64,000 nt of DNA from Planctomycetaceae bacterium (GTDB taxonomy: Bacteria > Planctomycetota > Planctomycetia > Planctomycetales > Planctomycetaceae): the NCBI GenBank assembly GCA_019636285.1, contig JAHBXV010000026.1, positions 1-64,000 on the forward strand, given 5' to 3'. Both the position numbers and the translations under genes were made by a program. Position 1 is the first letter of the stretch, and each line of letters opens with the position of its first letter. Under the pieces are notes generated by a model. That model saw only the letters and a list, made by a program, of their open reading frames with translations. It searched no databases and had not been told where the DNA came from. Below, piece after piece: positions 1-64,000 of the stretch.

Positions 1-202
1 AAGGGAGCGGGGAACCCTCTTCGACGCGGGAAGGAAATCGAAAGGCGATCACGGTGATCGACGGATCGTTCGGCCGACGACGACCGCCGTGACGATTCGC
101 AAGGCGGTCGGATGCGACGCCGAGTTCGATCGCCGCGAATTCGTTCGCCAATTGCGCCGCGGCAGAGACGTACGCTCCGCCGGAGCGTTCCTGCTTTCCC
201 CG
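1..202. other. Window edge, no supported gene
   Basis: No gene can be supported here. One plus frame is open from base 2 to a TGA at 236-238, but it has no visible start and its translation is arginine-rich and unlike any family I know. The first 30 bases resemble a degenerate copy of the GGGGAGCGCT-CCCTCTTCGA repeat module seen at 41741-41761. The end of a gene lying before the window cannot be excluded. Confidence 0.4.
172..188 (-). terminator. Hairpin downstream of epmB
   Basis: A perfect inverted repeat with 8-base arms (ACGCTCCG / CGGAGCGT) and a one-base centre lies 14 bases past the epmB stop codon. Because the centre is so short, the two innermost pairs would have to open to make a loop. 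There is no T-run after it on the minus strand, so it is a candidate transcript end rather than a classic intrinsic terminator. Confidence 0.35.
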
Positions 203-1282
203 CTACTCGATTCGCCGCGGCTCGTCGTTGATCAATGACAGGCGCTGGCTGTCGTCGCCGCGGTGCTCGACGGGCGTTTTGTGCGGGGCGCCGGGGATCT
301 CGCGAACGTAACGCGGAATCGCATAACCCGGCAGGCGGGCGCGGAGTTCTTCGATCAGCCGGGCGCCGTCCGATTCCGCAACCTCGAAATGCGCCGCCCC
401 CTGCACGCGGTCGAGCTGATGGAGGTAGTACGGCAGCACCCCCAGTTCCAGCAGCCGCTCGCTGAGCGCGACTAGCGTGTGGGCATCGTCGTTCACGCCC
501 CGAAGCAGCACGGCCTGGTTGAGCGTCAGGATCCGCCGGCGAGTCAACTCGAGCAGGGCGTCGGCACAATCGTTAACCAGCTCGCGCGGGTGGTTCGCAT
601 GGACTACGACCACCGGTTGCAGACGCCCCTCCGTCAGTCGTGTCAAAAGCGGCTCAGTCACTCGGCTGGGAAGCACAATCGGCAGCCGAGTGTGTATCCG
701 CAGCCGCTTGAGGTGCGGAATGGCTTCCAGCCGGTCGATCAGTTCCCCCAGCCGTCGATCGGTCAGCATCAGCGGATCGCCTCCGCTGAGCAGCACCTCC
801 GTCACGTCGTCCGCCACCGCGAGGTACTCCAGCGCCGGCTGCCAGTCCTCCAGCCGCTTGGGCTCGTCCCCATAGGCATAGTGCCGACGGAAGCAATACC
901 GGCAATGGACGGCACACGCCCCGGTGGTGATGAGCAGGGCGCGCCCCACGTACTTGTGCAACAGCCCCGGCACGACTCGAGAGGCGTCGTCTCCAACCGC
1001 ATCCACCGTGAATCCCACGACGTCCCGATGCTCGTCCGAAATCGGCAGAACTTGTTTCAACAAGGGATCTTGCGGATTTCCCACCTCCATCCGGGCCAGG
1101 TAGCTGCGGGGGACGAGCAGTGGAAAGCCAGCGAAGTCTGTCGAGCCGGATTCACTCGTGGAGAGCCCCAGTTCCCGAAGCAGAATCGCCGGGTCGCGAA
1201 TCGCGGATGCCAGATCGCGCGACCAGGAGGGCTGTTCGACGGCAGCGGGCATAACGTGCGGCAATTCCAGAGGTTCCGGCAT
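203..1282 (-). CDS. epmB: EF-P beta-lysylation protein EpmB (KamA-family radical SAM aminomutase)
   Basis: EpmB isomerises (S)-alpha-lysine to (R)-beta-lysine, which EpmA attaches to a lysine of elongation factor P to relieve ribosome stalling on polyproline. The 359-residue protein is of normal EpmB length. It carries the radical SAM cluster motif CAVHCRYC (Cys123, Cys127, Cys130) followed by FRRHYAYG, and a LSGGDPL stretch typical of the lysine 2,3-aminomutase family. It is divergent from efp with about 135 bases between them, which strongly supports the EF-P role over a catabolic lysine aminomutase; the protein is also shorter than true KamA (about 415 residues). The ligase gene epmA is not in this window. 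Confidence 0.93.
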   Translation of the reverse strand: MPEPLELPHVMPAAVEQPSWSRDLASAIRDPAILLRELGLSTSESGSTDFAGFPLLVPRSYLARMEVGNPQDPLLKQVLPISDEHRDVVGFTVDAVGDDASRVVPGLLHKYVGRALLITTGACAVHCRYCFRRHYAYGDEPKRLEDWQPALEYLAVADDVTEVLLSGGDPLMLTDRRLGELIDRLEAIPHLKRLRIHTRLPIVLPSRVTEPLLTRLTEGRLQPVVVVHANHPRELVNDCADALLELTRRRILTLNQAVLLRGVNDDAHTLVALSERLLELGVLPYYLHQLDRVQGAAHFEVAESDGARLIEELRARLPGYAIPRYVREIPGAPHKTPVEHRGDDSQRLSLINDEPRRIE

Positions 1283-1417
1283 TCCATGGTCGAGACGGAG
1301 TTTCCAGACTCACGCGGAATTGCTATCCTCGGCGAGTCAGCCGCCGCGACGCGGTCGGGCTGAGCGTGTTTCCAGATTTCAGCTTTTCCAAGATACCGTA
1401 GAGCGAAGAATTCACCA

Positions 1418-1987
1418 ATGGCGTCGATCAACACGAGCGACTTCCGCAAAGGAACCAAGGTCCTGATGGATGGCGATCCGTACGAAATGACGGAAGTCAA
1501 TTTCGTGAAGCCAGGAAAGGGCCAGGCACTCTACAAGTGCAAACTGCGGAACCTCATCAAGGGAACGCTCCTCGACCGGACCTGGAAGAGCGGTGATTCG
1601 CTGGAAGGGGCCGACATTCGCCACGGCGACGGCCAGTACCTCTACAAAGAGTCGAACGGGTACGTCTTCATGGACCCGGAGACCTTCGACCAGGTGACGA
1701 TCGCCAACGAAGTCGTGGGCGACCAGGCTCCGTTCCTGCAGGACGGCTGCAAGTGCCAGTTGCTGTTCTGGAATGAAACGGTCATCGGCATGACCGCCCC
1801 GCAGCACGTGGTGATGAAGATCACCTACACCGAACCGGCTGCCCGCGGAAACACGGCCTCGAACCTGACCAAGCCAGCCACCCTCGAAAACGGCGTGGAA
1901 ATTACCGTTCCGGCTTTCGTCGAAAACGGCGAAATGGTGAAGGTCAACACGCAAACCCGCGAGTACGTCGAACGCGTTCGAGAATAG
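1418..1987 (+). CDS. efp: Elongation factor P
   Basis: EF-P binds the ribosome between the P and E sites and promotes peptide bond formation at consecutive prolines. The 189-residue product has the usual three-domain length. The domain I loop reads KPGKGQA and places a lysine at residue 34, the position that receives beta-lysine in EpmA/EpmB organisms, not an arginine or the PGMV-type loop of other systems. The C-terminus (GEMVKVNTQTREYVERV) is the standard domain III ending. Divergent epmB immediately upstream is consistent with Lys34 modification. The start ATG is well placed by family alignment. Confidence 0.97.
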   Translation: MASINTSDFRKGTKVLMDGDPYEMTEVNFVKPGKGQALYKCKLRNLIKGTLLDRTWKSGDSLEGADIRHGDGQYLYKESNGYVFMDPETFDQVTIANEVVGDQAPFLQDGCKCQLLFWNETVIGMTAPQHVVMKITYTEPAARGNTASNLTKPATLENGVEITVPAFVENGEMVKVNTQTREYVERVRE

Positions 1988-2012
1988 TGCTTTGTCGCGA
2001 ACTGGATTCCGT

Positions 2013-2075
2013 GTGCCACTGGCTCCGCCAGTGTGCCTTAAAACGAAAACAACGCACTGGCAATGCCGGTGGCAC
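2013..2075. repeat. GTGCCACTGGC palindromic repeat, copy 1
   Basis: Arms 2013-2033 and 2055-2075 are imperfect inverted repeats (GTGCCACTGGCTCCGCCAGTG and a diverged complement). The left arm is itself partly palindromic (CTGGC..GCCAG). Related elements are at 23018-23085 and 56083-56155, all between genes. This one lies between efp and the 55-residue gene. Confidence 0.85.
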
Positions 2076-2147
2076 CAATCAGAATCTGTGAAATCGATAA
2101 GACACGAGTCGTTGATTTGATCTTTCTTTTCGGCGAAGGATCGCCGT

Positions 2148-2315
2148 ATGGGCTGGTGGCAACTCGCGGTCGTCGGAACAGCGGTCGTGCTGGCGGTTCA
2201 TGGGCTCTTCAGCCTGATGACGCGGCGTCGACACGAACTGCTCAAGCGGCTCATCGATGCCGAAGTACAACGCCGCGAACGCGAGGCCGCTGCTCGACAC
2301 CCGCCCGAAGAGTGA
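2148..2315 (+). CDS. Small single-span membrane protein upstream of miaB (55 residues)
   Basis: This short gene codes for 55 residues. It begins MGWWQLAVVGTAVVLAVHGL, one hydrophobic membrane segment (about residues 3-24), followed by a strongly charged, probably helical cytoplasmic tail (TRRRHELLKRL ... QRREREAAAR). A good ribosome binding site (GAAGGA, 2136-2141) lies 6 bases before the ATG. The stop is 92 bases before miaB on the same strand, so the two could be cotranscribed. I do not recognise a family and assign no function. The hydrophobic/charged organisation and the ribosome binding site argue for a real gene. Confidence 0.65.
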   Translation: MGWWQLAVVGTAVVLAVHGLFSLMTRRRHELLKRLIDAEVQRREREAAARHPPEE

Positions 2316-2407
2316 TGGGAAGATGGGAGCCGCCCAATTTGGTCGGCTCCGAAACATTCGACTCTTGATCCCGTACTCCCTGGCGACAGGCCCGGAGACG
2401 CCTGACC

Positions 2408-3871
2408 ATGACTGACGACGTCGACAAGACCGCCGACCACAATCGCAAGCTGTTCATCGAAACCGTCGGCTGCCAGATGAACATGCTGGACAGCGAACTG
2501 GTCGTCGCCGCGCTCCGCAAACAGGGATACGAGCTGACGGGCGACGTGCAGGATGCCGACACAATCCTGTTCAACACGTGCAGCGTCCGTGAACACGCCG
2601 AGCACAAAATCTACAGTGCCCTTGGCCGCTTGAAGTTTGCCAAGAACGCCCGGCCGGGGCGGGTGATCGGCGTCCTGGGCTGCATGGCCCAGAAAGACCA
2701 GGAACTGATTTTCCAGCGGGCACCGCATGTCGACCTGGTTGTCGGCACGGGACAACTCGCGGAAGTCCCCCGCTTGATCGACGAAGCCCGGTCCGATCGT
2801 CAGCGGTCGCTCGCCGTCAGTCTCGATCGCCGTGATGGCACTCGCACCACCGTCGCCGAAAGCTTTCAGAGCTACGACCCGCTCCGCGAACCGGCAATGC
2901 GGCCGAGTCCGTACCAGGCGTTCGTGCGGATCATGATTGGCTGCGACAAGTTCTGCACCTACTGCGTCGTCCCGATGACGCGCGGGCCGGAGCAGGGGCG
3001 GCCGCCGCGAGATATTCTGCACGAAGTCCGCGTGCTCGCCGACCAGGGGGTCAAGGAGATCACGTTCCTCGGCCAGACCGTCAACAGCTACAAGCATCAG
3101 CAGGACGGCCGCACCTGGCGGCTGGCCGACCTGTTGCACGCGGCTCACGAAGTCCCCGGCATCGAGCGTTTGAAGTTCGTCACGAACTATCCCCGCGACA
3201 TGACCGACGATCTCTTGCAGGCGATTCGCGACCTGCCCAAGGCGGCGCGGTATCTGCACGTTCCCGCCCAGCACGGCTGCGACGAAGTCCTCAAGCGGAT
3301 GAAGCGCGGCTACACCGTCGACCAGTACCGCGAGATGTTCGCCCGCGTCCGCGAAGCCCTTCCCGACTGCGCTGTGTCGAGCGATTTCATCGTCGGCTTT
3401 TGCGGCGAGACCGAAGAGGCCCACCAGCGCAGCCTTGATCTCATCCGCGAGTGCCGTTTCAAGAACAGCTTCATCTTCAAGTACAGCCCGCGTCCCGGCA
3501 CCAAGGCATACGACAACCTCGCCGACGACATTCCCGAGGACGTCAAGCGACGTCGAAACGCCGAGATGCTGACGCTGCAAAACCAGATCAGCGCCGAAGA
3601 CAACGCCGCCTTCATCGGCCGCGCGGTCCAGGTGCTCGTCGAAGGCTACAGCGAAACGCAGAAGAAGCAGGGCCTCGACACCCCCGGCCCAAAACAACTG
3701 ACCGGCCGCTCGATGTGCGACCGCATCATCGCCTTCGAAGGCAACCCCCGCCTGACCGGCACCCTGGTCGACGTCGAAATCCACGACGTCACCCCCACCA
3801 CCCTCATCGGCCAAATCGTCACCCGCGCGGTCCAGCACGGCTCTGGCGATCTGCTGCCGATCCTGGTGTGA
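2408..3871 (+). CDS. miaB: tRNA-2-methylthio-N6-dimethylallyladenosine synthase MiaB
   Basis: MiaB is a radical SAM methylthiotransferase that adds the 2-methylthio group to N6-isopentenyladenosine-37 of tRNAs reading UNN codons. The 487-residue product has the UPF0004 N-terminal domain with three cluster cysteines (Cys22 in ETVGCQMN, Cys58 in FNTCSV, Cys92 in LGCMAQ), the radical SAM CxxxCxxC (Cys179, Cys183, Cys186 in GCDKFCTYC), and a C-terminal TRAM domain (about residues 400-475, with the GRSMCDRIIAF segment). VVPMTRGPEQ right after the radical SAM cysteines is characteristic of MiaB rather than RimO or MtaB. Confidence 0.96.
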   Translation: MTDDVDKTADHNRKLFIETVGCQMNMLDSELVVAALRKQGYELTGDVQDADTILFNTCSVREHAEHKIYSALGRLKFAKNARPGRVIGVLGCMAQKDQELIFQRAPHVDLVVGTGQLAEVPRLIDEARSDRQRSLAVSLDRRDGTRTTVAESFQSYDPLREPAMRPSPYQAFVRIMIGCDKFCTYCVVPMTRGPEQGRPPRDILHEVRVLADQGVKEITFLGQTVNSYKHQQDGRTWRLADLLHAAHEVPGIERLKFVTNYPRDMTDDLLQAIRDLPKAARYLHVPAQHGCDEVLKRMKRGYTVDQYREMFARVREALPDCAVSSDFIVGFCGETEEAHQRSLDLIRECRFKNSFIFKYSPRPGTKAYDNLADDIPEDVKRRRNAEMLTLQNQISAEDNAAFIGRAVQVLVEGYSETQKKQGLDTPGPKQLTGRSMCDRIIAFEGNPRLTGTLVDVEIHDVTPTTLIGQIVTRAVQHGSGDLLPILV

Positions 3872-4002
3872 GGGGAGCGGCAATCGACCAGCATGGAATT
3901 CCCCACGCGGTGACTTCGCGTGGCGATCTCGGTTCAAGCCGTGGTTTCGAGTTTTGCCATGCGGCAATTCATCGATTCCGGATTCCCATGCCAATTAATC
4001 CG

Positions 4003-5586
4003 CTAACGGATCACTGCACAATTTGGCAGAGCGGATCGAAAGCGATCGACTCCCGCATCTGTGACTTGGGTGCCTCCGAGCCACAGTCGCTCAAGTCCTT
4101 CAATGACCACAATGTGCTCAAGTCCGGCGTCTGTGACCGCCGTTCCTTCAAGATTCAGGACGCGAAGCTTCCTCAGTTTCCTCAAGTGATTGAGTCCAAC
4201 ATCCGTGACGCGAGTACGGCTCAGGTCCAGGGAATCAAGCTCTTGTAGCTCGGCGAGATACCCCGCCCCTTCGTCTCCAATCTGAGTGCCGCTCGCAAAA
4301 ACGCCTCGAAGACTGGGGAACGCGGTCACCGCCATGAGTTGCTCATCGCCGACTCGCTTGTTCGACAGATCGAGTCGCACGAGCGTCTGCTCCGTTTTAT
4401 CACCCTCGTACTTCAGCTTCGCTCCCAGTGCGAACAGGACAGAAACCGCGTGCTCCGCGAATTGTTCTCGCCACATCTCAAGCGGTTCAATGCTTTGTTC
4501 CCATTCCGCATCGATCGTGACACGCTCCGCGGGAGGTATACGCGCAATGTGCGAATCCGTTACAAAGGTGACGGAACCCTGCCGTCTTGTGTCTTCAATG
4601 TCCTTAGGGTCGGAAATCTCCAGATGCGATTCATAATGATATGAAACAAGATGACCCTCTTGTTCATTGAAATACAGCACTCCGGTCCCGCCCTTGTCTT
4701 CCAGGCGTAAAATGTCTTTGAAAACTGGAAGCCTTAGTGTGGGCGTGCCCTCAACGACCGTGTCGAACCGGAGCAGTTCTGTCCCGTCGATGATTTCATG
4801 ACCTGCACACGTTGCAACATGTCGATATGCGATTGTTCCCATCCGAAAGAAGAACTCCGTTTCATCCTCCCACGACATTCCATCCGTGATGCGTTTGTCT
4901 GGCAGGCGAACAAACCCTCCTGTGTGAAGAGAATCAAGTCCGTGTTGCTGTACGTACGAAATGAGCCCATCGACTCTCATCATGGCCGTCCAGTCGCCGA
5001 CTAACCGCATATCCCGAACCTTACCACTAGGTTCCACGATTGCTTCAATCCGCAGGTCGCGAAATCTATCGAACCAGGATTTTAGCAGCAATGTCTTATC
5101 AACTTGAATTGATGTGACTTCTTGGCGATCGGACGTGGAGCCTGCTTCCGAGCGTGTTGAATCGTAGTCAATCTCGCCCTCTGGAACATTGCTTTTGACT
5201 CTTAGCTGGTCAAATTGATAAAGCATTCCGGCCCAACCATTTGGCTGCATTTTAACTGTCACCAGAAAGCCAAACTCCATTTTTAGCTCATAGCTCCCGA
5301 TCTGCCCGTCGAATGGCACTTCCATGTTCATGACGTTCTGGCAATTCCAGCGGAACTGATCGCCGTTCGCGAATTTCCAGTAGAGATTGGGAGAGTTCTG
5401 TTCGGAAGTCCCACTATTGCCCGATACAACCGAACCCTTTTCGACGTCGTCGATTTCATTGGTGGATGTCGAACAACCAACCATGCTGATGCCGTAGACG
5501 CAGATAAGAACAACAGGCACCGCAGCCAGTCGCGCGGAACGACAATCGCGTAAGCCAATACGTAGTCCGTCCGCAATATCTCCCAT
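4003..5586 (-). CDS. Exported lipoprotein with C-terminal leucine-rich repeats
   Basis: From the ATG at 5586 the product is 527 residues. A hydrophobic signal (AAVPVVLICVYGI) ends in a lipobox-like SMVGC with the lipidated Cys38. The middle (about 60-390) is a beta-rich region of the type seen in planctomycete DUF6263-like proteins (YWKFANGDQFRW near its start); that family name is a tentative inference. The last 110 residues hold leucine-rich repeats (SLDLSRTRVTDVGLNHL, VLNLEGTAVTDAGLEHI). This start has GGGAG 10 bases upstream; in-frame ATGs at 5610 and 5637 would put an unusually long stretch before the signal. Substrate or partner unknown. Confidence 0.8.
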   Translation of the reverse strand: MGDIADGLRIGLRDCRSARLAAVPVVLICVYGISMVGCSTSTNEIDDVEKGSVVSGNSGTSEQNSPNLYWKFANGDQFRWNCQNVMNMEVPFDGQIGSYELKMEFGFLVTVKMQPNGWAGMLYQFDQLRVKSNVPEGEIDYDSTRSEAGSTSDRQEVTSIQVDKTLLLKSWFDRFRDLRIEAIVEPSGKVRDMRLVGDWTAMMRVDGLISYVQQHGLDSLHTGGFVRLPDKRITDGMSWEDETEFFFRMGTIAYRHVATCAGHEIIDGTELLRFDTVVEGTPTLRLPVFKDILRLEDKGGTGVLYFNEQEGHLVSYHYESHLEISDPKDIEDTRRQGSVTFVTDSHIARIPPAERVTIDAEWEQSIEPLEMWREQFAEHAVSVLFALGAKLKYEGDKTEQTLVRLDLSNKRVGDEQLMAVTAFPSLRGVFASGTQIGDEGAGYLAELQELDSLDLSRTRVTDVGLNHLRKLRKLRVLNLEGTAVTDAGLEHIVVIEGLERLWLGGTQVTDAGVDRFRSALPNCAVIR

Positions 5587-5929
5587 TTTCGTTCGCTCCC
5601 GGTCGGCCATGTCAGCGCATAAATGCGGGGAAGGCATGAGTCACCTGCGATTCAGTCGGCGGACATTTTTGAGGCCATTGACAGGGAACGATAATCCCTG
5701 ATCCATTTGAATAGAGCTACAGTGGACCGGGAAGAAACAACGTAGTCGCGACTTGCCCTGACTCAAAGTGGCTCACTTCGCCCTTCCCGCCTATGCAGCC
5801 TACCCCAACTTCGCTGGCATGAGTACACCTCGACGACATCAAGTCTCTCCTCGTCCCGTCCGGGCTACTGAGACTCTCATCACTGATGGATCAGAATTTG
5901 GTGAGCAGGCCAATTCAGGTTCATCCAAC
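5587..5929. other. Intergenic region, nothing recognised
   Basis: This 343-base stretch lies between the LRR lipoprotein start and the stop of the next minus-strand gene. A plus-strand frame at 5768-6028 runs into the antisense of the neighbouring gene and has no codon or family support. I see no repeat or RNA. Confidence 0.5.
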
Positions 5930-6796
5930 TCATGTCCCACCCCCGAAGACCGCCAACTGTGGCAGATGATCGCTGAGAGCGAAGGAAGTATCATCCGCCA
6001 CGTTCACGCGAAATGCCCCTTCAAATAACGGCCGCGATTCCGTGATCCGGTTCGCAATTGGGCCAGTCGCCAGGACGTAGTCGATCCGATATTGCGGAGT
6101 GTCGGCCTTGATCGTCAGTCCGGCTCCTTTGCCAACCTTGGCGAAGGTATCGGTCCAGCCGGCATCCATCCACAGTTTGTATTCCTCGGTATCCGGGCCG
6201 TGGTTCAGGTCTCCAATCAGCAGCATCGAGCGGCCCGCGGCCAGATCCTCCTTCATCGAAGCCAGCATGGCCCGCACCTCCCTGAGCCGGATGGCCGGGT
6301 CGGCTCCCGGATGGAGATGAGCCGAGTGGACGATCAAGGATTCGCCGTTCGGCAGCTTGATGATCCCGCGGCCCCAGTGCCGTGTAAACAAGTCTTTCGG
6401 GCGCTCGCCGCCAAGCGGGACGTTCTCCGACTCGGTAATCTCGAACTTGCTGAGCAGCGTCCCCGGCCAGCTTCCTCCGCTGGGAAAACGAACGTGGTTC
6501 ATGCCCAGATACCCGGCGACTTCCTTAGCAAGCGCCTCGCTGGGAGATTCGGAGAAATTAATAATGTCCGGGTCGTAGAGAGCCAGCTCCATCGCCAGCC
6601 GCCGTGCCATCTGGCCCTTCTGAACGGCGATCTTTGCCAGCGGCCGGTCATCGGGCCACCCCTTGCAGACATAGACGTTGTAGGCAATTACCCGCAACGG
6701 CAGCGGTCTCTTGTCATCCGCGAAAGCGGGCAACGCGGCGGCTGAAAAGCTTGCCGCCCCAAGCGCGGCGCAGAACTCTCGTCGTGAAATTGTCAT
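5930..6796 (-). CDS. Exported endonuclease/exonuclease/phosphatase family protein
   Basis: The product (288 residues from the ATG at 6796) starts MTISRREFCAALGAASFSAAALPAFA, a twin-arginine signal (SRREF) with an AFA cleavage site. The mature part is an EEP fold: a first strand VIAYNVYVCKGW, the glutamate segment INFSESPSE, the metal-site motif LLIGDLNHGPD, and the C-terminal SDHLPQLAVF with the catalytic Asp-His. Such exported proteins hydrolyse phosphodiesters or phosphomonoesters; substrate is not predictable. GGAGAA precedes this start; a longer frame to 6868 would read into the upstream repeat and is unlikely. Confidence 0.85.
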   Translation of the reverse strand: MTISRREFCAALGAASFSAAALPAFADDKRPLPLRVIAYNVYVCKGWPDDRPLAKIAVQKGQMARRLAMELALYDPDIINFSESPSEALAKEVAGYLGMNHVRFPSGGSWPGTLLSKFEITESENVPLGGERPKDLFTRHWGRGIIKLPNGESLIVHSAHLHPGADPAIRLREVRAMLASMKEDLAAGRSMLLIGDLNHGPDTEEYKLWMDAGWTDTFAKVGKGAGLTIKADTPQYRIDYVLATGPIANRITESRPLFEGAFRVNVADDTSFALSDHLPQLAVFGGGT

Positions 6797-6859
6797 GGCG
6801 GCTTCTCCGTGCTGTAAGAGTCCTGACAATGGCCTGGTCGGAGAATGGCTGGCAGAATT

Positions 6860-6994
6860 GGGTGGCACGCCCTGACCAACGGAAAGGGCGTGGTTGTTCT
6901 CAGCTGCTCAATTTTGTCAGGTGTGTTACTTGTGCATGTCGAGCAGAGCGGTATTCCACCCCCATGCGCTAGCACTACTGGGCGTGTGCCGCCC
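6860..6994. repeat. REP-like element left of the RAYT gene
   Basis: The element opens with GGGTGGCACGCCCTGACC and closes with an inverted GGGCGTG-TGCCGCCCA, so its ends are inverted repeats. Two inner hairpins are visible: CACGCCCT..AGGGCGTG (6866-6892) and a second near 6961-6986. A near-copy lies at 7703-7832 and a diverged one at 44379-44463. Confidence 0.85.
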
Positions 6995-7011
6995 AACCAA
7001 AGATTTGTCAC

Positions 7012-7608
7012 CTACGGCTCAACATCGATCATTGGTAATGTTCGGTCGATTTCCAGACGACAATTCGGCTCGCCGTTGTACCATCGAGCGCTTGACCATT
7101 CCCAGTCGTGCGATCGCTCAACCAAACCTCTCCGAACAGGGTTTTGATGCAAATACTCGATGACTGCCAGCAGTACCTTGTCGTCGACCACGTTTCGATC
7201 GTATCCGCCCCCCGGTTGCCAAAATCGGCGGCGTATGGTCTTGCCCTCCACGACGGTGATCCTGGAAAGCCATGAAGGAGAATGCCCCTTCATCCAGTTA
7301 ATGGCCTGCCGGGCGACTTGCTCTTTCACAAACCCTTGAAAGGGTCCAATGATTCGGCCGGGCTCTCTGGGATAGACCAGCAGATGCACGTGTTCCGGCA
7401 TGATCACCCAAGCCCAAATGTCAACGGGATACTTCCGGCGAGCGTTGTTAAGGGCTTCCAGGAACCAAAGCCGCGTGCGATCGCGAGAGAGAAACGGATA
7501 TCTCCGATAGCAGGAGAACGTCAATGAACGTGCCCCCGCGGCGTCATCGAAACGACGTCGGCGCTTGCGGAAGTAGGATTTCCCCGATCCGAGATCATCG
7601 ATTTTCAT
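7012..7608 (-). CDS. REP-associated tyrosine transposase (RAYT, IS200-like HUH/Y1 family)
   Basis: The product (198 residues from the ATG at 7608) is a single-domain Y1 HUH nuclease. MPEHVHLLV gives the metal-binding HUH pair (His73, His75), and EYLHQNPVRRGL supplies the likely nucleophile Tyr152, in the spacing typical of TnpA-REP proteins. RAYTs bind and nick REP hairpins and are thought to spread them while being domesticated themselves. The gene sits between REP-like elements at 6860-6994 and 7655-7832, the normal arrangement for this family. Nothing in it looks broken. A longer frame to 7665 overlaps a repeat half and is less likely. Confidence 0.92.
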   Translation of the reverse strand: MKIDDLGSGKSYFRKRRRRFDDAAGARSLTFSCYRRYPFLSRDRTRLWFLEALNNARRKYPVDIWAWVIMPEHVHLLVYPREPGRIIGPFQGFVKEQVARQAINWMKGHSPSWLSRITVVEGKTIRRRFWQPGGGYDRNVVDDKVLLAVIEYLHQNPVRRGLVERSHDWEWSSARWYNGEPNCRLEIDRTLPMIDVEP

Positions 7609-7654
7609 GACAGACTCGTCGAATTTATTTCGTCGAGAGTCGCATTGACGTTCG

Positions 7655-7692
7655 CCCACGCCCATTCGCTGGCGTTACTTAGCGTACCACCC
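7655..7692. repeat. REP-like half element upstream of the RAYT gene
   Basis: CCCACGCCCATTCGCTGGCG..AGCGTACCACCC matches the closing half of the full REP element (7794-7832) with several changes. It lies 46 bases upstream of the RAYT start codon and 10 bases from the next full element. Confidence 0.75.
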
Positions 7693-7702
7693 TGATCGAC
7701 TT

Positions 7703-7832
7703 GGGTGGCACGCCCTGACCAACGGGAAGGGCGTGGGTATACTCAGCTCGGTTTCTAAGGTTAGATTTGCTTCTCTTCTCCCGAGGAGCGCTCTCCCACG
7801 CCCAATCGCTGGCGCTATTGGGCGTGCCACCC
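7703..7832. repeat. REP-like element right of the RAYT gene
   Basis: A 130-base element bounded by perfect inverted 13-mers (GGGTGGCACGCCC and GGGCGTGCCACCC). Its opening half contains the hairpin CACGCCCT..AGGGCGTG; its closing half the hairpin CACGCCCAAT..ATTGGGCGTG. This paired organisation resembles a bacterial interspersed mosaic element. Confidence 0.88.
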
Positions 7833-7851
7833 AGTCGACCTGACATAACAA

Positions 7852-8928
7852 CTACTTATGATCCCGTGCCGGTCCCAAACAAACACGGAAGCCGTCGCGC
7901 GAATCCGAGTAATGCGGCCCTTGCAGGCCCAGGCGGACCGCACAACGGGCGTTGCCGGGGACGTCGAAGTAGTTGCCCCCTCGGCAGACGGGGCGAACTC
8001 CTTCTTTCACGGTATAAAGCTCTTCGTGGCCTCCCTTGGGGTCGAAGTGATCGAGAATCACTTCCCAGACACCGCCGCACATGTCGGCGATACCAAATCC
8101 GTTACGGCCTCGTTCGCCGTAATGATCGACCGGCGACACGAACGAAAAGCCGTCGCTCCAGGGGGCGCTGCTCAGCGGCCATTTCTGCTTGCGATCGGGC
8201 AAAAAGTCGACGGCTGAGATGTTGAAGCGGCCTTCGCCTTCGCTCAATTCGTTGCCCCACCAGAAGTAGTTGGCTTCCTTGCTGCCGCCGCGGCACGCGT
8301 ATTCCCACTCCGCTTCGGTCGGCAACCGGTACTCGAGCCCCTTCGGCAGACGGCCCGCGGCCTGTTCGCTCTTGGTCAGCCACTTCGCGAACTCGCGGCC
8401 GTCGGTCCAGCTCACGCACACCACCGGGAAGTCATCGCGCAACGGAAACTGAAAGTTCGGGTCGCGCCAGCTCTTGCCTTCCATGGGTTCCCAGGGATGA
8501 GTCACCTGTGTCGTCAGGTTGTAGCTCTTCCATTCCGGGTTGAAACACTGGGTCTTTCCGCCGGGTTTCTCGGCATCGGAGACGTAGCCGGTCGCTTCGA
8601 CAAACTTTTTGAACTGACCGTTCGTGACTTCGGTCCGCCCCATCCAGAAGCCGTACTTGACGCTCATCGGCCGCGGCTTCTCGCCTTCGTAGGATTCGCG
8701 CTCGGTCCCCGCCTGCGCCCCTCCCTCAATGCCGGTCGCCCACTTCTTTTCTTCCGGCGTGCTCCCCATCAAAAAGTCGCCGGGAGGAATGTAGACCGTC
8801 TCCAGGATCACCCCGCCCCCCAGATCGGCTCGAAGGGCATCACCCTGTTTGGGCTCGGCTCCACGAACCGTGGACACGAATCCCATCCCCATCATCACTG
8901 CCAGACCGACCACGCTTCCGCTACGCAT
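7852..8928 (-). CDS. SUMF1/formylglycine-generating-enzyme-like exported protein
   Basis: The product (358 residues from 8928) has a signal peptide (GLAVMMGMGFVSTVRGAE) and a full SUMF1 domain: YIPPGDFLMGS, the GRTEVTNGQFKKFVEATGY segment, VCVSWTDGREFAKW, YRLPTEAEWEYACRGG, and the terminal DGFRVCL. SUMF1 proteins include the enzyme that makes formylglycine in sulfatases. Where the true enzyme has its two copper-binding cysteines (GGSYxCHxSYC), this protein reads GGNYFDVPGNARC, so both appear missing and it is probably not a formylglycine generator but a binding or regulatory relative. The start has GGAGAA about 5 bases upstream; a longer frame to 8970 would spoil the signal peptide. Confidence 0.88.
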   Translation of the reverse strand: MRSGSVVGLAVMMGMGFVSTVRGAEPKQGDALRADLGGGVILETVYIPPGDFLMGSTPEEKKWATGIEGGAQAGTERESYEGEKPRPMSVKYGFWMGRTEVTNGQFKKFVEATGYVSDAEKPGGKTQCFNPEWKSYNLTTQVTHPWEPMEGKSWRDPNFQFPLRDDFPVVCVSWTDGREFAKWLTKSEQAAGRLPKGLEYRLPTEAEWEYACRGGSKEANYFWWGNELSEGEGRFNISAVDFLPDRKQKWPLSSAPWSDGFSFVSPVDHYGERGRNGFGIADMCGGVWEVILDHFDPKGGHEELYTVKEGVRPVCRGGNYFDVPGNARCAVRLGLQGPHYSDSRDGFRVCLGPARDHK

Positions 8929-9136
8929 TGGCTTCTCCGAGGTTTCATAATCCCATCCAAAGACTCCCATGTTTTAGAGGGACGCATCGGCGAACTCAAC
9001 CGGGAGGGGATCAGCGGTCAGGGATCAGGAACCAGAAGTGCTGCCAGTCGCGAGCGGCCAGCAACCAGCGAATACCAACCGCTCTCTTCTCCGCTTCGGA
9101 ATTAGAATTTCCAATTTCGGATTTCGAATTTGCCCC

Positions 9137-10507
9137 TCATCGCCCCAGTTCATGCCGAAGCGTGGCTTCAAGTGTGGGGTTCCGGAATTGATAGCCCGAC
9201 GCAAGAAGTTTGGCAGGCACAACTCGGCTGCTCGCCAGCAGAAGATGGTCCGCCATTTCGCCCATCGCCATCCGCAGCGCGAATTGAGGGGCGGGAACCA
9301 GTGCCGGTCGATGGAGCACGGCTGCGAGCGTCTTGGTGAACTCACGATTGGTGGAGGCTTCCGGAAGCACGGCATTTACCGGCCCGGAAACCGATTCGTT
9401 CGACAGGCAATGGACGATGATCCCGATCAGGTCATCCAGACCAATGCAGCTCCAATATTGATTTCCCGATCCCAGCACGCCGCCGCCCCCCATGCGAAAG
9501 AGCGGGACCACTTTCTCCAAGGCACCGCCGCGCGGAGACAGCACCACGCCAATCCGTAGATTAACGACACGAATTCCCGCAGCGCGCGCAGGCTGGCAGG
9601 CCTCTTCCCACTGCTGTGCGACTTCGGGAAGAAAACCGTTGCCGACGGCAGACTCTTCGCTGAGAACTTCCTCCCCGCGATCGCCGTAGAAGCCGACTGC
9701 GGACGCACAGACCAGAACCTTCGGACGCACTGGCATGGTCGCCATGCGCTCGCACAGTAATCGAGTGGGAATCGTCCGGCTTTCCAAGAGGCGACGTTTG
9801 ACGTCGTCGGTCCACCGCTCGCTGGCAATGTTCTCGCCCGCAAGATGAACCACGGCATCCGCGCCCTCAAGGGCGCCCTCATCGATGACTCCGCGTCGGG
9901 GATCCCAGCCAAAGCTATTCGGCGCGTAACCACCGGAACGGCCCAACTTGCGAATGGAATGCCCCTGAGTCGTCAGCAATGGCACGAGCGCGGAACCGAC
10001 CAGGCCACTGGCTCCGGAGACGAGAACCGTCATACGGGCCTGATCGCGAAATCGCCGGTACAACTCCAGGTCGTTTCGTGTGACGTCGTGTCGATACGCA
10101 AACACTCGTTCCAGTGTCGAGGCGACGTAGCCGCAAGCGGCGCAGGCTCCGAGCAGTCCGTATGGCAACTTGTAGTGAATCTCGTCAACGAGCTCACAAT
10201 GATCCTGGTCAACGGGACGAAACAGGTGGGTGTGGTTCCACGAGGCAAATGGTCCGCGGACCTGCAAATCTGCAAACTGATGCGGCGGGCGGTAATCGTG
10301 ATGCTCGGCCACCCAGTGCTGGGCCGTCAGACCAGAACCAATTTTGAGTTCGACACGGTCTCCATCACGTATCCCTCCCGATTGGGAGAGGATTTCCACG
10401 CGATCCCAGGGAGGTGACAAACGTTGCAGCGCGCCCGGCCGCTCGTGCCATGCGAAGGCTTCCTCGGCGGAACATGGCAGTTGGCTGGCTTTGCGAAAGA
10501 CGGGCAT
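9137..10507 (-). CDS. SRPBCC domain fused to TIGR01777-family NAD-dependent epimerase
   Basis: Two domains are fused in 456 residues. Residues 1-150 form an SRPBCC/START-type lipid- or ligand-binding domain (FRKASQLPCSAEEAFAWHER, then IHYKLPYGLLG). From about residue 157 the TIGR01777 short-chain epimerase begins with the nucleotide motif VSGASGLVGSAL, continues with VHLAGENIASERW and ASAVGFYGDRG, and ends in the DUF1731-type tail (REFTKTLAAVLHRPA.. RNPTLEATLRHEL). The family includes E. coli YfcH and plant SulA homologues; the substrate is unknown. Confidence 0.9.
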   Translation of the reverse strand: MPVFRKASQLPCSAEEAFAWHERPGALQRLSPPWDRVEILSQSGGIRDGDRVELKIGSGLTAQHWVAEHHDYRPPHQFADLQVRGPFASWNHTHLFRPVDQDHCELVDEIHYKLPYGLLGACAACGYVASTLERVFAYRHDVTRNDLELYRRFRDQARMTVLVSGASGLVGSALVPLLTTQGHSIRKLGRSGGYAPNSFGWDPRRGVIDEGALEGADAVVHLAGENIASERWTDDVKRRLLESRTIPTRLLCERMATMPVRPKVLVCASAVGFYGDRGEEVLSEESAVGNGFLPEVAQQWEEACQPARAAGIRVVNLRIGVVLSPRGGALEKVVPLFRMGGGGVLGSGNQYWSCIGLDDLIGIIVHCLSNESVSGPVNAVLPEASTNREFTKTLAAVLHRPALVPAPQFALRMAMGEMADHLLLASSRVVPAKLLASGYQFRNPTLEATLRHELGR

Positions 10508-10549
10508 GCTGAAGGCTCACTGCGAGTGTCGATCGAGTCGGACCTTGCT

Positions 10550-11524
10550 CTATGCCAAGTCTAACGGCAGATCAAGAACGGTTGCCGATTTCCGCATCAA
10601 CTCCAGCGCTTTCAGCGAAATCTGGCGCACCCGTTCCTTGCTGAGATTCCAACGTCGCGAAATGTCGGCCAGGCTTTGTCCCCCCGGACGACCACCGAGC
10701 CCAAATCGATCCGCGACGATCGCTCGCTCCCGCTCCGAAAGCACCGACATCAGCCGTTCGATCGACGCTGTCACTCCGGGATTGTTGACGTCCGATTCCT
10801 GCGAATCGCGTTGTGAATCCTGTGCCTGCAACAGACTCCCGCCGTCATCCAGAACTTCGGCCGCCCGCTTCTGCTTGGCCAGAAACCTGTGCATCTGATT
10901 GCGGATCGCCCAGGTCGCATACGTGCTGAACCGGAAACCGCGGCTGACATCGAACAATTCCACCGCCCGAATAAGTGGCGTGAATCCCTCGCTCGTCAGT
11001 TCCGACAGATGGTCGACCGAGTTCGACAGCTTCGTCGCATTCGAAACGACCAGCCGCACGTTGGCCGAGACGATGCGGTTCCGCACTTCGGTCGCTTCAC
11101 GCAGGTCCGCTTCCAACTGGTCCCAGAGGGCAATATTCCATCCACGCTGCACGAGCTTCCGACGAGCCTCCTCCGCACGAAACTTCAGGAAATTCATCTG
11201 CAGGAACAGATGCTTCTCCTCCTCCGGTGTCAGGAGCGGGGCAGCGACCAACTCCCCAAGAAACGCCGCCCTACTTTGGGTCCGAACCGGTTTCGCGCGA
11301 GTCGGCGCGGACGAATCGCCAGTCTCAATCGCCGCTCGCTCGGCGGCAGACGCCGAAAAGTCGGGGTGCGGAATGAATGTGATCGGCTTCGCCACCCGCT
11401 CTGCGATTTCGGCGGGAATCGGCTGAGGCTCGACCCGCGAAGCGCAACTTCGTCGCAAAGCCTTCGCATCATGGGAGTTATCAACGAGGCGACCGCGTCG
11501 CGAACTCGACACCTTGGTGACCAT
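10550..11524 (-). CDS. RNA polymerase sigma-70 family factor
   Basis: The product (324 residues from 11524, with AGGAA 6 bases before the ATG) has a sigma region 1.2/2 core: LLTPEEEKHLFLQMN, then VRLVVSNATKL, GFTPLIRAVELFDVSRGFRFSTYATWAIRNQ for region 2.1-2.4, and region 4 (LSERERAIVADRFGL .. SLADISRRWNLSKERVRQISLKAL). Regions 2 and 4 are joined by only about 35 residues, so region 3 is reduced. The length and long N-terminus fit the RpoD/RpoS-like group 2-3 factors common in planctomycetes. No anti-sigma gene is adjacent. Confidence 0.92.
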   Translation of the reverse strand: MVTKVSSSRRGRLVDNSHDAKALRRSCASRVEPQPIPAEIAERVAKPITFIPHPDFSASAAERAAIETGDSSAPTRAKPVRTQSRAAFLGELVAAPLLTPEEEKHLFLQMNFLKFRAEEARRKLVQRGWNIALWDQLEADLREATEVRNRIVSANVRLVVSNATKLSNSVDHLSELTSEGFTPLIRAVELFDVSRGFRFSTYATWAIRNQMHRFLAKQKRAAEVLDDGGSLLQAQDSQRDSQESDVNNPGVTASIERLMSVLSERERAIVADRFGLGGRPGGQSLADISRRWNLSKERVRQISLKALELMRKSATVLDLPLDLA

Positions 11525-11768
11525 GCTCAATTCCTGTTGAAACAAGTGTTGTCATCCAAGGGGCAGGACCGTAATCCAAGAGCAGCTTTAACAGTACGGA
11601 TTCAAAACCGGGCGAGATTTTTCGTGGTGGCGGATCGGCAATGGTGTCAACGGGCGGCAACCTGCCGAAAACCGTGGTCGACGTTTTGCGCAGGCTCTGT
11701 AAACTGAAGGTGACGAAAGCGCTTCGTCGTCGTTCAGGGAAGATCCCCTCATCCCAGGAGTCCGCACC

Positions 11769-12089
11769 ATGTCTCAACCCATTCCAACCACCGATCCGTC
11801 TCCTTCCCCCGATCTCAGTGCCTCGTCCTCCAGCCGCTGGGATGAGCCTCACTCGGTCGAGTACCAGGTCCAGCGCGCGCTGGCGAACCAGGAAAGCGTC
11901 CGTATCGACGGCCTGCGAGTTCACCGCACTCCCGCAGGCGTCTGCGTGGAGGGATGCCTGGAGGCTGGCGATGAACAGACCGTGCGCGACCTGTTGAAGA
12001 GTGTCTGCGGAACTTTGGAAGTCAGCGACCGCCTCTACCGACGCGGGGAATGCACCCTGTCGCCAGGCGTGCCGCTGCGTCCCCGCTAG
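11769..12089 (+). CDS. Small BON-like domain protein
   Basis: A 106-residue product with a Ser/Pro-rich first third and a compact remainder (YQVQRALAN.. IDGLRVHRTPAGVCVEGCLEAGDEQTV.. LLKSVCGTLEVSDRL) whose strand-helix order and predicted fold resemble a BON domain. BON domains bind membranes or small molecules; this assignment is by pattern only. AGGAG lies 8 bases before the ATG. It has no signal peptide. It is divergent from the sigma factor gene with about 245 bases between them. Confidence 0.6.
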   Translation: MSQPIPTTDPSPSPDLSASSSSRWDEPHSVEYQVQRALANQESVRIDGLRVHRTPAGVCVEGCLEAGDEQTVRDLLKSVCGTLEVSDRLYRRGECTLSPGVPLRPR

Positions 12090-12130
12090 CCGAATCTTTC
12101 GAGCGGGCGCGTTGACGGAGCACGGCGTGG

Positions 12131-12159
12131 TTGCCGGAATGCAAACATCGGCAATAATC
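12131..12159 (+). promoter_or_regulatory. Possible sigma-70 promoter for hemH
   Basis: TTGCCG (12131-12136) and ATAATC (12154-12159) are separated by 17 bases and sit 40 bases before the hemH start. The match is partial and is offered as a weak candidate. Confidence 0.25.
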
Positions 12160-12199
12160 TGCCGTCCGACGTTGCGACCGTCCCGTTTCGAAAGCACCC

Positions 12200-13264
12200 G
12201 TGCCGATGCCCGCGCCCTATGACGCCCTGCTGATCGTTTCGTTCGGAGGACCGGAGCGCCGCGAAGACGTCATTCCGTTTCTGGAAAACGTCCTCAGAGG
12301 CAAACCGGTCCCCCGCGAACGGATGTTGGAAGTCGCCGAGCACTACTATCACTTCGGCGGCGTCAGCCCGATCAATGCGCAGGTTCGCGAATTCATCTCT
12401 GCGCTGTCCAACGAGTTGCGATCGGCCGGAGTGGAATTGCCGATCTACTGGGGGAACCGGAACTGGCACCCGCTCTTGCCGGACACGTTCGGGCAAATGG
12501 CCCGGGATGGCGTCAAAAACGCGCTGGCCTTCATGACGTCTGCCTACAGTTCCTATTCGGGCTGCCGCCAGTACCGGGAGAACATCGAGGCAGCCCGCGA
12601 GACAGTCGGCGAATCGGCACCGGTCGTCGATAAGATTCGCGTCTTCTACAACCACCCCGAATTCATTGCCGCGAACCGGGAACGAATTCAAGCGGCTGGC
12701 GAGACGCTTCCCGAAGCCGCACGCGGCGAGTTTCATGCCGCCTACACCGCGCACAGTATCCCCCTGTCGATGGCCGACAATTGCCAGTACGTGAAGCAAC
12801 TCAGCGAAACCGTCCGACTGCTCAATGAAGAGTTGGGACTTCCGCCCGAACGTGGGCGACTGGTCTACCAGAGCCGCAGCGGTCGCCCGCAGGATCCTTG
12901 GCTGGAACCCGACATCCTGGATCACTTAAGCAGTCTGGCCGAACAGAAAGTCCCCGGCGTGGTCGTCGCACCGATCGGATTTCTCTCAGACCACATGGAA
13001 GTGCTGTTCGACCTCGATGAAGAGGCGCAACAGCTCTGCCAGGAAAAGGGCATCCCGATGGCCCGCGCCGCCACGGTCGGCACTCACCCTCGCTTTATAC
13101 GTATGGTATGCGAACTGATTCAAGAGCGTATGGGCCTGACGGTGGAGCGCCGCGCGATCGGCGAATATGGTCCGAATCACGACGTCTGCCCGGTGAATTG
13201 TTGCCAATACAACCCCGGACGGCCTCCCGCAGCCGCTGGCGCCGCGAGTGGGCGCCCTTCATAA
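12200..13264 (+). CDS. hemH: Ferrochelatase
   Basis: Ferrochelatase inserts Fe(II) into a porphyrin at the end of heme synthesis. The 354-residue protein opens with the LLIVSFGGPERREDV motif, has the catalytic histidine in AYTAHSIPLSM (His185), and the conserved YQSRSGRPQDPWLEPD and VVVAPIGFLSDHMEVLFDLDEEA blocks. The short C-terminal tail contains CPVNCC, a cysteine cluster that might ligate an iron-sulfur centre as in some bacterial ferrochelatases. Protoporphyrin and coproporphyrin enzymes cannot be separated by eye. The start is GTG at 12200 or ATG at 12206. Confidence 0.94.
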   Translation: MPMPAPYDALLIVSFGGPERREDVIPFLENVLRGKPVPRERMLEVAEHYYHFGGVSPINAQVREFISALSNELRSAGVELPIYWGNRNWHPLLPDTFGQMARDGVKNALAFMTSAYSSYSGCRQYRENIEAARETVGESAPVVDKIRVFYNHPEFIAANRERIQAAGETLPEAARGEFHAAYTAHSIPLSMADNCQYVKQLSETVRLLNEELGLPPERGRLVYQSRSGRPQDPWLEPDILDHLSSLAEQKVPGVVVAPIGFLSDHMEVLFDLDEEAQQLCQEKGIPMARAATVGTHPRFIRMVCELIQERMGLTVERRAIGEYGPNHDVCPVNCCQYNPGRPPAAAGAASGRPS

Positions 13265-13285
13265 AAAGAGTGTGCGATTGGATCG

Positions 13286-14425
13286 TCAGACCCACGCCGC
13301 GCGAATCGCATTCGACAAACGCAGGATGGCTGGCCCCGATTCGTCCCACGGGCGATTGGTCAAGATGACGGCATAAATGCCCGGATCGGGATCGACCCAC
13401 ATCAGCGTTCCTGTCGCGCCCCAATGGCCGTAGGCCCGCGGCCCCAACAGATCGCCAAACGTCGCGATGTCTCGCCAGTTGAGCCGCCAGCCCAGTCCCC
13501 AAGGGCGAGTCCGTCGATCGGCCTCCGGAATGTCTCGCATCGTAGCCAGTTGATTGCAGGTGGCAGCCGCAACGGTCGCTGGGCTCCACAAGTTCGTTCC
13601 CGTCGCCGTCTCGCCCCCGTTCAGAAGCGACTGTGCCAGGCGACCAAGATCACCAGTCGTGGAAAACAGACCTCCCCACGGCGCGCCAAGTCGCCGCCAG
13701 TAGTCGCTGTTCCAGTTCCAACCGTCATGCCCGACTTGTTCTTTCGGAAGAACAACGGGAATCAGCCGCGTGAGAATGCGCTCGCCAGCATCGGCTCGAT
13801 CGAGCGGCAACCCCAACCAGGTATGCCGCATTTTGAGCGGTTCAAAGACCGCTTCGGCCAGACAGGTGCGATAGTCGGCCTGTGTCAGCCTGTGCAGAAT
13901 CTCCGCCAGCAGGATAAATCCGGAACTCTGGTATTGAACGCCGCGCCCCGCCGGAAACGCGGGTTTGCACTCGCAAAGTTCCGCCAGGAACTCGGAAAGC
14001 GGAGCATTCCGGCCGCGCAGCACTCGGTCGTTCGGGAGCAAATCCGGCAAGCCCGATGTATGTGTCAGCAGGTGGCGAACTTCGATCGGGTAACGTCCCG
14101 CCCCGCCAAACTCCGGAATCAGGTCAGAGACGCGATCGTGGAGCCGCAGGAGCCCCTGCTCCACGAGTTGCAGAATGCCCATCGCGACCACGGGCTTCGT
14201 GAGCGACGCGGTAAGAAAGATGGGCGGCCCGCCGGACGCTACGGATCGTTCGCAATGCGCCCCCGCGGAAAAAGTGCCAGCCGGCCCGTTCGCGGCTCCT
14301 GTCTCGATCGCGACCTCGGGCCATCGCCCTTCAGCGACTCCGCTTTGCACGAGACGAGTGACGGCTTCCCAGCGTTCGGGATTCAATTCGCCCTCGATCT
14401 GTCGCGCTGCCGCGCCACCCAACAT
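13286..14425 (-). CDS. Serine hydrolase of the beta-lactamase/class C family
   Basis: A 379-residue serine hydrolase with the active-site SLTK (Ser74, Lys77) in FLTASLTKPVV, a YQS motif at 165-167 in place of the usual YxN, and LLTHTSGLPDL. The C-terminal GHWGATGTLMWVDPD gives an HxG-type third motif. Family members are esterases, D-aminopeptidases or penicillin-binding-protein-like enzymes; the true substrate is unknown. No signal peptide is evident. Its ATG overlaps the stop codon of the upstream STAS gene (TGATG), implying translational coupling. Confidence 0.88.
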   Translation of the reverse strand: MLGGAAARQIEGELNPERWEAVTRLVQSGVAEGRWPEVAIETGAANGPAGTFSAGAHCERSVASGGPPIFLTASLTKPVVAMGILQLVEQGLLRLHDRVSDLIPEFGGAGRYPIEVRHLLTHTSGLPDLLPNDRVLRGRNAPLSEFLAELCECKPAFPAGRGVQYQSSGFILLAEILHRLTQADYRTCLAEAVFEPLKMRHTWLGLPLDRADAGERILTRLIPVVLPKEQVGHDGWNWNSDYWRRLGAPWGGLFSTTGDLGRLAQSLLNGGETATGTNLWSPATVAAATCNQLATMRDIPEADRRTRPWGLGWRLNWRDIATFGDLLGPRAYGHWGATGTLMWVDPDPGIYAVILTNRPWDESGPAILRLSNAIRAAWV

Positions 14426-14748
14426 CAGACTTCCACCTGGTGGATTGTCAGCATGCGATCGAGATGCGTGATTTCCAGCACTTCGCGAATGTCATCGCAG
14501 ACATTGAAGAGCAAGACTTCGGGGCCAATCTTACGCAGAGAGGCGAGCAGACCGAGAAAACCGCTGGGAACCACGACCACGCCCGTCAAATCGAAGGCCA
14601 GGGACTCGATCCCGTTCGCCTTGATGAGATCGACAATCCAATCGCGGCACTCGGCGACGTTCAGGTGGTCGAGCATCGGCCGCCCCCCGAAACCGAGCAC
14701 CGTGAGCTTGCCGAGCGAATAGACTTCCAGTTCGGAACCGACGGCCAT
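14425..14748 (-). CDS. STAS-domain protein (anti-sigma factor antagonist type)
   Basis: The product (107 residues from the ATG at 14748, preceded by a strong GAGGAGGGG) is one STAS domain: alternating strands and helices, and the VVVPSGFLGLLASL segment that matches the phosphoserine loop of SpoIIAA/RsbV (Ser62). Such proteins take part in partner-switching with anti-sigma kinases. Here the neighbour is a serine hydrolase whose start overlaps this stop, not a kinase or phosphatase, which is unusual. A longer frame to 14811 lacks ribosome binding support. Confidence 0.83.
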   Translation of the reverse strand: MAVGSELEVYSLGKLTVLGFGGRPMLDHLNVAECRDWIVDLIKANGIESLAFDLTGVVVVPSGFLGLLASLRKIGPEVLLFNVCDDIREVLEITHLDRMLTIHQVEV

Positions 14749-14981
14749 GATCGCCCCCTCCTCGCGCGAATCTCCCGGTCGCATTCTCGCGCACGGCGGA
14801 CCGACTGACAATCGAAAAGTCGCCCGAAAGCCGCCTCGCGCGAAGAACAGCGGTTGGTGGCGGCGGCGGTCGCCAATGTGTTACACCTTCGCGGTCAAAA
14901 ATTGGTAATCCGCACGCACGGCGGCGAGCAAAAAGGTACCCCGGCGTCGAACGACCGGACGTTGACCACGGAGAAGACTGG

Positions 14982-15965
14982 ATGAGTTACGATATTTTCG
15001 CCGTCGGCAATGCCCTGGTCGACATCCAGGCGCGCGTGACCGACGACGTGCTCGAATCGCTCGGCTTTGCCCGCGGACTGATGACGCTGGTCGACGATAC
15101 GACCCAGTTGCGCGTTCTGTCGTCGCTGCAAGGAGCCTCGATCAGCCGGTGCGCCGGAGGCTCGGCGGCGAATACGATCGTGGGCGCGGCGGATTTCGGG
15201 TCGAAAGTCGCCTATGCGGGAAAAGTCGGAAACGACGAACTCGGCAACTTCTGGCTCGAGGATCTACGATCCCTCGGAGTCGCCATTGAAGTTCCGCCAT
15301 GCGACGGGCAAACGGGCACCTGCGTCGTCCTCATCACGCGGGATGCCCAGCGGACCATGCTGACGCATCTGGGAGTGACGTCGACGCTGTCTGCTGAGGA
15401 CATCCGCGAAGAGGAAATTCGCCGGTCGAAGTACGTTTATATTGAAGGATACCTCTTCACCGCCGACGCCACGAAAGCGGCCGCGCTGCGGGCGATTGAA
15501 CTCGCCAAGCGTCATGGCGTAAAGGTCGCCTTCACGGTCTCCGATCCCTTCGTGATTCAGATGAACCGGGAGCTGTTTCTGGAACTGATCGCGGGTCCGG
15601 TCGATCTCTTGTTCTGCAACCTGGATGAAGCCCGCAGCCTGACCGGGCTCCAGGATCCCGTCGATTGCGCGCAGCAAATTCATCGTCAGGCGGCGGATGT
15701 CTGCCTGACCCTGGGAGCGGAAGGCTCGCTGCTCCTGCACGGCGGCACGCTCACTCCCATCGAGGGAGTCGAGATCGACGCCATCGACACCACCGGCGCC
15801 GGAGACATGTATGCCGGGGCCATGCTGCATGGCCTCACGCACGGCATGACCTGGCGACAGGCGGGGCACCTCGCTTCGCACGCGGCGGCGCGCATCGTTT
15901 CGCAACTTGGCGCCCGCATGGCGCGGAAGTTTACGCAGGCCGAGATCGCGGAACTTTGTCGCTGA
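14982..15965 (+). CDS. PfkB-family sugar/nucleoside kinase (adenosine kinase-like)
   Basis: The 327-residue product has both PfkB signatures: the N-terminal [14 protein letters not shown] with the preceding [10 protein letters not shown], and the C-terminal [14 protein letters not shown], whose Asp is the catalytic base (near residue 275). The N-terminal motif and overall similarity ([13 protein letters not shown]) are closer to adenosine kinases than to ribokinases. It phosphorylates a 5'-hydroxyl of a nucleoside or sugar; the substrate is inferred only. GGAGAAG lies before the ATG. A repeat copy begins 6 bases past its stop. Confidence 0.88.
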
Positions 15966-15970
15966 AGAGA

Positions 15971-15996
15971 AGGAGCGCTCCCCGCTGGGTCGCGGC
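15971..15996 (-). repeat. TTAGCCGCGACCC repeat, minus-strand copy
   Basis: Read on the minus strand this is GCCGCGACCCAGCGGGGAGC followed by GCTCCT, matching the modules at 20468, 29795 and 41724. It fills the gap between two convergent genes, with a partial second GCGACCC unit just beyond it. Confidence 0.7.
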
Positions 15997-16010
15997 GACT
16001 GGGTCGCGAT

Positions 16011-16934
16011 TTACTTCTTTTGCGGCGCGGCAGGGGCGTTGGGGCCGGTGCGAGTGATTTGCTCGACATACGCCCGCGTGATGTCTTCCGGGACCACATC
16101 TTCCGGCGGGACGAACAGGAAGAGGGATTCGTCGACGGCCTGATCGAGGACGACGTCGCGGAATTGCAGTGAGACGATGACCCGTTCGGGCAATTTGTCG
16201 GCGGCTTTCTTGAGATAGTCGATCTTCACCGGCACCTGTGTCTCCGCGTCGAACCACAGGCGAACCAGGTCGGGAACATACTCCGGCGTCGCTTGTTCAG
16301 GCTTAAGCCCCAGTTTGGCCAGGGCGTCCGGTTTCCAGCGTGCCCGGATGACCACCATTTCGCGGTCCGATTCAGTGATCCGTTCCAGCGACTCGAACTC
16401 GAGTTGCTGTTGCAGTCCCGCGAGCAGCCCCGGCAGACCGCCCAACCCCAGTTCCGCCGTCAAAATGGCCTCGGGTCGAGATTCGCCCGCCGAAACAGCC
16501 GCCAGAATCTGACGGATGTCGCGACGAGTCACGCGGCGGGAGTCGAGCAACTGCAACTGGCTCCAAAGAACATTGCCATCGCAGACTTCCAGCAGAGATC
16601 CTTTCGCGCCTCCGGGAAGTTCGGTGGCCAGTTCAAGTCGTAACTTGAGGCCCGCGTTCGCGTAACGCCCCGTGAGCTTGAGCGGCTGACCATTGATGTT
16701 GACGACCTGGTACAGCGTCGCCTGCAAACTCCGGCGATTCGCCAGCGCCGCATGCGATTGCTCGACGAACCGCTTGGCTTCGCCGTCGGCCGGCTCCGCC
16801 GCGGTTGCGTCTTCAGCCGCCAGAAGTCGCGAACCAGGCGTTTCCGGACCATTGCAAAGGTAGCCAGCGACCAGGGCGAGGGTCGCCGCGAGAGCGACCG
16901 CCGTTTCACGCGAGATCCAAGGAACAGGTTTCAC
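16011..16934 (-). CDS. Exported protein, LolA-like
   Basis: A 307-residue protein with an N-terminal hydrophobic signal or anchor (TAVALAATLALVAGYL). The body (about 55-295) has the features of the LolA/LolB-like beta-barrel fold used for lipid or lipoprotein carriers: AALANRRSLQATLYQVV, a repeated GRYANAGLKLRLEL strand pair, LLEVCDGNVLWSQ, and VRLWFDAETQVPVKIDY. Many planctomycete relatives are annotated only as outer-membrane lipoprotein-sorting-like proteins. No catalytic motif is visible. It is convergent with the PfkB kinase. Confidence 0.65.
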   Translation of the reverse strand: MKPVPWISRETAVALAATLALVAGYLCNGPETPGSRLLAAEDATAAEPADGEAKRFVEQSHAALANRRSLQATLYQVVNINGQPLKLTGRYANAGLKLRLELATELPGGAKGSLLEVCDGNVLWSQLQLLDSRRVTRRDIRQILAAVSAGESRPEAILTAELGLGGLPGLLAGLQQQLEFESLERITESDREMVVIRARWKPDALAKLGLKPEQATPEYVPDLVRLWFDAETQVPVKIDYLKKAADKLPERVIVSLQFRDVVLDQAVDESLFLFVPPEDVVPEDITRAYVEQITRTGPNAPAAPQKK

Positions 16935-17311
16935 GAATCGACTCCCGCCGAAATTGCCGTCTCGTTCCGCAGTCCTGTCAATCTAGGAAAACAGGCAAGC
17001 GGTAGGGGATTTGCCGAATATGGTCACATTGCGATTGGCAACGAAAACGCCGATTTTGCCAAAGAAACACCCCGACTTCGTCCGAATACAGAAGGGACCA
17101 AGGTGCCGTCTGTCCGGCGGAAGACCATTGCGTTCGGACATGGAGCGACCAGGCTGGCCACACCAGATCGTGGTTCCCGCCAGTATAGCGGGAACCGGGT
17201 GGCCGGGAGAACGGGACTTCAATCAGGGAGGGCCGCGCGGTGCACGCGAGACAAGCAAGCCATTTGTCCGACGCCAGCCGCGCGCTGCGTCTTGTTTCCA
17301 GAGGGATCGCG
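16935..17311. other. Intergenic region with a leader hairpin
   Basis: A 377-base gap between divergent genes. Apart from the hairpin at 17174-17198, no gene, repeat copy or recognised RNA family is visible. Confidence 0.5.
17174..17198 (+). promoter_or_regulatory. Perfect hairpin in the leader of the lipoprotein gene
   Basis: GGTTCCCGC - seven-base loop - GCGGGAACC is a perfect 9-bp stem about 114 bases before the ATG of the lipoprotein gene. No T-run follows, so it could be a leader structure, operator or small repeat. Confidence 0.4.
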
Positions 17312-18511
17312 ATGAAACTGTATTTTCTGGCGTTGGGCACCGCGGTCGTCGTCTGCGTCGGGTGCGCGATGGACGGCCACCAGGGACTGACTAACAAGGG
17401 CGAGTATCATGCTCCGCCCGCCGCCATGGCATCGCGGCCCGGCCCCATGGTGGACGGCCCCGGTCCCGGCGTGATGCCCATGCTGACCGCCGGGGGCATG
17501 ATGCCCGGTGGAATGATGCCCCCGGGCATCGGCATGGGCCCGGTGATGCCGCAGACCACGCAGGTCCGGTTCGTCGGCCCCGATGGCATGCAGATTGGCT
17601 GGCAAATTCCCGGCGGCTACGCCGAGAACCAGGTGATGGCTCCGGGAAGCTACAACTTCCTGCAAGGCGCCACCTACCGCCTCAAACTGGCCGGAATTCC
17701 CGGTCGAGACGGCCTGACGCTGTATCCGACGCTGCAAGTCTATCCGACTCATCCGAACACGGCCGCGTACCTGTCGCACAACAAGGTGCCGCTGCAGTTG
17801 ACGGTCGAAGACCTCGACCAGGTCGAAAGCAATAACTTCGTGACCAAGGTCATCTACCTGCCCGATGCCAAGTACCAGGAACTGGCCATCGCCAACGTCG
17901 AAACCCTCGTTTCGACGCGGCTCGATCCGGGTGTCGATCCGGTTCACGAGGCCGATCAGCGCGGCACGATCATGGCGATTCTGCGACTGGGTAACATGGA
18001 CCTCGAAATGCCCGGTGCCGGCGGCGCTCCGCTGGCGGCTGGCCCCCACGGAATGCAGCAGGTCGCTCATCGCGTGATGGATGGAGAAGCCGGCGAGCAC
18101 ATGCCGCCCATGCCGATCGGCCCGGCCGGTGAAGGCATGCCTGGCGTCCCAGTCGCTCCGATGGTTGCCGGTTTCGGCACCCCCGGAATGCCCGCCGGAC
18201 ACCCCGTTTCCGGCGGCAATATGCCGGTTTGGGGAATGCCCTACACGGGAACGCCGATTGGCCTCCCCGGCCCGACGCACCTTCCCTACGGCGGCCCGGC
18301 CTCGCTGCAATCTCACACGGTTCGCAACCTGACGAAGACCGATCTCGGCGAGCCCGTCAAGGACATGCTGATCGACGTGCGTCACGAACCCGGCCTGAGC
18401 CAGCCGCACCCGGTCAAGTACATCGAGTACACCGAAAAGCATCCGGTCTACCGTCCGGGCGAACTGTCGCGACCGGCCTGGGATGCCGGGGCTCCTGCGG
18501 GCCAGTTCTAG
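17312..18511 (+). CDS. Planctomycete lipoprotein with Gly/Met/Pro-rich segments
   Basis: The product (399 residues from the ATG at 17312, with AGAGGGA upstream) has a lipoprotein signal [19 protein letters not shown] Met/Gly/Pro-rich stretch (about 35-80) is followed by a conserved domain (about 85-240: [10 protein letters not shown].. LYPTLQVYP.. [11 protein letters not shown].. [10 protein letters not shown]) and a second Gly/Pro/Met-rich stretch (about 240-340). The same core domain recurs in the next gene (YRLRISDLPD.. FYPSIELLDR.. VVCQFTDEEFE.. LVTKVVYLEQ), so these are tandem paralogues. I know no function; a cell-envelope structural role is an inference from composition. Confidence 0.78.
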
Positions 18512-18585
18512 TCAAAACCGGATGCCAGGGGAATTGCCGACAATGGCTCCTCGATGCCATCCGGCTCTCTGAACCATGTTCTCGG

Positions 18586-18615
18586 CAGCCCGGTTGTCTG
18601 AAAACAACCGGGCTG
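18586..18615 (+). terminator. Strong hairpin between two paralogous envelope genes
   Basis: CAGCCCGGTTGT and ACAACCGGGCTG pair perfectly over 12 bp around the loop CTGAAA. It lies 74 bases past the first gene's stop and 43 bases before the second gene's ATG. No T-run follows, so partial termination or mRNA stabilisation is as likely as full termination. Confidence 0.55.
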
Positions 18616-18658
18616 TCGGTGCATCAAGCCCTTCCTAATTCGTCTGGATGAGCGAAAC

Positions 18659-20452
18659 ATGGACGTGCGACCGCTCCCCTTCTGGATCGTGATTCTGGTC
18701 GCCTGGGCCGGTCTGTCGGTCCCAGCCTGGGCTCAAGGGGATCGCTACTGGGCCCTGAATCAGCATGTCCCCCCGGGTATGGCGGGATCATGGGCCACGA
18801 GCGCGGGTCGAAATTGCCCGCCGTGGATGCAGCCCGTCCGGATTCAACTTCCCTCGCCGGGCACGGTCACTTTCCACGACGGCGCGCAACAACCGATCAG
18901 CATGCCCGCCCCGGCGCAGGCTGCCATGCTCGTGGGACGGTTCTATCGCCTGCGAATCAGCGATCTCCCCGACTATCCCGGCGTTTCGTTCTATCCATCG
19001 ATCGAACTCCTCGACCGGCTTCATCCCCCCACGGGACGAATTGACGAGTTTCCAGTCGTCTGCCAGTTCACCGACGAAGAATTCGAAGCAGCGGCCGCGG
19101 GTCGACTGGTCACGAAGGTGGTCTATCTCGAACAGCCGCAGCGCGTGCCGCTGGAACGGTTGAACGAACCAAACTCCATCCGCAATATCGCGCCGCATCT
19201 CAATTCCATCGCTGAAGCCGATCTATTGGGCCGCCCGATTCTCCTGGTGCGGTTGGGAGCCCGTCAGCCCGACCCGCGCGTCCCCGATCCCGGCTTCCTG
19301 GGCGATGGCAGCCCACTTCAGCTCACGATCGACGCGCCGGCCGCCGTCGTCGCGCCGCCGGGAGCAGGAACGGCGAGGCTCGATGGAAAGATCCGGCAAG
19401 CCAGTTTTCGCACCACGACGCCAAGTGGTGCCATCATCGAATCATGCCCGCCCGAGCCGCGAACGCCGCTGGCCGGCTGCGACCCGTGGGGCATCGGTCG
19501 GCCATGTCTTGATGGAACCTGCGATTCGTTGCCGCAAGACTCTTCCGACGAGTACCTGTGCGACGGGGGCGATCGCGACCTGCCCGTCCATTATGGGCGG
19601 TTTGTCCGTGAAGGTCTCGATACTGAAGACACGATCGGCGAATACCGCGACCACACGGGCAAAGAACGCATGAAGCCCAGCAGCCGTGTCTGCATCTACG
19701 GTCCGCGATTCGCGCAGGTCCGCTCGATCAGCCTGCCTCATGAAGAACTGGGCAGCGACGAAGTGGCGGGCCTCGAAGGGATGCAGCGCAACGGCGGCTT
19801 CCGCAACCGGACGGGCCTCAATCAGAGCCAGGAAACCCGGATGCTCGGCGGCGTGCGCGTCCGCTCGCGGGCCAGCGGCCTGGAGTCCGAAGCCTGGACA
19901 GTTGCCAACAAACAGCTCCGCGCCCAAACGGCCCACGAAAAGATTCTCAATCTTTTCCAGGATCTCAGCTTCGTGCAGTCGGGCTATCTCGATCAGAGCG
20001 ACGCCGCCCGATTGCAGGATGGACTTAAAGCCGCCTGGACCTGGTCGCGCGATCTGTCCCCCGTCATCGCCGGCAAGGCGGAGAGCCCGGTCGAAGGGCT
20101 GGTTCTCGTCAGCTCGAACGTCATCACGATTCACGACGACGCCAAGGCCCACAAGCCCGGCGAATTGCGGCTGGTCAAGCTGGCCGACAAGAGGACCGCT
20201 CAGCCCGGCGACATCATCACGTTCACGATTCGCTACGACAATCTGGGCCCGCGCGAGATTCACCAGGTCCGTGTCGTCGACAACCTCACGCCCCGGCTCG
20301 AATACGTCGACGATTCGGCAACCTCCGACCGGGCCGGTCGACTGGTCACCGAAGACAACGGCGAAGGCAGCCTGGTCCTCACCTGGGAATTCACCGACTC
20401 GCTGCCACCCTACGTCGGCGGCGTGGTCACCTTCCAGGCCCGCGTGCGATAA
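18659..20452 (+). CDS. Exported envelope protein with paralogous N-domain and C-terminal DUF11
   Basis: A 597-residue exported protein: signal peptide (WIVILVAWAGLSVPAWA), the core domain shared with the preceding lipoprotein (about 60-215), a cysteine-containing segment (about 260-310), a conserved middle, and a C-terminal DUF11/TIGR01451 repeat (GELRLVKLADKRTAQPGDII.. YDNLGPREIHQVRVVDNLTP). DUF11 domains occur in large surface proteins such as chlamydial OmcB. I infer a structural cell-wall protein. It follows its paralogue by 147 bases with a strong hairpin between. Confidence 0.82.
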   Translation: MDVRPLPFWIVILVAWAGLSVPAWAQGDRYWALNQHVPPGMAGSWATSAGRNCPPWMQPVRIQLPSPGTVTFHDGAQQPISMPAPAQAAMLVGRFYRLRISDLPDYPGVSFYPSIELLDRLHPPTGRIDEFPVVCQFTDEEFEAAAAGRLVTKVVYLEQPQRVPLERLNEPNSIRNIAPHLNSIAEADLLGRPILLVRLGARQPDPRVPDPGFLGDGSPLQLTIDAPAAVVAPPGAGTARLDGKIRQASFRTTTPSGAIIESCPPEPRTPLAGCDPWGIGRPCLDGTCDSLPQDSSDEYLCDGGDRDLPVHYGRFVREGLDTEDTIGEYRDHTGKERMKPSSRVCIYGPRFAQVRSISLPHEELGSDEVAGLEGMQRNGGFRNRTGLNQSQETRMLGGVRVRSRASGLESEAWTVANKQLRAQTAHEKILNLFQDLSFVQSGYLDQSDAARLQDGLKAAWTWSRDLSPVIAGKAESPVEGLVLVSSNVITIHDDAKAHKPGELRLVKLADKRTAQPGDIITFTIRYDNLGPREIHQVRVVDNLTPRLEYVDDSATSDRAGRLVTEDNGEGSLVLTWEFTDSLPPYVGGVVTFQARVR

Positions 20453-20466
20453 TCAATCGACAAGAA

Positions 20467-20503
20467 CTTAGCCGCGACCCACCGGGGAGCGCTGCCCTAC
20501 TCC
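20467..20503 (+). repeat. TTAGCCGCGACCC repeat copy
   Basis: TTAGCCGCGACCCACCGGGG then AGCGCTGCCCTAC. It lies between the convergent DUF11 and comEC genes and runs into the last codons and stop of comEC. Confidence 0.75.
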
Positions 20504-22983
20504 TTGTCCCGATACGGTCGCACCGCAACCTCACCGGTCTCACGGATTGCGACCCGCACGGCACCGACTTGGCTGGTGAACAGCACCGGCACACCCCCGT
20601 AAACCGCGTCGAGATGCGTCCGCAGGTCGTTGTCGAAGCCGCTGGCGATCACCCAGTCCGGACTCGCCCACCGCGCGAGATCGGGCGTGTTCGCGCGACG
20701 GCTGCCGTGATGCGGCGACAAGAGAACGTCGACGGGCATGGGGGGCTTCCGCAGAAACGCCTCCAGGCCGTCCCGCTCAAGATCGCCGGTCAAGAGAATC
20801 CGGCGGCCCGCATATTCCAGCAGAACAACCAGGCTCGCCGCATTGTCGGACGAGAACTCTCGCCGCGGGGCTGGATGCAGGATCGAAATGCCCACCTCGT
20901 CATCGAGCTGAAGTCGTTGCCCCGCCGCCAGCACGCGCAGCGGAGTTTTGCGTTGGGAAGCGGCGTTCACAATGTCGGCGACCACCGGCTGTGTGAAGTC
21001 GAGAAACGCCTGCGGAAGCACAACCGCTCCGACGGGCAATAGTTCCATGAGCGCCGGCAACGCCTGGCAATGATCGAGATCGGAATGGGACAAGATCGCG
21101 CAGTCGACGCGCGAGCGCCCCTCCTGCCAGATCGCGGATGCCATAACTTCCGCGATGCGCGATGGACGGCCAGATCCTCCAGCGTCGTAGACCAGCGTGG
21201 CACCATTGGGAAGCGTCACGACAACGGCCAGGCCGTGTCCGATTGATGAGACGTTCACGACCAGTTCGCGCGGACGCGCGGCCAGATGCCCCCAGGCGAG
21301 GCCGACGGCGATCCAGACGGCCGCGAGGCGCAATGACCATGCCCGCCAACTCCGCCGACGGACCATCAGCAGTATTGGCGCCAAGAGCAGGTAAAAGATT
21401 GCCAGCCAGCCCTCGGACGGTCCCGGCGTCGCCACCGAGGCCATGGACCACGAGGCCACCCACGACACGGTGGCGAGGAGTCCGCCAAGCAGCGCTTCCA
21501 GAACAGGCGCCAGGACGTCGGCAAAACCTGGCCAGATCATTCCCAGCACTAACTGGGAGTAGCCTGCCAACATCAAGAGCCCCACGTACGGCGAGATCAC
21601 GACATTCAACAGGAGTGCCGAGACCGACGCGACATGAAACCGCGCGGCGACCAGGGGTGTTGTGACCAGCCAAACCGCCAGCATGACCGCGTATAAGAGA
21701 GCCAGATGGCGAATTGCGGATCGCCAGAGAGGCGAAACAATCGTTGCGTCCGGTGTCAGGGCTTCGGAATCGGCTGGATGCGCGAGGGACCATTCCCGAA
21801 CTGCAGCGATTGCGAGCACCGCCAGAAACGACAATTGAGCCCCCACGTCGAAGAGGCAGCCCGGATCGGCGACCACCAGCAAAATGACCGCCACGGCAAG
21901 AAGCTGCTGCCCCGAAACCATGCGGCCGACTCCGGACGCGACGAGCGCGAACAGGGCAATCGCGGTGGCTCTCAGGACCGGAGGGCTGGAGACCGCGAGA
22001 ATGGCGTACGCCGCCAGCCCGACACCCATCAGGCATTGCCGGCCTCGTTCCCCCAGACCGAGCACGGTACCTAAAATCCAGAACCAGCCGGCCAGAATGA
22101 CGACATTCAACCCGGAAATGGCCAAGAGGTGCGCGGTCCCCGTCTCGGCGAAGTCGCGGCGAGTCTCTTCCGGAAGCTGACGCCGTTCGCCCAGAAACAT
22201 GGTCATCGCGATCGCGTGCGTTCGTTCGTCTTGCAGGGACGCGAACGTACGAGCCGCGCGAGCTCGCGCCATCGACTGCCAGGCCAACAGATGTTCGCGA
22301 AATCCCGAGGCGGGAGAACGGGAGAGGACCGCACCCGGCGAGTCGACCGCGAGGAGCGCGGAGACACCTTGCCGTTCGAGCCAGGCTCCAAAATCGAACT
22401 CACCGGGGTTTCGTGGCTGCGGCAGCGAACGAAGTTTGCCGACGACCTTCACGCGGTCGCCAACCGCGACCGAATCCAGCTTCCCGTTGAGTTGTGCCTG
22501 CACGACTCCGCCCACGGGAATCGCTGCTGTTCGTGAATGGACGGTTTCCACGCGAATCGTGAAGCGAGTGGTCCCCTCGCGCTGCCACGACAGGCGCTGC
22601 GGCGCGGGGGGCGACCATTCCGGATTCTCGCGAACGATGCCCGACAAATGAACCAGGCGGCCTTCGTCGGTAGCGATCCAGCGAATGTCGTCAGCTGGGA
22701 TGTCTTGAACCCGCACATCGTACCACCAGGCGGACAGACTCGCGGCGACGATCAGGAGTCCCAAGGTCGCTCGAACGGGGCCGATCCATCGCTCCGCGAA
22801 CCAGGCCAACAATCCCAACGCGGCCGCGAGCGCGAAAACCAGACTCGAAAGGGGAGTCACCGCGGACAGCAAAACCCCCACGCAGACCGCCAGAGCCACC
22901 GCCAGGGCCGGCGACCGGGCTGCCTCGTGATGGAGCGAACGGGAAGTCTCGGCGGTTGAACTGTCGGACACGGTCGCGACCAC
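20497..22983 (-). CDS. comEC: ComEC/Rec2 DNA-uptake channel protein
   Basis: ComEC forms the inner-membrane channel that carries single-stranded DNA into the cell during natural transformation. The 828 residues contain, in order, an N-terminal membrane/OB-like region (DUF4131, about 50-210), the multi-helix Competence domain (about 235-520, with GTAHLLAISGLNVVILAGWF) and a C-terminal metallo-beta-lactamase-like domain (about 565-810) with the metal motif HSDLDH and LTGDLERDG, SPHHGSR. All domains are present. No other competence gene is nearby. Confidence 0.94.
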   Translation of the reverse strand: MVATVSDSSTAETSRSLHHEAARSPALAVALAVCVGVLLSAVTPLSSLVFALAAALGLLAWFAERWIGPVRATLGLLIVAASLSAWWYDVRVQDIPADDIRWIATDEGRLVHLSGIVRENPEWSPPAPQRLSWQREGTTRFTIRVETVHSRTAAIPVGGVVQAQLNGKLDSVAVGDRVKVVGKLRSLPQPRNPGEFDFGAWLERQGVSALLAVDSPGAVLSRSPASGFREHLLAWQSMARARAARTFASLQDERTHAIAMTMFLGERRQLPEETRRDFAETGTAHLLAISGLNVVILAGWFWILGTVLGLGERGRQCLMGVGLAAYAILAVSSPPVLRATAIALFALVASGVGRMVSGQQLLAVAVILLVVADPGCLFDVGAQLSFLAVLAIAAVREWSLAHPADSEALTPDATIVSPLWRSAIRHLALLYAVMLAVWLVTTPLVAARFHVASVSALLLNVVISPYVGLLMLAGYSQLVLGMIWPGFADVLAPVLEALLGGLLATVSWVASWSMASVATPGPSEGWLAIFYLLLAPILLMVRRRSWRAWSLRLAAVWIAVGLAWGHLAARPRELVVNVSSIGHGLAVVVTLPNGATLVYDAGGSGRPSRIAEVMASAIWQEGRSRVDCAILSHSDLDHCQALPALMELLPVGAVVLPQAFLDFTQPVVADIVNAASQRKTPLRVLAAGQRLQLDDEVGISILHPAPRREFSSDNAASLVVLLEYAGRRILLTGDLERDGLEAFLRKPPMPVDVLLSPHHGSRRANTPDLARWASPDWVIASGFDNDLRTHLDAVYGGVPVLFTSQVGAVRVAIRETGEVAVRPYRDKE

Positions 22984-23017
22984 GAAACTACCGCATTGTC
23001 AGGGCCTGTTTTTTCGT

Positions 23018-23085
23018 GTGCCACTGGCTCCGCCAGTGCGTCTTAAGTCTCTAATTCACAAAAAGATGCACTAGAGAAGTGGCAC
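23018..23085. repeat. GTGCCACTGGC palindromic repeat, copy 2
   Basis: The left arm 23018-23038 is identical to that of copy 1. The right arm (23069-23085, CACTAGAGAAGTGGCAC) has diverged more. The centre includes GTCTTAAG as in copy 3. It lies between comEC and the desaturase terminator. Confidence 0.82.
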
Positions 23086-23190
23086 ACACCCGAATCTTTG
23101 ACATTGACGTACCACTACCACGAAAGAAGTGTCCCGCCCCATTTTTTAGCGAGACCGCAACTCTACCCGAGCCACTCATTCCGGCGCAAG

Positions 23191-23221
23191 AAAAAACCGC
23201 CCTTCGAGACGAAGAGCGGTT
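23191..23221 (-). terminator. Intrinsic terminator of the desaturase gene
   Basis: On the minus strand the stem AACCGC-x-CTTCG / CGAAG-x-GCGGTT (one internal mismatch, loop of three) is followed directly by a T-run (TTTTTT, plus bases 23191-23196). It begins 30 bases after the desaturase stop. This is the clearest rho-independent terminator in the window. Confidence 0.9.
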
Positions 23222-23250
23222 CGTGTTCAACAGGTCGTCATCGAGGCGTG

Positions 23251-24219
23251 TTAGCCAGCCGGGATTTCATTCACGGCGGGAATGCGATCATCGACATCGT
23301 ACGCGAGGCCCACGGCCTGCAACGCTCGGATCGACCAGAAGGTCGGATCGAGTTCCCACCAGCGGTGTCCGGCACGGGCCGTGTGCGGATGTGCGTGATG
23401 ATTGTTATGCCATCCCTCGCCATAGCTGGCGACCGCCACCCACCACAGGTTTCGCGATTCGTCCTTGGTTTCGTAGTTGCGATAGCCCCAAATGTGGGTC
23501 GCGGAGTTCACGAACCACGTCGAGTGGTACATGGCCACCATCCGCAGACACAGGCCCCACAGCAGCCACGACCAGCCGCCCAGCGCGTAGAGCACAACGC
23601 CCGAGGCGACAAGCCAGAAGAAATAGGTCCGTTCGAAGAACATCATCATCGGATCGCGTTTGAGATCCGGAGTGAACCGATCGAACAGCAGTTCGCGTTC
23701 GGCCGGAGTCCGCGCGGCGAACAGCCACCAGATGTGCGACCACCAGGGGCCGTCGAGCGGCGAATGGGGATCGCCTTCCTGGTCGGATTTCTGATGGTGC
23801 AGGCGATGCGTGGCCGCCCACACCAGCGGCGAACCTTCACCAGAGAGCGCGCCCGATAACAGCGTGACGAATTTGGCCGGTGCCCGAAGCTTCATGGACT
23901 TGTGAGACAGATAGCGGTGATATCCGAGACAGATGCCGATGCTGCCGGTCAGCCAGTGCAGCACCAAAGCGACGCCGAGACCGGACCAACTGAAGAAAAA
24001 CGGGGCAGCAACTGCGCCCGCGTGCATCAGCACCATCCAGACAATGACAATCCAGTCGAGTGAACCCAGCCGCAGTCGGGCGGGGCTGAAGGCGGCAATC
24101 AGTTCTTCATCGGCCGCCGAGCGACGATTGACCGAAGGTCGATTCGCGGCCAGTTCCTGGCGGCGTTCGAGACGCTTTTGTCGCCGCGTCTTCGGGGCGG
24201 GATCAAGTGTGGCAGACAT
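23251..24219 (-). CDS. Membrane fatty acid (acyl-CoA) desaturase
   Basis: A 322-residue di-iron desaturase that would place a double bond into acyl chains in the membrane. The three histidine boxes are intact: HRYLSH, HRLHH and HNNHH, in the spacing typical of delta-9 acyl-CoA/acyl-lipid desaturases. Hydrophobic segments flank boxes 1 and 3 (WIVIVWMVLMHAGAVAAPFFF, TYFFWLVASGVVLYALGG). The N-terminus is basic. The electron donor is unknown. Ends in a good terminator. Confidence 0.93.
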   Translation of the reverse strand: MSATLDPAPKTRRQKRLERRQELAANRPSVNRRSAADEELIAAFSPARLRLGSLDWIVIVWMVLMHAGAVAAPFFFSWSGLGVALVLHWLTGSIGICLGYHRYLSHKSMKLRAPAKFVTLLSGALSGEGSPLVWAATHRLHHQKSDQEGDPHSPLDGPWWSHIWWLFAARTPAERELLFDRFTPDLKRDPMMMFFERTYFFWLVASGVVLYALGGWSWLLWGLCLRMVAMYHSTWFVNSATHIWGYRNYETKDESRNLWWVAVASYGEGWHNNHHAHPHTARAGHRWWELDPTFWSIRALQAVGLAYDVDDRIPAVNEIPAG

Positions 24220-24658
24220 CCAGGGCGTCCTTGATACAGCGTGCCGGGTGACAGAGCCGCCACGATCGATCGGCCATCTTCGGCCAGCGATCAGGACGGT
24301 CCACGTAAAAACGATGACGATTTATAGGCACAAATCGGATTTGATGTGTCAGCCTGCCGTCATCTGTCTGTCAAACTTTTGTCACGCCACAAAACACAAC
24401 AACATAAAGAGTTACGCCAAACAAAAAGCCGTGGGAGGGCGGAAACCTCTGCTCCAGTTGGAATTGGCCGCGACTGGTCACGACTGCGCGCGAGGCGCTC
24501 CCGCCATGGATGGGAGAGAGCCACCCGCGCCCCCTCATGACTGCGTTTCCCATCGGCTTGTCCGGTGGGTACGGGAATTTGACAGCCAGCACGAGACCGA
24601 TGACCTGCCCGGTTCGCCCCCCAGCCAACTTATCTGGCCGGAGCGAAAGTCGGGTGGC
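24220..24658. other. Long intergenic region, no gene seen
   Basis: This 439-base region lies upstream of the desaturase. It is locally A+T-rich (24300-24430), unlike its surroundings, suggesting a regulatory leader. A TATAAA on the minus strand (24321-24326) could be a -10 element about 100 bases before the start, but no well-spaced -35 is visible (CTGACA lies 20 bases away). Confidence 0.4.
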
Positions 24659-25096
24659 TCAGGAATCGGCCAGCGGAAGAATATTGAGCTGGGCGCCGCA
24701 GTGTTTGCACGCCACGCGCGTTCCCAGGTACTTCGAAGCGAACCGCAATTCATCGCGGCAGCCCGGACAACTGGCATAGACCGGCGATCCCGTGACGCGC
24801 GGATGTCTGGGATCGAGTTCAAAGCCAAAGCCGCAAAACTTACAGGCGACCTTGCTGCCGAGGTACTTGCGGGCGATGCGCAGCTCGCGACCGCAGTCGG
24901 GGCAGTCGCAAAACACACCTTCGGGTTGCACGTCAAGCATGGCAGCCACTTCCGGTAGCGGAACGAAGTCCGGGACTTCGACGCTGTCTACTTCCAGCTC
25001 GGGATTGAGAAGAGTTCGACAACTGCGGCAGCGGACCATGCCGGGAGGCATCCAGTCTCCACAGCCTGGGCAAGAGCCCCCGGGCCATTCGGGCAT
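24659..25096 (-). CDS. Zinc-ribbon repeat protein
   Basis: A 145-residue protein of three zinc-ribbon-like units. The first has CPGC and CRSC; the second and third are near-copies (CPDCGRELRIARKYLGSKVAC.. and CPGCRDELRFASKYLGTRVAC..), each with two CxxC knuckles. No catalytic domain or membrane segment is seen. Such proteins bind metal and usually act as small adaptors; no function is assigned. It is 150 bases downstream of the PQQ-like gene on the same strand. Confidence 0.8.
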   Translation of the reverse strand: MPEWPGGSCPGCGDWMPPGMVRCRSCRTLLNPELEVDSVEVPDFVPLPEVAAMLDVQPEGVFCDCPDCGRELRIARKYLGSKVACKFCGFGFELDPRHPRVTGSPVYASCPGCRDELRFASKYLGTRVACKHCGAQLNILPLADS

Positions 25097-25203
25097 TTCC
25101 CAACCTTTCCCATCCGCAAGGTCGGCGGTGAAAAGACGCCAACCGCTGCCCGCTGGTTCCCGCGAATGGCCCTTGAACGCGGAAATTGACCCTGAAATTC
25201 CCT

Positions 25204-25237
25204 GGAGAGAAACTGGCCGAGTGGGGCTGGTTTCTCC
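25204..25237 (-). terminator. Hairpin just downstream of the PQQ-like gene
   Basis: GGAG-A-GAAACTGGCC and GGCTGGTTTCTCC pair with one bulge and two wobble pairs around a six-base loop. It starts 9 bases past the PQQ-like gene stop on the minus strand. No T-run. Confidence 0.4.
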
Positions 25238-25245
25238 CGTCCTAA

Positions 25246-26487
25246 TTAATTGGCCGGCTTGGATTTCAGGCAGGCCAGCTTATGGAAGGATCGCAGATAG
25301 AGACGCCCGTTGGCGACGGCTGGAGTGGAATGACTCGCATCCCCCAGCGGACTGCGCCCGTACAGATGAAACGACGGAGCAGCCCCGACGACGACCACTT
25401 CGCCCGACTCCGAGATCGCGTAGATTTTCCCATCAATACAAATCGGCGAACCGCTGTAGCTGCCGCCCACCCGCTCCTGCCAGAGAACCTGATCGCGGCC
25501 GGTATCCAGGCACGAGACCACGCCGCCGTCTCCCCAGGAAAACAGCAGCCCGCCATGACTGATGAGCGTGGGAACATACGGAATCGACCGCGTGAGATGG
25601 AGCTTCACGTGGGATTCAGCCACATTGCCCGCGCCATTCGGGTCCACGCCAATCAGGTCGGAGGCCTTGCCTCCCGAGCCGCAGGTGGCCAGAACGAGGC
25701 CGTTGTGGAGAACCGGCGAGGCGACCGTCCGCTTGGGAAACGGATTCGTACTCCACAAGGTCTCTCCCGTCCAGGGATCATGACCGGTAATACCCGTCGC
25801 CCCCGAAACCGCAACCAGCACAGGCCGCTCGGCTGCGGCTTCCACGATAATCGGCGTGGCGTAGCTGGCCTCGCGCGAAGTACGAGGAGTACTCCAGACG
25901 GTGCGGCCCGTCAGGCGATTGACCGCCACGAGCGAACTCGAGCCATCCTGATCGTTCGCCAGAATGACGAGGTCTTCAAAAACGATTGGAGACGTTCCCT
26001 GGCCGTGCTGGCTGGAAAACGGCCCCAGCAGGTTCCGCCACAGCAGATTTCCGTCGAAGTCATACGCGGTGAGCGTGTACTTCTCCTGGTCGGCGAAAGC
26101 CACGTAGACTCGTTCGCCGTCCGTCGCGGGCGTACTGGAGGCGTAACTGCTCTTGGCATGCTTGGGATTCGTGTTGAAGCCCTGCGACCGAGACCAGATT
26201 TCCTTGCCGGTCGCGGCATTAAGGCAGAGCAGATGCCGCAGACGACCCTCATCAGTCGCCGTGGTGACAAACAGCCGGTCCCCCCAGATGATGGGAGCCG
26301 CATGACCGACACCGGGAATGTCGACGACCCAGTCGTAGTCTTTCTCGGTCCAGACGGTCGGAATCGTCGCATCGGAGCTGATGCCACTCCCGTCCGCGCC
26401 GCGAAAACGCGGCCAATTCTCGGCCTGGACCGAGGAGGACAGAACAAGGCCGGCAAGACACAAACAAAACACCCAGCGCGACGGCAT
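25246..26487 (-). CDS. Exported PQQ-binding-like beta-propeller protein
   Basis: From the ATG at 26487 the product is 413 residues: signal peptide (VFCLCLAGLVLSSSVQA) followed by NWPRFRGADGSGIS, the standard opening of planctomycete PQQ-like propellers, then eight-bladed quinoprotein-type repeats (CLNAATGKEIWSR, AYDFDGNLLWRN, AVNRLTGRTVWS, GHDPWTGETLWS, CLDTGRDQVLWQE). No heme or active-site dehydrogenase motif is present, so it is likely a scaffold or binding protein rather than an alcohol dehydrogenase. Confidence 0.88.
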   Translation of the reverse strand: MPSRWVFCLCLAGLVLSSSVQAENWPRFRGADGSGISSDATIPTVWTEKDYDWVVDIPGVGHAAPIIWGDRLFVTTATDEGRLRHLLCLNAATGKEIWSRSQGFNTNPKHAKSSYASSTPATDGERVYVAFADQEKYTLTAYDFDGNLLWRNLLGPFSSQHGQGTSPIVFEDLVILANDQDGSSSLVAVNRLTGRTVWSTPRTSREASYATPIIVEAAAERPVLVAVSGATGITGHDPWTGETLWSTNPFPKRTVASPVLHNGLVLATCGSGGKASDLIGVDPNGAGNVAESHVKLHLTRSIPYVPTLISHGGLLFSWGDGGVVSCLDTGRDQVLWQERVGGSYSGSPICIDGKIYAISESGEVVVVGAAPSFHLYGRSPLGDASHSTPAVANGRLYLRSFHKLACLKSKPAN

Positions 26488-27095
26488 GCGGTAACTCCCC
26501 AAGAGCAAACCCCGTCGCCTGCCAATTGGCTCGCACGAAGCACAATTCGCGGCAACTCAGGGTGTCAGGGCAGCATCGCCGACGCCGCGACGGGTTGCAA
26601 GCATTCAAGCGAATTGGAAACTCGTTCCCGAGCGGAGGCAGATTGAAAGGCGTTCGCCCGTGCGGATGAAAATTCGTCACCAGTTTTGGACAAAAGGCTA
26701 CGCCGATCCCGCCCCAATCGCCTCATTTTCCTGAGAGCTCAACAACACGTGCAATTCCCTGACCGCGAAGCGGTCAGAGACGGTAGCTGTGGGTCGCGCA
26801 GCGCACCCACGGTCCGGAAACGCTCTTCAAATCCTTCTTCCGACCCCCAGCGGGGGTCGCAGAAACGCACGAATGTCTGCGACCCCCTCTGGGGGTCGAG
26901 GGCCCAATCGATGTCCATTTTTTCCGTGGGTGCGCTGCGCGACCCACGGCTACCGTCTTCGATGCCTTCGGCATCGGAAGAATCATGACCGGATGTTGCT
27001 GCTCCGAATGACAATACGGTCTGCAGTTTTCAACGAATGAACGGAAACGCCATGTCGCTGGAGCCCCATTTTCGCAGGAGCCTGGGAACGAACGA
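26488..27095. other. Intergenic region dominated by nested palindromes
   Basis: No gene is supported in these 608 bases. The region holds a small hairpin TGACCGC-GAA-GCGGTCA (26760-26776), the nested element at 26779-26957, and the hairpin CGATGCC-TTC-GGCATCG (26960-26976), whose GATGCC-GGCATC core also occurs at 41759-41774. Confidence 0.6.
26779..26957. repeat. Nested inverted-repeat element
   Basis: Outer arms 26779-26812 and 26924-26957 match at 33 of 34 positions as inverted repeats. Two inner hairpins (26841-26859 and 26880-26898, CGACCCCC..GGGGGTCG type) are close to inverted copies of each other. The symmetry at two scales resembles a MITE or REP-pair. Confidence 0.88.
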
Positions 27096-27563
27096 CTACT
27101 CCAGTTCGGCAAGCTTCTCGACGACTGCTTCCACGTGGCCGTCCACCTTCACCCGCGGCCAGACCGCCGCGATTTTTCCCTTCTTATCAATCAGGAAAGT
27201 CGCCCGCTGTACGCCCCACGACTTCTTGCCATACATATTCTTTTCGACCCACACGCCGTATTTCTCGGCGATGGCATGGTCCTCATCCGCCAGCAGCGGA
27301 AACGGCAGTTCGAACTTGTTGGCAAACTTCTCGTGCGACTCAACCGAGTCGCAACTGATGCCGAGGACCACGGTGTCGGCACTCGTGAAAGCTTCATGGT
27401 TGTCGCGAAAGCCACACGCTTCTTTCGTGCAGCCGGGCGTATCGTCCTTTGGATAGAAATACAAAACGACGTTCTTGCCCTGGAGCTGGCTCAATTTGTA
27501 CTTGCCAGCCGGAAACGCCTTCAGATCAAATGCCGGCGCCTTCGCGCCCACTTCCAGAGCCAT
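27096..27563 (-). CDS. bcp: Thioredoxin-dependent peroxiredoxin (Bcp/PrxQ type)
   Basis: A 155-residue peroxiredoxin that reduces peroxides with electrons from thioredoxin. DTPGCTKEACGF holds the peroxidatic Cys45 and resolving Cys50 five residues on, diagnostic of the Bcp/PrxQ class. The GKNVVLYFYPKDDTPGC block and C-terminal KVDGHVEAVVEKL are standard. The ATG at 27563 has AAGGAA about 5 bases upstream; the frame could extend to 27584. Confidence 0.94.
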   Translation of the reverse strand: MALEVGAKAPAFDLKAFPAGKYKLSQLQGKNVVLYFYPKDDTPGCTKEACGFRDNHEAFTSADTVVLGISCDSVESHEKFANKFELPFPLLADEDHAIAEKYGVWVEKNMYGKKSWGVQRATFLIDKKGKIAAVWPRVKVDGHVEAVVEKLAELE

Positions 27564-27645
27564 GAGGTTCCTTTCCGAAGTCATTGGTCAATCTGGCAGC
27601 CATTCCCAGTAAGCCGTTGCGCTGCCGGAGAATTCTAGAACACGT

Positions 27646-27716
27646 GTCAAAACCCGGTTGGTGGCTGCAAAACGTCTCGAAATCGGGGACAAACCCCGTC
27701 GTCCAGAGGGTTTTGA
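27646..27716. repeat. GTCAAAACCCGGTTGG element, copy 1
   Basis: A 71-base element with inverted ends (GTCAAAACCC.. / ..GGGTTTTGA) and an internal hairpin GGGGAC-AAA-CCCC-like. A second copy with the same ends and the same CGTCCAGAGGGTTTTGA tail is at 44524-44595. Confidence 0.85.
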
Positions 27717-27724
27717 AACCACCT

Positions 27725-28651
27725 CTACTGAGCCGCCGAGAGCTGTTCGACCTCCGCGCGTGTCGGAAGCGAGGGTTGGGCACCGGCGCGGGTCACGGCT
27801 AATCCTCCCGCCGCGCAGGCGAAACGCAAGATTTCCTGCGGTGACCGTCCCTCCGACCAGGCGACGGCGAGCGCCGCCGTGAAGGCATCCCCGGCAGCGG
27901 TTGAATCGACGACCTTGACCGGAAACGCAGGCACATGAATCGGCGGACGTCCCCCCTCGCACCACAGCGCCCCTTGATCGCCCAGTTTCATGACCACCAG
28001 CGACGCCCCTTTGGCATGAATGACCTCGGCCGCTCGGTCCGCATCGTCCCGGTTCTGAATATCGATTTCCGCGAGGACGCTCGCCTCGGAACAATTCGGC
28101 GTCAACAGATCGACATTCCAGAAGCGGTCCGGAATTTTCGAGGCCGGCGCGGGAGCGGGGTCGAAAATCACCCGCACCGCATGGGCAACCGCCAGATCGC
28201 GCGCGGCCAAAGCGGTTTCGAGGGGAATCTCATTCTGGAGCAGCAGGATATCGGCCCGGGAAATGACTGACTCGGCCGCTTCCACATCTTCGACGGTCAG
28301 CAGATGATTGGCCCCCGGTACGACGACGATCGAGTTCTCACCCTGGCAGACAGTAATCGCCGCCAGTCCCGTCGACGCCCCCGGAGTCTTCAGAACGTGA
28401 TCGGTGGAAACCCCGGCGTTGGCCAGATTGAGAAGCAGGGTGTCGGCGAAGGCATCCTCACCCACGCGGCCAACCATCGAGACTTCGGCTCCCAGCCGGG
28501 CGGCGGCAACGGCCTGATTAGCCCCCTTGCCGCCCGGAATCATCGCGAACGATGTCCCCAGCCGCGTTTCCCCCGGTGCCGGCCAGACGTCCACGCCCGT
28601 GACAAGATCGAGATTGAGCGATCCCACCACGACAATCTTAGGTGCGGGCAT
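27725..28651 (-). CDS. rbsK: Ribokinase
   Basis: A 308-residue PfkB-family ribokinase, phosphorylating ribose to ribose-5-phosphate. The start at 28651 (MPAPKIVVVGSLNLDLVTGV) matches the family. PGGKGANQAVAAARLG and the C-terminal DSTAAGDAFTAAL (catalytic Asp) are diagnostic of ribokinase rather than of adenosine kinase. It follows a nucleoside hydrolase gene by 28 bases on the same strand, which fits use of the ribose that enzyme releases. Confidence 0.92.
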   Translation of the reverse strand: MPAPKIVVVGSLNLDLVTGVDVWPAPGETRLGTSFAMIPGGKGANQAVAAARLGAEVSMVGRVGEDAFADTLLLNLANAGVSTDHVLKTPGASTGLAAITVCQGENSIVVVPGANHLLTVEDVEAAESVISRADILLLQNEIPLETALAARDLAVAHAVRVIFDPAPAPASKIPDRFWNVDLLTPNCSEASVLAEIDIQNRDDADRAAEVIHAKGASLVVMKLGDQGALWCEGGRPPIHVPAFPVKVVDSTAAGDAFTAALAVAWSEGRSPQEILRFACAAGGLAVTRAGAQPSLPTRAEVEQLSAAQ

Positions 28652-28679
28652 GGGACTGGCCTTCGTCAAAGGGCGCTGT

Positions 28680-29684
28680 TTACCGATTCGTATGCGGCGG
28701 CTCACTGCACAACTGCACGAAACACTCGACGACTCGAGCCCGTTGTTCAGAATTGACTGTCAGATAGCGGTTTTTGCCGTCCGCCTTGGGAGCGAATCGC
28801 GAGAAACCATCGTCTTCAATCGTCACGACGCCCGGCTTCGACAGACCAAAGTAGCCGCGCTCGGGAAAGACGGCGTAAAGCACGCTCGTGAGATCCCAGG
28901 TCGGCCGGTTGTGCGGCGGCGGCTGATAGAGCCGGTACGCCATCTCAATGATGTGGCCGGGCTGGTAAACATAGTCCTGCTCGATGCTCACGGCCGGGTA
29001 GGGGACCGCGATCCCAACTTCAAATCCGCTCCACGCGATGGGAGTCGGCCAGTCCTTCGCAAGCTTCTGACAGGCGGGAATGTCCTTGATGACATTGTAT
29101 TCGAGGTAATGGTTGTTGTTGTCGATCGTCTCGAACGCACCCGCCATGATCGATAGGACGGTCACCTTCTTCGCAACGAGTTCCCGCCCAGTCAGTGGCG
29201 AAATATCGTCTCCCGGCGTGTCGAGCAGACGGGCCAGGTTTGGGGAAAATCCAACCTGGGCAACCGCGACGCTGCCATCGGGCTGCGCGGCGAGGGTCTT
29301 TCGCAACAGCGTCACGGAATCGGTGAGCTTGGCCGGATCCACATCGTACGGGTAGACCGGCTTCCCATCTTTCATTTCGTCGACGAGGTCGACGTACTTC
29401 GACGCGGTCTTCCAGCCATTGACGGCCCCGCCGATGGGAGTCGCGCCGTAGCCGTAGTAGGTGTTGACGGCGTCGACGAATTTCGCCGCGTTGGGATGAC
29501 CGTTCGTCAGCGTGACGGCCAGCAGTTCGCAATGCCCGCGCCGTTGAAGGGAGTGAATGAGAGCCAGCGCCATCGCGTCATCGACATCGTTGCCAAGGTC
29601 GGTATCGAAGATCAGTTTCTGGGGTTCCGCGGCGGGGAGCGAGGAAGTGAGCGCAAGCACCGCCACGAGGAAAGTTCGACTCAC
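28680..29684 (-). CDS. Exported inosine/uridine-preferring nucleoside hydrolase
   Basis: The product (334 residues from a GTG at 29684) opens with a signal peptide, (M)SRTFLVAVLALTSSLPAAE, then LIFDTDLGNDVDDAMAL, the calcium-binding Asp cluster of nucleoside hydrolases, and the ALIHSLQRRG segment. It would cleave the N-glycosidic bond of nucleosides outside the cytoplasm to give base and ribose. Longer frames reach 29843 but run through a repeat and lack a signal. GGAG lies upstream of the GTG. The downstream neighbour is ribokinase. Confidence 0.9.
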   Translation of the reverse strand: MSRTFLVAVLALTSSLPAAEPQKLIFDTDLGNDVDDAMALALIHSLQRRGHCELLAVTLTNGHPNAAKFVDAVNTYYGYGATPIGGAVNGWKTASKYVDLVDEMKDGKPVYPYDVDPAKLTDSVTLLRKTLAAQPDGSVAVAQVGFSPNLARLLDTPGDDISPLTGRELVAKKVTVLSIMAGAFETIDNNNHYLEYNVIKDIPACQKLAKDWPTPIAWSGFEVGIAVPYPAVSIEQDYVYQPGHIIEMAYRLYQPPPHNRPTWDLTSVLYAVFPERGYFGLSKPGVVTIEDDGFSRFAPKADGKNRYLTVNSEQRARVVECFVQLCSEPPHTNR

Positions 29685-29793
29685 GCTAGGTGTCTCCAGT
29701 TGTCGTTCACGAGCAGTCAGACGAGTTTTTCGAATCTGTCTGGAATCCTGACATCCGTCGCGCGAAATGTCCACGAGTGGGAAGCACGCTGAG

Positions 29794-29841
29794 TTTAGCC
29801 GCGACCCAACGGGGAGCGCTCCCCGCGTCTCCCCCTCCCCC
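29794..29841 (+). repeat. TTAGCCGCGACCC repeat copy
   Basis: TTTAGCCGCGACCCAACGGG then GAGCGCTCCCCGCG and a CTCCCCCTCCCCC tail. It lies between the metal ATPase stop and the nucleoside hydrolase start. The pyrimidine tail is shared with 41790-41817 and, inverted, with 50560-50592. Confidence 0.75.
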
Positions 29842-29859
29842 AACTCCCTCTCTGTTCCC

Positions 29860-31794
29860 TCAACCCGAACCGGACGGCCGATACCAGAACATGCGCAGGC
29901 CGTTCAAAATGACCACGAGGGTGCTCCCTTCATGCCCAAGGACCGCCAGGGGCAGGGGAAGGGGATAGACGAGCGAAATCAACAGCAGCGAGCCCATCAC
30001 GAGGAACGCAATCGCCAGATTCTGCCGGATGATCGACTGCGTGGCTCGCGCCAGTTCGATCGAGTCGGGCAAGCGATGCAGGTTTTCGCCCATCAAGACG
30101 ACGTCGGCCGATTCGAGCGCCACATCAGTCCCTGCTCCGCCCAGGCTGTAACCCACATCGGCTGTCGCGAGGGCCGGGGCATCGTTCATGCCATCGCCAA
30201 TCATGCCGATCGGACCATATTCCCGCTGAAGCTGCTTCAGCCGTTCGATCTTATCCTCGGGCAAGAGTTCCGCCATGAACTGAATTTCAAGATCGGCCGC
30301 GAGCGATCGGGCCACTTCGGGATGGTCGCCCGTCAGCATCGTCAGCGGTTCAACCCCCAGCCGCCGCAGTCGTCCAAGAGCCGGCAAGGCAGAGGGCCGA
30401 ACCGCGTCCGTCATCGCGAGAGCCCCCATCGGCTGGCCATCGACTTCGACGACCATGACCATGTGGCCCCGTTGACGATGATCCTTGATCGCCTCTTCCA
30501 ATTCGGCGGCCACGTTCCTTTCGTGGAATTTCTGAATGCGAACCTGGCGTCCGTCGACCGTTCCATCAATTCCGCTTCCGACGCGCGCCGTGACGTCGGT
30601 CGCCTCGGGAATGGCCAGCCCCCGTTCGACGGCCTGTTCCCGAATCGCGCGGGCCAGCGGATGTTCCGAATGCGATTCCACGCCAGCGGCGATCGCCAAC
30701 AAATCGTCCTCGGACACACCAGAAACGGTCATCACCCCGACAACCTTGGGTCGCCCGACGGTCAATGTTCCCGTTTTGTCGAAGGCGAACGTCTTCAGGA
30801 CGGCAGCATTCTCGAGATGAATGCCCCCTTTGAAGAGGATCCCTTTGCGGGCCGCGCCTGCCACTGCCGCCAGGATGGCGGACGGAATGGAGATGACCAC
30901 GGCACACGGAGAAGCCACGACCAGCACGGTCATCGCCCGCAGGAACGAGTCGCCCCACGACAGCCCTGCCTGCGAGAAGCCGATGAACGCGAGCGCGGTG
31001 AGCGCCAAGACGCCCCAGGTATAGCGCTCGCCGAACCATTCCGTAAATCGCTGCGACGTTGCCCGTTCGGACTGCGCCTGTTCGACGCGGCGGACCATGC
31101 GGGCCAGCATGGTGTCGGTCGCCGGTCGGCTCACCTTGATCTGCAGCAGCCCCTGCTGGTTGAGCGTTCCCGAAAAGACTTCGTCGCCCGGACCCTTGTC
31201 GACGGGGATTGATTCGCCTGTCATGGGCGACTGATCGATGCTCGACGAACCGACGGCAATCTCGCCATCCACCGGAATCCGCTCGGATGGGCCTACTACC
31301 ACCGTCTGGCCGACCTGTAGTTCTGCCACCGGAACCCGGCGCTCGACGCCGTCGTCCAGCAAGGTCGCTTCGTCAGGAGCCAGGTCCATGAGGGACGAAA
31401 TCGCCCGCCGCGTCCGATCAAGAATGTACGACTCGAGCGAATGCGAGAGCGAAAACAGAACCAGCAGCAGACCCCCATCGAGCCATTCCCCCAGGACGGC
31501 GGAACCGGCGACAGCCGAGACCATCAGCAGGTCAATCGTCACCCGACCGCGGAAGAGATTCGCGATCGACGATCGGGCAATTTGCGTCCCCCCGGCAACA
31601 TAGGAGGCCCCGTAAAGTGCGAGGGCGAGATACGACAGGGCCTGGTTTTGGGAACCCTGCCGGGAGACAAACCACCCCGCCATCAGGAGCACAAAACAAA
31701 GAATCGGCTCGGCGAACAGCGAGAAAAAGCCTTGTCGCCGTGAATGTTCGCAACAGCCGATTTGCGGCGAATCGTGATCGTGGTCGTGTGACAC
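29860..31794 (-). CDS. P1B-4 type heavy-metal-exporting P-type ATPase
   Basis: A 644-residue metal pump. The His/Asp-rich N-terminus (MSHDHDHDSPQIGCCEH) replaces a classic HMA domain. DKTGTLTVG carries the phosphorylated Asp339, MTGESIPVDKG the actuator loop, and GDGMNDAPAL the hinge. The membrane metal site is SPC (Cys297 in VVASPCAVVIS), not CPC, and the last helices contain HEGST (His621). SPC plus HEGxT defines the P1B-4 subgroup (Co2+, Fe2+, Zn2+). So export of cobalt or iron is more likely than copper. No metal-responsive regulator is adjacent. Confidence 0.92.
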   Translation of the reverse strand: MSHDHDHDSPQIGCCEHSRRQGFFSLFAEPILCFVLLMAGWFVSRQGSQNQALSYLALALYGASYVAGGTQIARSSIANLFRGRVTIDLLMVSAVAGSAVLGEWLDGGLLLVLFSLSHSLESYILDRTRRAISSLMDLAPDEATLLDDGVERRVPVAELQVGQTVVVGPSERIPVDGEIAVGSSSIDQSPMTGESIPVDKGPGDEVFSGTLNQQGLLQIKVSRPATDTMLARMVRRVEQAQSERATSQRFTEWFGERYTWGVLALTALAFIGFSQAGLSWGDSFLRAMTVLVVASPCAVVISIPSAILAAVAGAARKGILFKGGIHLENAAVLKTFAFDKTGTLTVGRPKVVGVMTVSGVSEDDLLAIAAGVESHSEHPLARAIREQAVERGLAIPEATDVTARVGSGIDGTVDGRQVRIQKFHERNVAAELEEAIKDHRQRGHMVMVVEVDGQPMGALAMTDAVRPSALPALGRLRRLGVEPLTMLTGDHPEVARSLAADLEIQFMAELLPEDKIERLKQLQREYGPIGMIGDGMNDAPALATADVGYSLGGAGTDVALESADVVLMGENLHRLPDSIELARATQSIIRQNLAIAFLVMGSLLLISLVYPLPLPLAVLGHEGSTLVVILNGLRMFWYRPSGSG

Positions 31795-32160
31795 GCGAAA
31801 ATGGCTCTCTGGGACCGACGATCGGTCATCCGAAACCGGGGCGAGTACGATCGCCGCTCTCGATGACCGAAGTTCACGGAAGAATTAGACCCGGACTGAC
31901 CGAACCTGACAAACGTCCGTTGTACGGAAGTCGAATGGAATTCGGGAGTTGAGAGCGCAACACAGATTGCGTCGCAACGGCTTTGCCACTACAGTCGCGC
32001 CGACCGCGAGATTCTGGACATCGACTTCGACAATCGGCTCTCGTCGGCCCCCGCGAACAGGAACCCGAAGCGTCAGCGAGGAAGCGAACAGGATCCCTCG
32101 CTGAGATTCGGGTTAGTAAAAATTCCGGGTGAGAATCAGTCAGACAGCGAAGGGAATCGC
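31795..32160. other. Divergent intergenic region
   Basis: A 366-base gap between divergent starts. The second half contains the palindromic repeat at 32062-32114; the first half shows nothing recognisable. Any promoters of the two genes should lie here. Confidence 0.5.
32062..32114. repeat. ACCCGA-GCGTCAGCGAGG palindrome, copy 1
   Basis: AACCCGAA-gcg-TCAGCGAGG pairs with CCTCGCTGA-ga-TTCGGGTT across a 14-base loop. A related palindrome with ACCCGACGCGTCAG arms is at 48968-49030. Confidence 0.82.
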
Positions 32161-35100
32161 ATGCAAGCCGCCCGGCGTCTCGGATGGACCACAAGCCTCT
32201 GCCTCGGAATCGGGCTGTGCAGCGCGACCACTCAGGCGGCAGAGCCCGTCCCCATTCGCGCCCCCGAGGGCTTTGTCGTCGAAGAGTTCGCGGGCGACGA
32301 CCTGGCACACGACATCTACGCGATGACCGTCGACACCTTGGGCCGTCCGGTGGTCAGCGGTCGCGGCTACGTCAAGATTCTGGTCGATGATGACAAAGAC
32401 GGACGAGCCGACCGCGCGATCCCGTTCGCCGACGGCCCCGCGACCGGCGCGCAGGGTCTGTTCTTCCACGGCCGGGCGCTCCTGTGCGTGGGCGATGCCG
32501 GTCTCCTTCGCTACCGCGACGACAACGCCGACGACCGAGCCGATGGCCCTGCCGATGTCTTCCTGCGGTTCAAAACCGGCGGCGAGCACGACACGCACAC
32601 GATCCAGCAGGGGCCGGACGGCTGGTGGTATGTTCTCGGCGGCAATACGGCTGAGATCAGTGAGACGTATAACACGCTCCCCACCGCGCCGGTCAAATAT
32701 CCACGGTATGGAGCGCTCGCGCGCTTCCGGCCCGACCTGACCGCTGGCGAGATCGTCGCGGATGGGATGCGGAACGCCTATGACTTCACCTTCAACGAAG
32801 CGGGCGACCTGTTCACGTTCGATAGCGACGACGAGCGAGAAATTTCGCTCCCCTGGTATCAGCCGACGCGCGTCTTCCACATGCTCATCGGCTCCGATCA
32901 TGGCTGGATCAGCCGAAGCTGGAAACGCCCCGCCGGGTTTCTGGATCTGCCCCCCGTGGTGGCCGATTTGGGACGCGGTTCGCCGACGGGAGTCATCTGC
33001 TATCGGCACACGCAGTTCCCCGAAAAATACCGCGGCGCGATCTTCGCGTTGGATTGGACCTATGGCCGCGTGTTCGCTTTGCCATTAACCCCTTCCGGAG
33101 CGACCTGGAAGACAGAACCCGAGGTCTTTCTGACCAGTTCCGGCGACCAGGGATTCGCACCGACCGATGTTGAAGTGGGGGCGGACGGCAGCCTGTTCGT
33201 TTGCGTGGGCGGCCGCGGCACGCGCGGCGGCGTCTATCGCATTCGTGCCATTGACGGTGCGAAAACGGACAAGCCGACAGATGCCCCCCAGGACACGCTC
33301 ACGAAATGCCTCACCGCGCCTCAACCGCTGTCGGCGTGGAGTCGGCACGCCTGGCGCCCACTCGCCCGCGAGATTGGAGCCGATGGTTTCCGCAACGCCG
33401 CCCTCGAGACCGCGCGACCCACCAGCCAGCGCGTCCGGGCGATCGAAATTCTGACCGAGTTTTATGGCGGGCTCTCGGAATCTGACCTGCGAACTCTCCA
33501 GGCCGATCCCGCCCCCCTGATTCGTGCCCGGGCCATCTGGTCGCACGGACGGTCGAACCCAGCCAAAACCAATCTGGAACTGGTCAATATGTACCTGCTG
33601 GATCGCGAGCCCCGCGTGGTGATGGCGGGCCTCGAAGCAATCACCGGGCTCTCGGGAACAACGCCCTGCGGCCCGATCGTCCCTGGCCTGGCCAAGGCAC
33701 TGGGCAGCAGTGATCCCGCGGTCCGCAATCTGGCAGCGGCAGCCGTGACACGAATCGATGCCGCCAGTCTGCAACCGTTGTCCGACGCCACGAGCAAACT
33801 GGGAGCCCGCGCGGTCACCACATATGCCGCCGGCTGGCTCATGCGGGCAGCCGATGATGACTCGCGGATCAAGGGTTCAATTCCGCCGCTGGCCCTCGCG
33901 CTGGTTGCCGGAAAGTATCCGCTCGATATCCGTCTCGATGCGGTTCGCCTGTTGCAATGGGTTCTGGGAGACATGGGCCCGTCCGAAGGAGTGCCGCCCG
34001 CGTTCGATGGATATACCGGAGCCGTCGATCTCGCCGCTTTCGATCGCGAACTCGATTTGCCGCGCATTCGCCTCGCGGAGATCTATCCGACGGGTGACGC
34101 ATCGCTGGATCGCGAAATCGCGCGGCTGCTCGCGATGCTGCAACCGCCCAACGCGTCGCTGCTGGACAAAGTCCTGGCGTTCATCACTCCCGAAAGCGAG
34201 CCGCTGGACGATATTCATCACCTGATTGTCGTCGCCCGCATTCCCGTGCCCCGCAGTTCGAAGCAGACAGCCATCATCGCGGCCGGCCTGACGGGCCTGG
34301 AAGGAAAACTCGCCGCCCGGAAGATGGTGCAGGACTCGGGCTGGAACGACCGCATGAAGGAAATCTACGCGGCCCTCGCGAAGCACGACCCCATGCTGGC
34401 CGTGGAGATTGTCGGTCAGCCGACATTCGGACAGGCCGGCCATGTCATGTTCCTGAGCGAACTTCCTGGCGAGCACCTGGACGCCGCGATCGCAGCATTC
34501 GCGAAAGCGGCCGCTGACGAAGACTACGTCTGGACAAATGACGTCGTTTTCGTAGTTGGCGAATCCGAAAACCCCGACCACATGCAGCTGCTCCGCGACC
34601 AATACGAGAATTTCGCCGTTCGCGGCGCGGTCCTGATGACACTCAGCGCCGATCCGGAAGAGTCAGATCGCGCGTGGTACGTCGAGGGGCTGGAATCGTC
34701 CCAGGCCGAAGTGCTGGGTGCCTGCCTTGGAGCACTCGAGGAACTGCAACCGGCCAGTACTCCCGAAGAATTCGGCCGACTGCTGATCACGTTTCGTCGA
34801 CTTGGCCAGGATGAAACGGAGTTCAAATCCCGCGAGCGCGTGAACGCCCTCCTGGAGCGGGCTGCCGGACAGAAAAGCCGCTTCATCGCGGGTGAAGCGG
34901 GCCATCGACCGCAGCCCGAGGTCATCGCCCAATGGACGGCCTTATTACGTCAGAAGTGGCCGAAGGAGGCGGACACCGTTCTCGGCGAGAATTCGGACGA
35001 GTTGCAGAAGCTCGCCTCGCGCCTGCCGAAGATCGACTGGACAACCGGAGACGTGGTTCGCGGCAAAGCCGTCTTCCAGAAGCGGCAATGCGCGAACTGC

Positions 35101-35487
35101 CACGGCGGCCGCAGCGCGTTGGGGCCCGACCTCGCTGGTGTCGCCGGGCGATTCTCGCGTCCCGACTTGTTCACGGCGATTGTCGCCCCCAGCCGCGATG
35201 TGTCGGCCCGCTATCAGACCACGATCCTGGAAACGCATGCCGGGAAGGTCTATTCCGGCCTCATCGTGTACGAATCGGTCGATGGCCTCCTGTTGCGGAA
35301 TGCCACCAATCAGACCTTCCGGATCGAGGGGCGGGAAATCGCCTCGAAACGGAAGTCGCCGGTCTCCATCATGCCGACCGGACTGCTGAAGGACCTGTCG
35401 GACAGCGACCTGGCTGACCTGGATGCCTATCTCCGATCCCTGACGGCGACCATCGCCGTTCGCCCAGAGGCGAGTCCATCGGAATAA
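32161..35487 (+). CDS. PVC-type propeller/HEAT/cytochrome c protein
   Basis: A 1,108-residue exported protein of the multi-domain class common in planctomycetes and verrucomicrobia. After a signal (LCLGIGLCSATTQAAE) comes a beta-propeller of the membrane-bound-dehydrogenase type (TIGR02604, about 35-375: APEGFVVEEFAGDDL.. GLLRYRDDN.. GMRNAYDFTFNEAGDLFTFDSDDE), then helical HEAT-like repeats (about 380-930), then a PVC heme-binding cytochrome domain (TIGR02603, about 955-1095) with CANCH (977-981). Likely a periplasmic oxidoreductase, perhaps for polysaccharide use; the substrate is unknown. Confidence 0.92.
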   Translation: MQAARRLGWTTSLCLGIGLCSATTQAAEPVPIRAPEGFVVEEFAGDDLAHDIYAMTVDTLGRPVVSGRGYVKILVDDDKDGRADRAIPFADGPATGAQGLFFHGRALLCVGDAGLLRYRDDNADDRADGPADVFLRFKTGGEHDTHTIQQGPDGWWYVLGGNTAEISETYNTLPTAPVKYPRYGALARFRPDLTAGEIVADGMRNAYDFTFNEAGDLFTFDSDDEREISLPWYQPTRVFHMLIGSDHGWISRSWKRPAGFLDLPPVVADLGRGSPTGVICYRHTQFPEKYRGAIFALDWTYGRVFALPLTPSGATWKTEPEVFLTSSGDQGFAPTDVEVGADGSLFVCVGGRGTRGGVYRIRAIDGAKTDKPTDAPQDTLTKCLTAPQPLSAWSRHAWRPLAREIGADGFRNAALETARPTSQRVRAIEILTEFYGGLSESDLRTLQADPAPLIRARAIWSHGRSNPAKTNLELVNMYLLDREPRVVMAGLEAITGLSGTTPCGPIVPGLAKALGSSDPAVRNLAAAAVTRIDAASLQPLSDATSKLGARAVTTYAAGWLMRAADDDSRIKGSIPPLALALVAGKYPLDIRLDAVRLLQWVLGDMGPSEGVPPAFDGYTGAVDLAAFDRELDLPRIRLAEIYPTGDASLDREIARLLAMLQPPNASLLDKVLAFITPESEPLDDIHHLIVVARIPVPRSSKQTAIIAAGLTGLEGKLAARKMVQDSGWNDRMKEIYAALAKHDPMLAVEIVGQPTFGQAGHVMFLSELPGEHLDAAIAAFAKAAADEDYVWTNDVVFVVGESENPDHMQLLRDQYENFAVRGAVLMTLSADPEESDRAWYVEGLESSQAEVLGACLGALEELQPASTPEEFGRLLITFRRLGQDETEFKSRERVNALLERAAGQKSRFIAGEAGHRPQPEVIAQWTALLRQKWPKEADTVLGENSDELQKLASRLPKIDWTTGDVVRGKAVFQKRQCANCHGGRSALGPDLAGVAGRFSRPDLFTAIVAPSRDVSARYQTTILETHAGKVYSGLIVYESVDGLLLRNATNQTFRIEGREIASKRKSPVSIMPTGLLKDLSDSDLADLDAYLRSLTATIAVRPEASPSE

Positions 35488-35571
35488 GGACGTGTTCCCG
35501 GTAAAACGTGGGGGGATGACTTTCTCGACGCCGCGTCGTGCGATCGGGAGGGCATCGAATGGGAGCATTCC

Positions 35572-36309
35572 GTGGAAAGCCTGCTGACAACCGAGACCGC
35601 GATCGCCTTTCTGACGCTGACAAGCCTGGAGATTGTCCTCGGGATCGACAACGTCATCTTCATCGCGATTCTGGCGGGTCGGCTTCCCGAGCATCAGCGC
35701 GATTTCGCGCGGAAGCTGGGCCTGGGGATCGCGGTCGTCTCGCGAATCCTGCTTTTGCTCGGCATCGGGGCCGTCATGAAGTTGACCGAACCCTGGCTCC
35801 GCATCGGGAGTTTTCACCTCGCCGGAAAAGACGTGGTGCTGTTGGTTGGCGGAATCTTCCTCATTGGCAAAGCCACCTACGAAATCCATCACAAGGTCAC
35901 CGGCCACGTCGACGCGGAGGGCAAAGCGGCTGGACATGCCTCGCTGCTGCCGATGCTCGCGCAGGTCGCGCTCATCGACATCGTCTTTTCGCTCGATTCG
36001 GTGATTACGGCGGTGGGGATGTCCAATCAATTGCCGGTCATGATCTCCGCCGTCGTCGTCGCTGTCCTCATCATGGTGATCTTCTCGGGCCCGGTGGTCC
36101 GATTCGTCGACCGCTTTCCGGCGATCAAGATTCTGGCGTTGTCGTTTCTCTTGCTGATCGGCGTGCTCCTGGTCGCCGAAGGATTCCATCAGAAAATCGA
36201 CAAGGGCTACATCTACTTCGCGATGGCCTTCTCGCTGGGAGTGGAGTTGCTGCAACTGCGCATGGAACATCGCGGCAAGCCCGCCACTCCCGTCGCTCCG
36301 CTGGCGTGA
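35572..36309 (+). CDS. TerC-family integral membrane protein
   Basis: A 245-residue polytopic protein with the TerC signature LEIVLGIDNVIFIAIL (Asp/Asn pair in helix 2) and LIDIVFSLDSVITAVGM in the second half, both putative metal-binding. TerC proteins such as Alx export Mn2+ or act in tellurite resistance and metallation of exported enzymes. The GTG start at 35572 has GGGAG 6 bases upstream. Upstream sequence (84 bases) is too short for a manganese riboswitch. It follows the PVC cytochrome by 84 bases on the same strand. Confidence 0.92.
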   Translation: MESLLTTETAIAFLTLTSLEIVLGIDNVIFIAILAGRLPEHQRDFARKLGLGIAVVSRILLLLGIGAVMKLTEPWLRIGSFHLAGKDVVLLVGGIFLIGKATYEIHHKVTGHVDAEGKAAGHASLLPMLAQVALIDIVFSLDSVITAVGMSNQLPVMISAVVVAVLIMVIFSGPVVRFVDRFPAIKILALSFLLLIGVLLVAEGFHQKIDKGYIYFAMAFSLGVELLQLRMEHRGKPATPVAPLA

Positions 36310-36494
36310 CGCAAAAAACTGAACAAAAAAACACTCACAACAATGCCGTTACGGCTTCTGAAATCCGTAAAGCCGGTCATCCCGGCCGGGATCGGCTGGT
36401 AACGACCTTCCGCGTCATTTTCCTGGCGCTGCGTCACGGTTAGAGTCTGTGAATCTCGCGGGCCTGGCTGTTCTGGAAATTCCTCCAGCAAAAA

Positions 36495-36532
36495 GCCCGC
36501 GCGAAACGTAAGCGAAGCGGGTTCGTGCGGGC
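36495..36532 (+). repeat. Hairpin between terC and the ABC-2 permease gene
   Basis: GCCCGCGCGAA and TTCGTGCGGGC pair over 11 positions with one mismatch around a loop of about 16 bases. It lies 54 bases before the permease start. No T-run follows. Confidence 0.45.
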
Positions 36533-36586
36533 CAATTGGCCGCATCCGGGTTCCGTTGTCATCTGTGTCTTCGATGTTTTCGAGGT

Positions 36587-37519
36587 GTGACGTTGTCGCC
36601 GCAACTGTTGTTCGCAGCCGCCGAATCCGGTGCCAGTCTTCAGTGGGGCCTGGTCATCGCGGTCGGTTTGGGATTCCTGGGTGCCTTATTGGCCCATGCC
36701 TACCTGACCAAATCGGGAATCATCGCGCGGGCGACGACGAAGGAAGCGATTCGCCAGCCGGTCTTTCTGCTCGCGATGACCATCGCGATGGTCTTGCTGC
36801 TTGTGAACACGGTCCTGCCGTTCTTCTCCCTGGGAGAAGACGTCAAGATGCTCAAGGACTGCGGCTTGGCGACGATTCTCATTTCGTCGCTGTTGATCGC
36901 GATCTGGACGGCCAGCACCAGCGTGGCCGACGAAATCGAGGGGAAGACGGCGATGACGCTCCTCTCGAAACCCATCAATCGCCGGCAGTTCGTGGTGGGC
37001 AAGTACCTGGGAATCGTGCAGGCGGTCCTCATCTACATGCTGCCGCTGGCGCTGCTGTTCCTGGCGCTCATCTATTACAAAGTGGGATACGACGCCAAGG
37101 AAGGTTCTCAGGAAGCACCGTCGCACGCCGAGCGCTGGGCGATCATGATCCAGGTCGTTCCCGGTCTCGCGCTGATCTTCCTGGAAGTCATCGTTCTTGC
37201 CGCCATCAGCGTGGCGATTTCCACGCGGCTGCCGATGGTCGTGAACCTGACGGCGTCGTTCGCGATCTTCGTGATCGGCCACCTGACTCCGGTCCTGGTC
37301 CAGGCGGGGGTGGTCAAAATCGAGTTTGTCGAGTTCATGGCGCGGCTCATCGCGACGATTCTGCCGACGCTGGAACTGCTCAACATTTCCGCGGCGGTGG
37401 CCACCGAAAGCGCGGTGCCTCCGGTTTACGTGGCTTTTTCGGCCCTGTACTGCCTGGCCTATTGCGTCGCGGCAATTCTGCTGGCTTTCATCCTGTTTGA
37501 GGATCGAGACCTCGCGTAA
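36587..37519 (+). CDS. ABC-2-type transporter permease
   Basis: The product (310 residues from a GTG at 36587) is an all-helical permease of the ABC-2 type: [46 protein letters not shown], then the conserved [28 protein letters not shown] stretch common to NosY-like permeases, and four further spans. It should pair with a separate ATPase subunit, but none is adjacent. The frame is open to 36536 from a TTG; the GTG start better fits the alignment. Confidence 0.85.
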
Positions 37520-37697
37520 GATGGAGAGGTAGAATTCGCCGCAGGTCTACCCGCCGTCGATGACGGCTGGCCGTGCCCGGAACGGAGTCAGCACTCGCCA
37601 CGCCTAAGGAACGTTGGGCGATCCGCCGACGAAGTCTTCCCCCGTCTCATGGGTCGGGGTTCGTCGTCCGGTTTTCACCCAGCGCGAGGCGTTTCTG

Positions 37698-39734
37698 GTG
37701 AGCGAACAACACTCCCGATCGTTCCAGCGGATTTTCGCTCGTCGCGACCTGTTCGCCGGCCCGGCCCGCACCGGATTGTTGTGGTCGGTTCTCGCCGCGC
37801 TGCTGCTGGTCGGCCTGTTGCTGGTGACGGGACTTCTCGTCGGGTTGTTGACAGATCAGGGTCGACTTTCGGCAATTCTCACGGAGGATCAGGCTCCGCG
37901 ATTCGAGCGGCTGACTGGCCAGTCCCTCAATTGGGAAGCCGCACGGGAAGCCGTCAAACCCCCCGAGCTTCCCCCCGGCGCGGCAGCCCCTCCGCCCGAC
38001 AATCGTCCACCAACCCAACTTGTCGTTGTCGACGATAGCGGCATCATTCCCTCAGTCTGGCGGCTGCGCGATCGCCCCTGGGGTCGGGCATTGGAGTGGA
38101 TTGTCCTCCGGACTCCCCCGCTCCGAAGCAATGTTTCCGCGCTGATGGTCCTCCTTCCCGCCCTCGCCCTCCTGGCAGTGGCCCGACTGTTCGCGCTGTC
38201 GCGGGTCAACCTGCAGGCGCGGCGGGCGGCTCTGGAGGCAGCCCAGCGGTTACAGAAAAGCATCCATCGTCAGGCACTGCGGCTTGGGCCGGAAGATCTG
38301 AATGGTGAAACCGTCGCGATCGCCCAGCGGATGTTTTCCGTCGAGGCCCGCGCGATTAGCGGAATACTGCATGAACGATTGAGACGACAGCTCCGCGACC
38401 CCATCGAACTGATCGCCGTGATCATCGTCGCGCTCGCGGCCGATCCCCTGCTGACACTGCAATGGTTATTGCCGCTCGCTCTGGCTTTCTATTTGTGGCA
38501 TCGCGGACGGGCTCGCTTCGCGCAGACCCGACAATTGGCCGATGACCGAATCCGCGGCGAGTTCGAGCAGCTCGGGAGTTGGCTGAATAACAGCCGCCTG
38601 GTTCGCGGCTACGCCATGGAAGCTAACGAACACGACGCGTTCGACAACCAGTTGCGGCACTTCTACCAGACCGTCCGCCAGAAGACGCGGCTCATGGACG
38701 TTCCCCTCTGGTATGGCTGGCTGGGTGCGTTCGCCGTCGGGGCGGCTGGCGTGTTTCTCATGCTGCTTCTGGGTACGAAAGTCCTCAGCCCCGCGGTGGA
38801 ACTTTCGTTTCCGGGGGCCGTCGTCTTCCTGGCAACCGTTCCGATTGGCCTGGAGGCTGCGCGGCGGCTGGTCGAGTTGCCTCGGTTGAACTCCGAGCTC
38901 TCGGTCGCGGCCAACCAGGTCTATCGATTTCTCGACGCGATGCCGACCGTCAGTCAGGCGGTTGGTGCCCGGTTCCTGAATCCCCTCTCGCGCGCGCTGC
39001 ACTTCGAGGGGGTGACCTATCATAGCCCCGCGCGAAAAATCCTGCTCGATCATGTCGATCTGAAGCTCGATGCCGGAAAGACCTACGCGGTCGTCAGCCT
39101 CAATCCCGAAGAGGCGAAGGCGTTCCTGCTCCTCCTCCCGCGCTTTCTCGAGCCGCGAAGCGGCCGAATTCTGTTCGACGGGGAAGACATCGCGTGGGTC
39201 ACCCTCGAATCGCTGCGCGCGGAGACCGTTTACGTCGGTGCCGATGATCCACCGTTTATCGGATCGGTCGTGCAGAACATTCGGGCCGGGGGCGAATTCC
39301 CCCTCAGCAAGGTCATCGACGCGGCCAAAGCCGTGCATGCTCACAACTTCATCTCGCAGCTTCCACAGGGATACGAAACCACGCTGCTGCACGGAGACGA
39401 CACGCTCAACGTCGGCCAGCGGTTTCGCCTGGGCCTGGCGCGGGCTTTATTGCGAGAACCGGCACTCATGGTCATCGAAGAACCCTCGCGGGCGCTCGAT
39501 GAAGACACGAAGAACTACCTGGCCGATACCTATGAACGGCTGATCCCCGGGCGAACCATCTTCTTCAAGCCGACTCGCATGAGCACCCTGCGGCGGGCCG
39601 ACGCGGTCATCATGCTGCACCAGGGACGAGTGATCGCCGTGGGTCCGCAGGCCAGGCTGCTTTCGGAAGTCCCGCTGTACCGTCATTGGGAATACATGCA
39701 CTTCAACGAATTTCGGCACGCCAGCGAAAACTGA
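37698..39734 (+). CDS. ABC exporter-like protein with degenerate nucleotide-binding domain
   Basis: The product (678 residues from a GTG at 37698, GAGG upstream) has six or so membrane spans, with a large periplasmic Pro-rich insert between the first two, then an exporter-type NBD. Motifs have decayed: Walker A is VSLNPEEAKAF (467-476) with no GxGKS/T; the Q-loop glutamine is Ala515; the signature is LNVGQ (570-574); the Walker B Asp is Glu594 though the following Glu595 stays; the H-loop histidine is Thr626 (FKPTRMST). The fold around them (SGRILFDGEDI, RALD, LRRADAVIMLHQGRV) is intact. This points to loss of ATP hydrolysis with retained structure, not to random decay. Confidence 0.85.
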   Translation: MSEQHSRSFQRIFARRDLFAGPARTGLLWSVLAALLLVGLLLVTGLLVGLLTDQGRLSAILTEDQAPRFERLTGQSLNWEAAREAVKPPELPPGAAAPPPDNRPPTQLVVVDDSGIIPSVWRLRDRPWGRALEWIVLRTPPLRSNVSALMVLLPALALLAVARLFALSRVNLQARRAALEAAQRLQKSIHRQALRLGPEDLNGETVAIAQRMFSVEARAISGILHERLRRQLRDPIELIAVIIVALAADPLLTLQWLLPLALAFYLWHRGRARFAQTRQLADDRIRGEFEQLGSWLNNSRLVRGYAMEANEHDAFDNQLRHFYQTVRQKTRLMDVPLWYGWLGAFAVGAAGVFLMLLLGTKVLSPAVELSFPGAVVFLATVPIGLEAARRLVELPRLNSELSVAANQVYRFLDAMPTVSQAVGARFLNPLSRALHFEGVTYHSPARKILLDHVDLKLDAGKTYAVVSLNPEEAKAFLLLLPRFLEPRSGRILFDGEDIAWVTLESLRAETVYVGADDPPFIGSVVQNIRAGGEFPLSKVIDAAKAVHAHNFISQLPQGYETTLLHGDDTLNVGQRFRLGLARALLREPALMVIEEPSRALDEDTKNYLADTYERLIPGRTIFFKPTRMSTLRRADAVIMLHQGRVIAVGPQARLLSEVPLYRHWEYMHFNEFRHASEN

Positions 39735-39830
39735 TCGCGAACACGTGGCGAAGGTGGTCCCCCTCGTTCGGGGGCGCGGCAAGGATCGGACGTTCCGCGA
39801 ACGATCTCGCGATAATCTTCGGGATTGAGC

Positions 39831-40778
39831 ATGTATCTGGGAATTGAGATTGGCGGCACGAAGCTGCAACTGGGCGTGGGAACCGGCGAAGAACCGCGAC
39901 TAATCGCCCTTGAACGGCGCGACATCGACGCGGCCCGCGGCGCCGCGGGAATTCGCGAACAGATTCTGGAAGCCGGGCGACTGCTCCTCGATCGTCACGA
40001 CGTCCAGCGGATCGGCATCGGCTTCGGGGGCCCGGTGTTCGGGGATCGCGGTCTCGTGCAGACCAGCCACCAGATCTCGGGCTGGGACCAGTTCCCGCTG
40101 GCCGACTGGTGCCGCGAGCAATTTGGCAAACCGGCCGCGCTCGGCAACGACTGCGACGTCGCCGCCTTGGCCGAAGCCTGCTTCGGAGCTGGTCGAGACT
40201 CGCAGTCTCTCTTCTATGTGACCGTTGGCACCGGCATCGGCGGCGGGTTCGTCCAGAATCGACGCATTCACGGCACGAATCGTCCCGCGGCGGCCGAGAT
40301 CGGCCACCTGCGGCCCGGCCTTGACTGCACTGATCCGCACGACACGATCGAATCGCGCGCGGCTGGCCCAGCGATCGCCGCAACGGTTCAGAAAATCCTC
40401 GCCGAGTCGGCCACATCACCCGACCACGCAGACCTGCTCGCCCGCTGTGGAGGTAACGCCAGCCAGTTGACGACGCGGCATATCGCCGAAGCCGCGAACG
40501 CCGGCAATTCGCTCGCAATTCAGGCCTACCAGCAGGCGGCCCGCGTACTCGGCTGGGGCCTCGCCCAAGTGACCACACTGCTCGCCCCCGAAGTGATCGT
40601 CGTCGGCGGCGGCGTGTCGCTAGCGGGGGACGAGGTATTCTTCAATCCCCTGCGATCAGCCATGGCGGAGTACGTTTTCCGCCCCCTCCGAGACTCTGCG
40701 GCCATCGTTCCCGCAGCCTTGGGCGAAGAAGTCGTCGTCCACGGGGCAGTGGCTTTGGCTCGCGAATCGAACCGGTGA
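39831..40778 (+). CDS. ROK-family sugar kinase or regulator without the zinc motif
   Basis: A 315-residue ROK protein: the phosphate-1 motif GIEIGGTKLQLGVG, GNDCDVAALAEACFG with the catalytic Asp, and TVGTGIGGGFVQ. No HTH domain is present, so a sugar kinase (glucokinase-like) is most likely. The usual zinc motif CxCGxxGCxE is replaced by HLRPGLDCTDPHDTIES, so zinc cannot be held in the normal way. Start is ATG 39831 (a TTG two codons earlier is possible). Confidence 0.88.
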   Translation: MYLGIEIGGTKLQLGVGTGEEPRLIALERRDIDAARGAAGIREQILEAGRLLLDRHDVQRIGIGFGGPVFGDRGLVQTSHQISGWDQFPLADWCREQFGKPAALGNDCDVAALAEACFGAGRDSQSLFYVTVGTGIGGGFVQNRRIHGTNRPAAAEIGHLRPGLDCTDPHDTIESRAAGPAIAATVQKILAESATSPDHADLLARCGGNASQLTTRHIAEAANAGNSLAIQAYQQAARVLGWGLAQVTTLLAPEVIVVGGGVSLAGDEVFFNPLRSAMAEYVFRPLRDSAAIVPAALGEEVVVHGAVALARESNR

Positions 40779-40931
40779 AGAGAGTTTCGCGCGGAGTCGC
40801 AGAGATCGCGTAGAGATGGCGAGGAAGTCAGCTTGTCCCCCTCGACTCGATGTCTAGCATCTTCTGCACTCTGCTCCTCTGCCTATGCCTTTTCCTCTGC
40901 GTCCTCCGCGCCTCTGCGCGAAAAACTCTTC
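40777..40931. repeat. 155-base inverted-repeat element between convergent genes
   Basis: The ends GAAGAG-AGTTTCGCGCGGAG and the inverted GAAGAGTTTTTCGCGCAGAG are similar, and the arms continue as GCAGAG-type sequence on both sides. The element spans from the ROK stop to the stop of the convergent gene and could act as a two-way transcript end. Confidence 0.7.
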
Positions 40932-41595
40932 ACTCAAACGTCAGCACCTGCCGAACGGGCCGTTTGACCAGTTGAGCGATCATCAGCCCCAGAACGATGG
41001 CCGCGAGCGAGCCGACGATGACGGACATCCAGACGGGGCCAATCGTGTAGCCCAGCCAGTTGAGGAGATTTTTCATTCCCTGGCGGCGACCACTGGCTTC
41101 ATAGTCGGGTTCGGAGATCGTCGTGAACCAGATCAGAAAGCCGCCGATCACGGCGATGACAGCCAGCACGAACAAAGGCGACTGCATGACCGACCAGGCA
41201 TCCGCCTCTTCCTGGCTTGCCGTGCCTCCGAGACTCTGCCCGATGGCTTCGAAGACTTCGGCCTGCTCTTTCCCTTCGGGGACCGACGTCTTGCGGCCCT
41301 CGCGCGTGAAGAGCGAGAGCTGATTCAATTGCCGGGCATAGGTGACCCGGGAAAGTTCAGCGGCAGAAATATGAGTGGCTCTTGGAATCTTTCGCAGCAT
41401 GTTGGCCGCGTCGGTCGGCAACTCATTGACGGTCGAAATCACTTCCTGCCACTTCGACTCATCCTTGAGCTTCAGAACCAGCGTGATTCCCACATGGGAG
41501 ACATGGGCGAGATGGTATTTCCGCTCACTGCCAATCCCTTCGGACCACGACACCAGCGTGCCCAGTCCGTCGTCACTGACCAAAGCCCGTGCCAT
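40930..41595 (-). CDS. Two-span membrane protein of unknown function
   Basis: The product (221 residues from the ATG at 41595) has an N-terminal soluble half (MARALVSDDGLGTLVSWSEG.. LAHVSHVGITLVLKLKD..) and two C-terminal membrane segments (PLFVLAVIAVIGGFLIWFTTI, VWMSVIVGSLAAIVLGLMIA), with a basic tail. I do not recognise a family. Codon use and length are gene-like. It is convergent with the ROK kinase, with a palindromic element between. Confidence 0.7.
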   Translation of the reverse strand: MARALVSDDGLGTLVSWSEGIGSERKYHLAHVSHVGITLVLKLKDESKWQEVISTVNELPTDAANMLRKIPRATHISAAELSRVTYARQLNQLSLFTREGRKTSVPEGKEQAEVFEAIGQSLGGTASQEEADAWSVMQSPLFVLAVIAVIGGFLIWFTTISEPDYEASGRRQGMKNLLNWLGYTIGPVWMSVIVGSLAAIVLGLMIAQLVKRPVRQVLTFE

Positions 41596-41827
41596 GGCGG
41601 TAGCCCTCCGCATGTCGACGAGATGTGAATGGCAAGAAAGGATCGAAATATCGTCCCGGTTTCACTGTCCTCCTGCAACAAGAAAGCGCGACATTCAGGA
41701 TGCCTTTGAGAAATTCACCCGAGTTAGCCGCGACCCGCAGGGGAGCGCTACCCTCTTCGATGCCATCGGCATCGAAGAATCTCTCTCCGCGTCTCCCCCT
41801 CCCCGCGTCTCCCCCTCAGCCGCCGAA
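41596..41827. other. Gap with repeat modules
   Basis: No gene. The region is largely occupied by the repeat at 41723-41818. Confidence 0.6.
41723..41818 (+). repeat. TTAGCCGCGACCC repeat, longest copy
   Basis: GTTAGCCGCGACCCGCAGGG then GAGCGCTACCCTCTTCGA, a hairpin CTTCGATGCC-AT-CGGCATCGAAG, and the pyrimidine tail with two GCGTCTCCCCCTC units. The hairpin core also occurs at 26960-26976, indicating modules that combine in different ways. Confidence 0.8.
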
Positions 41828-42766
41828 TCACGCCGCCTTGCGACGGCTGCGCGGTTCACTTTTCCAGCGGCGATGAACCCAGAAGTATTGCTCCGGGTTG
41901 CGGCGAATCGCCCGTTCGAGACCTCGTGTGTACGTCTCGGTGATCTCGCGAACGGCGTCCGCGCCGGTATAGTCGCGAGGATCGACGACCGCCTCGCAGT
42001 TCATGCGGAATCGGAACCAGCGACGATTCTCGAAATCGTCCGACAGCCGGGTCGTGCTTCCGACAATCATCAGAGCGTCATATTCAATGGCGAGCAGCGC
42101 CAGCGACTTGAAGGTCGACGCGGGTCGCCCGAAAAAATCGACGAACAGCCCGCGCGGGCCGGCGTCCTGATCGCAGAGCATCGCAAGATTGCCGCCCCGC
42201 TGGATCAGCGTCAGCATATCGTCGAAGTCGCCCTTCTTGGCCAGCATGCGATGTCCGGTCGCCTCGCGAAAGTCGCGGAACCAGTCGTTCAATCGGTCGT
42301 TGTCGAGCGTTCGGGCCACGACACCCATTGGAATGCCCCACAGCCCGAAGATCGCCATGCCGACCTCCCAGTTGCCGAAATGTCCGCCGAGCAGAATCAC
42401 CGGGCGGCCCGACAAGAGGGCTTCGTTGCATTCGTGGAGATCGCCGAACTCGATCAGTTCGCGATAGGTTTCCAGATGCATCTTGCGGGGCGACTGGATC
42501 ACTTCCGCCACGAGACGGAACAGATGAACCCACATCCTGTAGACGATGCGGCTGCGGTCGGCTTCGGTCAGTTCGTCGCCAAACGCCTGAATCAGGTTTT
42601 CGCGGCTGACATGGTAACGCGTGAGGCGACGCGGCAGGCAGTAATGCAGGACGAACGCCAGCATTTCGGCAACGCGAACCGTAGCGCGCGGCGGAAGCGC
42701 GTCCACCGTGGCGACCAGGCCGCGAAAGAGCAAGTATTCCGCCAGTCGTCGGCAGCGCATCCACAT
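41828..42766 (-). CDS. Lysophospholipid/lipid A-type acyltransferase (LpxL family)
   Basis: A 312-residue membrane-bound acyltransferase of the LpxL/HtrB family, which adds a secondary acyl chain to lipid A-like or other lipids. The HX4E motif is intact in LGGHFGNWE (His129, Glu134), with MLCDQDAGPRGLFVDFFGR as the conserved substrate segment and YFWVHRRWKSEPR at the C-terminus. The first 60 residues supply the hydrophobic anchor. It starts 35 bases after the HTTM gene stop on the same strand. Confidence 0.92.
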   Translation of the reverse strand: MWMRCRRLAEYLLFRGLVATVDALPPRATVRVAEMLAFVLHYCLPRRLTRYHVSRENLIQAFGDELTEADRSRIVYRMWVHLFRLVAEVIQSPRKMHLETYRELIEFGDLHECNEALLSGRPVILLGGHFGNWEVGMAIFGLWGIPMGVVARTLDNDRLNDWFRDFREATGHRMLAKKGDFDDMLTLIQRGGNLAMLCDQDAGPRGLFVDFFGRPASTFKSLALLAIEYDALMIVGSTTRLSDDFENRRWFRFRMNCEAVVDPRDYTGADAVREITETYTRGLERAIRRNPEQYFWVHRRWKSEPRSRRKAA

Positions 42767-42801
42767 GATGTCACATCGGTTCGTTCAGTCGAGAAGTCGC
42801 G

Positions 42802-44331
42802 TCAATTGGCGGCCACGCGTTCGGGAACCGAGTCGCCCAGGACCGTGAATCCACGACGTAACACTTCCTTGCGACGATTGCGGACGACGACGGCATATTT
42901 TCCGGGAGCCATGTCGGGAGATAGATACTGACTGAAGTTCGCGCGGAACTGTTCGCGCGTCGCCACCTGACCATACGACCTGACCAGACGATTGTCCTCA
43001 TCCACGATTTCGCACTCGATCCACATGTCTTCATGCGGCTGCACCAGCGTGCATTGGGCAATCAGGTTCTGACCGGGACGGAACGTCGTGCGGCGATCGA
43101 CGATCAGCCCGCCCAGCGTCGTCGTCCCAAGGTCGATGGCGAAGAACTTGTCCTCGACGCGGAGTGAGGGCGAGGCCGTCATCATCATCTCGACACGAGC
43201 CGGATCCATCGGCGTCAGGGCGTATGGTCCTTGGGGGCGACGCAGACCATACGGATCGATCCAGTGCTCCAGTTCGATCGATGCACCGACCAGGACAACC
43301 GCCGCGATTCCCCAGACCCAACCGCTGGCCGCCGCGAAACCGGGGCGCGGCTGCCATCCCGAGAACGAGGGCAACGCCCGGGTGATCGACGCGAACATCG
43401 CCCGATGACGGCGGCTCAGCTTTCGCCAGCGCTGCGACAGCCAGGCAAAGTCCTGGTCATCGAAGAACGCAAGGTAGCTGGTGAACATCACGGCCGGGAA
43501 GAGAATCAGCCCGAGCGTGAACAGTGTTCCCACGTGAAAGGCGGCGCCGATCGGCAGCATGAAGTTCCGGAACGACGACTTCCAGGCCGCGAAGGGAAAG
43601 ACGGCTTCCCAGATGAGAGTGATGTAGCCCAGCGCGAAGAGAACCGCCGGATACTGGGAGAACCACTCGCCGGCGGGGTGTTCGAAGTTGATATGCGTCA
43701 ACGTCCAGAAGACAAGCTGGTCGCCGCTCAGAAACGCGGGCGTATTCATCTTCGTGACGGCGGCCCCGAAGTAAACCAGGGCAATGTGAAGTTGAATCAG
43801 CCGGCGCGGCCAGGCGGAAAACTTCTGGTAGACAACCGGCGACTCGCCCGGCCAGTTCGTACGTCGTCGGCCCTTGATCCAGGCATCCACCGACCACAGG
43901 CTGCCGCACGGCGAGACTGCCAGCAGAAGCAGCATGTGGCACGTGATGACCGTGAATTTGGCGAGCGAGGTCGCGCTGTCGAGCATCGAGAAATAGGTCA
44001 GCAGGACGCATGACAGAAACAGCGAGACGCGCGTCATCCAGCCGATCGCGCTGGTGACGAACGCCACCAGCATCAGCGTGAACAGGCCCACCACCACCGG
44101 CCCCGAAAACTCGGGAACGAAGTTCAGATAGCCGTAGCCATCCGCCAGCGGCGACGGCGCGCCATCGAGCGAGTACAACTCGCGACACCACCGCCAGCGC
44201 GGCAGGTACATCGTCAGCATGAAGACCGGCAACAGAATGCGTATGAGGGCCAGCGCGACGGGAACTTCCTCGGCAAAGAAGAACCCTTCGATCCGCTCGC
44301 GCCAGCTAGGCAGCCGTTCCATCGTCCGCAT
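42802..44331 (-). CDS. HTTM-domain membrane protein (vitamin K-dependent gamma-carboxylase-like)
   Basis: A 509-residue protein with about eight membrane spans of the HTTM (horizontally transferred transmembrane) type: VALALIRILLPVFMLTMYL, VVVGLFTLMLVAFVTSAIGW, ITCHMLLLLAVSPCGSLWSVDAW, RLIQLHIALVYFGAAVTKM, and a C-terminal soluble beta-domain (about 400-495). The domain is shared with gamma-glutamyl carboxylases, but no proof of that activity is visible. It is followed at 35 bases by the acyltransferase gene. Confidence 0.85.
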   Translation of the reverse strand: MRTMERLPSWRERIEGFFFAEEVPVALALIRILLPVFMLTMYLPRWRWCRELYSLDGAPSPLADGYGYLNFVPEFSGPVVVGLFTLMLVAFVTSAIGWMTRVSLFLSCVLLTYFSMLDSATSLAKFTVITCHMLLLLAVSPCGSLWSVDAWIKGRRRTNWPGESPVVYQKFSAWPRRLIQLHIALVYFGAAVTKMNTPAFLSGDQLVFWTLTHINFEHPAGEWFSQYPAVLFALGYITLIWEAVFPFAAWKSSFRNFMLPIGAAFHVGTLFTLGLILFPAVMFTSYLAFFDDQDFAWLSQRWRKLSRRHRAMFASITRALPSFSGWQPRPGFAAASGWVWGIAAVVLVGASIELEHWIDPYGLRRPQGPYALTPMDPARVEMMMTASPSLRVEDKFFAIDLGTTTLGGLIVDRRTTFRPGQNLIAQCTLVQPHEDMWIECEIVDEDNRLVRSYGQVATREQFRANFSQYLSPDMAPGKYAVVVRNRRKEVLRRGFTVLGDSVPERVAAN

Positions 44332-44378
44332 GATTTCTCATCCTGAGACTGGGCCGAAGATTGCCATGAATCGCAACA

Positions 44379-44463
44379 GGGTGGCACGCCCTGAGTCTTC
44401 GAAGGGCGTGCCGAATGAACCACTCCCACGCCCTTCCGCAAAGCCTTCAGGGCGCGCCACCTT
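44379..44463. repeat. Remote REP-like element of the RAYT family
   Basis: GGGTGGCACGCCCTGAGTC.. AGGGCGTG.. CCACGCCC.. GGGCGCGCCACC shares the outer ends and first hairpin with the elements beside the RAYT at 7 kb but is shorter and diverged in the centre. Confidence 0.75.
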
Positions 44464-44523
44464 AATGGTTAACCGCATGGAGTGGCACTCGAATGTTAAG
44501 CCTTGACCAAGCCATGAGCCTCC

Positions 44524-44595
44524 GTCAAAACCCGGTTGGCGGCTCAGAAACCTCTACAAATTCAGGAACATGTTGGACGTCCAGAGGGTTTTGAC
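44524..44595. repeat. GTCAAAACCCGGTTGG element, copy 2
   Basis: A 72-base element with inverted ends GTCAAAACCC/GGGTTTTGAC. The first 16 bases (GTCAAAACCCGGTTGG) and last 17 (CGTCCAGAGGGTTTTGA before the final C) match copy 1 at 27646-27716; the centre differs. Confidence 0.85.
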
Positions 44596-44626
44596 GGTAC
44601 GACATGAATCACCACGGCATCGCGAA

Positions 44627-45271
44627 TTAATAAGCGGCAGGTGACTCGGGCCGAACGGATGACGCGGTATCCCGACGCCCCAACGCGACGGGGCGAACGG
44701 CGTACATCGCGCGATCCCCCTGGTACTCGCCAATCAGGCGTGGATTGTCGGAGATCGCCTGCGAATAGTGATAGGACAGAAAATTGGGGTTGGCCCTGAC
44801 GAGCTGGCCATCCGGTGTGTACTCCATGAATTGCCAGTAGTAGCGGTGAGGATCCTTGGGTTCCTCGAAGCGATGAGCCCAGAGGTAATCGGGCACGTTG
44901 TACTTCTTGGACCAGGTCTCTTCGAAAACCAGGATGCGGCGAATCGGCTCGTGGTCGGTATGCCGCAACGTGTTATTCGCGATGCGATACAGGCCGTTCC
45001 CCAGCGAGTCGTAGTGGTGGCGTGCCAATCCGCTGAAGGGCTCGAAAGCTCCCCAGGGCGCGGGCGCCAAATCGTAATATGCGCCGCTTTCGCCTTCGGC
45101 CACCAGATGAAAGCGAATTTCGTGCGATGACCAGCCGCAAAACATGTCCCAGACCAAGAAATACATTCCTGGATGGACTGTGTTCCAGATCTTCAAGGTA
45201 TGGCTGACGATCCCCCAGCCCATGGCGGAGAGATAGCACGTGATGAATGTCGTCACGACCCAGCGCGGCAT
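44627..45271 (-). CDS. Membrane-anchored hypothetical protein near the HTTM gene
   Basis: A 214-residue product with one N-terminal membrane segment (VVTTFITCYLSAMGWGIVS) and a soluble domain rich in aromatic residues (MYFLVWDMFCGWSSHEIRF, YYWQFMEYTPDG). I do not recognise a family. It is on the same strand as, and upstream of, the HTTM and acyltransferase genes, separated by 295 bases of repeats. Its resemblance to the soluble part of HTTM proteins is a suggestion only. Confidence 0.65.
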   Translation of the reverse strand: MPRWVVTTFITCYLSAMGWGIVSHTLKIWNTVHPGMYFLVWDMFCGWSSHEIRFHLVAEGESGAYYDLAPAPWGAFEPFSGLARHHYDSLGNGLYRIANNTLRHTDHEPIRRILVFEETWSKKYNVPDYLWAHRFEEPKDPHRYYWQFMEYTPDGQLVRANPNFLSYHYSQAISDNPRLIGEYQGDRAMYAVRPVALGRRDTASSVRPESPAAY

Positions 45272-45407
45272 TGCCCCATCCTTCCCTGGAGGGCAGAAAT
45301 GACCGGAGTTCTCCTCGCGGAGGCTCCCTCGTGCGCGAAATCTAGTGCGAAAACCGCTTTTGGGTCAAGTCGAACTGGAGGTCCATGTACAGATTTCAGT
45401 TTCTTGC

Positions 45408-47570
45408 TTAGGGAGCCGGTGCCGGAGGGGCCTTCGGACCATTCGCCGGACTCAGTGCGTCGGCCGGGGGTTCTTCAGGAGGAATGGCCGCCACCACCGT
45501 GGATTGACCGAGCGGAACCGACGCCGCCACCAGCACCGCGCGGCTGCGCTCATCCTGGACCCACGCGACCACTCGCAGCTTTTCCATCAGCAGCGGTTTT
45601 TCCGGAAAATTGAACCGACTGCCGGCTTCGTACGAGTTGAGGTAATCGCCGACGTGCTTGCGGAGTTCGTCGATTGTCATCTTGTGCGAGAATGACAGTT
45701 CGCCGCGCTTCGCGGTGGCTCCCTTGGCTCCTCCGAGCATCTCCCGCACCACCATATTATGCGTGCGTATGCCGTTGGGAGCCTTCATGTCGACCTCTTC
45801 TTCGGCAATCGCAACCCGCAGTCGCAGGCCGTCCAGTGCTGGTTCGGGTAGTTCCGTGACATTCACGGCGACCGTGAATGCCCCATCCGCGAGCGTGGTT
45901 TGCAGGTCAATTTTTCCAAATCCCGGTGCCCGCAGGTACTGATCGACCACATCGCGGAGCGCGGCGTAGGCATTGGCTCCCTGCTGGAGAAGCCCGGCGA
46001 CTCCTTCAATCTGCTGACCATTCACGTAGACCATGGGAGTTCCCTGCCCCTGGTAATAGGTGAGCCGCTCTTCGTTGTCCGAATTCGTGAGAGCGTCCGG
46101 CCCCGGAATGTGCTGGTGATAGGTCAGCACGATGACACGCTCCGGGGGATACTGCTGTTCAAGTGCCGTGGTGGCCGCTTTGGTCGCCACACAGGGCGGA
46201 CAGAACATGCCCGTCATGACTTCGACCAAAACAGGTCGCTTGTCGTTCTTCGCATCGGTCGGAGGGGGGGCTTTGGACTTTGCCTCTTCGACCACGTCCT
46301 GGAACCGCCGACGATGGACTTCGTCGACATACTCGGCGAATCCATCCTCGGACCCGGTTCGCTTCTTATACAGATCCTTCAGCAGATCGGTCGGTGTCGG
46401 TTCGCCCGGAGGCTTGCCGTCGCGGGAACGCGACTCAACGACGAACTGTTCCAGAAGGGGCAACGCAACCAGGTCTTCGAGGCACCTGGTCGCCAGGTCG
46501 GTGTCGTCGTGCTTCATCGCGTACTCGGCGAGAGCGAGCAGGACTTCGTGATTGTACGGCTGAAGCTGCAAATCGTCGCGCAGCAGGTCGAATGCCGCCG
46601 CGCTGACTTTCGCGTCTTTCGAGCGGACATCCTTCAGGTGAATCTCGATGTTCGCGGCCGCCCGGGCCATGTCGATCTGCGGGAGCAGCGTGTCCTTCTG
46701 TTCGTCCGTGAGCAGCGCCACGGCCCGGTCCAAATGTTCCAGCGCGGCCTCGGGAAGACGGCGCTGCATGGCGAATTGAACGCCGATGCTCAGTTCCGTC
46801 TGCCCGACCATGGCGGGCCCCCAGACCTCGGACGCCGCGAGGTATCCCTTGCTCAACTGCTGCAACTGTTCGTCGGTGACGCCCAGTTGCCGGGCATTCG
46901 CCATGATCGAGGCGTATGCATCCAGCGCCAGCGGGCTGCGGCGCATGATCTCGCCGAATTTCAGCATGCCGGCGACGACCTTTTGAGGATCGTCCTGCCC
47001 GGCAATCTGCCCGAACTGTTCGAGCCCCAACGGCTTCAGGGCTGCAGCATGGTCCGCGAGCTTCGTCGCCGTCGTGGGAATCAGCCTTACCGGATAGATC
47101 TCGAATGGGCTCGGGACGAACGTCCCTTCCACGATCCCCTCGTCGGCCAGTTTTCCGTCGATCCGTATGTTCGCGACTTCATTTCTAAGCGTCAGATGAA
47201 CGTCCTTGCCGTCGACCTTGGTCGAGGTCAGTTGCGGCTTCGAGCGATCGTTCGACGTGTCCAAGAGCCGAGCGGAAAAACTGCCGTCCGCGGCTTTCGT
47301 GAACTCGATCAGCCACAGGCAGAGATCCTGCTGCTGGTACGTAAACACCATGCACCAGGTGCCCGTCATGTCGGTCACATCGGTCCGGATGGGGATCGAC
47401 GCCTTCCCTTCGCCATCCGTGGGTCTCAGGAACCGCTTCGTGACCGGATTCTCTCCCGATGCCGTAATGTCTCCAACGGCATCATTTGGCTCGGACGAAC
47501 CCTTTCCGCAACCGGCGAAGAACCCCAGGCATCCTCCCAACACGATGCCCCAGACCGCATGGCGCAACAT
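45408..47570 (-). CDS. Large thioredoxin-like lipoprotein
   Basis: A 720-residue exported protein: lipoprotein signal (GIVLGGCLGFFAGC), a beta-rich N-domain with no clear family (about 45-160), a helical repeat-like middle (about 160-390), and a thioredoxin-like domain with CPPC (457-460 in MTGMFCPPCVATKAA) followed by a conserved cis-Pro region (GQGTPMVYVNGQQ). The C-terminal domain (about 560-700) is a beta-sandwich-like stretch seen in planctomycete DUF-type thioredoxin proteins. It probably manages disulfides or peroxide stress in the periplasm; partner unknown. Confidence 0.85.
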   Translation of the reverse strand: MLRHAVWGIVLGGCLGFFAGCGKGSSEPNDAVGDITASGENPVTKRFLRPTDGEGKASIPIRTDVTDMTGTWCMVFTYQQQDLCLWLIEFTKAADGSFSARLLDTSNDRSKPQLTSTKVDGKDVHLTLRNEVANIRIDGKLADEGIVEGTFVPSPFEIYPVRLIPTTATKLADHAAALKPLGLEQFGQIAGQDDPQKVVAGMLKFGEIMRRSPLALDAYASIMANARQLGVTDEQLQQLSKGYLAASEVWGPAMVGQTELSIGVQFAMQRRLPEAALEHLDRAVALLTDEQKDTLLPQIDMARAAANIEIHLKDVRSKDAKVSAAAFDLLRDDLQLQPYNHEVLLALAEYAMKHDDTDLATRCLEDLVALPLLEQFVVESRSRDGKPPGEPTPTDLLKDLYKKRTGSEDGFAEYVDEVHRRRFQDVVEEAKSKAPPPTDAKNDKRPVLVEVMTGMFCPPCVATKAATTALEQQYPPERVIVLTYHQHIPGPDALTNSDNEERLTYYQGQGTPMVYVNGQQIEGVAGLLQQGANAYAALRDVVDQYLRAPGFGKIDLQTTLADGAFTVAVNVTELPEPALDGLRLRVAIAEEEVDMKAPNGIRTHNMVVREMLGGAKGATAKRGELSFSHKMTIDELRKHVGDYLNSYEAGSRFNFPEKPLLMEKLRVVAWVQDERSRAVLVAASVPLGQSTVVAAIPPEEPPADALSPANGPKAPPAPAP

Positions 47571-48016
47571 TCATCTCGTCCGAAAAAATGATTGAGATCG
47601 CTAACCCTGCACCCGTGACGAGTTATGACACCGCTCCGGACGCCAGACTTTCGCGATAGCATGGAAAAACTTGATCAACGGCTCCGCCAGACGGAGGCAG
47701 GCCGCGTTCGTCATTCGACCACTCCGATTCTAGCTGGATACGACGCAACTTGCGCGTTTGTTGGAAGATCGGACGAAATTGGCCGCCCTGCGTCTTTCGG
47801 GAAGCGACCGGTTCGCGCCGGTTAACCAAACCCGGCTGGCTCTAACGCCTGCAACACGATCGCCCGGTTGGTTGCAGGCCACGCCATCGGCTGGTCGATG
47901 GCGGAAAGATATCGAGAAACGGGAGTCGAATTCCGCGCGAGGGCTGTGGATGCCGTCCCGTTTTGCCTCGTCGATCTCGGAACCGTCGGCAACGTCTTCG
48001 CTCCGTCGAGCCGCGC
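47571..48016. other. Intergenic region, nothing recognised
   Basis: A 446-base gap between divergent genes. Several short frames exist but none is supported; the frame of the next gene is open from a TTG at 47963. Confidence 0.45.
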
Positions 48017-48955
48017 ATGGGACGTCAGAAAAAAAGCCCCGCCACCCCCGCCGCCGAGTCGTCCCAGCCGCAGCCGGGCAAATCCGGGCGTGCACGGCGA
48101 ATGCTCAAGTGGCTGCCGCTCCTGCTGATCCTGTCGATCGCCCCGGCTGCCCGAGACCAGTTGCCCAAGCTCTCCGAACGTCCGGAGTATCAGCTCGATC
48201 TCGCCAAATTGAGCCTGGAGCCGGCCCCATCCGGTCCCGTCCCGGCCGATCTCCTGGAACGAGTGTTCGAGCAGGACGCAGCGGATGACACTCTGTCGAT
48301 TCTGAATGCCACGACCGCGCGCCGATTGGCCGAAGTGGTTGGGCAATCGCCCTGGATCCGCGCGATTCGTCGCGTGGAAATCGGTTATCCCGCGCGGGGA
48401 ACCATTTCGGTCGAGTATCGGCAACCGGTGGCCGTCATCGATGTCGACGGAGCCTGGTATCCCGTTGACGTGGACGGAATCGTGTTGCCGCCGAAAGATT
48501 TTACTCTCGCGCAGGCCATGGCGTATCCGCGCGTGGTCGGGGTCAAAGTCCGTCCGCGGGGCCAACCGGGTCGGCAATGGGCAAATCCCGTGGTGCTCGC
48601 GGGAGCCCGAATCGCCGATGTCTTGCGAGCCGACTGGAGCGACCTGGGGCTCGATTCGATCCACCCGCGTCCCGATCAGGACGACGCCACGCCATGGCAC
48701 GATTTGCAGTTTGATCTCTGGACGGTGGGGAAGTCACGAATCGCCTGGGGACGCGCTCCAGGAACGCCTCATCCCGGCGAACTGTCGCCGGATCAGAAGC
48801 TGACACGGCTCCACAAGTGCTATTCCGAGTTCGGCGGTTTCGACAGTCCGCACGGACCGTTCGAGATCGACATTCGCCACTGGCAGGAAGTTACCCGGCG
48901 CCGGCTGTCGACCAACCAGGAAAACGCCACGCGAACCGTCCGGCCTCGCCGCTGA
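48017..48955 (+). CDS. FtsQ/POTRA-like single-span membrane protein
   Basis: From the ATG at 48017 (a TTG at 47963 is possible) the product is 312 residues. A Lys/Arg/Pro-rich cytoplasmic N-terminus, a short hydrophobic segment (MLKWLPLLLILSIAPAA), then an extracytoplasmic domain in which WIRAIRRVEIGYPARGTISV, EYRQPVAVI and VDGAWYPVDVDGIVLP follow the order of FtsQ/DivIB POTRA domains (catenated strands with an RxP-type motif). I therefore suggest an FtsQ-like fold; a division role is not proven. Most planctomycetes lack FtsZ, so retention of such a protein would be notable. Confidence 0.6.
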   Translation: MGRQKKSPATPAAESSQPQPGKSGRARRMLKWLPLLLILSIAPAARDQLPKLSERPEYQLDLAKLSLEPAPSGPVPADLLERVFEQDAADDTLSILNATTARRLAEVVGQSPWIRAIRRVEIGYPARGTISVEYRQPVAVIDVDGAWYPVDVDGIVLPPKDFTLAQAMAYPRVVGVKVRPRGQPGRQWANPVVLAGARIADVLRADWSDLGLDSIHPRPDQDDATPWHDLQFDLWTVGKSRIAWGRAPGTPHPGELSPDQKLTRLHKCYSEFGGFDSPHGPFEIDIRHWQEVTRRRLSTNQENATRTVRPRR

Positions 48956-48967
48956 ACAACGCAGGAT

Positions 48968-49030
48968 TAGTAACCCGACGCGTCAGTGAAGGCAGGACTA
49001 TTCTCTCCCTCGCTGATGCGTCGGGTTACT
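48968..49030. repeat. ACCCGA-GCGTCAG palindrome, copy 2
   Basis: TAGTAACCCGACGCGTCAGT.. pairs with ..GATGCGTCGGGTTACT across a loop of about 20 bases, between the FtsQ-like gene stop and the DUF1501 gene stop. The arms differ from copy 1 (32062-32114) at few positions. Confidence 0.82.
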
Positions 49031-49042
49031 CGATCAGTCGAA

Positions 49043-50416
49043 CTAACCAAGTTCCGGAATCGGGCGGCCGCCTTCGACGACGATCGGCGTCGGCCGACCT
49101 TGCGGGCTGATCCAGTGGCTCTGCAAGTCAATTTGCAGGTGCCGATAGACGGTCGCCGCCAGATCCTGCGGTCGTACCATCCCCTCGAGGATTTCCCCGC
49201 CGCGCGCGTCGGTCTTGCCAATCGCTTGCCCATGCTTCAACCCGCCCCCGGCGAGCACGAGCGACATGACGTTGGTCCAGTGATCGCGCCCGGCATCCTT
49301 GTTGATTACGGGAGCGCGGCCGAATTCGCCCATCATGATGATGAGCGTGTCGTCGAGCTTGCCCCGTTCTTCAAGATCGTTGACGAGCGCGTGCAGCGCG
49401 CGATCGACGGGAGGCAGCGCGGGAGTCAGACCTTTGACGATCCCCCCCCACTGCACGCTGTCGCCGTGGTGATCAAAGTAGCCCCACGCACCGCTCACCA
49501 GGACAAACGAGACGCCGGCTTCGACCAGCCGCCGGGCCAGCAGGGCTTTTTCGCCCACGCTGTTGCGGCCGTAGCGGTCGCGGGTGGGGTCGTCTTCGCG
49601 CGACACGTCGAATGCGGATTCGACCTGGCCGCCAAGAACCATTTCGTAAGCCTGCTTGTTGTATTGGCCCAAACGGGTGAGCGTGTCGGCCTGGTCGAGA
49701 TCGGCCCGCAGGCGATCGAATTCCGATCGCAGGGCATTTCGATCACGCAACCGCTCGGCGGCGATCCCCTTAGGGAGACCGAACTTGCCGACGAGTTCCA
49801 GTCCATTGACGGGGGCATACGACGGGCCCAACAGCCCGGCTTCGTACACGTCCGCCTTCCACGAGGGAGCCAGCCCCACAAAGGCCGGCAGGTCCGGATG
49901 ATTCGGCCCCTTGAATCGGGACACGACGGAGCCCATGGATGGCCACCCGGCTCCGTCACGGCCGTCGTCGGTCCGGCGGGCCAGCGGATTTCCAGCCTGC
50001 ATGGTGATCGGCGTGTGATTGCTCGCGCTGCAATCGACCGCGCGACAAACCGACAATTTGTCGGCGATGGAAGCCTGGAGCGGCAGGTGTTCGCAGAACT
50101 GCATGCCGGGAACGGCAGTAGCAATGGGGCGATACGGGCCGCGAATTTCGCTGGGCGCATCGGGCTTGGGATCCCACATGTCGAGGTGACTGGGACCGCC
50201 GGAGAGCCAGAAGACAATCACCGACTTGCCCGAAGCCTTGGCGCCGGCAGCCGTTGCCTCGGCGAGAGCTGTTTTCGAGGTCGCCAATGCCAGCCCTGCA
50301 GTCCCGGCGCAGCTCGCCTGGAGGAACCAGCGGCGGCTGCCAATGCGAACCTGCGGTCCGCCGCAGAGCGGCGAGCCGACAAATTGTGCCAACGAGGCAA
50401 ATGTCCCCACGGTCAT
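49043..50416 (-). CDS. DUF1501 family Tat-exported protein
   Basis: A 457-residue DUF1501 protein, a sulfatase-like alkaline-phosphatase-fold family abundant in planctomycetes and usually partnered with DUF1553/cytochrome proteins. It has a twin-arginine signal (GSRRWFLQASCAGTAGLAL), then VIVFWLSGGPSHLDMWDPKP, SNHTPITMQAGN, and the C-terminal GEFGRAPVINKDAGRDHW. No DUF1553 gene is beside it. Enzymatic activity is not demonstrated for the family. Confidence 0.92.
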   Translation of the reverse strand: MTVGTFASLAQFVGSPLCGGPQVRIGSRRWFLQASCAGTAGLALATSKTALAEATAAGAKASGKSVIVFWLSGGPSHLDMWDPKPDAPSEIRGPYRPIATAVPGMQFCEHLPLQASIADKLSVCRAVDCSASNHTPITMQAGNPLARRTDDGRDGAGWPSMGSVVSRFKGPNHPDLPAFVGLAPSWKADVYEAGLLGPSYAPVNGLELVGKFGLPKGIAAERLRDRNALRSEFDRLRADLDQADTLTRLGQYNKQAYEMVLGGQVESAFDVSREDDPTRDRYGRNSVGEKALLARRLVEAGVSFVLVSGAWGYFDHHGDSVQWGGIVKGLTPALPPVDRALHALVNDLEERGKLDDTLIIMMGEFGRAPVINKDAGRDHWTNVMSLVLAGGGLKHGQAIGKTDARGGEILEGMVRPQDLAATVYRHLQIDLQSHWISPQGRPTPIVVEGGRPIPELG

Positions 50417-50559
50417 GGCGACGGACTCCCAGCCAAGAACTCCAAGTCCCTTCCGCCAGTCATCGGCGGAAAGGAAATCGACTCATGAGCGCATCTTGAT
50501 GGGAGAATAGCACTCTAAGAGGGTGGTGTCGAGGGTGGGGAAGGGTTGATGGCTCCGAG

Positions 50560-50592
50560 AGGGAGACGCGGGGAGGGGGAGACGCGGCGAGA
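50560..50592 (-). repeat. Pyrimidine-tail module in inverted orientation
   Basis: GAGGGAGACGCGGGGAGGGG and GAGACGCGGCGAG read in reverse match the GCGTCTCCCCCTC tail at 41790-41817. The TTAGCCGCGACCC head is missing here. Confidence 0.55.
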
Positions 50593-50642
50593 CAGGACGA
50601 CCTCGAAGTGGTCGATTTTCCTCAAGCCTCAAGCCTCAAGCC

Positions 50643-50900
50643 TTACCGGTGGTAGCCGAGTCCGGCGATGACGTCGTAGAGTTCTTCCATCGTGATGAAG
50701 CGGCGGCGGCGCGAAAGCTTGTAGTGATCGATCGCGGCGGCGAGTTCGGCCACTTCCGGACGCGAAGTATTGGGCGACGAGGAAAACTGCCGTCGCTCGC
50801 CAAACGCGCCCCGCGAGGTACTGCCCGACCGCCGGTCGACGAAGGGAAGGGTGTTGTTCGTGGTAAGTTCTTCTGTCGAGGTCGTTTCGGTCGCGCTCAT
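50643..50900 (-). CDS. Small conserved planctomycete protein (85 residues)
   Basis: From the ATG at 50900 the product is 85 residues. The first half is Ser/Thr/Asn-rich; the second half reads FGERRQFSSS.. ELAAAIDHYKLSRRRRFITM.. ELYDVIAGLGYHR, a pattern I recognise from unnamed planctomycete proteins (ERRQF, IDxYKLxxRRRFIT, LGYH). No function is known. Its C-terminal half is predicted helical and may be an RNA- or protein-binding motif because of the basic RRRR. It is divergent from gpsA. Confidence 0.7.
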   Translation of the reverse strand: MSATETTSTEELTTNNTLPFVDRRSGSTSRGAFGERRQFSSSPNTSRPEVAELAAAIDHYKLSRRRRFITMEELYDVIAGLGYHR

Positions 50901-51072
50901 GGCCAACTCCTGAAATCGTCCGCATCCGCAGGGGTGCCTGGCGACATCCGCAGGAACCCTTGCGGTCACGGTCCAAAGTCAAATCTAGGTCGCGGGCGCA
51001 AATTGGCCGGGTGTAAACCGGAAAAACCGGTCGGAAATCCAACGGGCAATCCCTTTCGTTCGACACCTCGGT

Positions 51073-51078
51073 TACAAT
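51073..51078 (+). promoter_or_regulatory. Possible -10 element for gpsA
   Basis: TACAAT (51073-51078) lies 119 bases before the ATG. No good -35 sequence is visible at the right distance, so the assignment is weak. Confidence 0.3.
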
Positions 51079-51197
51079 CCGCCTTCGACTTATGGCGTCC
51101 TGGCCGGGGAATCCTTCCTGCCAGAACTCCAGCGAACATGAGCCATTCGGTCGAAATCTGGTCGAGTGCCCACCCGCCAACATTTGACGGAACTTCC

Positions 51198-52193
51198 ATG
51201 ACGACAGGGATTACCGTTCTCGGAAGCGGCGCGATGGCCACCGCCTGCGCCATTCTGCTGGCCCAGCGTGACGACCAGCGCGTCTCTCTATGGGCTCGTC
51301 GCAAGGATCTAGCGGACGAGATGTCGTCGAGCCGCGAAAACAAGCGGCTGCTGCCGGGCGTCAAGCTTCCCGATTCGATCAAAATCACGGCCGACCCAGC
51401 CGAGGCTCTGGACGGCTCGAACTATGTCGTCGTTGCGATTCCATGCCAGTTTCTTCGCGAGAGCCTGACGGAACTCAAGCCGCTTCTGAACAAGAATCGG
51501 CCGATCGTCAGTGTCATCAAGGGCCTGGAGAACGACACGTTTTGCCGCCCCAGCGAGATCATCGCCGACGTACTCGGAAGTCGGGCGGTCGTGGTCCTCA
51601 GCGGCCCCAGCCATGCCGAGGAAATTTCGCGGCGACTTCCCACGACCGTGGTCGCTGCGAGCGGCGACCTCAGTCTGGCGCGGCAAGTCCAGCGGATGTT
51701 TAACACAGACCGGTTTCGGGTCTACACGAATCTCGACGTTGTCGGGGTGGAACTGTCTGGCGCCTTGAAGAACGTCATTGCTATCGCGGCGGGGATCTCG
51801 GACGGATTGGGCTATGGCGACAATGCCAAGTCGGCCCTGATGACGCGCGGACTCGTGGAAATCACCCGCTTCGGCCTGAAGTTCGGAGCCGAAGCCAGCA
51901 CGTTTTCGGGACTCGCGGGGATTGGCGACCTGATCACCACCTGCGTGAGCCCCTACGGCCGCAACCGCCGCGTTGGCGAAGAACTGGGTCGGGGAAAATC
52001 GCTGAACGAGATTCTGGCGGGCATGGACTCCGTCGCGGAAGGCGTCGCGACCGCCAAAAGCGTTTTTGAAGTCGCCGAACAGGAGGGGATCGATCTCCCC
52101 ATCATCACCGAGGTTTATCGGGTGTTATTCGAGGACAAATCCCCGGAAGAGGCCACCGCCGCCCTGATGATGCGGCCGCTACGCGGCGAGTAA
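51198..52193 (+). CDS. gpsA: Glycerol-3-phosphate dehydrogenase (NAD(P)+)
   Basis: GpsA reduces dihydroxyacetone phosphate to sn-glycerol 3-phosphate for phospholipids. The 331-residue protein starts with the dinucleotide motif VLGSGAMATACAILLA, and has the conserved VSVIKGLEND, LSGPSHAEEI, LKNVIAIAAGISDGLGYGDNAKSALMTRG with the catalytic Lys, and GIGDLITTCVSPYGRNRRVG. The start at 51198 fits the family; the frame is open far upstream, but that part is antisense to the 85-residue gene. Confidence 0.96.
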   Translation: MTTGITVLGSGAMATACAILLAQRDDQRVSLWARRKDLADEMSSSRENKRLLPGVKLPDSIKITADPAEALDGSNYVVVAIPCQFLRESLTELKPLLNKNRPIVSVIKGLENDTFCRPSEIIADVLGSRAVVVLSGPSHAEEISRRLPTTVVAASGDLSLARQVQRMFNTDRFRVYTNLDVVGVELSGALKNVIAIAAGISDGLGYGDNAKSALMTRGLVEITRFGLKFGAEASTFSGLAGIGDLITTCVSPYGRNRRVGEELGRGKSLNEILAGMDSVAEGVATAKSVFEVAEQEGIDLPIITEVYRVLFEDKSPEEATAALMMRPLRGE

Positions 52194-52264
52194 ATCGTTA
52201 AGAGTTTGCCGCGGCGCGGGCGTCGTCTGTCCGTTTCTACTTCGAGACATGATCGCGAACGAAT

Positions 52265-54076
52265 ATGGGTTGGGAAGCCTGGCTGGTCTGCGCGATCGTC
52301 GTGTGGTTGATTGTGGCACTGGCCAAGGAAGTGGCCCCGCCGGATTTATTGGCGCTCACCGCGCTGACCGTGCTGCTGCTCGCGCAGGTCATCACCGGCA
52401 CGAAGCTGTTGCCCAGCACGAAGACCGCGATCGCTGAATTCGGAAATACCGGTCTGGTGACCGTGGCGGCTTTGTTCGTCGTCGTCGCGGGCCTCACGCA
52501 GACCGGGGCCATGAATCTCTTCACGGAGCCGCTCCTGGGGCGGCCGCGCACGCTTCTGGCGGCTCAACTCCGGCTGCTGCTGCCCATCACCGCCATCAGC
52601 GGTTTTCTCAACAACACTCCAGTTGTCGCGATGTTCATGCCCATCGTGGACGACATCTGCAAGAAGATGGGCTTCTCGCCGTCCAAACTGTTTCTGCCGA
52701 TGGCATACGCGGCGACATTCGGAGGCGTCTGCACCCTGATCGGCACGAGCACGAACCTGATCGTCAACGGAAAACTTTTGGCGGCGGTCGACGCGAATGG
52801 CCAACCCTACGCACCCATCGGGTTCTTTGAACTCTCCTACATCGGAATCCCGTGCGCGATCGCGGGTGTTGCGTACCTGATTATTGCCAGTCGCTGGCTG
52901 CTCCCCGATCGACGGCCTCCGATCAGCCTCTCGGATGACCCCCGGCAATACACCGTGGAAATGCTCGTTCCGGGCGGCGGTCCTTTGGTCGGCAAAACTG
53001 TTGAGCAGGCCGGCCTGCGACACTTGCCGGGACTGTTTCTGGCGGAAATCGAACGCGACGGGGAGATCATGCCGGCCGTCAGCCCGCGCGAACGGTTGCT
53101 GGCGAATGATCGTCTGGTGTTCGTGGGGATTCTCGAATCGGTCGTCGACCTTCGCAAGATGCGGGGGCTGACTCCCGCGACCGATCAGTTGTTTAAAGTC
53201 GATGCTCCCGAGACTCAGCGCTGCCTGATGGAAGCGGTCGTCTCGAATCGCTGTCCCATGGTCGGAAAGACCATCCGCGAGGGTCGCTTTCGGTCAACCT
53301 ACAACGCCGCTGTCCTCGCAGTGGCCCGTAGCGGTCGAAAGATTGCCGGGAAAATCGGGGACATTGTGCTGCAACCGGGCGACACGCTGCTGATTGAAGC
53401 CCACAGCGACTTCGCCCGGCAGCATCGCAACTCCAACGATTTCTTCCTGGTCAGCCATGTCGAGAACTCGTCTCCCCCCAGGCACAACCGGGCGTGGCTG
53501 GCACTGGGGATCATGGTTGCGATGGTCCTTTCCGCATCGGTTGTCGGAGCCGATTTTCTGCTTCCCGCCGCGCTGGCGGCGGGGCTGGTGATGATGGCCA
53601 CCGGGTGCTGCACGGTTCCCGAAGCCCGGCAAAGCCTCGACTGGTCGGTCTTGTTCGTGATTGGGGCGACGCTGGGAATTGGCCTGGCGATTGAGACCAG
53701 CGGCGCCGGACGCGTCATCGCGACAACCCTGATCGGCATGGCCGGTACGAACCCCTGGGTCCAACTGGCGATCGTCTATTTTCTGACAATGGTCCTGACG
53801 GAATTGGTCACCAACAACGCGGCCGCGGCGCTCATGTTTCCGCTGGCGATGGAGACCACGCGGGCGCTGGAGGTGAATCACGTCCCCTTCGTGATCGCGG
53901 TCATGATCGGCGCCTCGGCCGGATTCGCGACGCCGTTTGGCTACCAGACGAACATGATGGTGTATGGCCCCGGCGGCTATCGCTTCTGGGACTACGTGCG
54001 ATTCGGCGTGCCGCTCGACATTCTGATGATGGTTGTCACCATCGCCATGGCCCCGTTCATCTGGCCATTCCATTGA
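52265..54076 (+). CDS. SLC13/DASS-type transporter with two RCK-C domains
   Basis: A 603-residue transporter of the SLC13/divalent anion:Na+ symporter family. The two inverted transport motifs are present: FLNNTPVVAMFMPI and VTNNAAAALMFPLA. Between the halves sit two TrkA-C/RCK-C regulatory domains (about 230-305 and 315-395), as in planctomycete and cyanobacterial sulfate or phosphate-type transporters. Likely a sodium-coupled anion transporter; the substrate (sulfate, phosphate or dicarboxylate) cannot be fixed from sequence. Confidence 0.9.
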   Translation: MGWEAWLVCAIVVWLIVALAKEVAPPDLLALTALTVLLLAQVITGTKLLPSTKTAIAEFGNTGLVTVAALFVVVAGLTQTGAMNLFTEPLLGRPRTLLAAQLRLLLPITAISGFLNNTPVVAMFMPIVDDICKKMGFSPSKLFLPMAYAATFGGVCTLIGTSTNLIVNGKLLAAVDANGQPYAPIGFFELSYIGIPCAIAGVAYLIIASRWLLPDRRPPISLSDDPRQYTVEMLVPGGGPLVGKTVEQAGLRHLPGLFLAEIERDGEIMPAVSPRERLLANDRLVFVGILESVVDLRKMRGLTPATDQLFKVDAPETQRCLMEAVVSNRCPMVGKTIREGRFRSTYNAAVLAVARSGRKIAGKIGDIVLQPGDTLLIEAHSDFARQHRNSNDFFLVSHVENSSPPRHNRAWLALGIMVAMVLSASVVGADFLLPAALAAGLVMMATGCCTVPEARQSLDWSVLFVIGATLGIGLAIETSGAGRVIATTLIGMAGTNPWVQLAIVYFLTMVLTELVTNNAAAALMFPLAMETTRALEVNHVPFVIAVMIGASAGFATPFGYQTNMMVYGPGGYRFWDYVRFGVPLDILMMVVTIAMAPFIWPFH

Positions 54077-54293
54077 GCCGATCTCGCCCGCGCGTCCGTC
54101 CATACAATCAGAAAAACTGATGTGGACAGTAAAGTCAGCCCAGCTTGACTGCTGAGCGCGGCTTCGTGGTTTCATCCTCCCGCCGTTCTTTATTCGCTCC
54201 AGCCCCTCTCCCAATTGGCCGATGCGCCCCTACAGCGCTGAGTGCGGACGCCGCCGGACGGATTGTCGACCGGCCTTGGGGAGATCGACGACC

Positions 54294-55925
54294 ATGCGGA
54301 TGCGAGGACAACGGCTGGCTGCCACGAATGGGAAGCCTGTTCGGGTGCGCGCGATCGCCCTGGCGGGGTTGGTGGTTTTCGCCAGTGTCCGTTTGAACGC
54401 CCCCGTCCTGGCTGCCGCTCCTGCCAGCCCGATCGTCACCAACAAATCCCGGTTTCACATCCCTTACCGGTTCGATCCCGCGGTTCTCCAGCGACTTCAG
54501 GCCCGCGAGCTGCAACTGTTTGTCTCGCAGGACGGCGGTCGACGCTGGCAGTTCGTGCAATCGATCGCTCCGCAGGAAGGGCGATTCGAGTTTCAGGCTC
54601 CCGGCGATGGCGAATACTGGTTCAGCGTGAAAACGCTCGACGCCCGCGGACGACTGCACCCGGAAGGAACCGCGCATCAGCCGGGGCTGGTGGTCCAGGT
54701 CGATTCTCTGGAACCCCGCCTGGATCTGGCCCTCACGGCCACGGGCGATAATCGCGTGGAACTGTCGTGGATCGCGACCGACGATCATCTCGACCCATCA
54801 ACGCTGAAGCTGGAATACCTCCTCCCGAACATGACCGACTGGCAGACGGTGGCCATTTCGCCTCGTGAGTCGGGAAAAGTGTCCTGGACACTCTCGTCCA
54901 CCGGAATTGTCGCGGTCCGCGGCCAGATCAGCGATTCGGCCGGAAACATCGGTCGCGCGCAGCACCAGGTCACGGCGGGGAATGCGGCGGCTCCCCGTCC
55001 TCGGCCGGCAGCCCCCTCGGTGCGAGAACCAATCGCCGAATCGCTTGAGCCACAGGAACTCGCGCAAGACACCATGCCGCGCCTGGAGACGGTGCCACGG
55101 CGAGGGCCGACGGCCGCCGAGCCGAAACCCAATCAGGAACCCGCGATTTCGCCCGGCCCCTCACTCGGCCAGTTCGTTTCGGAAGGGGCGGCCACGCGCC
55201 CCTCCATCATGAATCGCTGGGATCCCGCGCCGGATGAGCTCTCGGCGAGTCGGCCGTCATCTTCATCGGGATACCAGCCGGATCCGGGGATGCGCTACGT
55301 CGGTCGCCGGCAATTCGATGTCGCCTACCAGATCGAGGATGTCGGGCCGTCGGGCATCGGCAGCGTGGAGTTCTTCGTCACCGAGAATGGTGGTCGCGAG
55401 TGGTGGAAGTATGGCGAAGACCCCGATCGCGCGTCGCCGATGACGATTCAGGTGCCGCAGGACGGCGTTTACGGCTTCGCGATTCGAGTCCGCAGCGGAG
55501 CGGGGGTCTCGGTCGAGGCTCCGAAAAGCGGAGACCGTCCGGACCTGCAGATCACGGTCGACCAGACGGCTCCCAAGCTCGAGCTTCTGCCGATTCAGCA
55601 GGGAAGCGGCACCGGAGCGAACCAGATTGCCATTCGCTGGCGTCTGTCGGATGACCATCTGGGGGCGACACCGGTCACGCTGCACCACGCCAATAATCCC
55701 GAAGGGCCGTGGACCCGTTTCGCGGAGGCCAATTCCCAGGCCGACTTCTTTCGCTGGACGATCCCGTCGCATCTCCCGTCCCGGATTTATATCCGAGTCG
55801 AAGCAACCGACCTGGCCGGCAACGTGACGCTCGCCGAACTCCCCGAGCCGGTGGTCGTCGATTTGTCGAAACCCCACGCGCGAATTCTCGACGTCGCCGT
55901 CCCGCAATACACGTCGCCGCGCTAG
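54294..55925 (+). CDS. Exported two-repeat protein of unknown function
   Basis: From the ATG at 54294 the product is 543 residues. After a signal (AIALAGLVVFASVRLNAPVLAA) two related beta-sandwich modules appear (about 35-200 and 315-525), each with a QDGGRRWQF or ENGGREWWKY strand, a PxDGEYWFSV or PQDGVYGFAI strand and an SWIATDDHLDP or RWRLSDDHLGA strand, separated by a low-complexity Pro/Glu-rich linker (about 210-310). The repeats resemble fibronectin/Ig-like adhesion modules. No catalytic residues are visible. I assign no function. Confidence 0.75.
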   Translation: MRMRGQRLAATNGKPVRVRAIALAGLVVFASVRLNAPVLAAAPASPIVTNKSRFHIPYRFDPAVLQRLQARELQLFVSQDGGRRWQFVQSIAPQEGRFEFQAPGDGEYWFSVKTLDARGRLHPEGTAHQPGLVVQVDSLEPRLDLALTATGDNRVELSWIATDDHLDPSTLKLEYLLPNMTDWQTVAISPRESGKVSWTLSSTGIVAVRGQISDSAGNIGRAQHQVTAGNAAAPRPRPAAPSVREPIAESLEPQELAQDTMPRLETVPRRGPTAAEPKPNQEPAISPGPSLGQFVSEGAATRPSIMNRWDPAPDELSASRPSSSSGYQPDPGMRYVGRRQFDVAYQIEDVGPSGIGSVEFFVTENGGREWWKYGEDPDRASPMTIQVPQDGVYGFAIRVRSGAGVSVEAPKSGDRPDLQITVDQTAPKLELLPIQQGSGTGANQIAIRWRLSDDHLGATPVTLHHANNPEGPWTRFAEANSQADFFRWTIPSHLPSRIYIRVEATDLAGNVTLAELPEPVVVDLSKPHARILDVAVPQYTSPR

Positions 55926-56243
55926 CTCGGGCAGACGCATCGAAACTCGCCTTGCGGACAGGTTGCTGAGTTGCAACGCAGCAACCGAGGGCGGACAATT
56001 CCCCGGCGGCGGTCGCATTGGCGGCCTTCCCGAAAACTGGCGTGATCCCGCCTCAAACGCTTTGTCACGACTTGAATTTCGTGTGCTACTGGCTCCGCCA
56101 GTGGGTCTTGATTCTTGCCCATTCGCTTAAGACGCACTGGCAGAGCCAGTGGCACGCAAACATGAGCCCGTGACAGAGCGCTGAGGGGGTTGAGATTCGC
56201 CGATGACCTCCGATTTCATCCTTGGGCACAGAGTTTTTACCCC
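55926..56243. other. Intergenic region with a repeat
   Basis: No gene in these 318 bases; the repeat at 56083-56155 lies in the middle. Confidence 0.6.
56083..56155. repeat. GTGCCACTGGC palindromic repeat, copy 3
   Basis: Left arm GTGCTACTGGCTCCGCCAGTG and right arm CACTGGCAGAGCCAGTGGCAC pair well. A GCTTAAGACG stretch in the centre matches copy 2. It lies between the two-repeat protein and apgM. Confidence 0.87.
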
Positions 56244-57452
56244 ATGTACGACACGCACGAACTGACACGAAGACTCCAGAAGAACAACGGTTCGAAAATT
56301 GTCATGGTCGTCAGCGATGGCCTGGGGGGCTTGCCGCAGGAACCCGGTGGCAAGACGGAACTCGAAACCGCCAAGACGCCGAATCTCGATGCCCTCGTGC
56401 CGCGCGGCAACCTGGGGCTGAGCGTACCGGTCCTGCCGGGGATCGCGCCGGGCAGTGGCCCCGGACACCTGGGATTGTTCGGCTATGACCCGCTCAAGTA
56501 CCAGATTGGCCGCGGCGTCCTCGAAGCGCTTGGCATCGACTTTGAACTCGGCCCGAACGACGTTGCCATTCGCGGGAACTTCTGCACGCTCGACGCGGCT
56601 GGGAACATCAGCGACCGCCGGGCGGGGCGCATTGCCAGCGACATCGGCGCGAAGCTCTGCGAGAAGCTCGACAAGATCACGATTCCCGGCGTCGAAGTCT
56701 TCGTCCGTCCGGTGAAGGAATACCGCCTTGTCATCGTCTTCCGCGGCGCGGGACTGAGCGGCGACATCGACGACACCGATCCTCAGGCCACCGGCGTTCC
56801 TCCACTCCAGGCCGTGGCTCGCTCGGCCGGGTCCGCGAAGACGGCTGAAATCTGCAACGCCTTCCTGGCCAAGGCTCGTGAGATCCTCAAGGACGATGCC
56901 CCAGCGAACTTCCTCACGATGCGAGGGATCGACACGCTGCCGCAGATCCCAACGTTCGAGGAAGTGTATGGCTTGCGAGCGGGGGCAATCGCCGTTTACC
57001 CGATGTACCGGGGCCTGGCGCGGCTGGTCAGCATGAAGGTGCTCGACGCCGGTCAGACGCTTGATGACCAGATGGCTCGCCTGGAAGCCGACTGGAACAA
57101 TTACGACTTCTTCTTCATCCACTGGAAGTACACCGACTCGACCGGCGAAGACGGCAACTTCGCGGCAAAAGTCCAGCGGACGGAAGAACTGGACGCGGCC
57201 ATTCCCAGTATCATGGCTCTCAAGCCCGATGTGCTGATCGTCACGGGCGACCACAGCACGCCCAGCAAGCTGATGTCGCATAGCTGGCATCCGGTGCCGA
57301 CGCTGCTGTCGGCCGATACCTGCCGGTTCGACCCGCCGGCGAAGTTCGGCGAAGCGAGCTGCCGGGCCGGTGGACTCGGCCAGTTCGAGGCCAAGTACCT
57401 GATGCTGATGGCGCTCGCGCATGCCGGGCGGCTGGAGAAGTACGGGGCGTAA
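56244..57452 (+). CDS. apgM: 2,3-bisphosphoglycerate-independent phosphoglycerate mutase (ApgM type)
   Basis: ApgM interconverts 3- and 2-phosphoglycerate in glycolysis and gluconeogenesis. The 402-residue length and motifs (VMVVSDGLGG, AKTPNLDALV, GIAPGSGPGHLGLFGYDP, TGDHSTPSKLMSHSWHPVP with metal-binding His and Asp) are those of the archaeal-type cofactor-independent enzyme, which is shorter than the E. coli GpmI. The start at 56244 fits the family; 56190 is also in frame. Confidence 0.93.
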   Translation: MYDTHELTRRLQKNNGSKIVMVVSDGLGGLPQEPGGKTELETAKTPNLDALVPRGNLGLSVPVLPGIAPGSGPGHLGLFGYDPLKYQIGRGVLEALGIDFELGPNDVAIRGNFCTLDAAGNISDRRAGRIASDIGAKLCEKLDKITIPGVEVFVRPVKEYRLVIVFRGAGLSGDIDDTDPQATGVPPLQAVARSAGSAKTAEICNAFLAKAREILKDDAPANFLTMRGIDTLPQIPTFEEVYGLRAGAIAVYPMYRGLARLVSMKVLDAGQTLDDQMARLEADWNNYDFFFIHWKYTDSTGEDGNFAAKVQRTEELDAAIPSIMALKPDVLIVTGDHSTPSKLMSHSWHPVPTLLSADTCRFDPPAKFGEASCRAGGLGQFEAKYLMLMALAHAGRLEKYGA

Positions 57453-57457
57453 ATTCG

Positions 57458-57489
57458 AGAAGACCGCCACCGGCGGTGGCGGCTTTTCA
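57458..57489 (+). terminator. Hairpin after apgM, identical to one at 61226
   Basis: AGAAGACCGCCACCGGCGGT continuing GGCGGCTTTTCA. The GCCACC/GGTGGC arms form a stem followed by TTTT, a plausible intrinsic terminator for apgM. The same 32 bases occur at 61226-61257, so the pair brackets the kinase gene. Confidence 0.8.
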
Positions 57490-60400
57490 CGGGGAAGGGG
57501 AAACTCGCGCGCGGAACGCGTCGAGCGGTTCGTGCGCGAGGACGCCGTCCTCGGTTTCCGTCATTACGACGAATTGGCGTGCGGCGTTCGTCGAGGCGTG
57601 CAGCAGATCGCCGCCTGGCGAGAACGTTGCAAAGTCTTCGGGCGAAAGTTGGACAGCCGTCCAACGTGGGTGGGACTCTTTCGCTCCGGCCCTCCAGCAG
57701 CGCAGCAATCCGCCTTGGCTGGACGCGATCAAGAGACCAGTCCGCGGATTCCAGGCCGTATCGGTTCCCGAATGTAGTGGCAGCGACTGGTGGGCGTAGC
57801 CGCTAAGCGGGTCGACCAGGTGGACCATGTCCGCATTGCCGCGTAAGCCGATCAGCGCCGTCGCCTGGCCGTCTGGGCTCCAAGGCTGCGAATGCCGGGG
57901 ATAGCTAAAATTGCGTGCGACCTGAAAGCGATATCGAGATTCCAGGTCAGCGGCCCTCGCCAGTACGAAACCGGGGCTATCGTCCAGGAGCATCTGCTGG
58001 TCGTCTGGACTGAACCGCACGTTCCGAGGCCCCTCCATCGTCGAAATTAAGCGAGTCGGTTTCGACGGCTCCCAGAGTTCGAGCGCGACTTTGCCGTTAC
58101 TCCGCCCAATCCATTTGATCGCGAAGCGATCCCCGGCATTGTTCCAGAAAATCCCTTCCGAGTAGGAATCGGCAGGGCCGGGGATTAACTCGAAGCTCGC
58201 TTCGCCGAGTCGGCCCAAACGAATCTCGGCCCCGTTACCGCCCTGTTCGTCCGTACCTGAATATTCAACCAGGATCAAATTATTCCGAGGATTGGCGACA
58301 AAGCCTATGACGCCCATTCCATGCCTCATAGGAATCCCCACCGGTGACTCGGCAAAGTTGCGTTCGGGATCTTGTAAGGAAAATAGGTAATGCGACTCCA
58401 GGAGCAGTCGTCCATCGTTGACGGAGACGAAGCGAGTATAAGTCGCCGCATCGGTCCTCATGCTGTGTCTTCGCTGACCAGAGTCATTCCAAGCGGAAAC
58501 AACCACGCGTTTCCCGTTGATCCATGCCCCGGAATGCAGCAGTTCGTGCTTCCGGTTCCAGATGACCTCGTTGATTTCGCCAGCAACGCTGGCGATCGTC
58601 CCCACCAGTTGGTTTCGGGGGACATCATGGACGACAAGCCCCGACCCCTCGGTCAACCCTATCAACGAGTTCCCGTCGGCACTCCATGCTCCCTTGCGGA
58701 GGAAACCGCCGAGGGTGGCCGTCACGCTCCCGTTCTGGGCATTCACAACCTGCGTTGTTCCACCGCGGACAATGACAAGTTCTGACTTTCCTGGACGAGG
58801 AGCGGCAACTTCACCGTCCGAATTGATTTCCGTGCGGCGCGGATTTTCATGGCCGGGGGCGATTGCCAACATGGTGTAATCGTCTGCCGTCACCAGCAGT
58901 TCTCCCCCGTCATGTGTCCACTCAAGGACCGGGTATAGAGTGTGAGTGCCGCGACGTTCGAGAAGGACGCCCGTCTTCGCGTCCAAAATGCGCTCGTGAA
59001 TCTCGTTTTCGGGCCATTTCAGCGCGCGCACCGCCAACGCGGGGCGTGTCGGATTCCAGGCCAGAGCGTGCGCTTTCAGACCTGACAAGACAGGGCCGGC
59101 CTCGCCAGAGACCGACCAGATTTGAACTTGGGGCAAACGGGTCGCCCCGGCGAGGTATTGCCCGTCGTGCGACCAAGCTATGAGATAAGGCGGATCATCA
59201 AAACCAATGATTTTGCGAACCAGTTTTCCGTCGGGCCAACTCCAGAGAAAGATTCCGGCTCCGTTTTCGTCGACTCCGCCGGTTGCCAGAAGGGTGCCGT
59301 CGGGATTCCAGCCACCGACGGCCCCCGTTTCCGTCTCGCTGGCCAGGCAACGGTATCGCGGCCCGAAACGACGTTCCTGGGTATCAAACGTAACGATCTC
59401 TTTTGCCAGTTGAACTCCCAAGGCCAGCCAGCGTCCGTCCGGTGACCACTTGGCGTCGTATCCATGGATCGTGCTGCCGTCCTCCATGGGGATGAGCTGC
59501 TCGAGTTCGATGCCATCCTTTGACCAGCGGTAAATACGCCAGCGACGGTCATCACTACCGACCAGGAACCGATTTCCGACGGGAGCCACAGAAAGGCATT
59601 TGGCAAGACCCCGGGGGGCGATAGTCTCGTACTGCCAGCGTCGAAGGCCCGGCACTGCACGCGGATGGGAGACAATTCCCTGCCAGGTTTCGTCGACCGT
59701 TCCCGCTGGCCACGTCTCGGAGGAGGGATCATCGATAATGGGCGCCGCGGCCTCAATCACTTTCACGACAGGTGCCGAGACAGGTGCAGAGGGCTTTTCG
59801 CGCTGAAACAGGAATGGCAGGGACGATAACGCCACCAATACAACCACTCCCGCGGAGATGAGCGGGAAACGATTGGTGCTTTTCGGTGACTGGCGACTTC
59901 GGACACGTGAAGCGATGGACGGTTCGACCGCGGTCGGCAGGTTCAACGACGGCGCGGTCGCCATCGCCAGATCGGGATAGCGGGTCTCCGGGCTGTCGGC
60001 CGGACGAGAGAGCGGTTGGTCTGCTCCCAAGAGGCCGATGCCAGCCATCACGGGTACGCCGGATGCGACGGCTTTGAGCGCCGAGATGACTTCGCTCATG
60101 GATGCGAAACGGCGGTCGGGCTGCTTGGCGACCATGCGGGCGAACAACGCATTCACATCGTTCCAATTGACCGAGGCTTGTCCCTGATCCACGCCGCTCG
60201 CAGGAGCAATTCGGGGAATCGCCGCTTCGCGATGCGCGACGATCTTCTCCATCAGCGTTTCGCCGGGGTAAAGCGGCTGCCCGGTGAGCAAGAAGTAAAG
60301 CGTGCAACCCAGGCTGTAGATGTCGGCCCGTTCGTCGGCGTGCTTCGTGTTCAGCGCCTGTTCGGGCGACATGTAGTCGACCGTTCCCATGACCGCGCCG

Positions 60401-61101
60401 GTACTGGTCAGGTCGGCTTGCCCGGACTCATTGGAGTTCGAGTCCGAGAACCGGGCCAGCCCCATATCCAGAATCTTGACCGTTCCATCGGCGGCCAAGA
60501 GCAGATTCGCCGGCTTGATGTCCCGGTGGACGATCCCCTGTTCGTGGGCGTACTGAAGACCTTCGGCGACCTGACGAATCAGCGGCAGCGCCTGCGCGGC
60601 CGGCAGTGGGCCGCGATCTTTAACGAGCGAGGCGAGGTCGCGACCGGCGACGAATTCCATCACCAGATAATGAATGCCCCCCGCTTCATCCGCATCGAAA
60701 GCGGTCACGATGTTATGGTGCGAGAGTCTGGCCGCGGCGTGGACTTCGCGCTGGAAGCGCTGCCTCAGTTCGGACGTTTTGACCAGCGCCGGCGAGAGGA
60801 CTTTGAGCGCAACGACTCGCTTCATGACGCGGTGCTCGGCCTTGAGAACCATTCCCATCCCGCCCTGGCCGAGCTTGTCGGTGATGACGTAGTTCCCGAG
60901 GACCAGCGACTGGCCGCGACCCGCAAAAATCTGCTGGGCCTGGAACGCGGTCAATTGCCGTTGTTTTACCAACTCGCGGGCGACGGCTTCGCCATCGGTC
61001 AACGAGGCTGGCAGCGTCGCCGCCAGTTTCAACCAGTCGGCCTCGGGAAGGACGCGAGCGTCGCGGAGGCGGTTCAGGAACTCATCACGAGTTAAGGCCA
61101 T
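57487..61101 (-). CDS. Giant Ser/Thr protein kinase with C-terminal beta-propeller
   Basis: From the ATG at 61101 (a TTG lies four codons earlier) the product is 1,204 residues. A PknB-type kinase domain (about 68-345) has a glycine loop LGQGGMGMV, VALK (Lys100), HRDIKPANLLL (193-195) and DMG in place of DFG (212-214), with MSPEQ. After a Pro/Ser linker comes one membrane span (FPLISAGVVVLVALSSLPFLF, about 412-432), and then a long WD40/PQQ-like propeller region (about 470-1190) outside the membrane. This sensor-kinase architecture is common in planctomycetes; ligand and substrates are unknown. The gene is flanked by identical hairpins. Confidence 0.92.
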   Translation of the reverse strand: MALTRDEFLNRLRDARVLPEADWLKLAATLPASLTDGEAVARELVKQRQLTAFQAQQIFAGRGQSLVLGNYVITDKLGQGGMGMVLKAEHRVMKRVVALKVLSPALVKTSELRQRFQREVHAAARLSHHNIVTAFDADEAGGIHYLVMEFVAGRDLASLVKDRGPLPAAQALPLIRQVAEGLQYAHEQGIVHRDIKPANLLLAADGTVKILDMGLARFSDSNSNESGQADLTSTGAVMGTVDYMSPEQALNTKHADERADIYSLGCTLYFLLTGQPLYPGETLMEKIVAHREAAIPRIAPASGVDQGQASVNWNDVNALFARMVAKQPDRRFASMSEVISALKAVASGVPVMAGIGLLGADQPLSRPADSPETRYPDLAMATAPSLNLPTAVEPSIASRVRSRQSPKSTNRFPLISAGVVVLVALSSLPFLFQREKPSAPVSAPVVKVIEAAAPIIDDPSSETWPAGTVDETWQGIVSHPRAVPGLRRWQYETIAPRGLAKCLSVAPVGNRFLVGSDDRRWRIYRWSKDGIELEQLIPMEDGSTIHGYDAKWSPDGRWLALGVQLAKEIVTFDTQERRFGPRYRCLASETETGAVGGWNPDGTLLATGGVDENGAGIFLWSWPDGKLVRKIIGFDDPPYLIAWSHDGQYLAGATRLPQVQIWSVSGEAGPVLSGLKAHALAWNPTRPALAVRALKWPENEIHERILDAKTGVLLERRGTHTLYPVLEWTHDGGELLVTADDYTMLAIAPGHENPRRTEINSDGEVAAPRPGKSELVIVRGGTTQVVNAQNGSVTATLGGFLRKGAWSADGNSLIGLTEGSGLVVHDVPRNQLVGTIASVAGEINEVIWNRKHELLHSGAWINGKRVVVSAWNDSGQRRHSMRTDAATYTRFVSVNDGRLLLESHYLFSLQDPERNFAESPVGIPMRHGMGVIGFVANPRNNLILVEYSGTDEQGGNGAEIRLGRLGEASFELIPGPADSYSEGIFWNNAGDRFAIKWIGRSNGKVALELWEPSKPTRLISTMEGPRNVRFSPDDQQMLLDDSPGFVLARAADLESRYRFQVARNFSYPRHSQPWSPDGQATALIGLRGNADMVHLVDPLSGYAHQSLPLHSGTDTAWNPRTGLLIASSQGGLLRCWRAGAKESHPRWTAVQLSPEDFATFSPGGDLLHASTNAARQFVVMTETEDGVLAHEPLDAFRARVSPSP

Positions 61102-61419
61102 GCTGGGGAGCAACCTGCGGATCGCGAAACATCGACGACGAAGGGCGAACCGAGAGATTATCGGATGCTGAACCCCTGAACAATGGCGGTTGGAACGTCC
61201 GGGGTTCGGGCGCGATGAGTAAAAAAGAAGACCGCCACCGGCGGTGGCGGCTTTTCATAGGAATCGAATGCCCCAATACTCTTGAGAGGTTCAAATTGTC
61301 ACTGGTAGGGTGTCGCGGTACACTTTTGGCTGGATTTCCGGATCATTTCGCGCCGGACGCGAACATTTGAAGCCGCCCGCGAGCCTGCACTCCTTCTTTC
61401 CCCGCCGACAGCATCGCCG
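61102..61419. other. Divergent intergenic region with a hairpin repeat
   Basis: A 318-base gap between divergent genes. Apart from the hairpin copy at 61226-61257, no gene or RNA is visible. Confidence 0.5.
61226..61257. terminator. Second identical 32-nt hairpin
   Basis: The same 32 bases as at 57458-57489. Here the A-run before it gives a T-run on the minus strand as well as TTTT on the plus strand, so it could terminate in both directions. No gene ends next to it, which is unusual for a terminator. Confidence 0.7.
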
Positions 61420-62286
61420 ATGAGTTTTCGACTCTCCCTGCTGATCAGTGCCGGTCTGCATGCGACCCTGTTGTGGGGAATCGGGTGGGCGGGAGTGTAT
61501 CTCCCGAAATTTCCCCGGCGCGATTACGCGGTCCAGGCGGGACGATCGGCCGTCGAAATGCGGTCGGCGGCCACGCGACCGATCCAATTGCAGATCGACA
61601 GTCGTATCGAGCCCTTTGAAAAGGCCGAACCAGTCGACCCGTTGATGCTCGAACCGCTTGACCCGCTCGTCGAGCCGGAACCACTCCTGACGGCTGACCT
61701 GGACGAACAGGTGATCGTCGAGGCTCGCCAGGCTCTCACTCGCCGGGAAACGATGCCGCTGCCCTCGGAATTGATGGAGCCTCGTCCAGAACGGGAGCAT
61801 CGAGAAATATCCCGATCTCGCGAGACGCCTCGACAAAGAGACGTCCCCACTTCGCCGCGACGTGCGAATCCGGAGGAGACTCCGCGCATCCAGAGGGAAC
61901 CGGTCGCTGTCGTCAGGACGACCGAGGTTTTGCCTAACGAAAAGATCACGTCGGTGGAACCACCGGCCATGGCCTCGTCGGAGCCGGCCGGGGCACGAGT
62001 CGATGAACTCCCGCGTCCCCTTCCGCAAAACCCGCATCCCGAGTATCCGCTGGAGCTGCGTCGTCGTCAGATCGGCGGGCGCGTCTTGCTGAGGGTGCTC
62101 GTCCAGGCGGATGGTGGCGTGGCCCGTGTTGAGATTCAGCGCAGTTCGGGCCATGCAGCTCTCGATGAGTCGGCTGTATCGGCCGTGCGTCGGTGGCGGT
62201 TTGCGGCAGCAATGACCGAGGGCCACCCGGTCGATCATGAGGTGCTGTTGCCGGTGGCGTTCTCCATCCGCGGTTCAGCGCAATAG
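61420..62286 (+). CDS. tonB: TonB-family energy transducer
   Basis: A 288-residue TonB: N-terminal membrane anchor (LSLLISAGLHATLLWGIGWAGVYL), a long charged and Pro/Glu-rich linker (about 60-200), and the C-terminal TonB fold (about 205-285) with HPEYPLELRRRQIGGRVLLRV and ALDESAVSAVRRWRFAAA. TonB transmits the energy of ExbB/ExbD to outer-membrane receptors. ExbB/ExbD are not in the window. The GTG of the next gene follows by 13 bases. Confidence 0.92.
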   Translation: MSFRLSLLISAGLHATLLWGIGWAGVYLPKFPRRDYAVQAGRSAVEMRSAATRPIQLQIDSRIEPFEKAEPVDPLMLEPLDPLVEPEPLLTADLDEQVIVEARQALTRRETMPLPSELMEPRPEREHREISRSRETPRQRDVPTSPRRANPEETPRIQREPVAVVRTTEVLPNEKITSVEPPAMASSEPAGARVDELPRPLPQNPHPEYPLELRRRQIGGRVLLRVLVQADGGVARVEIQRSSGHAALDESAVSAVRRWRFAAAMTEGHPVDHEVLLPVAFSIRGSAQ

Positions 62287-62299
62287 GCGGGAGCCGTCG

Positions 62300-64000
62300 G
62301 TGAAACTCGCTAACGGTCGCCGAGCGGAGCCATCCGCGACAGAGACAGGTCTTGGAGAACGTTCGCGAATTGGTCGCAGCGAGTTCCTGATCCTGCTCGC
62401 AGCAGTTCTGGCGGGAGTTATACTCCGCTGCGGTCCCTTGAGCCGTCTGGCGATTGAGCACTTTGACGAAGCGGTTTACGCGGCCAACTTGCTGGTCCCC
62501 GTGGAAGCGGGCGGCCAGTACCCGAACCGTGAGTTCTTCGCCCCGTATCTGTGGCCGCTGATTCTCGAGTGGTGGAGCATTGTCGCGGGTGGAACCGCGA
62601 ACGGGCTCCCCATGGTGCCGGGGCTGTTGTGCGGGATTGCCATGATCCCCACGATGTGGTGGATCGCCCGCACGTGGTATGGCACGACGGCTGGACTGAC
62701 GGCAGCCTGGCTGTCGGCGACCAGCGGAATCCACATGGCCTACAGCGGCACCGCGCTGACCGATGCGCCGGTGGCACTCGCGATGGTCTGGGCGGTTTGC
62801 TGGGGCATCCTTGCTCTCGAACGGCCCACATGGCGGTCGATTCTCCTTGCGGGAATTTTCACCGGCCTCGGGTGGTCGATCAAATACAGCGGCTGGCTGC
62901 CAATCGCGATTGTCGCCGCGGGCGGGGCGTTGTCGCTGCTGCTGGAACGCCCTCGCCAGGACGGCTGGAAGACGCTGCTGTTTGTCGTCGGCGGTATGGC
63001 GGCAGTGGCTGCTCTCGTCTGGCTTCCCGCCTGGATCGATTTGCAGGACGTCGGGGGCTACTCGGCGGTCTCGGCCAACCACGCCGGGTATGCGAAATCG
63101 GGCGTCTTCGCGTGGGGATCGGGAGCCTGGGCGCAGTGGTCGAACCTGCTTTCGTACAATCATTGGGCGGCTGCCATCGGGGCGGCGATCGTGGGGGCGC
63201 TGGGAATCTGGTGGGGGACTGGGCATGTTCTGCGTCCGGGGCCCGCGAAGAATCGCGCGGTGGCGGCACTCTGGGGCGCGCTGGCGCTGTTCGCGCAGAC
63301 GTATCGCATCTCTCTGGAGTTTGCCCTGCTGGTGCTCCTGGTCTTTGCGTGGTGGTTGGCGCGGCGAAACTTCAATCGTTGCGAAGCCCCGGAGGATCGA
63401 GAACTCGCGGCGAGGGAACTAAGACCGTTGTGCTGCCTGTTGGCCTGGGCGGGCGGTCTGCTGCTGACGTTGCCCCTCTACGCTCCTTATCCCCGTCTCA
63501 CCCTTTCGCTGCTCCCCGCGCTTTGGCTGGGGGGCGGAGCCTGGATGGCGGTTTTCTGTGGAAGCACTCAATACGCGAGACAACGTGACAGCCAACTGAG
63601 CACGGAAGAAGCGGCCGCGAGTCGCGCGCCGGAGCGTGTCCGTTTGATGCGGAACGTCAAGATGGTCGGCTTCTGGCTTGTCTATCTCACGGTCAGCATC
63701 AGCCTGGGAACCACGTGGCGGTGGGCGTTGTGGGAAGACCGTTCCACCACGGCCCGGGCGATGGAATCACTCGTGCAGAGCAATCTGCTGCCGAGCGACT
63801 CTGTCGTGCTTTGCTGGGACGAACCGGTTGCCTGGTATCACCTCGCGAGGCGCGGCCAACTGGCCACGGTCATCACGGGACCGCGCAGTTTCGAGCAGGC
63901 CGCCAGCGGGAACTTCTATGTGATTGTCGACGAAGCAAAATGGCAGGCGTTGAACGAAGATCGCGATCCCGCGAGCACAAGTCTGCAACATGTCGAGACG
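62300..64000 (+). CDS. GT39-like membrane glycosyltransferase (cut by window end)
   Basis: An open frame from a GTG at 62300 (GGGAG 8 bases upstream) to the end of the window, at least 567 residues. The first span (FLILLAAVLAGVILRC) is followed by the loop AIEHFDEAVYAAN with the Asp56-Glu57 pair typical of GT-C/GT39 and ArnT-like transferases, then WPLILEWWSIVAG and repeated hydrophobic helices with LTDAPVALAMVWAV. Likely a polyprenyl-phosphate sugar transferase acting at the outer face of the membrane; acceptor unknown. The 3' end is missing. Confidence 0.85.
   Translation, partial: MKLANGRRAEPSATETGLGERSRIGRSEFLILLAAVLAGVILRCGPLSRLAIEHFDEAVYAANLLVPVEAGGQYPNREFFAPYLWPLILEWWSIVAGGTANGLPMVPGLLCGIAMIPTMWWIARTWYGTTAGLTAAWLSATSGIHMAYSGTALTDAPVALAMVWAVCWGILALERPTWRSILLAGIFTGLGWSIKYSGWLPIAIVAAGGALSLLLERPRQDGWKTLLFVVGGMAAVAALVWLPAWIDLQDVGGYSAVSANHAGYAKSGVFAWGSGAWAQWSNLLSYNHWAAAIGAAIVGALGIWWGTGHVLRPGPAKNRAVAALWGALALFAQTYRISLEFALLVLLVFAWWLARRNFNRCEAPEDRELAARELRPLCCLLAWAGGLLLTLPLYAPYPRLTLSLLPALWLGGGAWMAVFCGSTQYARQRDSQLSTEEAAASRAPERVRLMRNVKMVGFWLVYLTVSISLGTTWRWALWEDRSTTARAMESLVQSNLLPSDSVVLCWDEPVAWYHLARRGQLATVITGPRSFEQAASGNFYVIVDEAKWQALNEDRDPASTSLQHVET

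Follow-up and report, generated by a model that had tools for sequence, protein, structure and literature searches.

We have characterized a gene from a Planctomycetaceae bacterium that encodes a half ABC exporter altered at the A-loop, Walker A, Q-loop, signature, Walker B Asp and H-loop of its nucleotide-binding domain (NBD). Relatives throughout the family share the loss and evolve under constraint, and the gene, though apparently dead as an ATPase, is very likely maintained by selection. The window (the whole stretch of DNA that was analysed, 64,000 nucleotides) carries this gene, here called the dead exporter, on the same strand as an upstream gene for an ABC-2 type permease; the features are collected in Table 1.

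Table 1. Positions in the window of the dead exporter, its altered motifs and the upstream permease
Feature	Position	Strand	Basis or remark
ATPase-dead half ABC exporter, 678 aa	37698..39734	+	GTG start; open frame
First extracellular loop with Pro-rich stretch, about 90 residues (54-144)	37857..38129	+	Alignment, model
Pseudo nucleotide-binding domain, residues 433-666	38994..39695	+	Pfam ABC_tran and structural match to 5eum_A
Former Walker A SLNPEEAKA, residues 467-475	39096..39122	+	Glycines lost, acids gained, Lys replaced by Ala473
Former Q-loop Gln, now Ala515	39240..39242	+	Alignment
Former signature LNVGQ, residues 570-574	39405..39419	+	Alignment
Walker B, Asp replaced by Glu594, catalytic Glu595 retained	39477..39482	+	Alignment
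Former H-loop His, now Thr626	39573..39575	+	Alignment
Family-specific C-terminal motif LYRHWEYMHFNEFR, residues 660-673	39675..39716	+	Conservation in alignment
ABC-2 type permease (ABC2_membrane_2), upstream of dead exporter	36536..37519	+	Pfam; start codon uncertain

ATP site and predicted fold of the window protein

The 678-aa protein, for which an alternative in-frame start (TTG at 37614) lies upstream of the GTG, passes both exporter models of Pfam, with 40.2 bits against a cut-off of 25 for ABC_tran (residues 450-597) and 29.5 bits against a cut-off of 28 for ABC_membrane. The top NCBIfam models are MsbA types, the two best giving 176 bits against a cut-off of 780 and 169 bits against a cut-off of 602, and every score among the best 25 of 113 NCBIfam matches is far under its cut-off. 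PADLOC returned a weak partial match to mad3 only, which was taken as generic ABC similarity.

The HMMER alignment to a solved exporter is gap-free across the P-loop and places AVVGGSGSGKST opposite AVVSLNPEEAKA, so that the position of the Walker A Lys is occupied by A473, with K474 one residue downstream. The sequence-only reading had listed EEAKA for Walker A, Ala515 in the Q-loop, LNVGQ as signature, Glu594 for the Walker B Asp and Thr626 for the H-loop His, and alignment confirmed each of these to the residue; it also showed that the A-loop aromatic is gone (S443) and that the D-loop Asp is present (D601). In the six other exporters aligned from the same genome, the canonical Walker A residues, the Q-loop Gln and the signature Ser are all present. 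Elsewhere in that genome, two half-exporter genes lie side by side (L007 and L005, G000:C48:69763-72806), and one of them has DD at Walker B and Asn instead of His in the H-loop, a pattern usual for heterodimers in which a single site is degenerate.

An AlphaFold model was built from an alignment (A1) of 22 sequences, including 21 of 23 planctomycete loci. It has a mean pLDDT of 82.4 and a pTM of 0.54, and comprises six long helices (the sixth broken), a first extracellular loop that is ordered in part (pLDDT 60-65 at residues 81-100) and the NBD. Foldseek searches with this model gave ABC exporters throughout among the 50 matches listed. Whole-chain comparison with exporters by VIA-align 2 gave Z of 27-29 and rmsd of 17-24 A among the matches listed, the large rmsd probably reflecting relative domain placement; residues 424-671 superimpose on 5eum_A, the NBD of a Haemophilus lipid transporter, with an rmsd of 2.7 A over 244 residues (Z 27.5). 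The intact exporter fold claimed from the letters alone is thus borne out by both Pfam domains and by the match of the model over the whole chain, and the model indicates that the type IV exporter fold is retained although the nucleotide site is gone. The Pro-rich insert, which had been singled out as a further oddity, is real, but it belongs to a part of the first extracellular loop that varies among relatives; by eye, the canonical exporters L002 and L003 of the same genome are long at this place too, so that it is not peculiar to the dead exporter.

Relatives, loss of motifs and constraint

Relatives of the dead exporter were found in 95/101 Planctomycetaceae genomes, one per genome (E <= 1e-60), and in 158/170 genomes of the order Planctomycetales, all of them Planctomycetaceae (E <= 1e-50). 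For the class Planctomycetia the count is 172/248 genomes, own family included (E <= 1e-50), which is an upper bound because the match in G260 (L116) is canonical. Schlesneria, Thalassoglobus neptunius, Planctomicrobium and Planctomycetaceae are named among the genomes of the relatives' loci. In a sample of 294 genomes from the phylum, the 11 matches outside the own family (one from Planctomycetia, ten from other classes) included no dead exporter and were all canonical, in a search from which dead members below E 1e-45 could escape.

The motifs were read in 90 of the 95 family matches (those of G016, G035, G048, G080 and G099 were left out). Of the roughly 105 class matches in other families, 39, picked by score and spread, were read as well, and four further, more diverged loci neighbouring ABC-2 genes (L236, L237, L251 and L252) were added, giving 43 class members of other families. 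An intact Walker A occurs in 0/90 and 0/43 of these, respectively, and in 18/18 canonical controls; the alignment of relatives that had been called for therefore yielded a shared loss and no dead-family member with an intact Walker A. The signature Ser-Gly(Ala/Ser)-Gly is similarly distributed (1/90, 2/43 and 17/18). Among the 90 Planctomycetaceae members, the Walker A Lys and the Q-loop Gln are retained in none, the signature Ser in 4, the Walker B Asp in 3, the H-loop His in 3 and the first signature Gly in 2, and the P-loop has a loose consensus of its own, about SLDPLEARA. The 43 members from other families have kept more: Lys in 23, Gln in 26 and His in 27 (all three together in 15/43, at least one of them in 35/43), as well as the first P-loop Gly in 27; the Walker B Asp is present in none. 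Across the dead exporters, then, the Walker B Asp, the first Gly of the signature and the remaining two glycines of the P-loop are missing almost throughout; the complete loss of Lys and Gln and the almost complete loss of His are confined to the own family. E595, the Walker B Glu, is invariant in 133/133 dead members (90/90 and 43/43) despite the loss of the remaining site; the catalytic Glu is found in 16/18 canonical controls. At K605, Lys in 83% of the dead family replaces a Glu found in 18/18 canonical controls.

We read this pattern as pointing to an ATP site that was eroded stepwise after one ancestral loss. A tentative order can be proposed, in which the P-loop glycines, the Walker B Asp and the signature may have gone first and Lys, Gln and His later. 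In a tree of 30 of the 90 Planctomycetaceae members, the 43 class members and the 18 canonical exporters, the dead exporters (73 tips) are monophyletic with a support of 0.94, a grouping on which long branches could mislead; the clade of the own family has a support of 0.38 only. The P-loop has also gained acids, on average 1.6 in the own family and 2.3 in the other class members against 0.1 in the controls, with at least one acid in 129/133 dead members versus 2/18 controls; in a phosphate-binding loop such acids would tell against ATP binding.

Selection was estimated from 18 disjoint pairs of dead exporters of >62% identity by YN00, with NG86 where YN00 failed, so that a few pairs compare the domains by different methods. 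Whole-protein dN/dS ranges from 0.036 to 0.312, with dS saturated in several pairs, and dN/dS is lower in the NBD than in the membrane domain (TMD) in 15/16 pairs with both estimates, two domain values not being estimable; the exception is L040/L043. These values indicate that purifying selection acts on both domains. Within the dead family, NBDs share a mean pairwise identity of 0.54 and TMDs one of 0.29; the corresponding values for the 18 canonical exporters, which are a more diverse set, are 0.47 and 0.23. By pairwise identity the dead NBD appears about as constrained as that of working exporters, and its greater conservation relative to the TMD is not special to the dead family; what is notable is its persistence without the ATPase motifs. 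The membrane domain evolves fast and offers no clue to the substrate. Compared with the canonical set, the dead family is more conserved at residues 478-513 (around the side of the Q-loop), 550-561 (ahead of the signature) and 658-669 (the C-terminal motif LYRHxxYxxFN), among other stretches, and less so in the former P-loop (466-477).

Where nearly all catalytic motifs have changed simultaneously, one might suspect that the gene is decaying or that its sequence is an artefact. The gene is, however, dead at the same places in 95/101 family genomes, dN/dS stays at or under 0.31 in the 18 pairs, and 85 columns are at least 80% conserved across the 133 dead members; these observations refute decay and artefact, to which we give next to no probability, and they uphold the view, already taken from the sequence alone, that the degeneracy is selected.

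Neighbouring permease, candidate partners and possible roles

The ABC-2 permease lies upstream on the same strand in 79/89 Planctomycetaceae loci and in 29/39 loci of other Planctomycetia families (84/101 in a clustering of an overlapping set that includes the window), at a median gap of about 105 bases, with few gaps >350. Where it is not adjacent (10/89 family loci), eight genomes have it on another contig or megabases away, among which a contig end in G071 leaves adjacency undecided, and G019 and G097 gave no permease match. A motif scan for intact ABC ATPases found none within the 64-kb window, and they occur in 2/101 short neighbourhoods, in 4/23 longer ones at no consistent place, and in 1/20 ABC-2 permease loci. 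A wider conserved operon was considered and rejected, as the TerC, ROK and DUF7133 genes of the window were unmatched in the 89 family loci (flanks mostly 1.5-3 kb); DUF7133 was matched once among 40 class loci.

The permease is the more widespread of the two genes, being found in 240/248 Planctomycetia genomes. Among 20 permease loci, mostly from genomes without a strong dead-exporter match, four have a diverged dead exporter directly downstream, and in the other 16/20 none was detected beside the permease, which weakens the idea of the permease as an obligate client of the dead exporter. The permease is thus the more widely kept gene; the dead exporter seems either to have been added to the permease locus or to have been lost in several lineages. 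Co-occurrence tables of dead exporter and permease (class: 170, 2, 70, 6, Fisher p 0.011; family: 91, 4, 2, 4, p 0.0002) were set aside, because at least one of the class matches counted (G260) is canonical, several family genomes lacking both genes are incomplete, the rows are kin and the permease is near-universal.

Several further features of these loci were recorded. The permease ends in F(E/Q/D)DRDLA in 16/16 translations examined, and a longer form with extra N-terminal sequence exists in several families. A gene whose motifs suggest an acylphosphatase-like product lies upstream of the ABC-2 gene in 31/101 loci (e.g., L079) and in 14/20 permease loci, and it seems to go with the permease. 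The window also encodes a protein of 1108 aa that combines DUF7133 with a cytochrome c domain at its C terminus (32161-35487, forward strand) and a membrane protein with an HTTM domain (42802-44331, reverse strand).

On balance, we lean towards a nucleotide-independent pseudo-exporter whose NBD would be a coupling or docking module, most likely accessory or regulatory for the upstream ABC-2 permease. The protein would presumably dimerize as other type IV exporters do. With their altered motifs, its NBDs would be unable to bind or hydrolyse ATP and could provide no power for transport, and would act instead in coupling and docking. Consensus charged residues of the TMD (columns 186, 195, 294, 300, 303 and 308) fall in two clusters, 186-195 and 294-308, which in the model sit near two cytosolic turns; the window protein departs from this consensus at two columns, having Gln186 and Ser294. 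As the cytosolic turns of type IV exporters contact the NBD, charged residues at these places suggest that the position of the NBD is probably still relayed to the membrane helices. The dead exporter might then serve as an accessory or regulatory pseudo-transporter of a permease whose locus rarely has an ATPase gene. The functional link to the permease, taken alone, is put forward with reserve, and it is conceivable, if rather doubtful, that ATP has been abandoned altogether and that the NBD dimer has become a protein-binding or conformation-sensing module working with an ABC-2 permease that lacks an adjacent ATPase. Several observations argue against parts of this scheme: (i) the Walker A Lys is retained by 23/43 members of other families, and Lys, Gln and His together by 15/43; (ii) the permease is more widespread, often stands without a dead exporter beside it and in eight family genomes lies elsewhere, with adjacency undecided in one; and (iii) the invariance of E595 would sit oddly with a site lacking ATP.

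The sequence-only reading had also suggested a partner in a heterodimer, and the dead exporter could in principle be the degenerate half of one, with a canonical partner encoded elsewhere hydrolysing ATP and the dead subunit locking one side. The retention of the exporter fold and the NBD would suit such a role, and exporters with one degenerate site are common, according to excerpts of a review (PMC7756269). The search for an intact partner that had been proposed found a suitable type, exemplified by the canonical half-exporter L002 (G000:C38:47227-49356), whose first extracellular loop is long, in 58/59 Planctomycetaceae genomes, but none beside the dead exporter; half-exporters of the L002 type are the best candidates for a partner. 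Two further canonical exporters were dropped as universal partners, being present in only 39/59 and 40/59 genomes (E <= 1e-90). In bacterial heterodimers with one degenerate site, the canonical half-transporter is usually encoded alongside, and the partner's site takes a working signature from the degenerate chain. The dead exporter has lost this signature as well (Ser and first Gly retained in few of the 90 family members), and would leave the ATP site of a partner incomplete, which makes a heterodimeric role less likely. The scarcity of intact ABC ATPases in the window and its counterparts tells against it too, as does G042, which carries an L002-type exporter and has no dead-exporter match. 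Moreover, the excerpted review (PMC7756269) describes the degenerate sites of several exporters as still binding ATP, whereas here Walker A is destroyed. The heterodimer, weakened on these several grounds, seems to us improbable.

Equally unlikely, in our view, is a protein that works without ATP as transporter, channel or lipid scramblase, driven by diffusion or an ion gradient, with the NBD as a mere dimer clamp. There are models for such a function: SbmA-like transporters have an exporter-like membrane domain and use protons (excerpts of PMC13316013), NBD-less LmrA has been reported as an ethidium-proton symporter (excerpts of PMC6155054), and the predicted exporter membrane fold is retained. 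The membrane domain is, however, the less conserved half of the dead exporter, its acids conserved at >=70% are limited to columns 218, 294 and 308, which the model puts toward the cytosolic ends, and family-specific conserved residues in the NBD would be odd for a clamp; for NBD-less LmrA, the excerpts also report the absence of a HEPES current (PMC6155054). A pseudo-exporter with a coupling or docking NBD remains the account that we prefer.

Comparison with known systems

Most of the degenerate ABC sites known so far are paired with a site that still uses ATP. Here, a homodimer would have both sites dead and a heterodimer would have its second site crippled, and the NBD is still constrained. 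If confirmed, this would mean that the role of the NBD in ATP hydrolysis is separable from its structural or signalling role, and the family would offer a natural series of intermediates for the order of motif loss. The findings also draw attention to the ABC-2 permease, which is present in nearly all sampled Planctomycetia genomes and, in the loci scanned, seldom has an intact ATPase alongside. Among the titles and abstract beginnings listed from an open library, we found none on the dead-exporter family or on natural exporters in which both sites are dead.

Like the type IV exporters of the MsbA/ABCB kind, the dead exporter is a half-transporter with a membrane domain fused to an NBD and an exporter fold in its model; unlike them, it has no intact ATP site and scores far under the cut-offs of the MsbA models. 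Excerpts of the review (PMC7756269) describe type I exporters with one degenerate and one canonical site, several of which hold ATP at the degenerate one. With TmrAB, TAP and the ABCC family, treated there, the dead exporter shares a site kept under selection after the loss of catalytic residues; these systems retain one working site and are described as holding ATP at the other (excerpts of PMC7756269), whereas the dead exporter has lost both Walker A and signature in one chain, and no partner gene was found alongside. Yeast Pdr5 comes close in that one of its sites is degenerate at Walker A, Walker B, signature and H-loop alike (excerpts of PMC7756269), but this full transporter also has another site, which is canonical. 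The SbmA-like peptide transporters likewise have an exporter-like membrane fold and do not use ATP (excerpts of PMC13316013); SbmA, however, has no NBD, and the dead exporter has a conserved one. SbmA-like transporters have a conserved ladder of glutamates in the membrane; the conserved acids in the membrane part of the dead exporter are the three at columns 218, 294 and 308. NBD-less LmrA (excerpts of PMC6155054), finally, is a precedent for an exporter membrane domain acting without ATP, but it is a laboratory truncation, whereas the dead exporters form a natural family.
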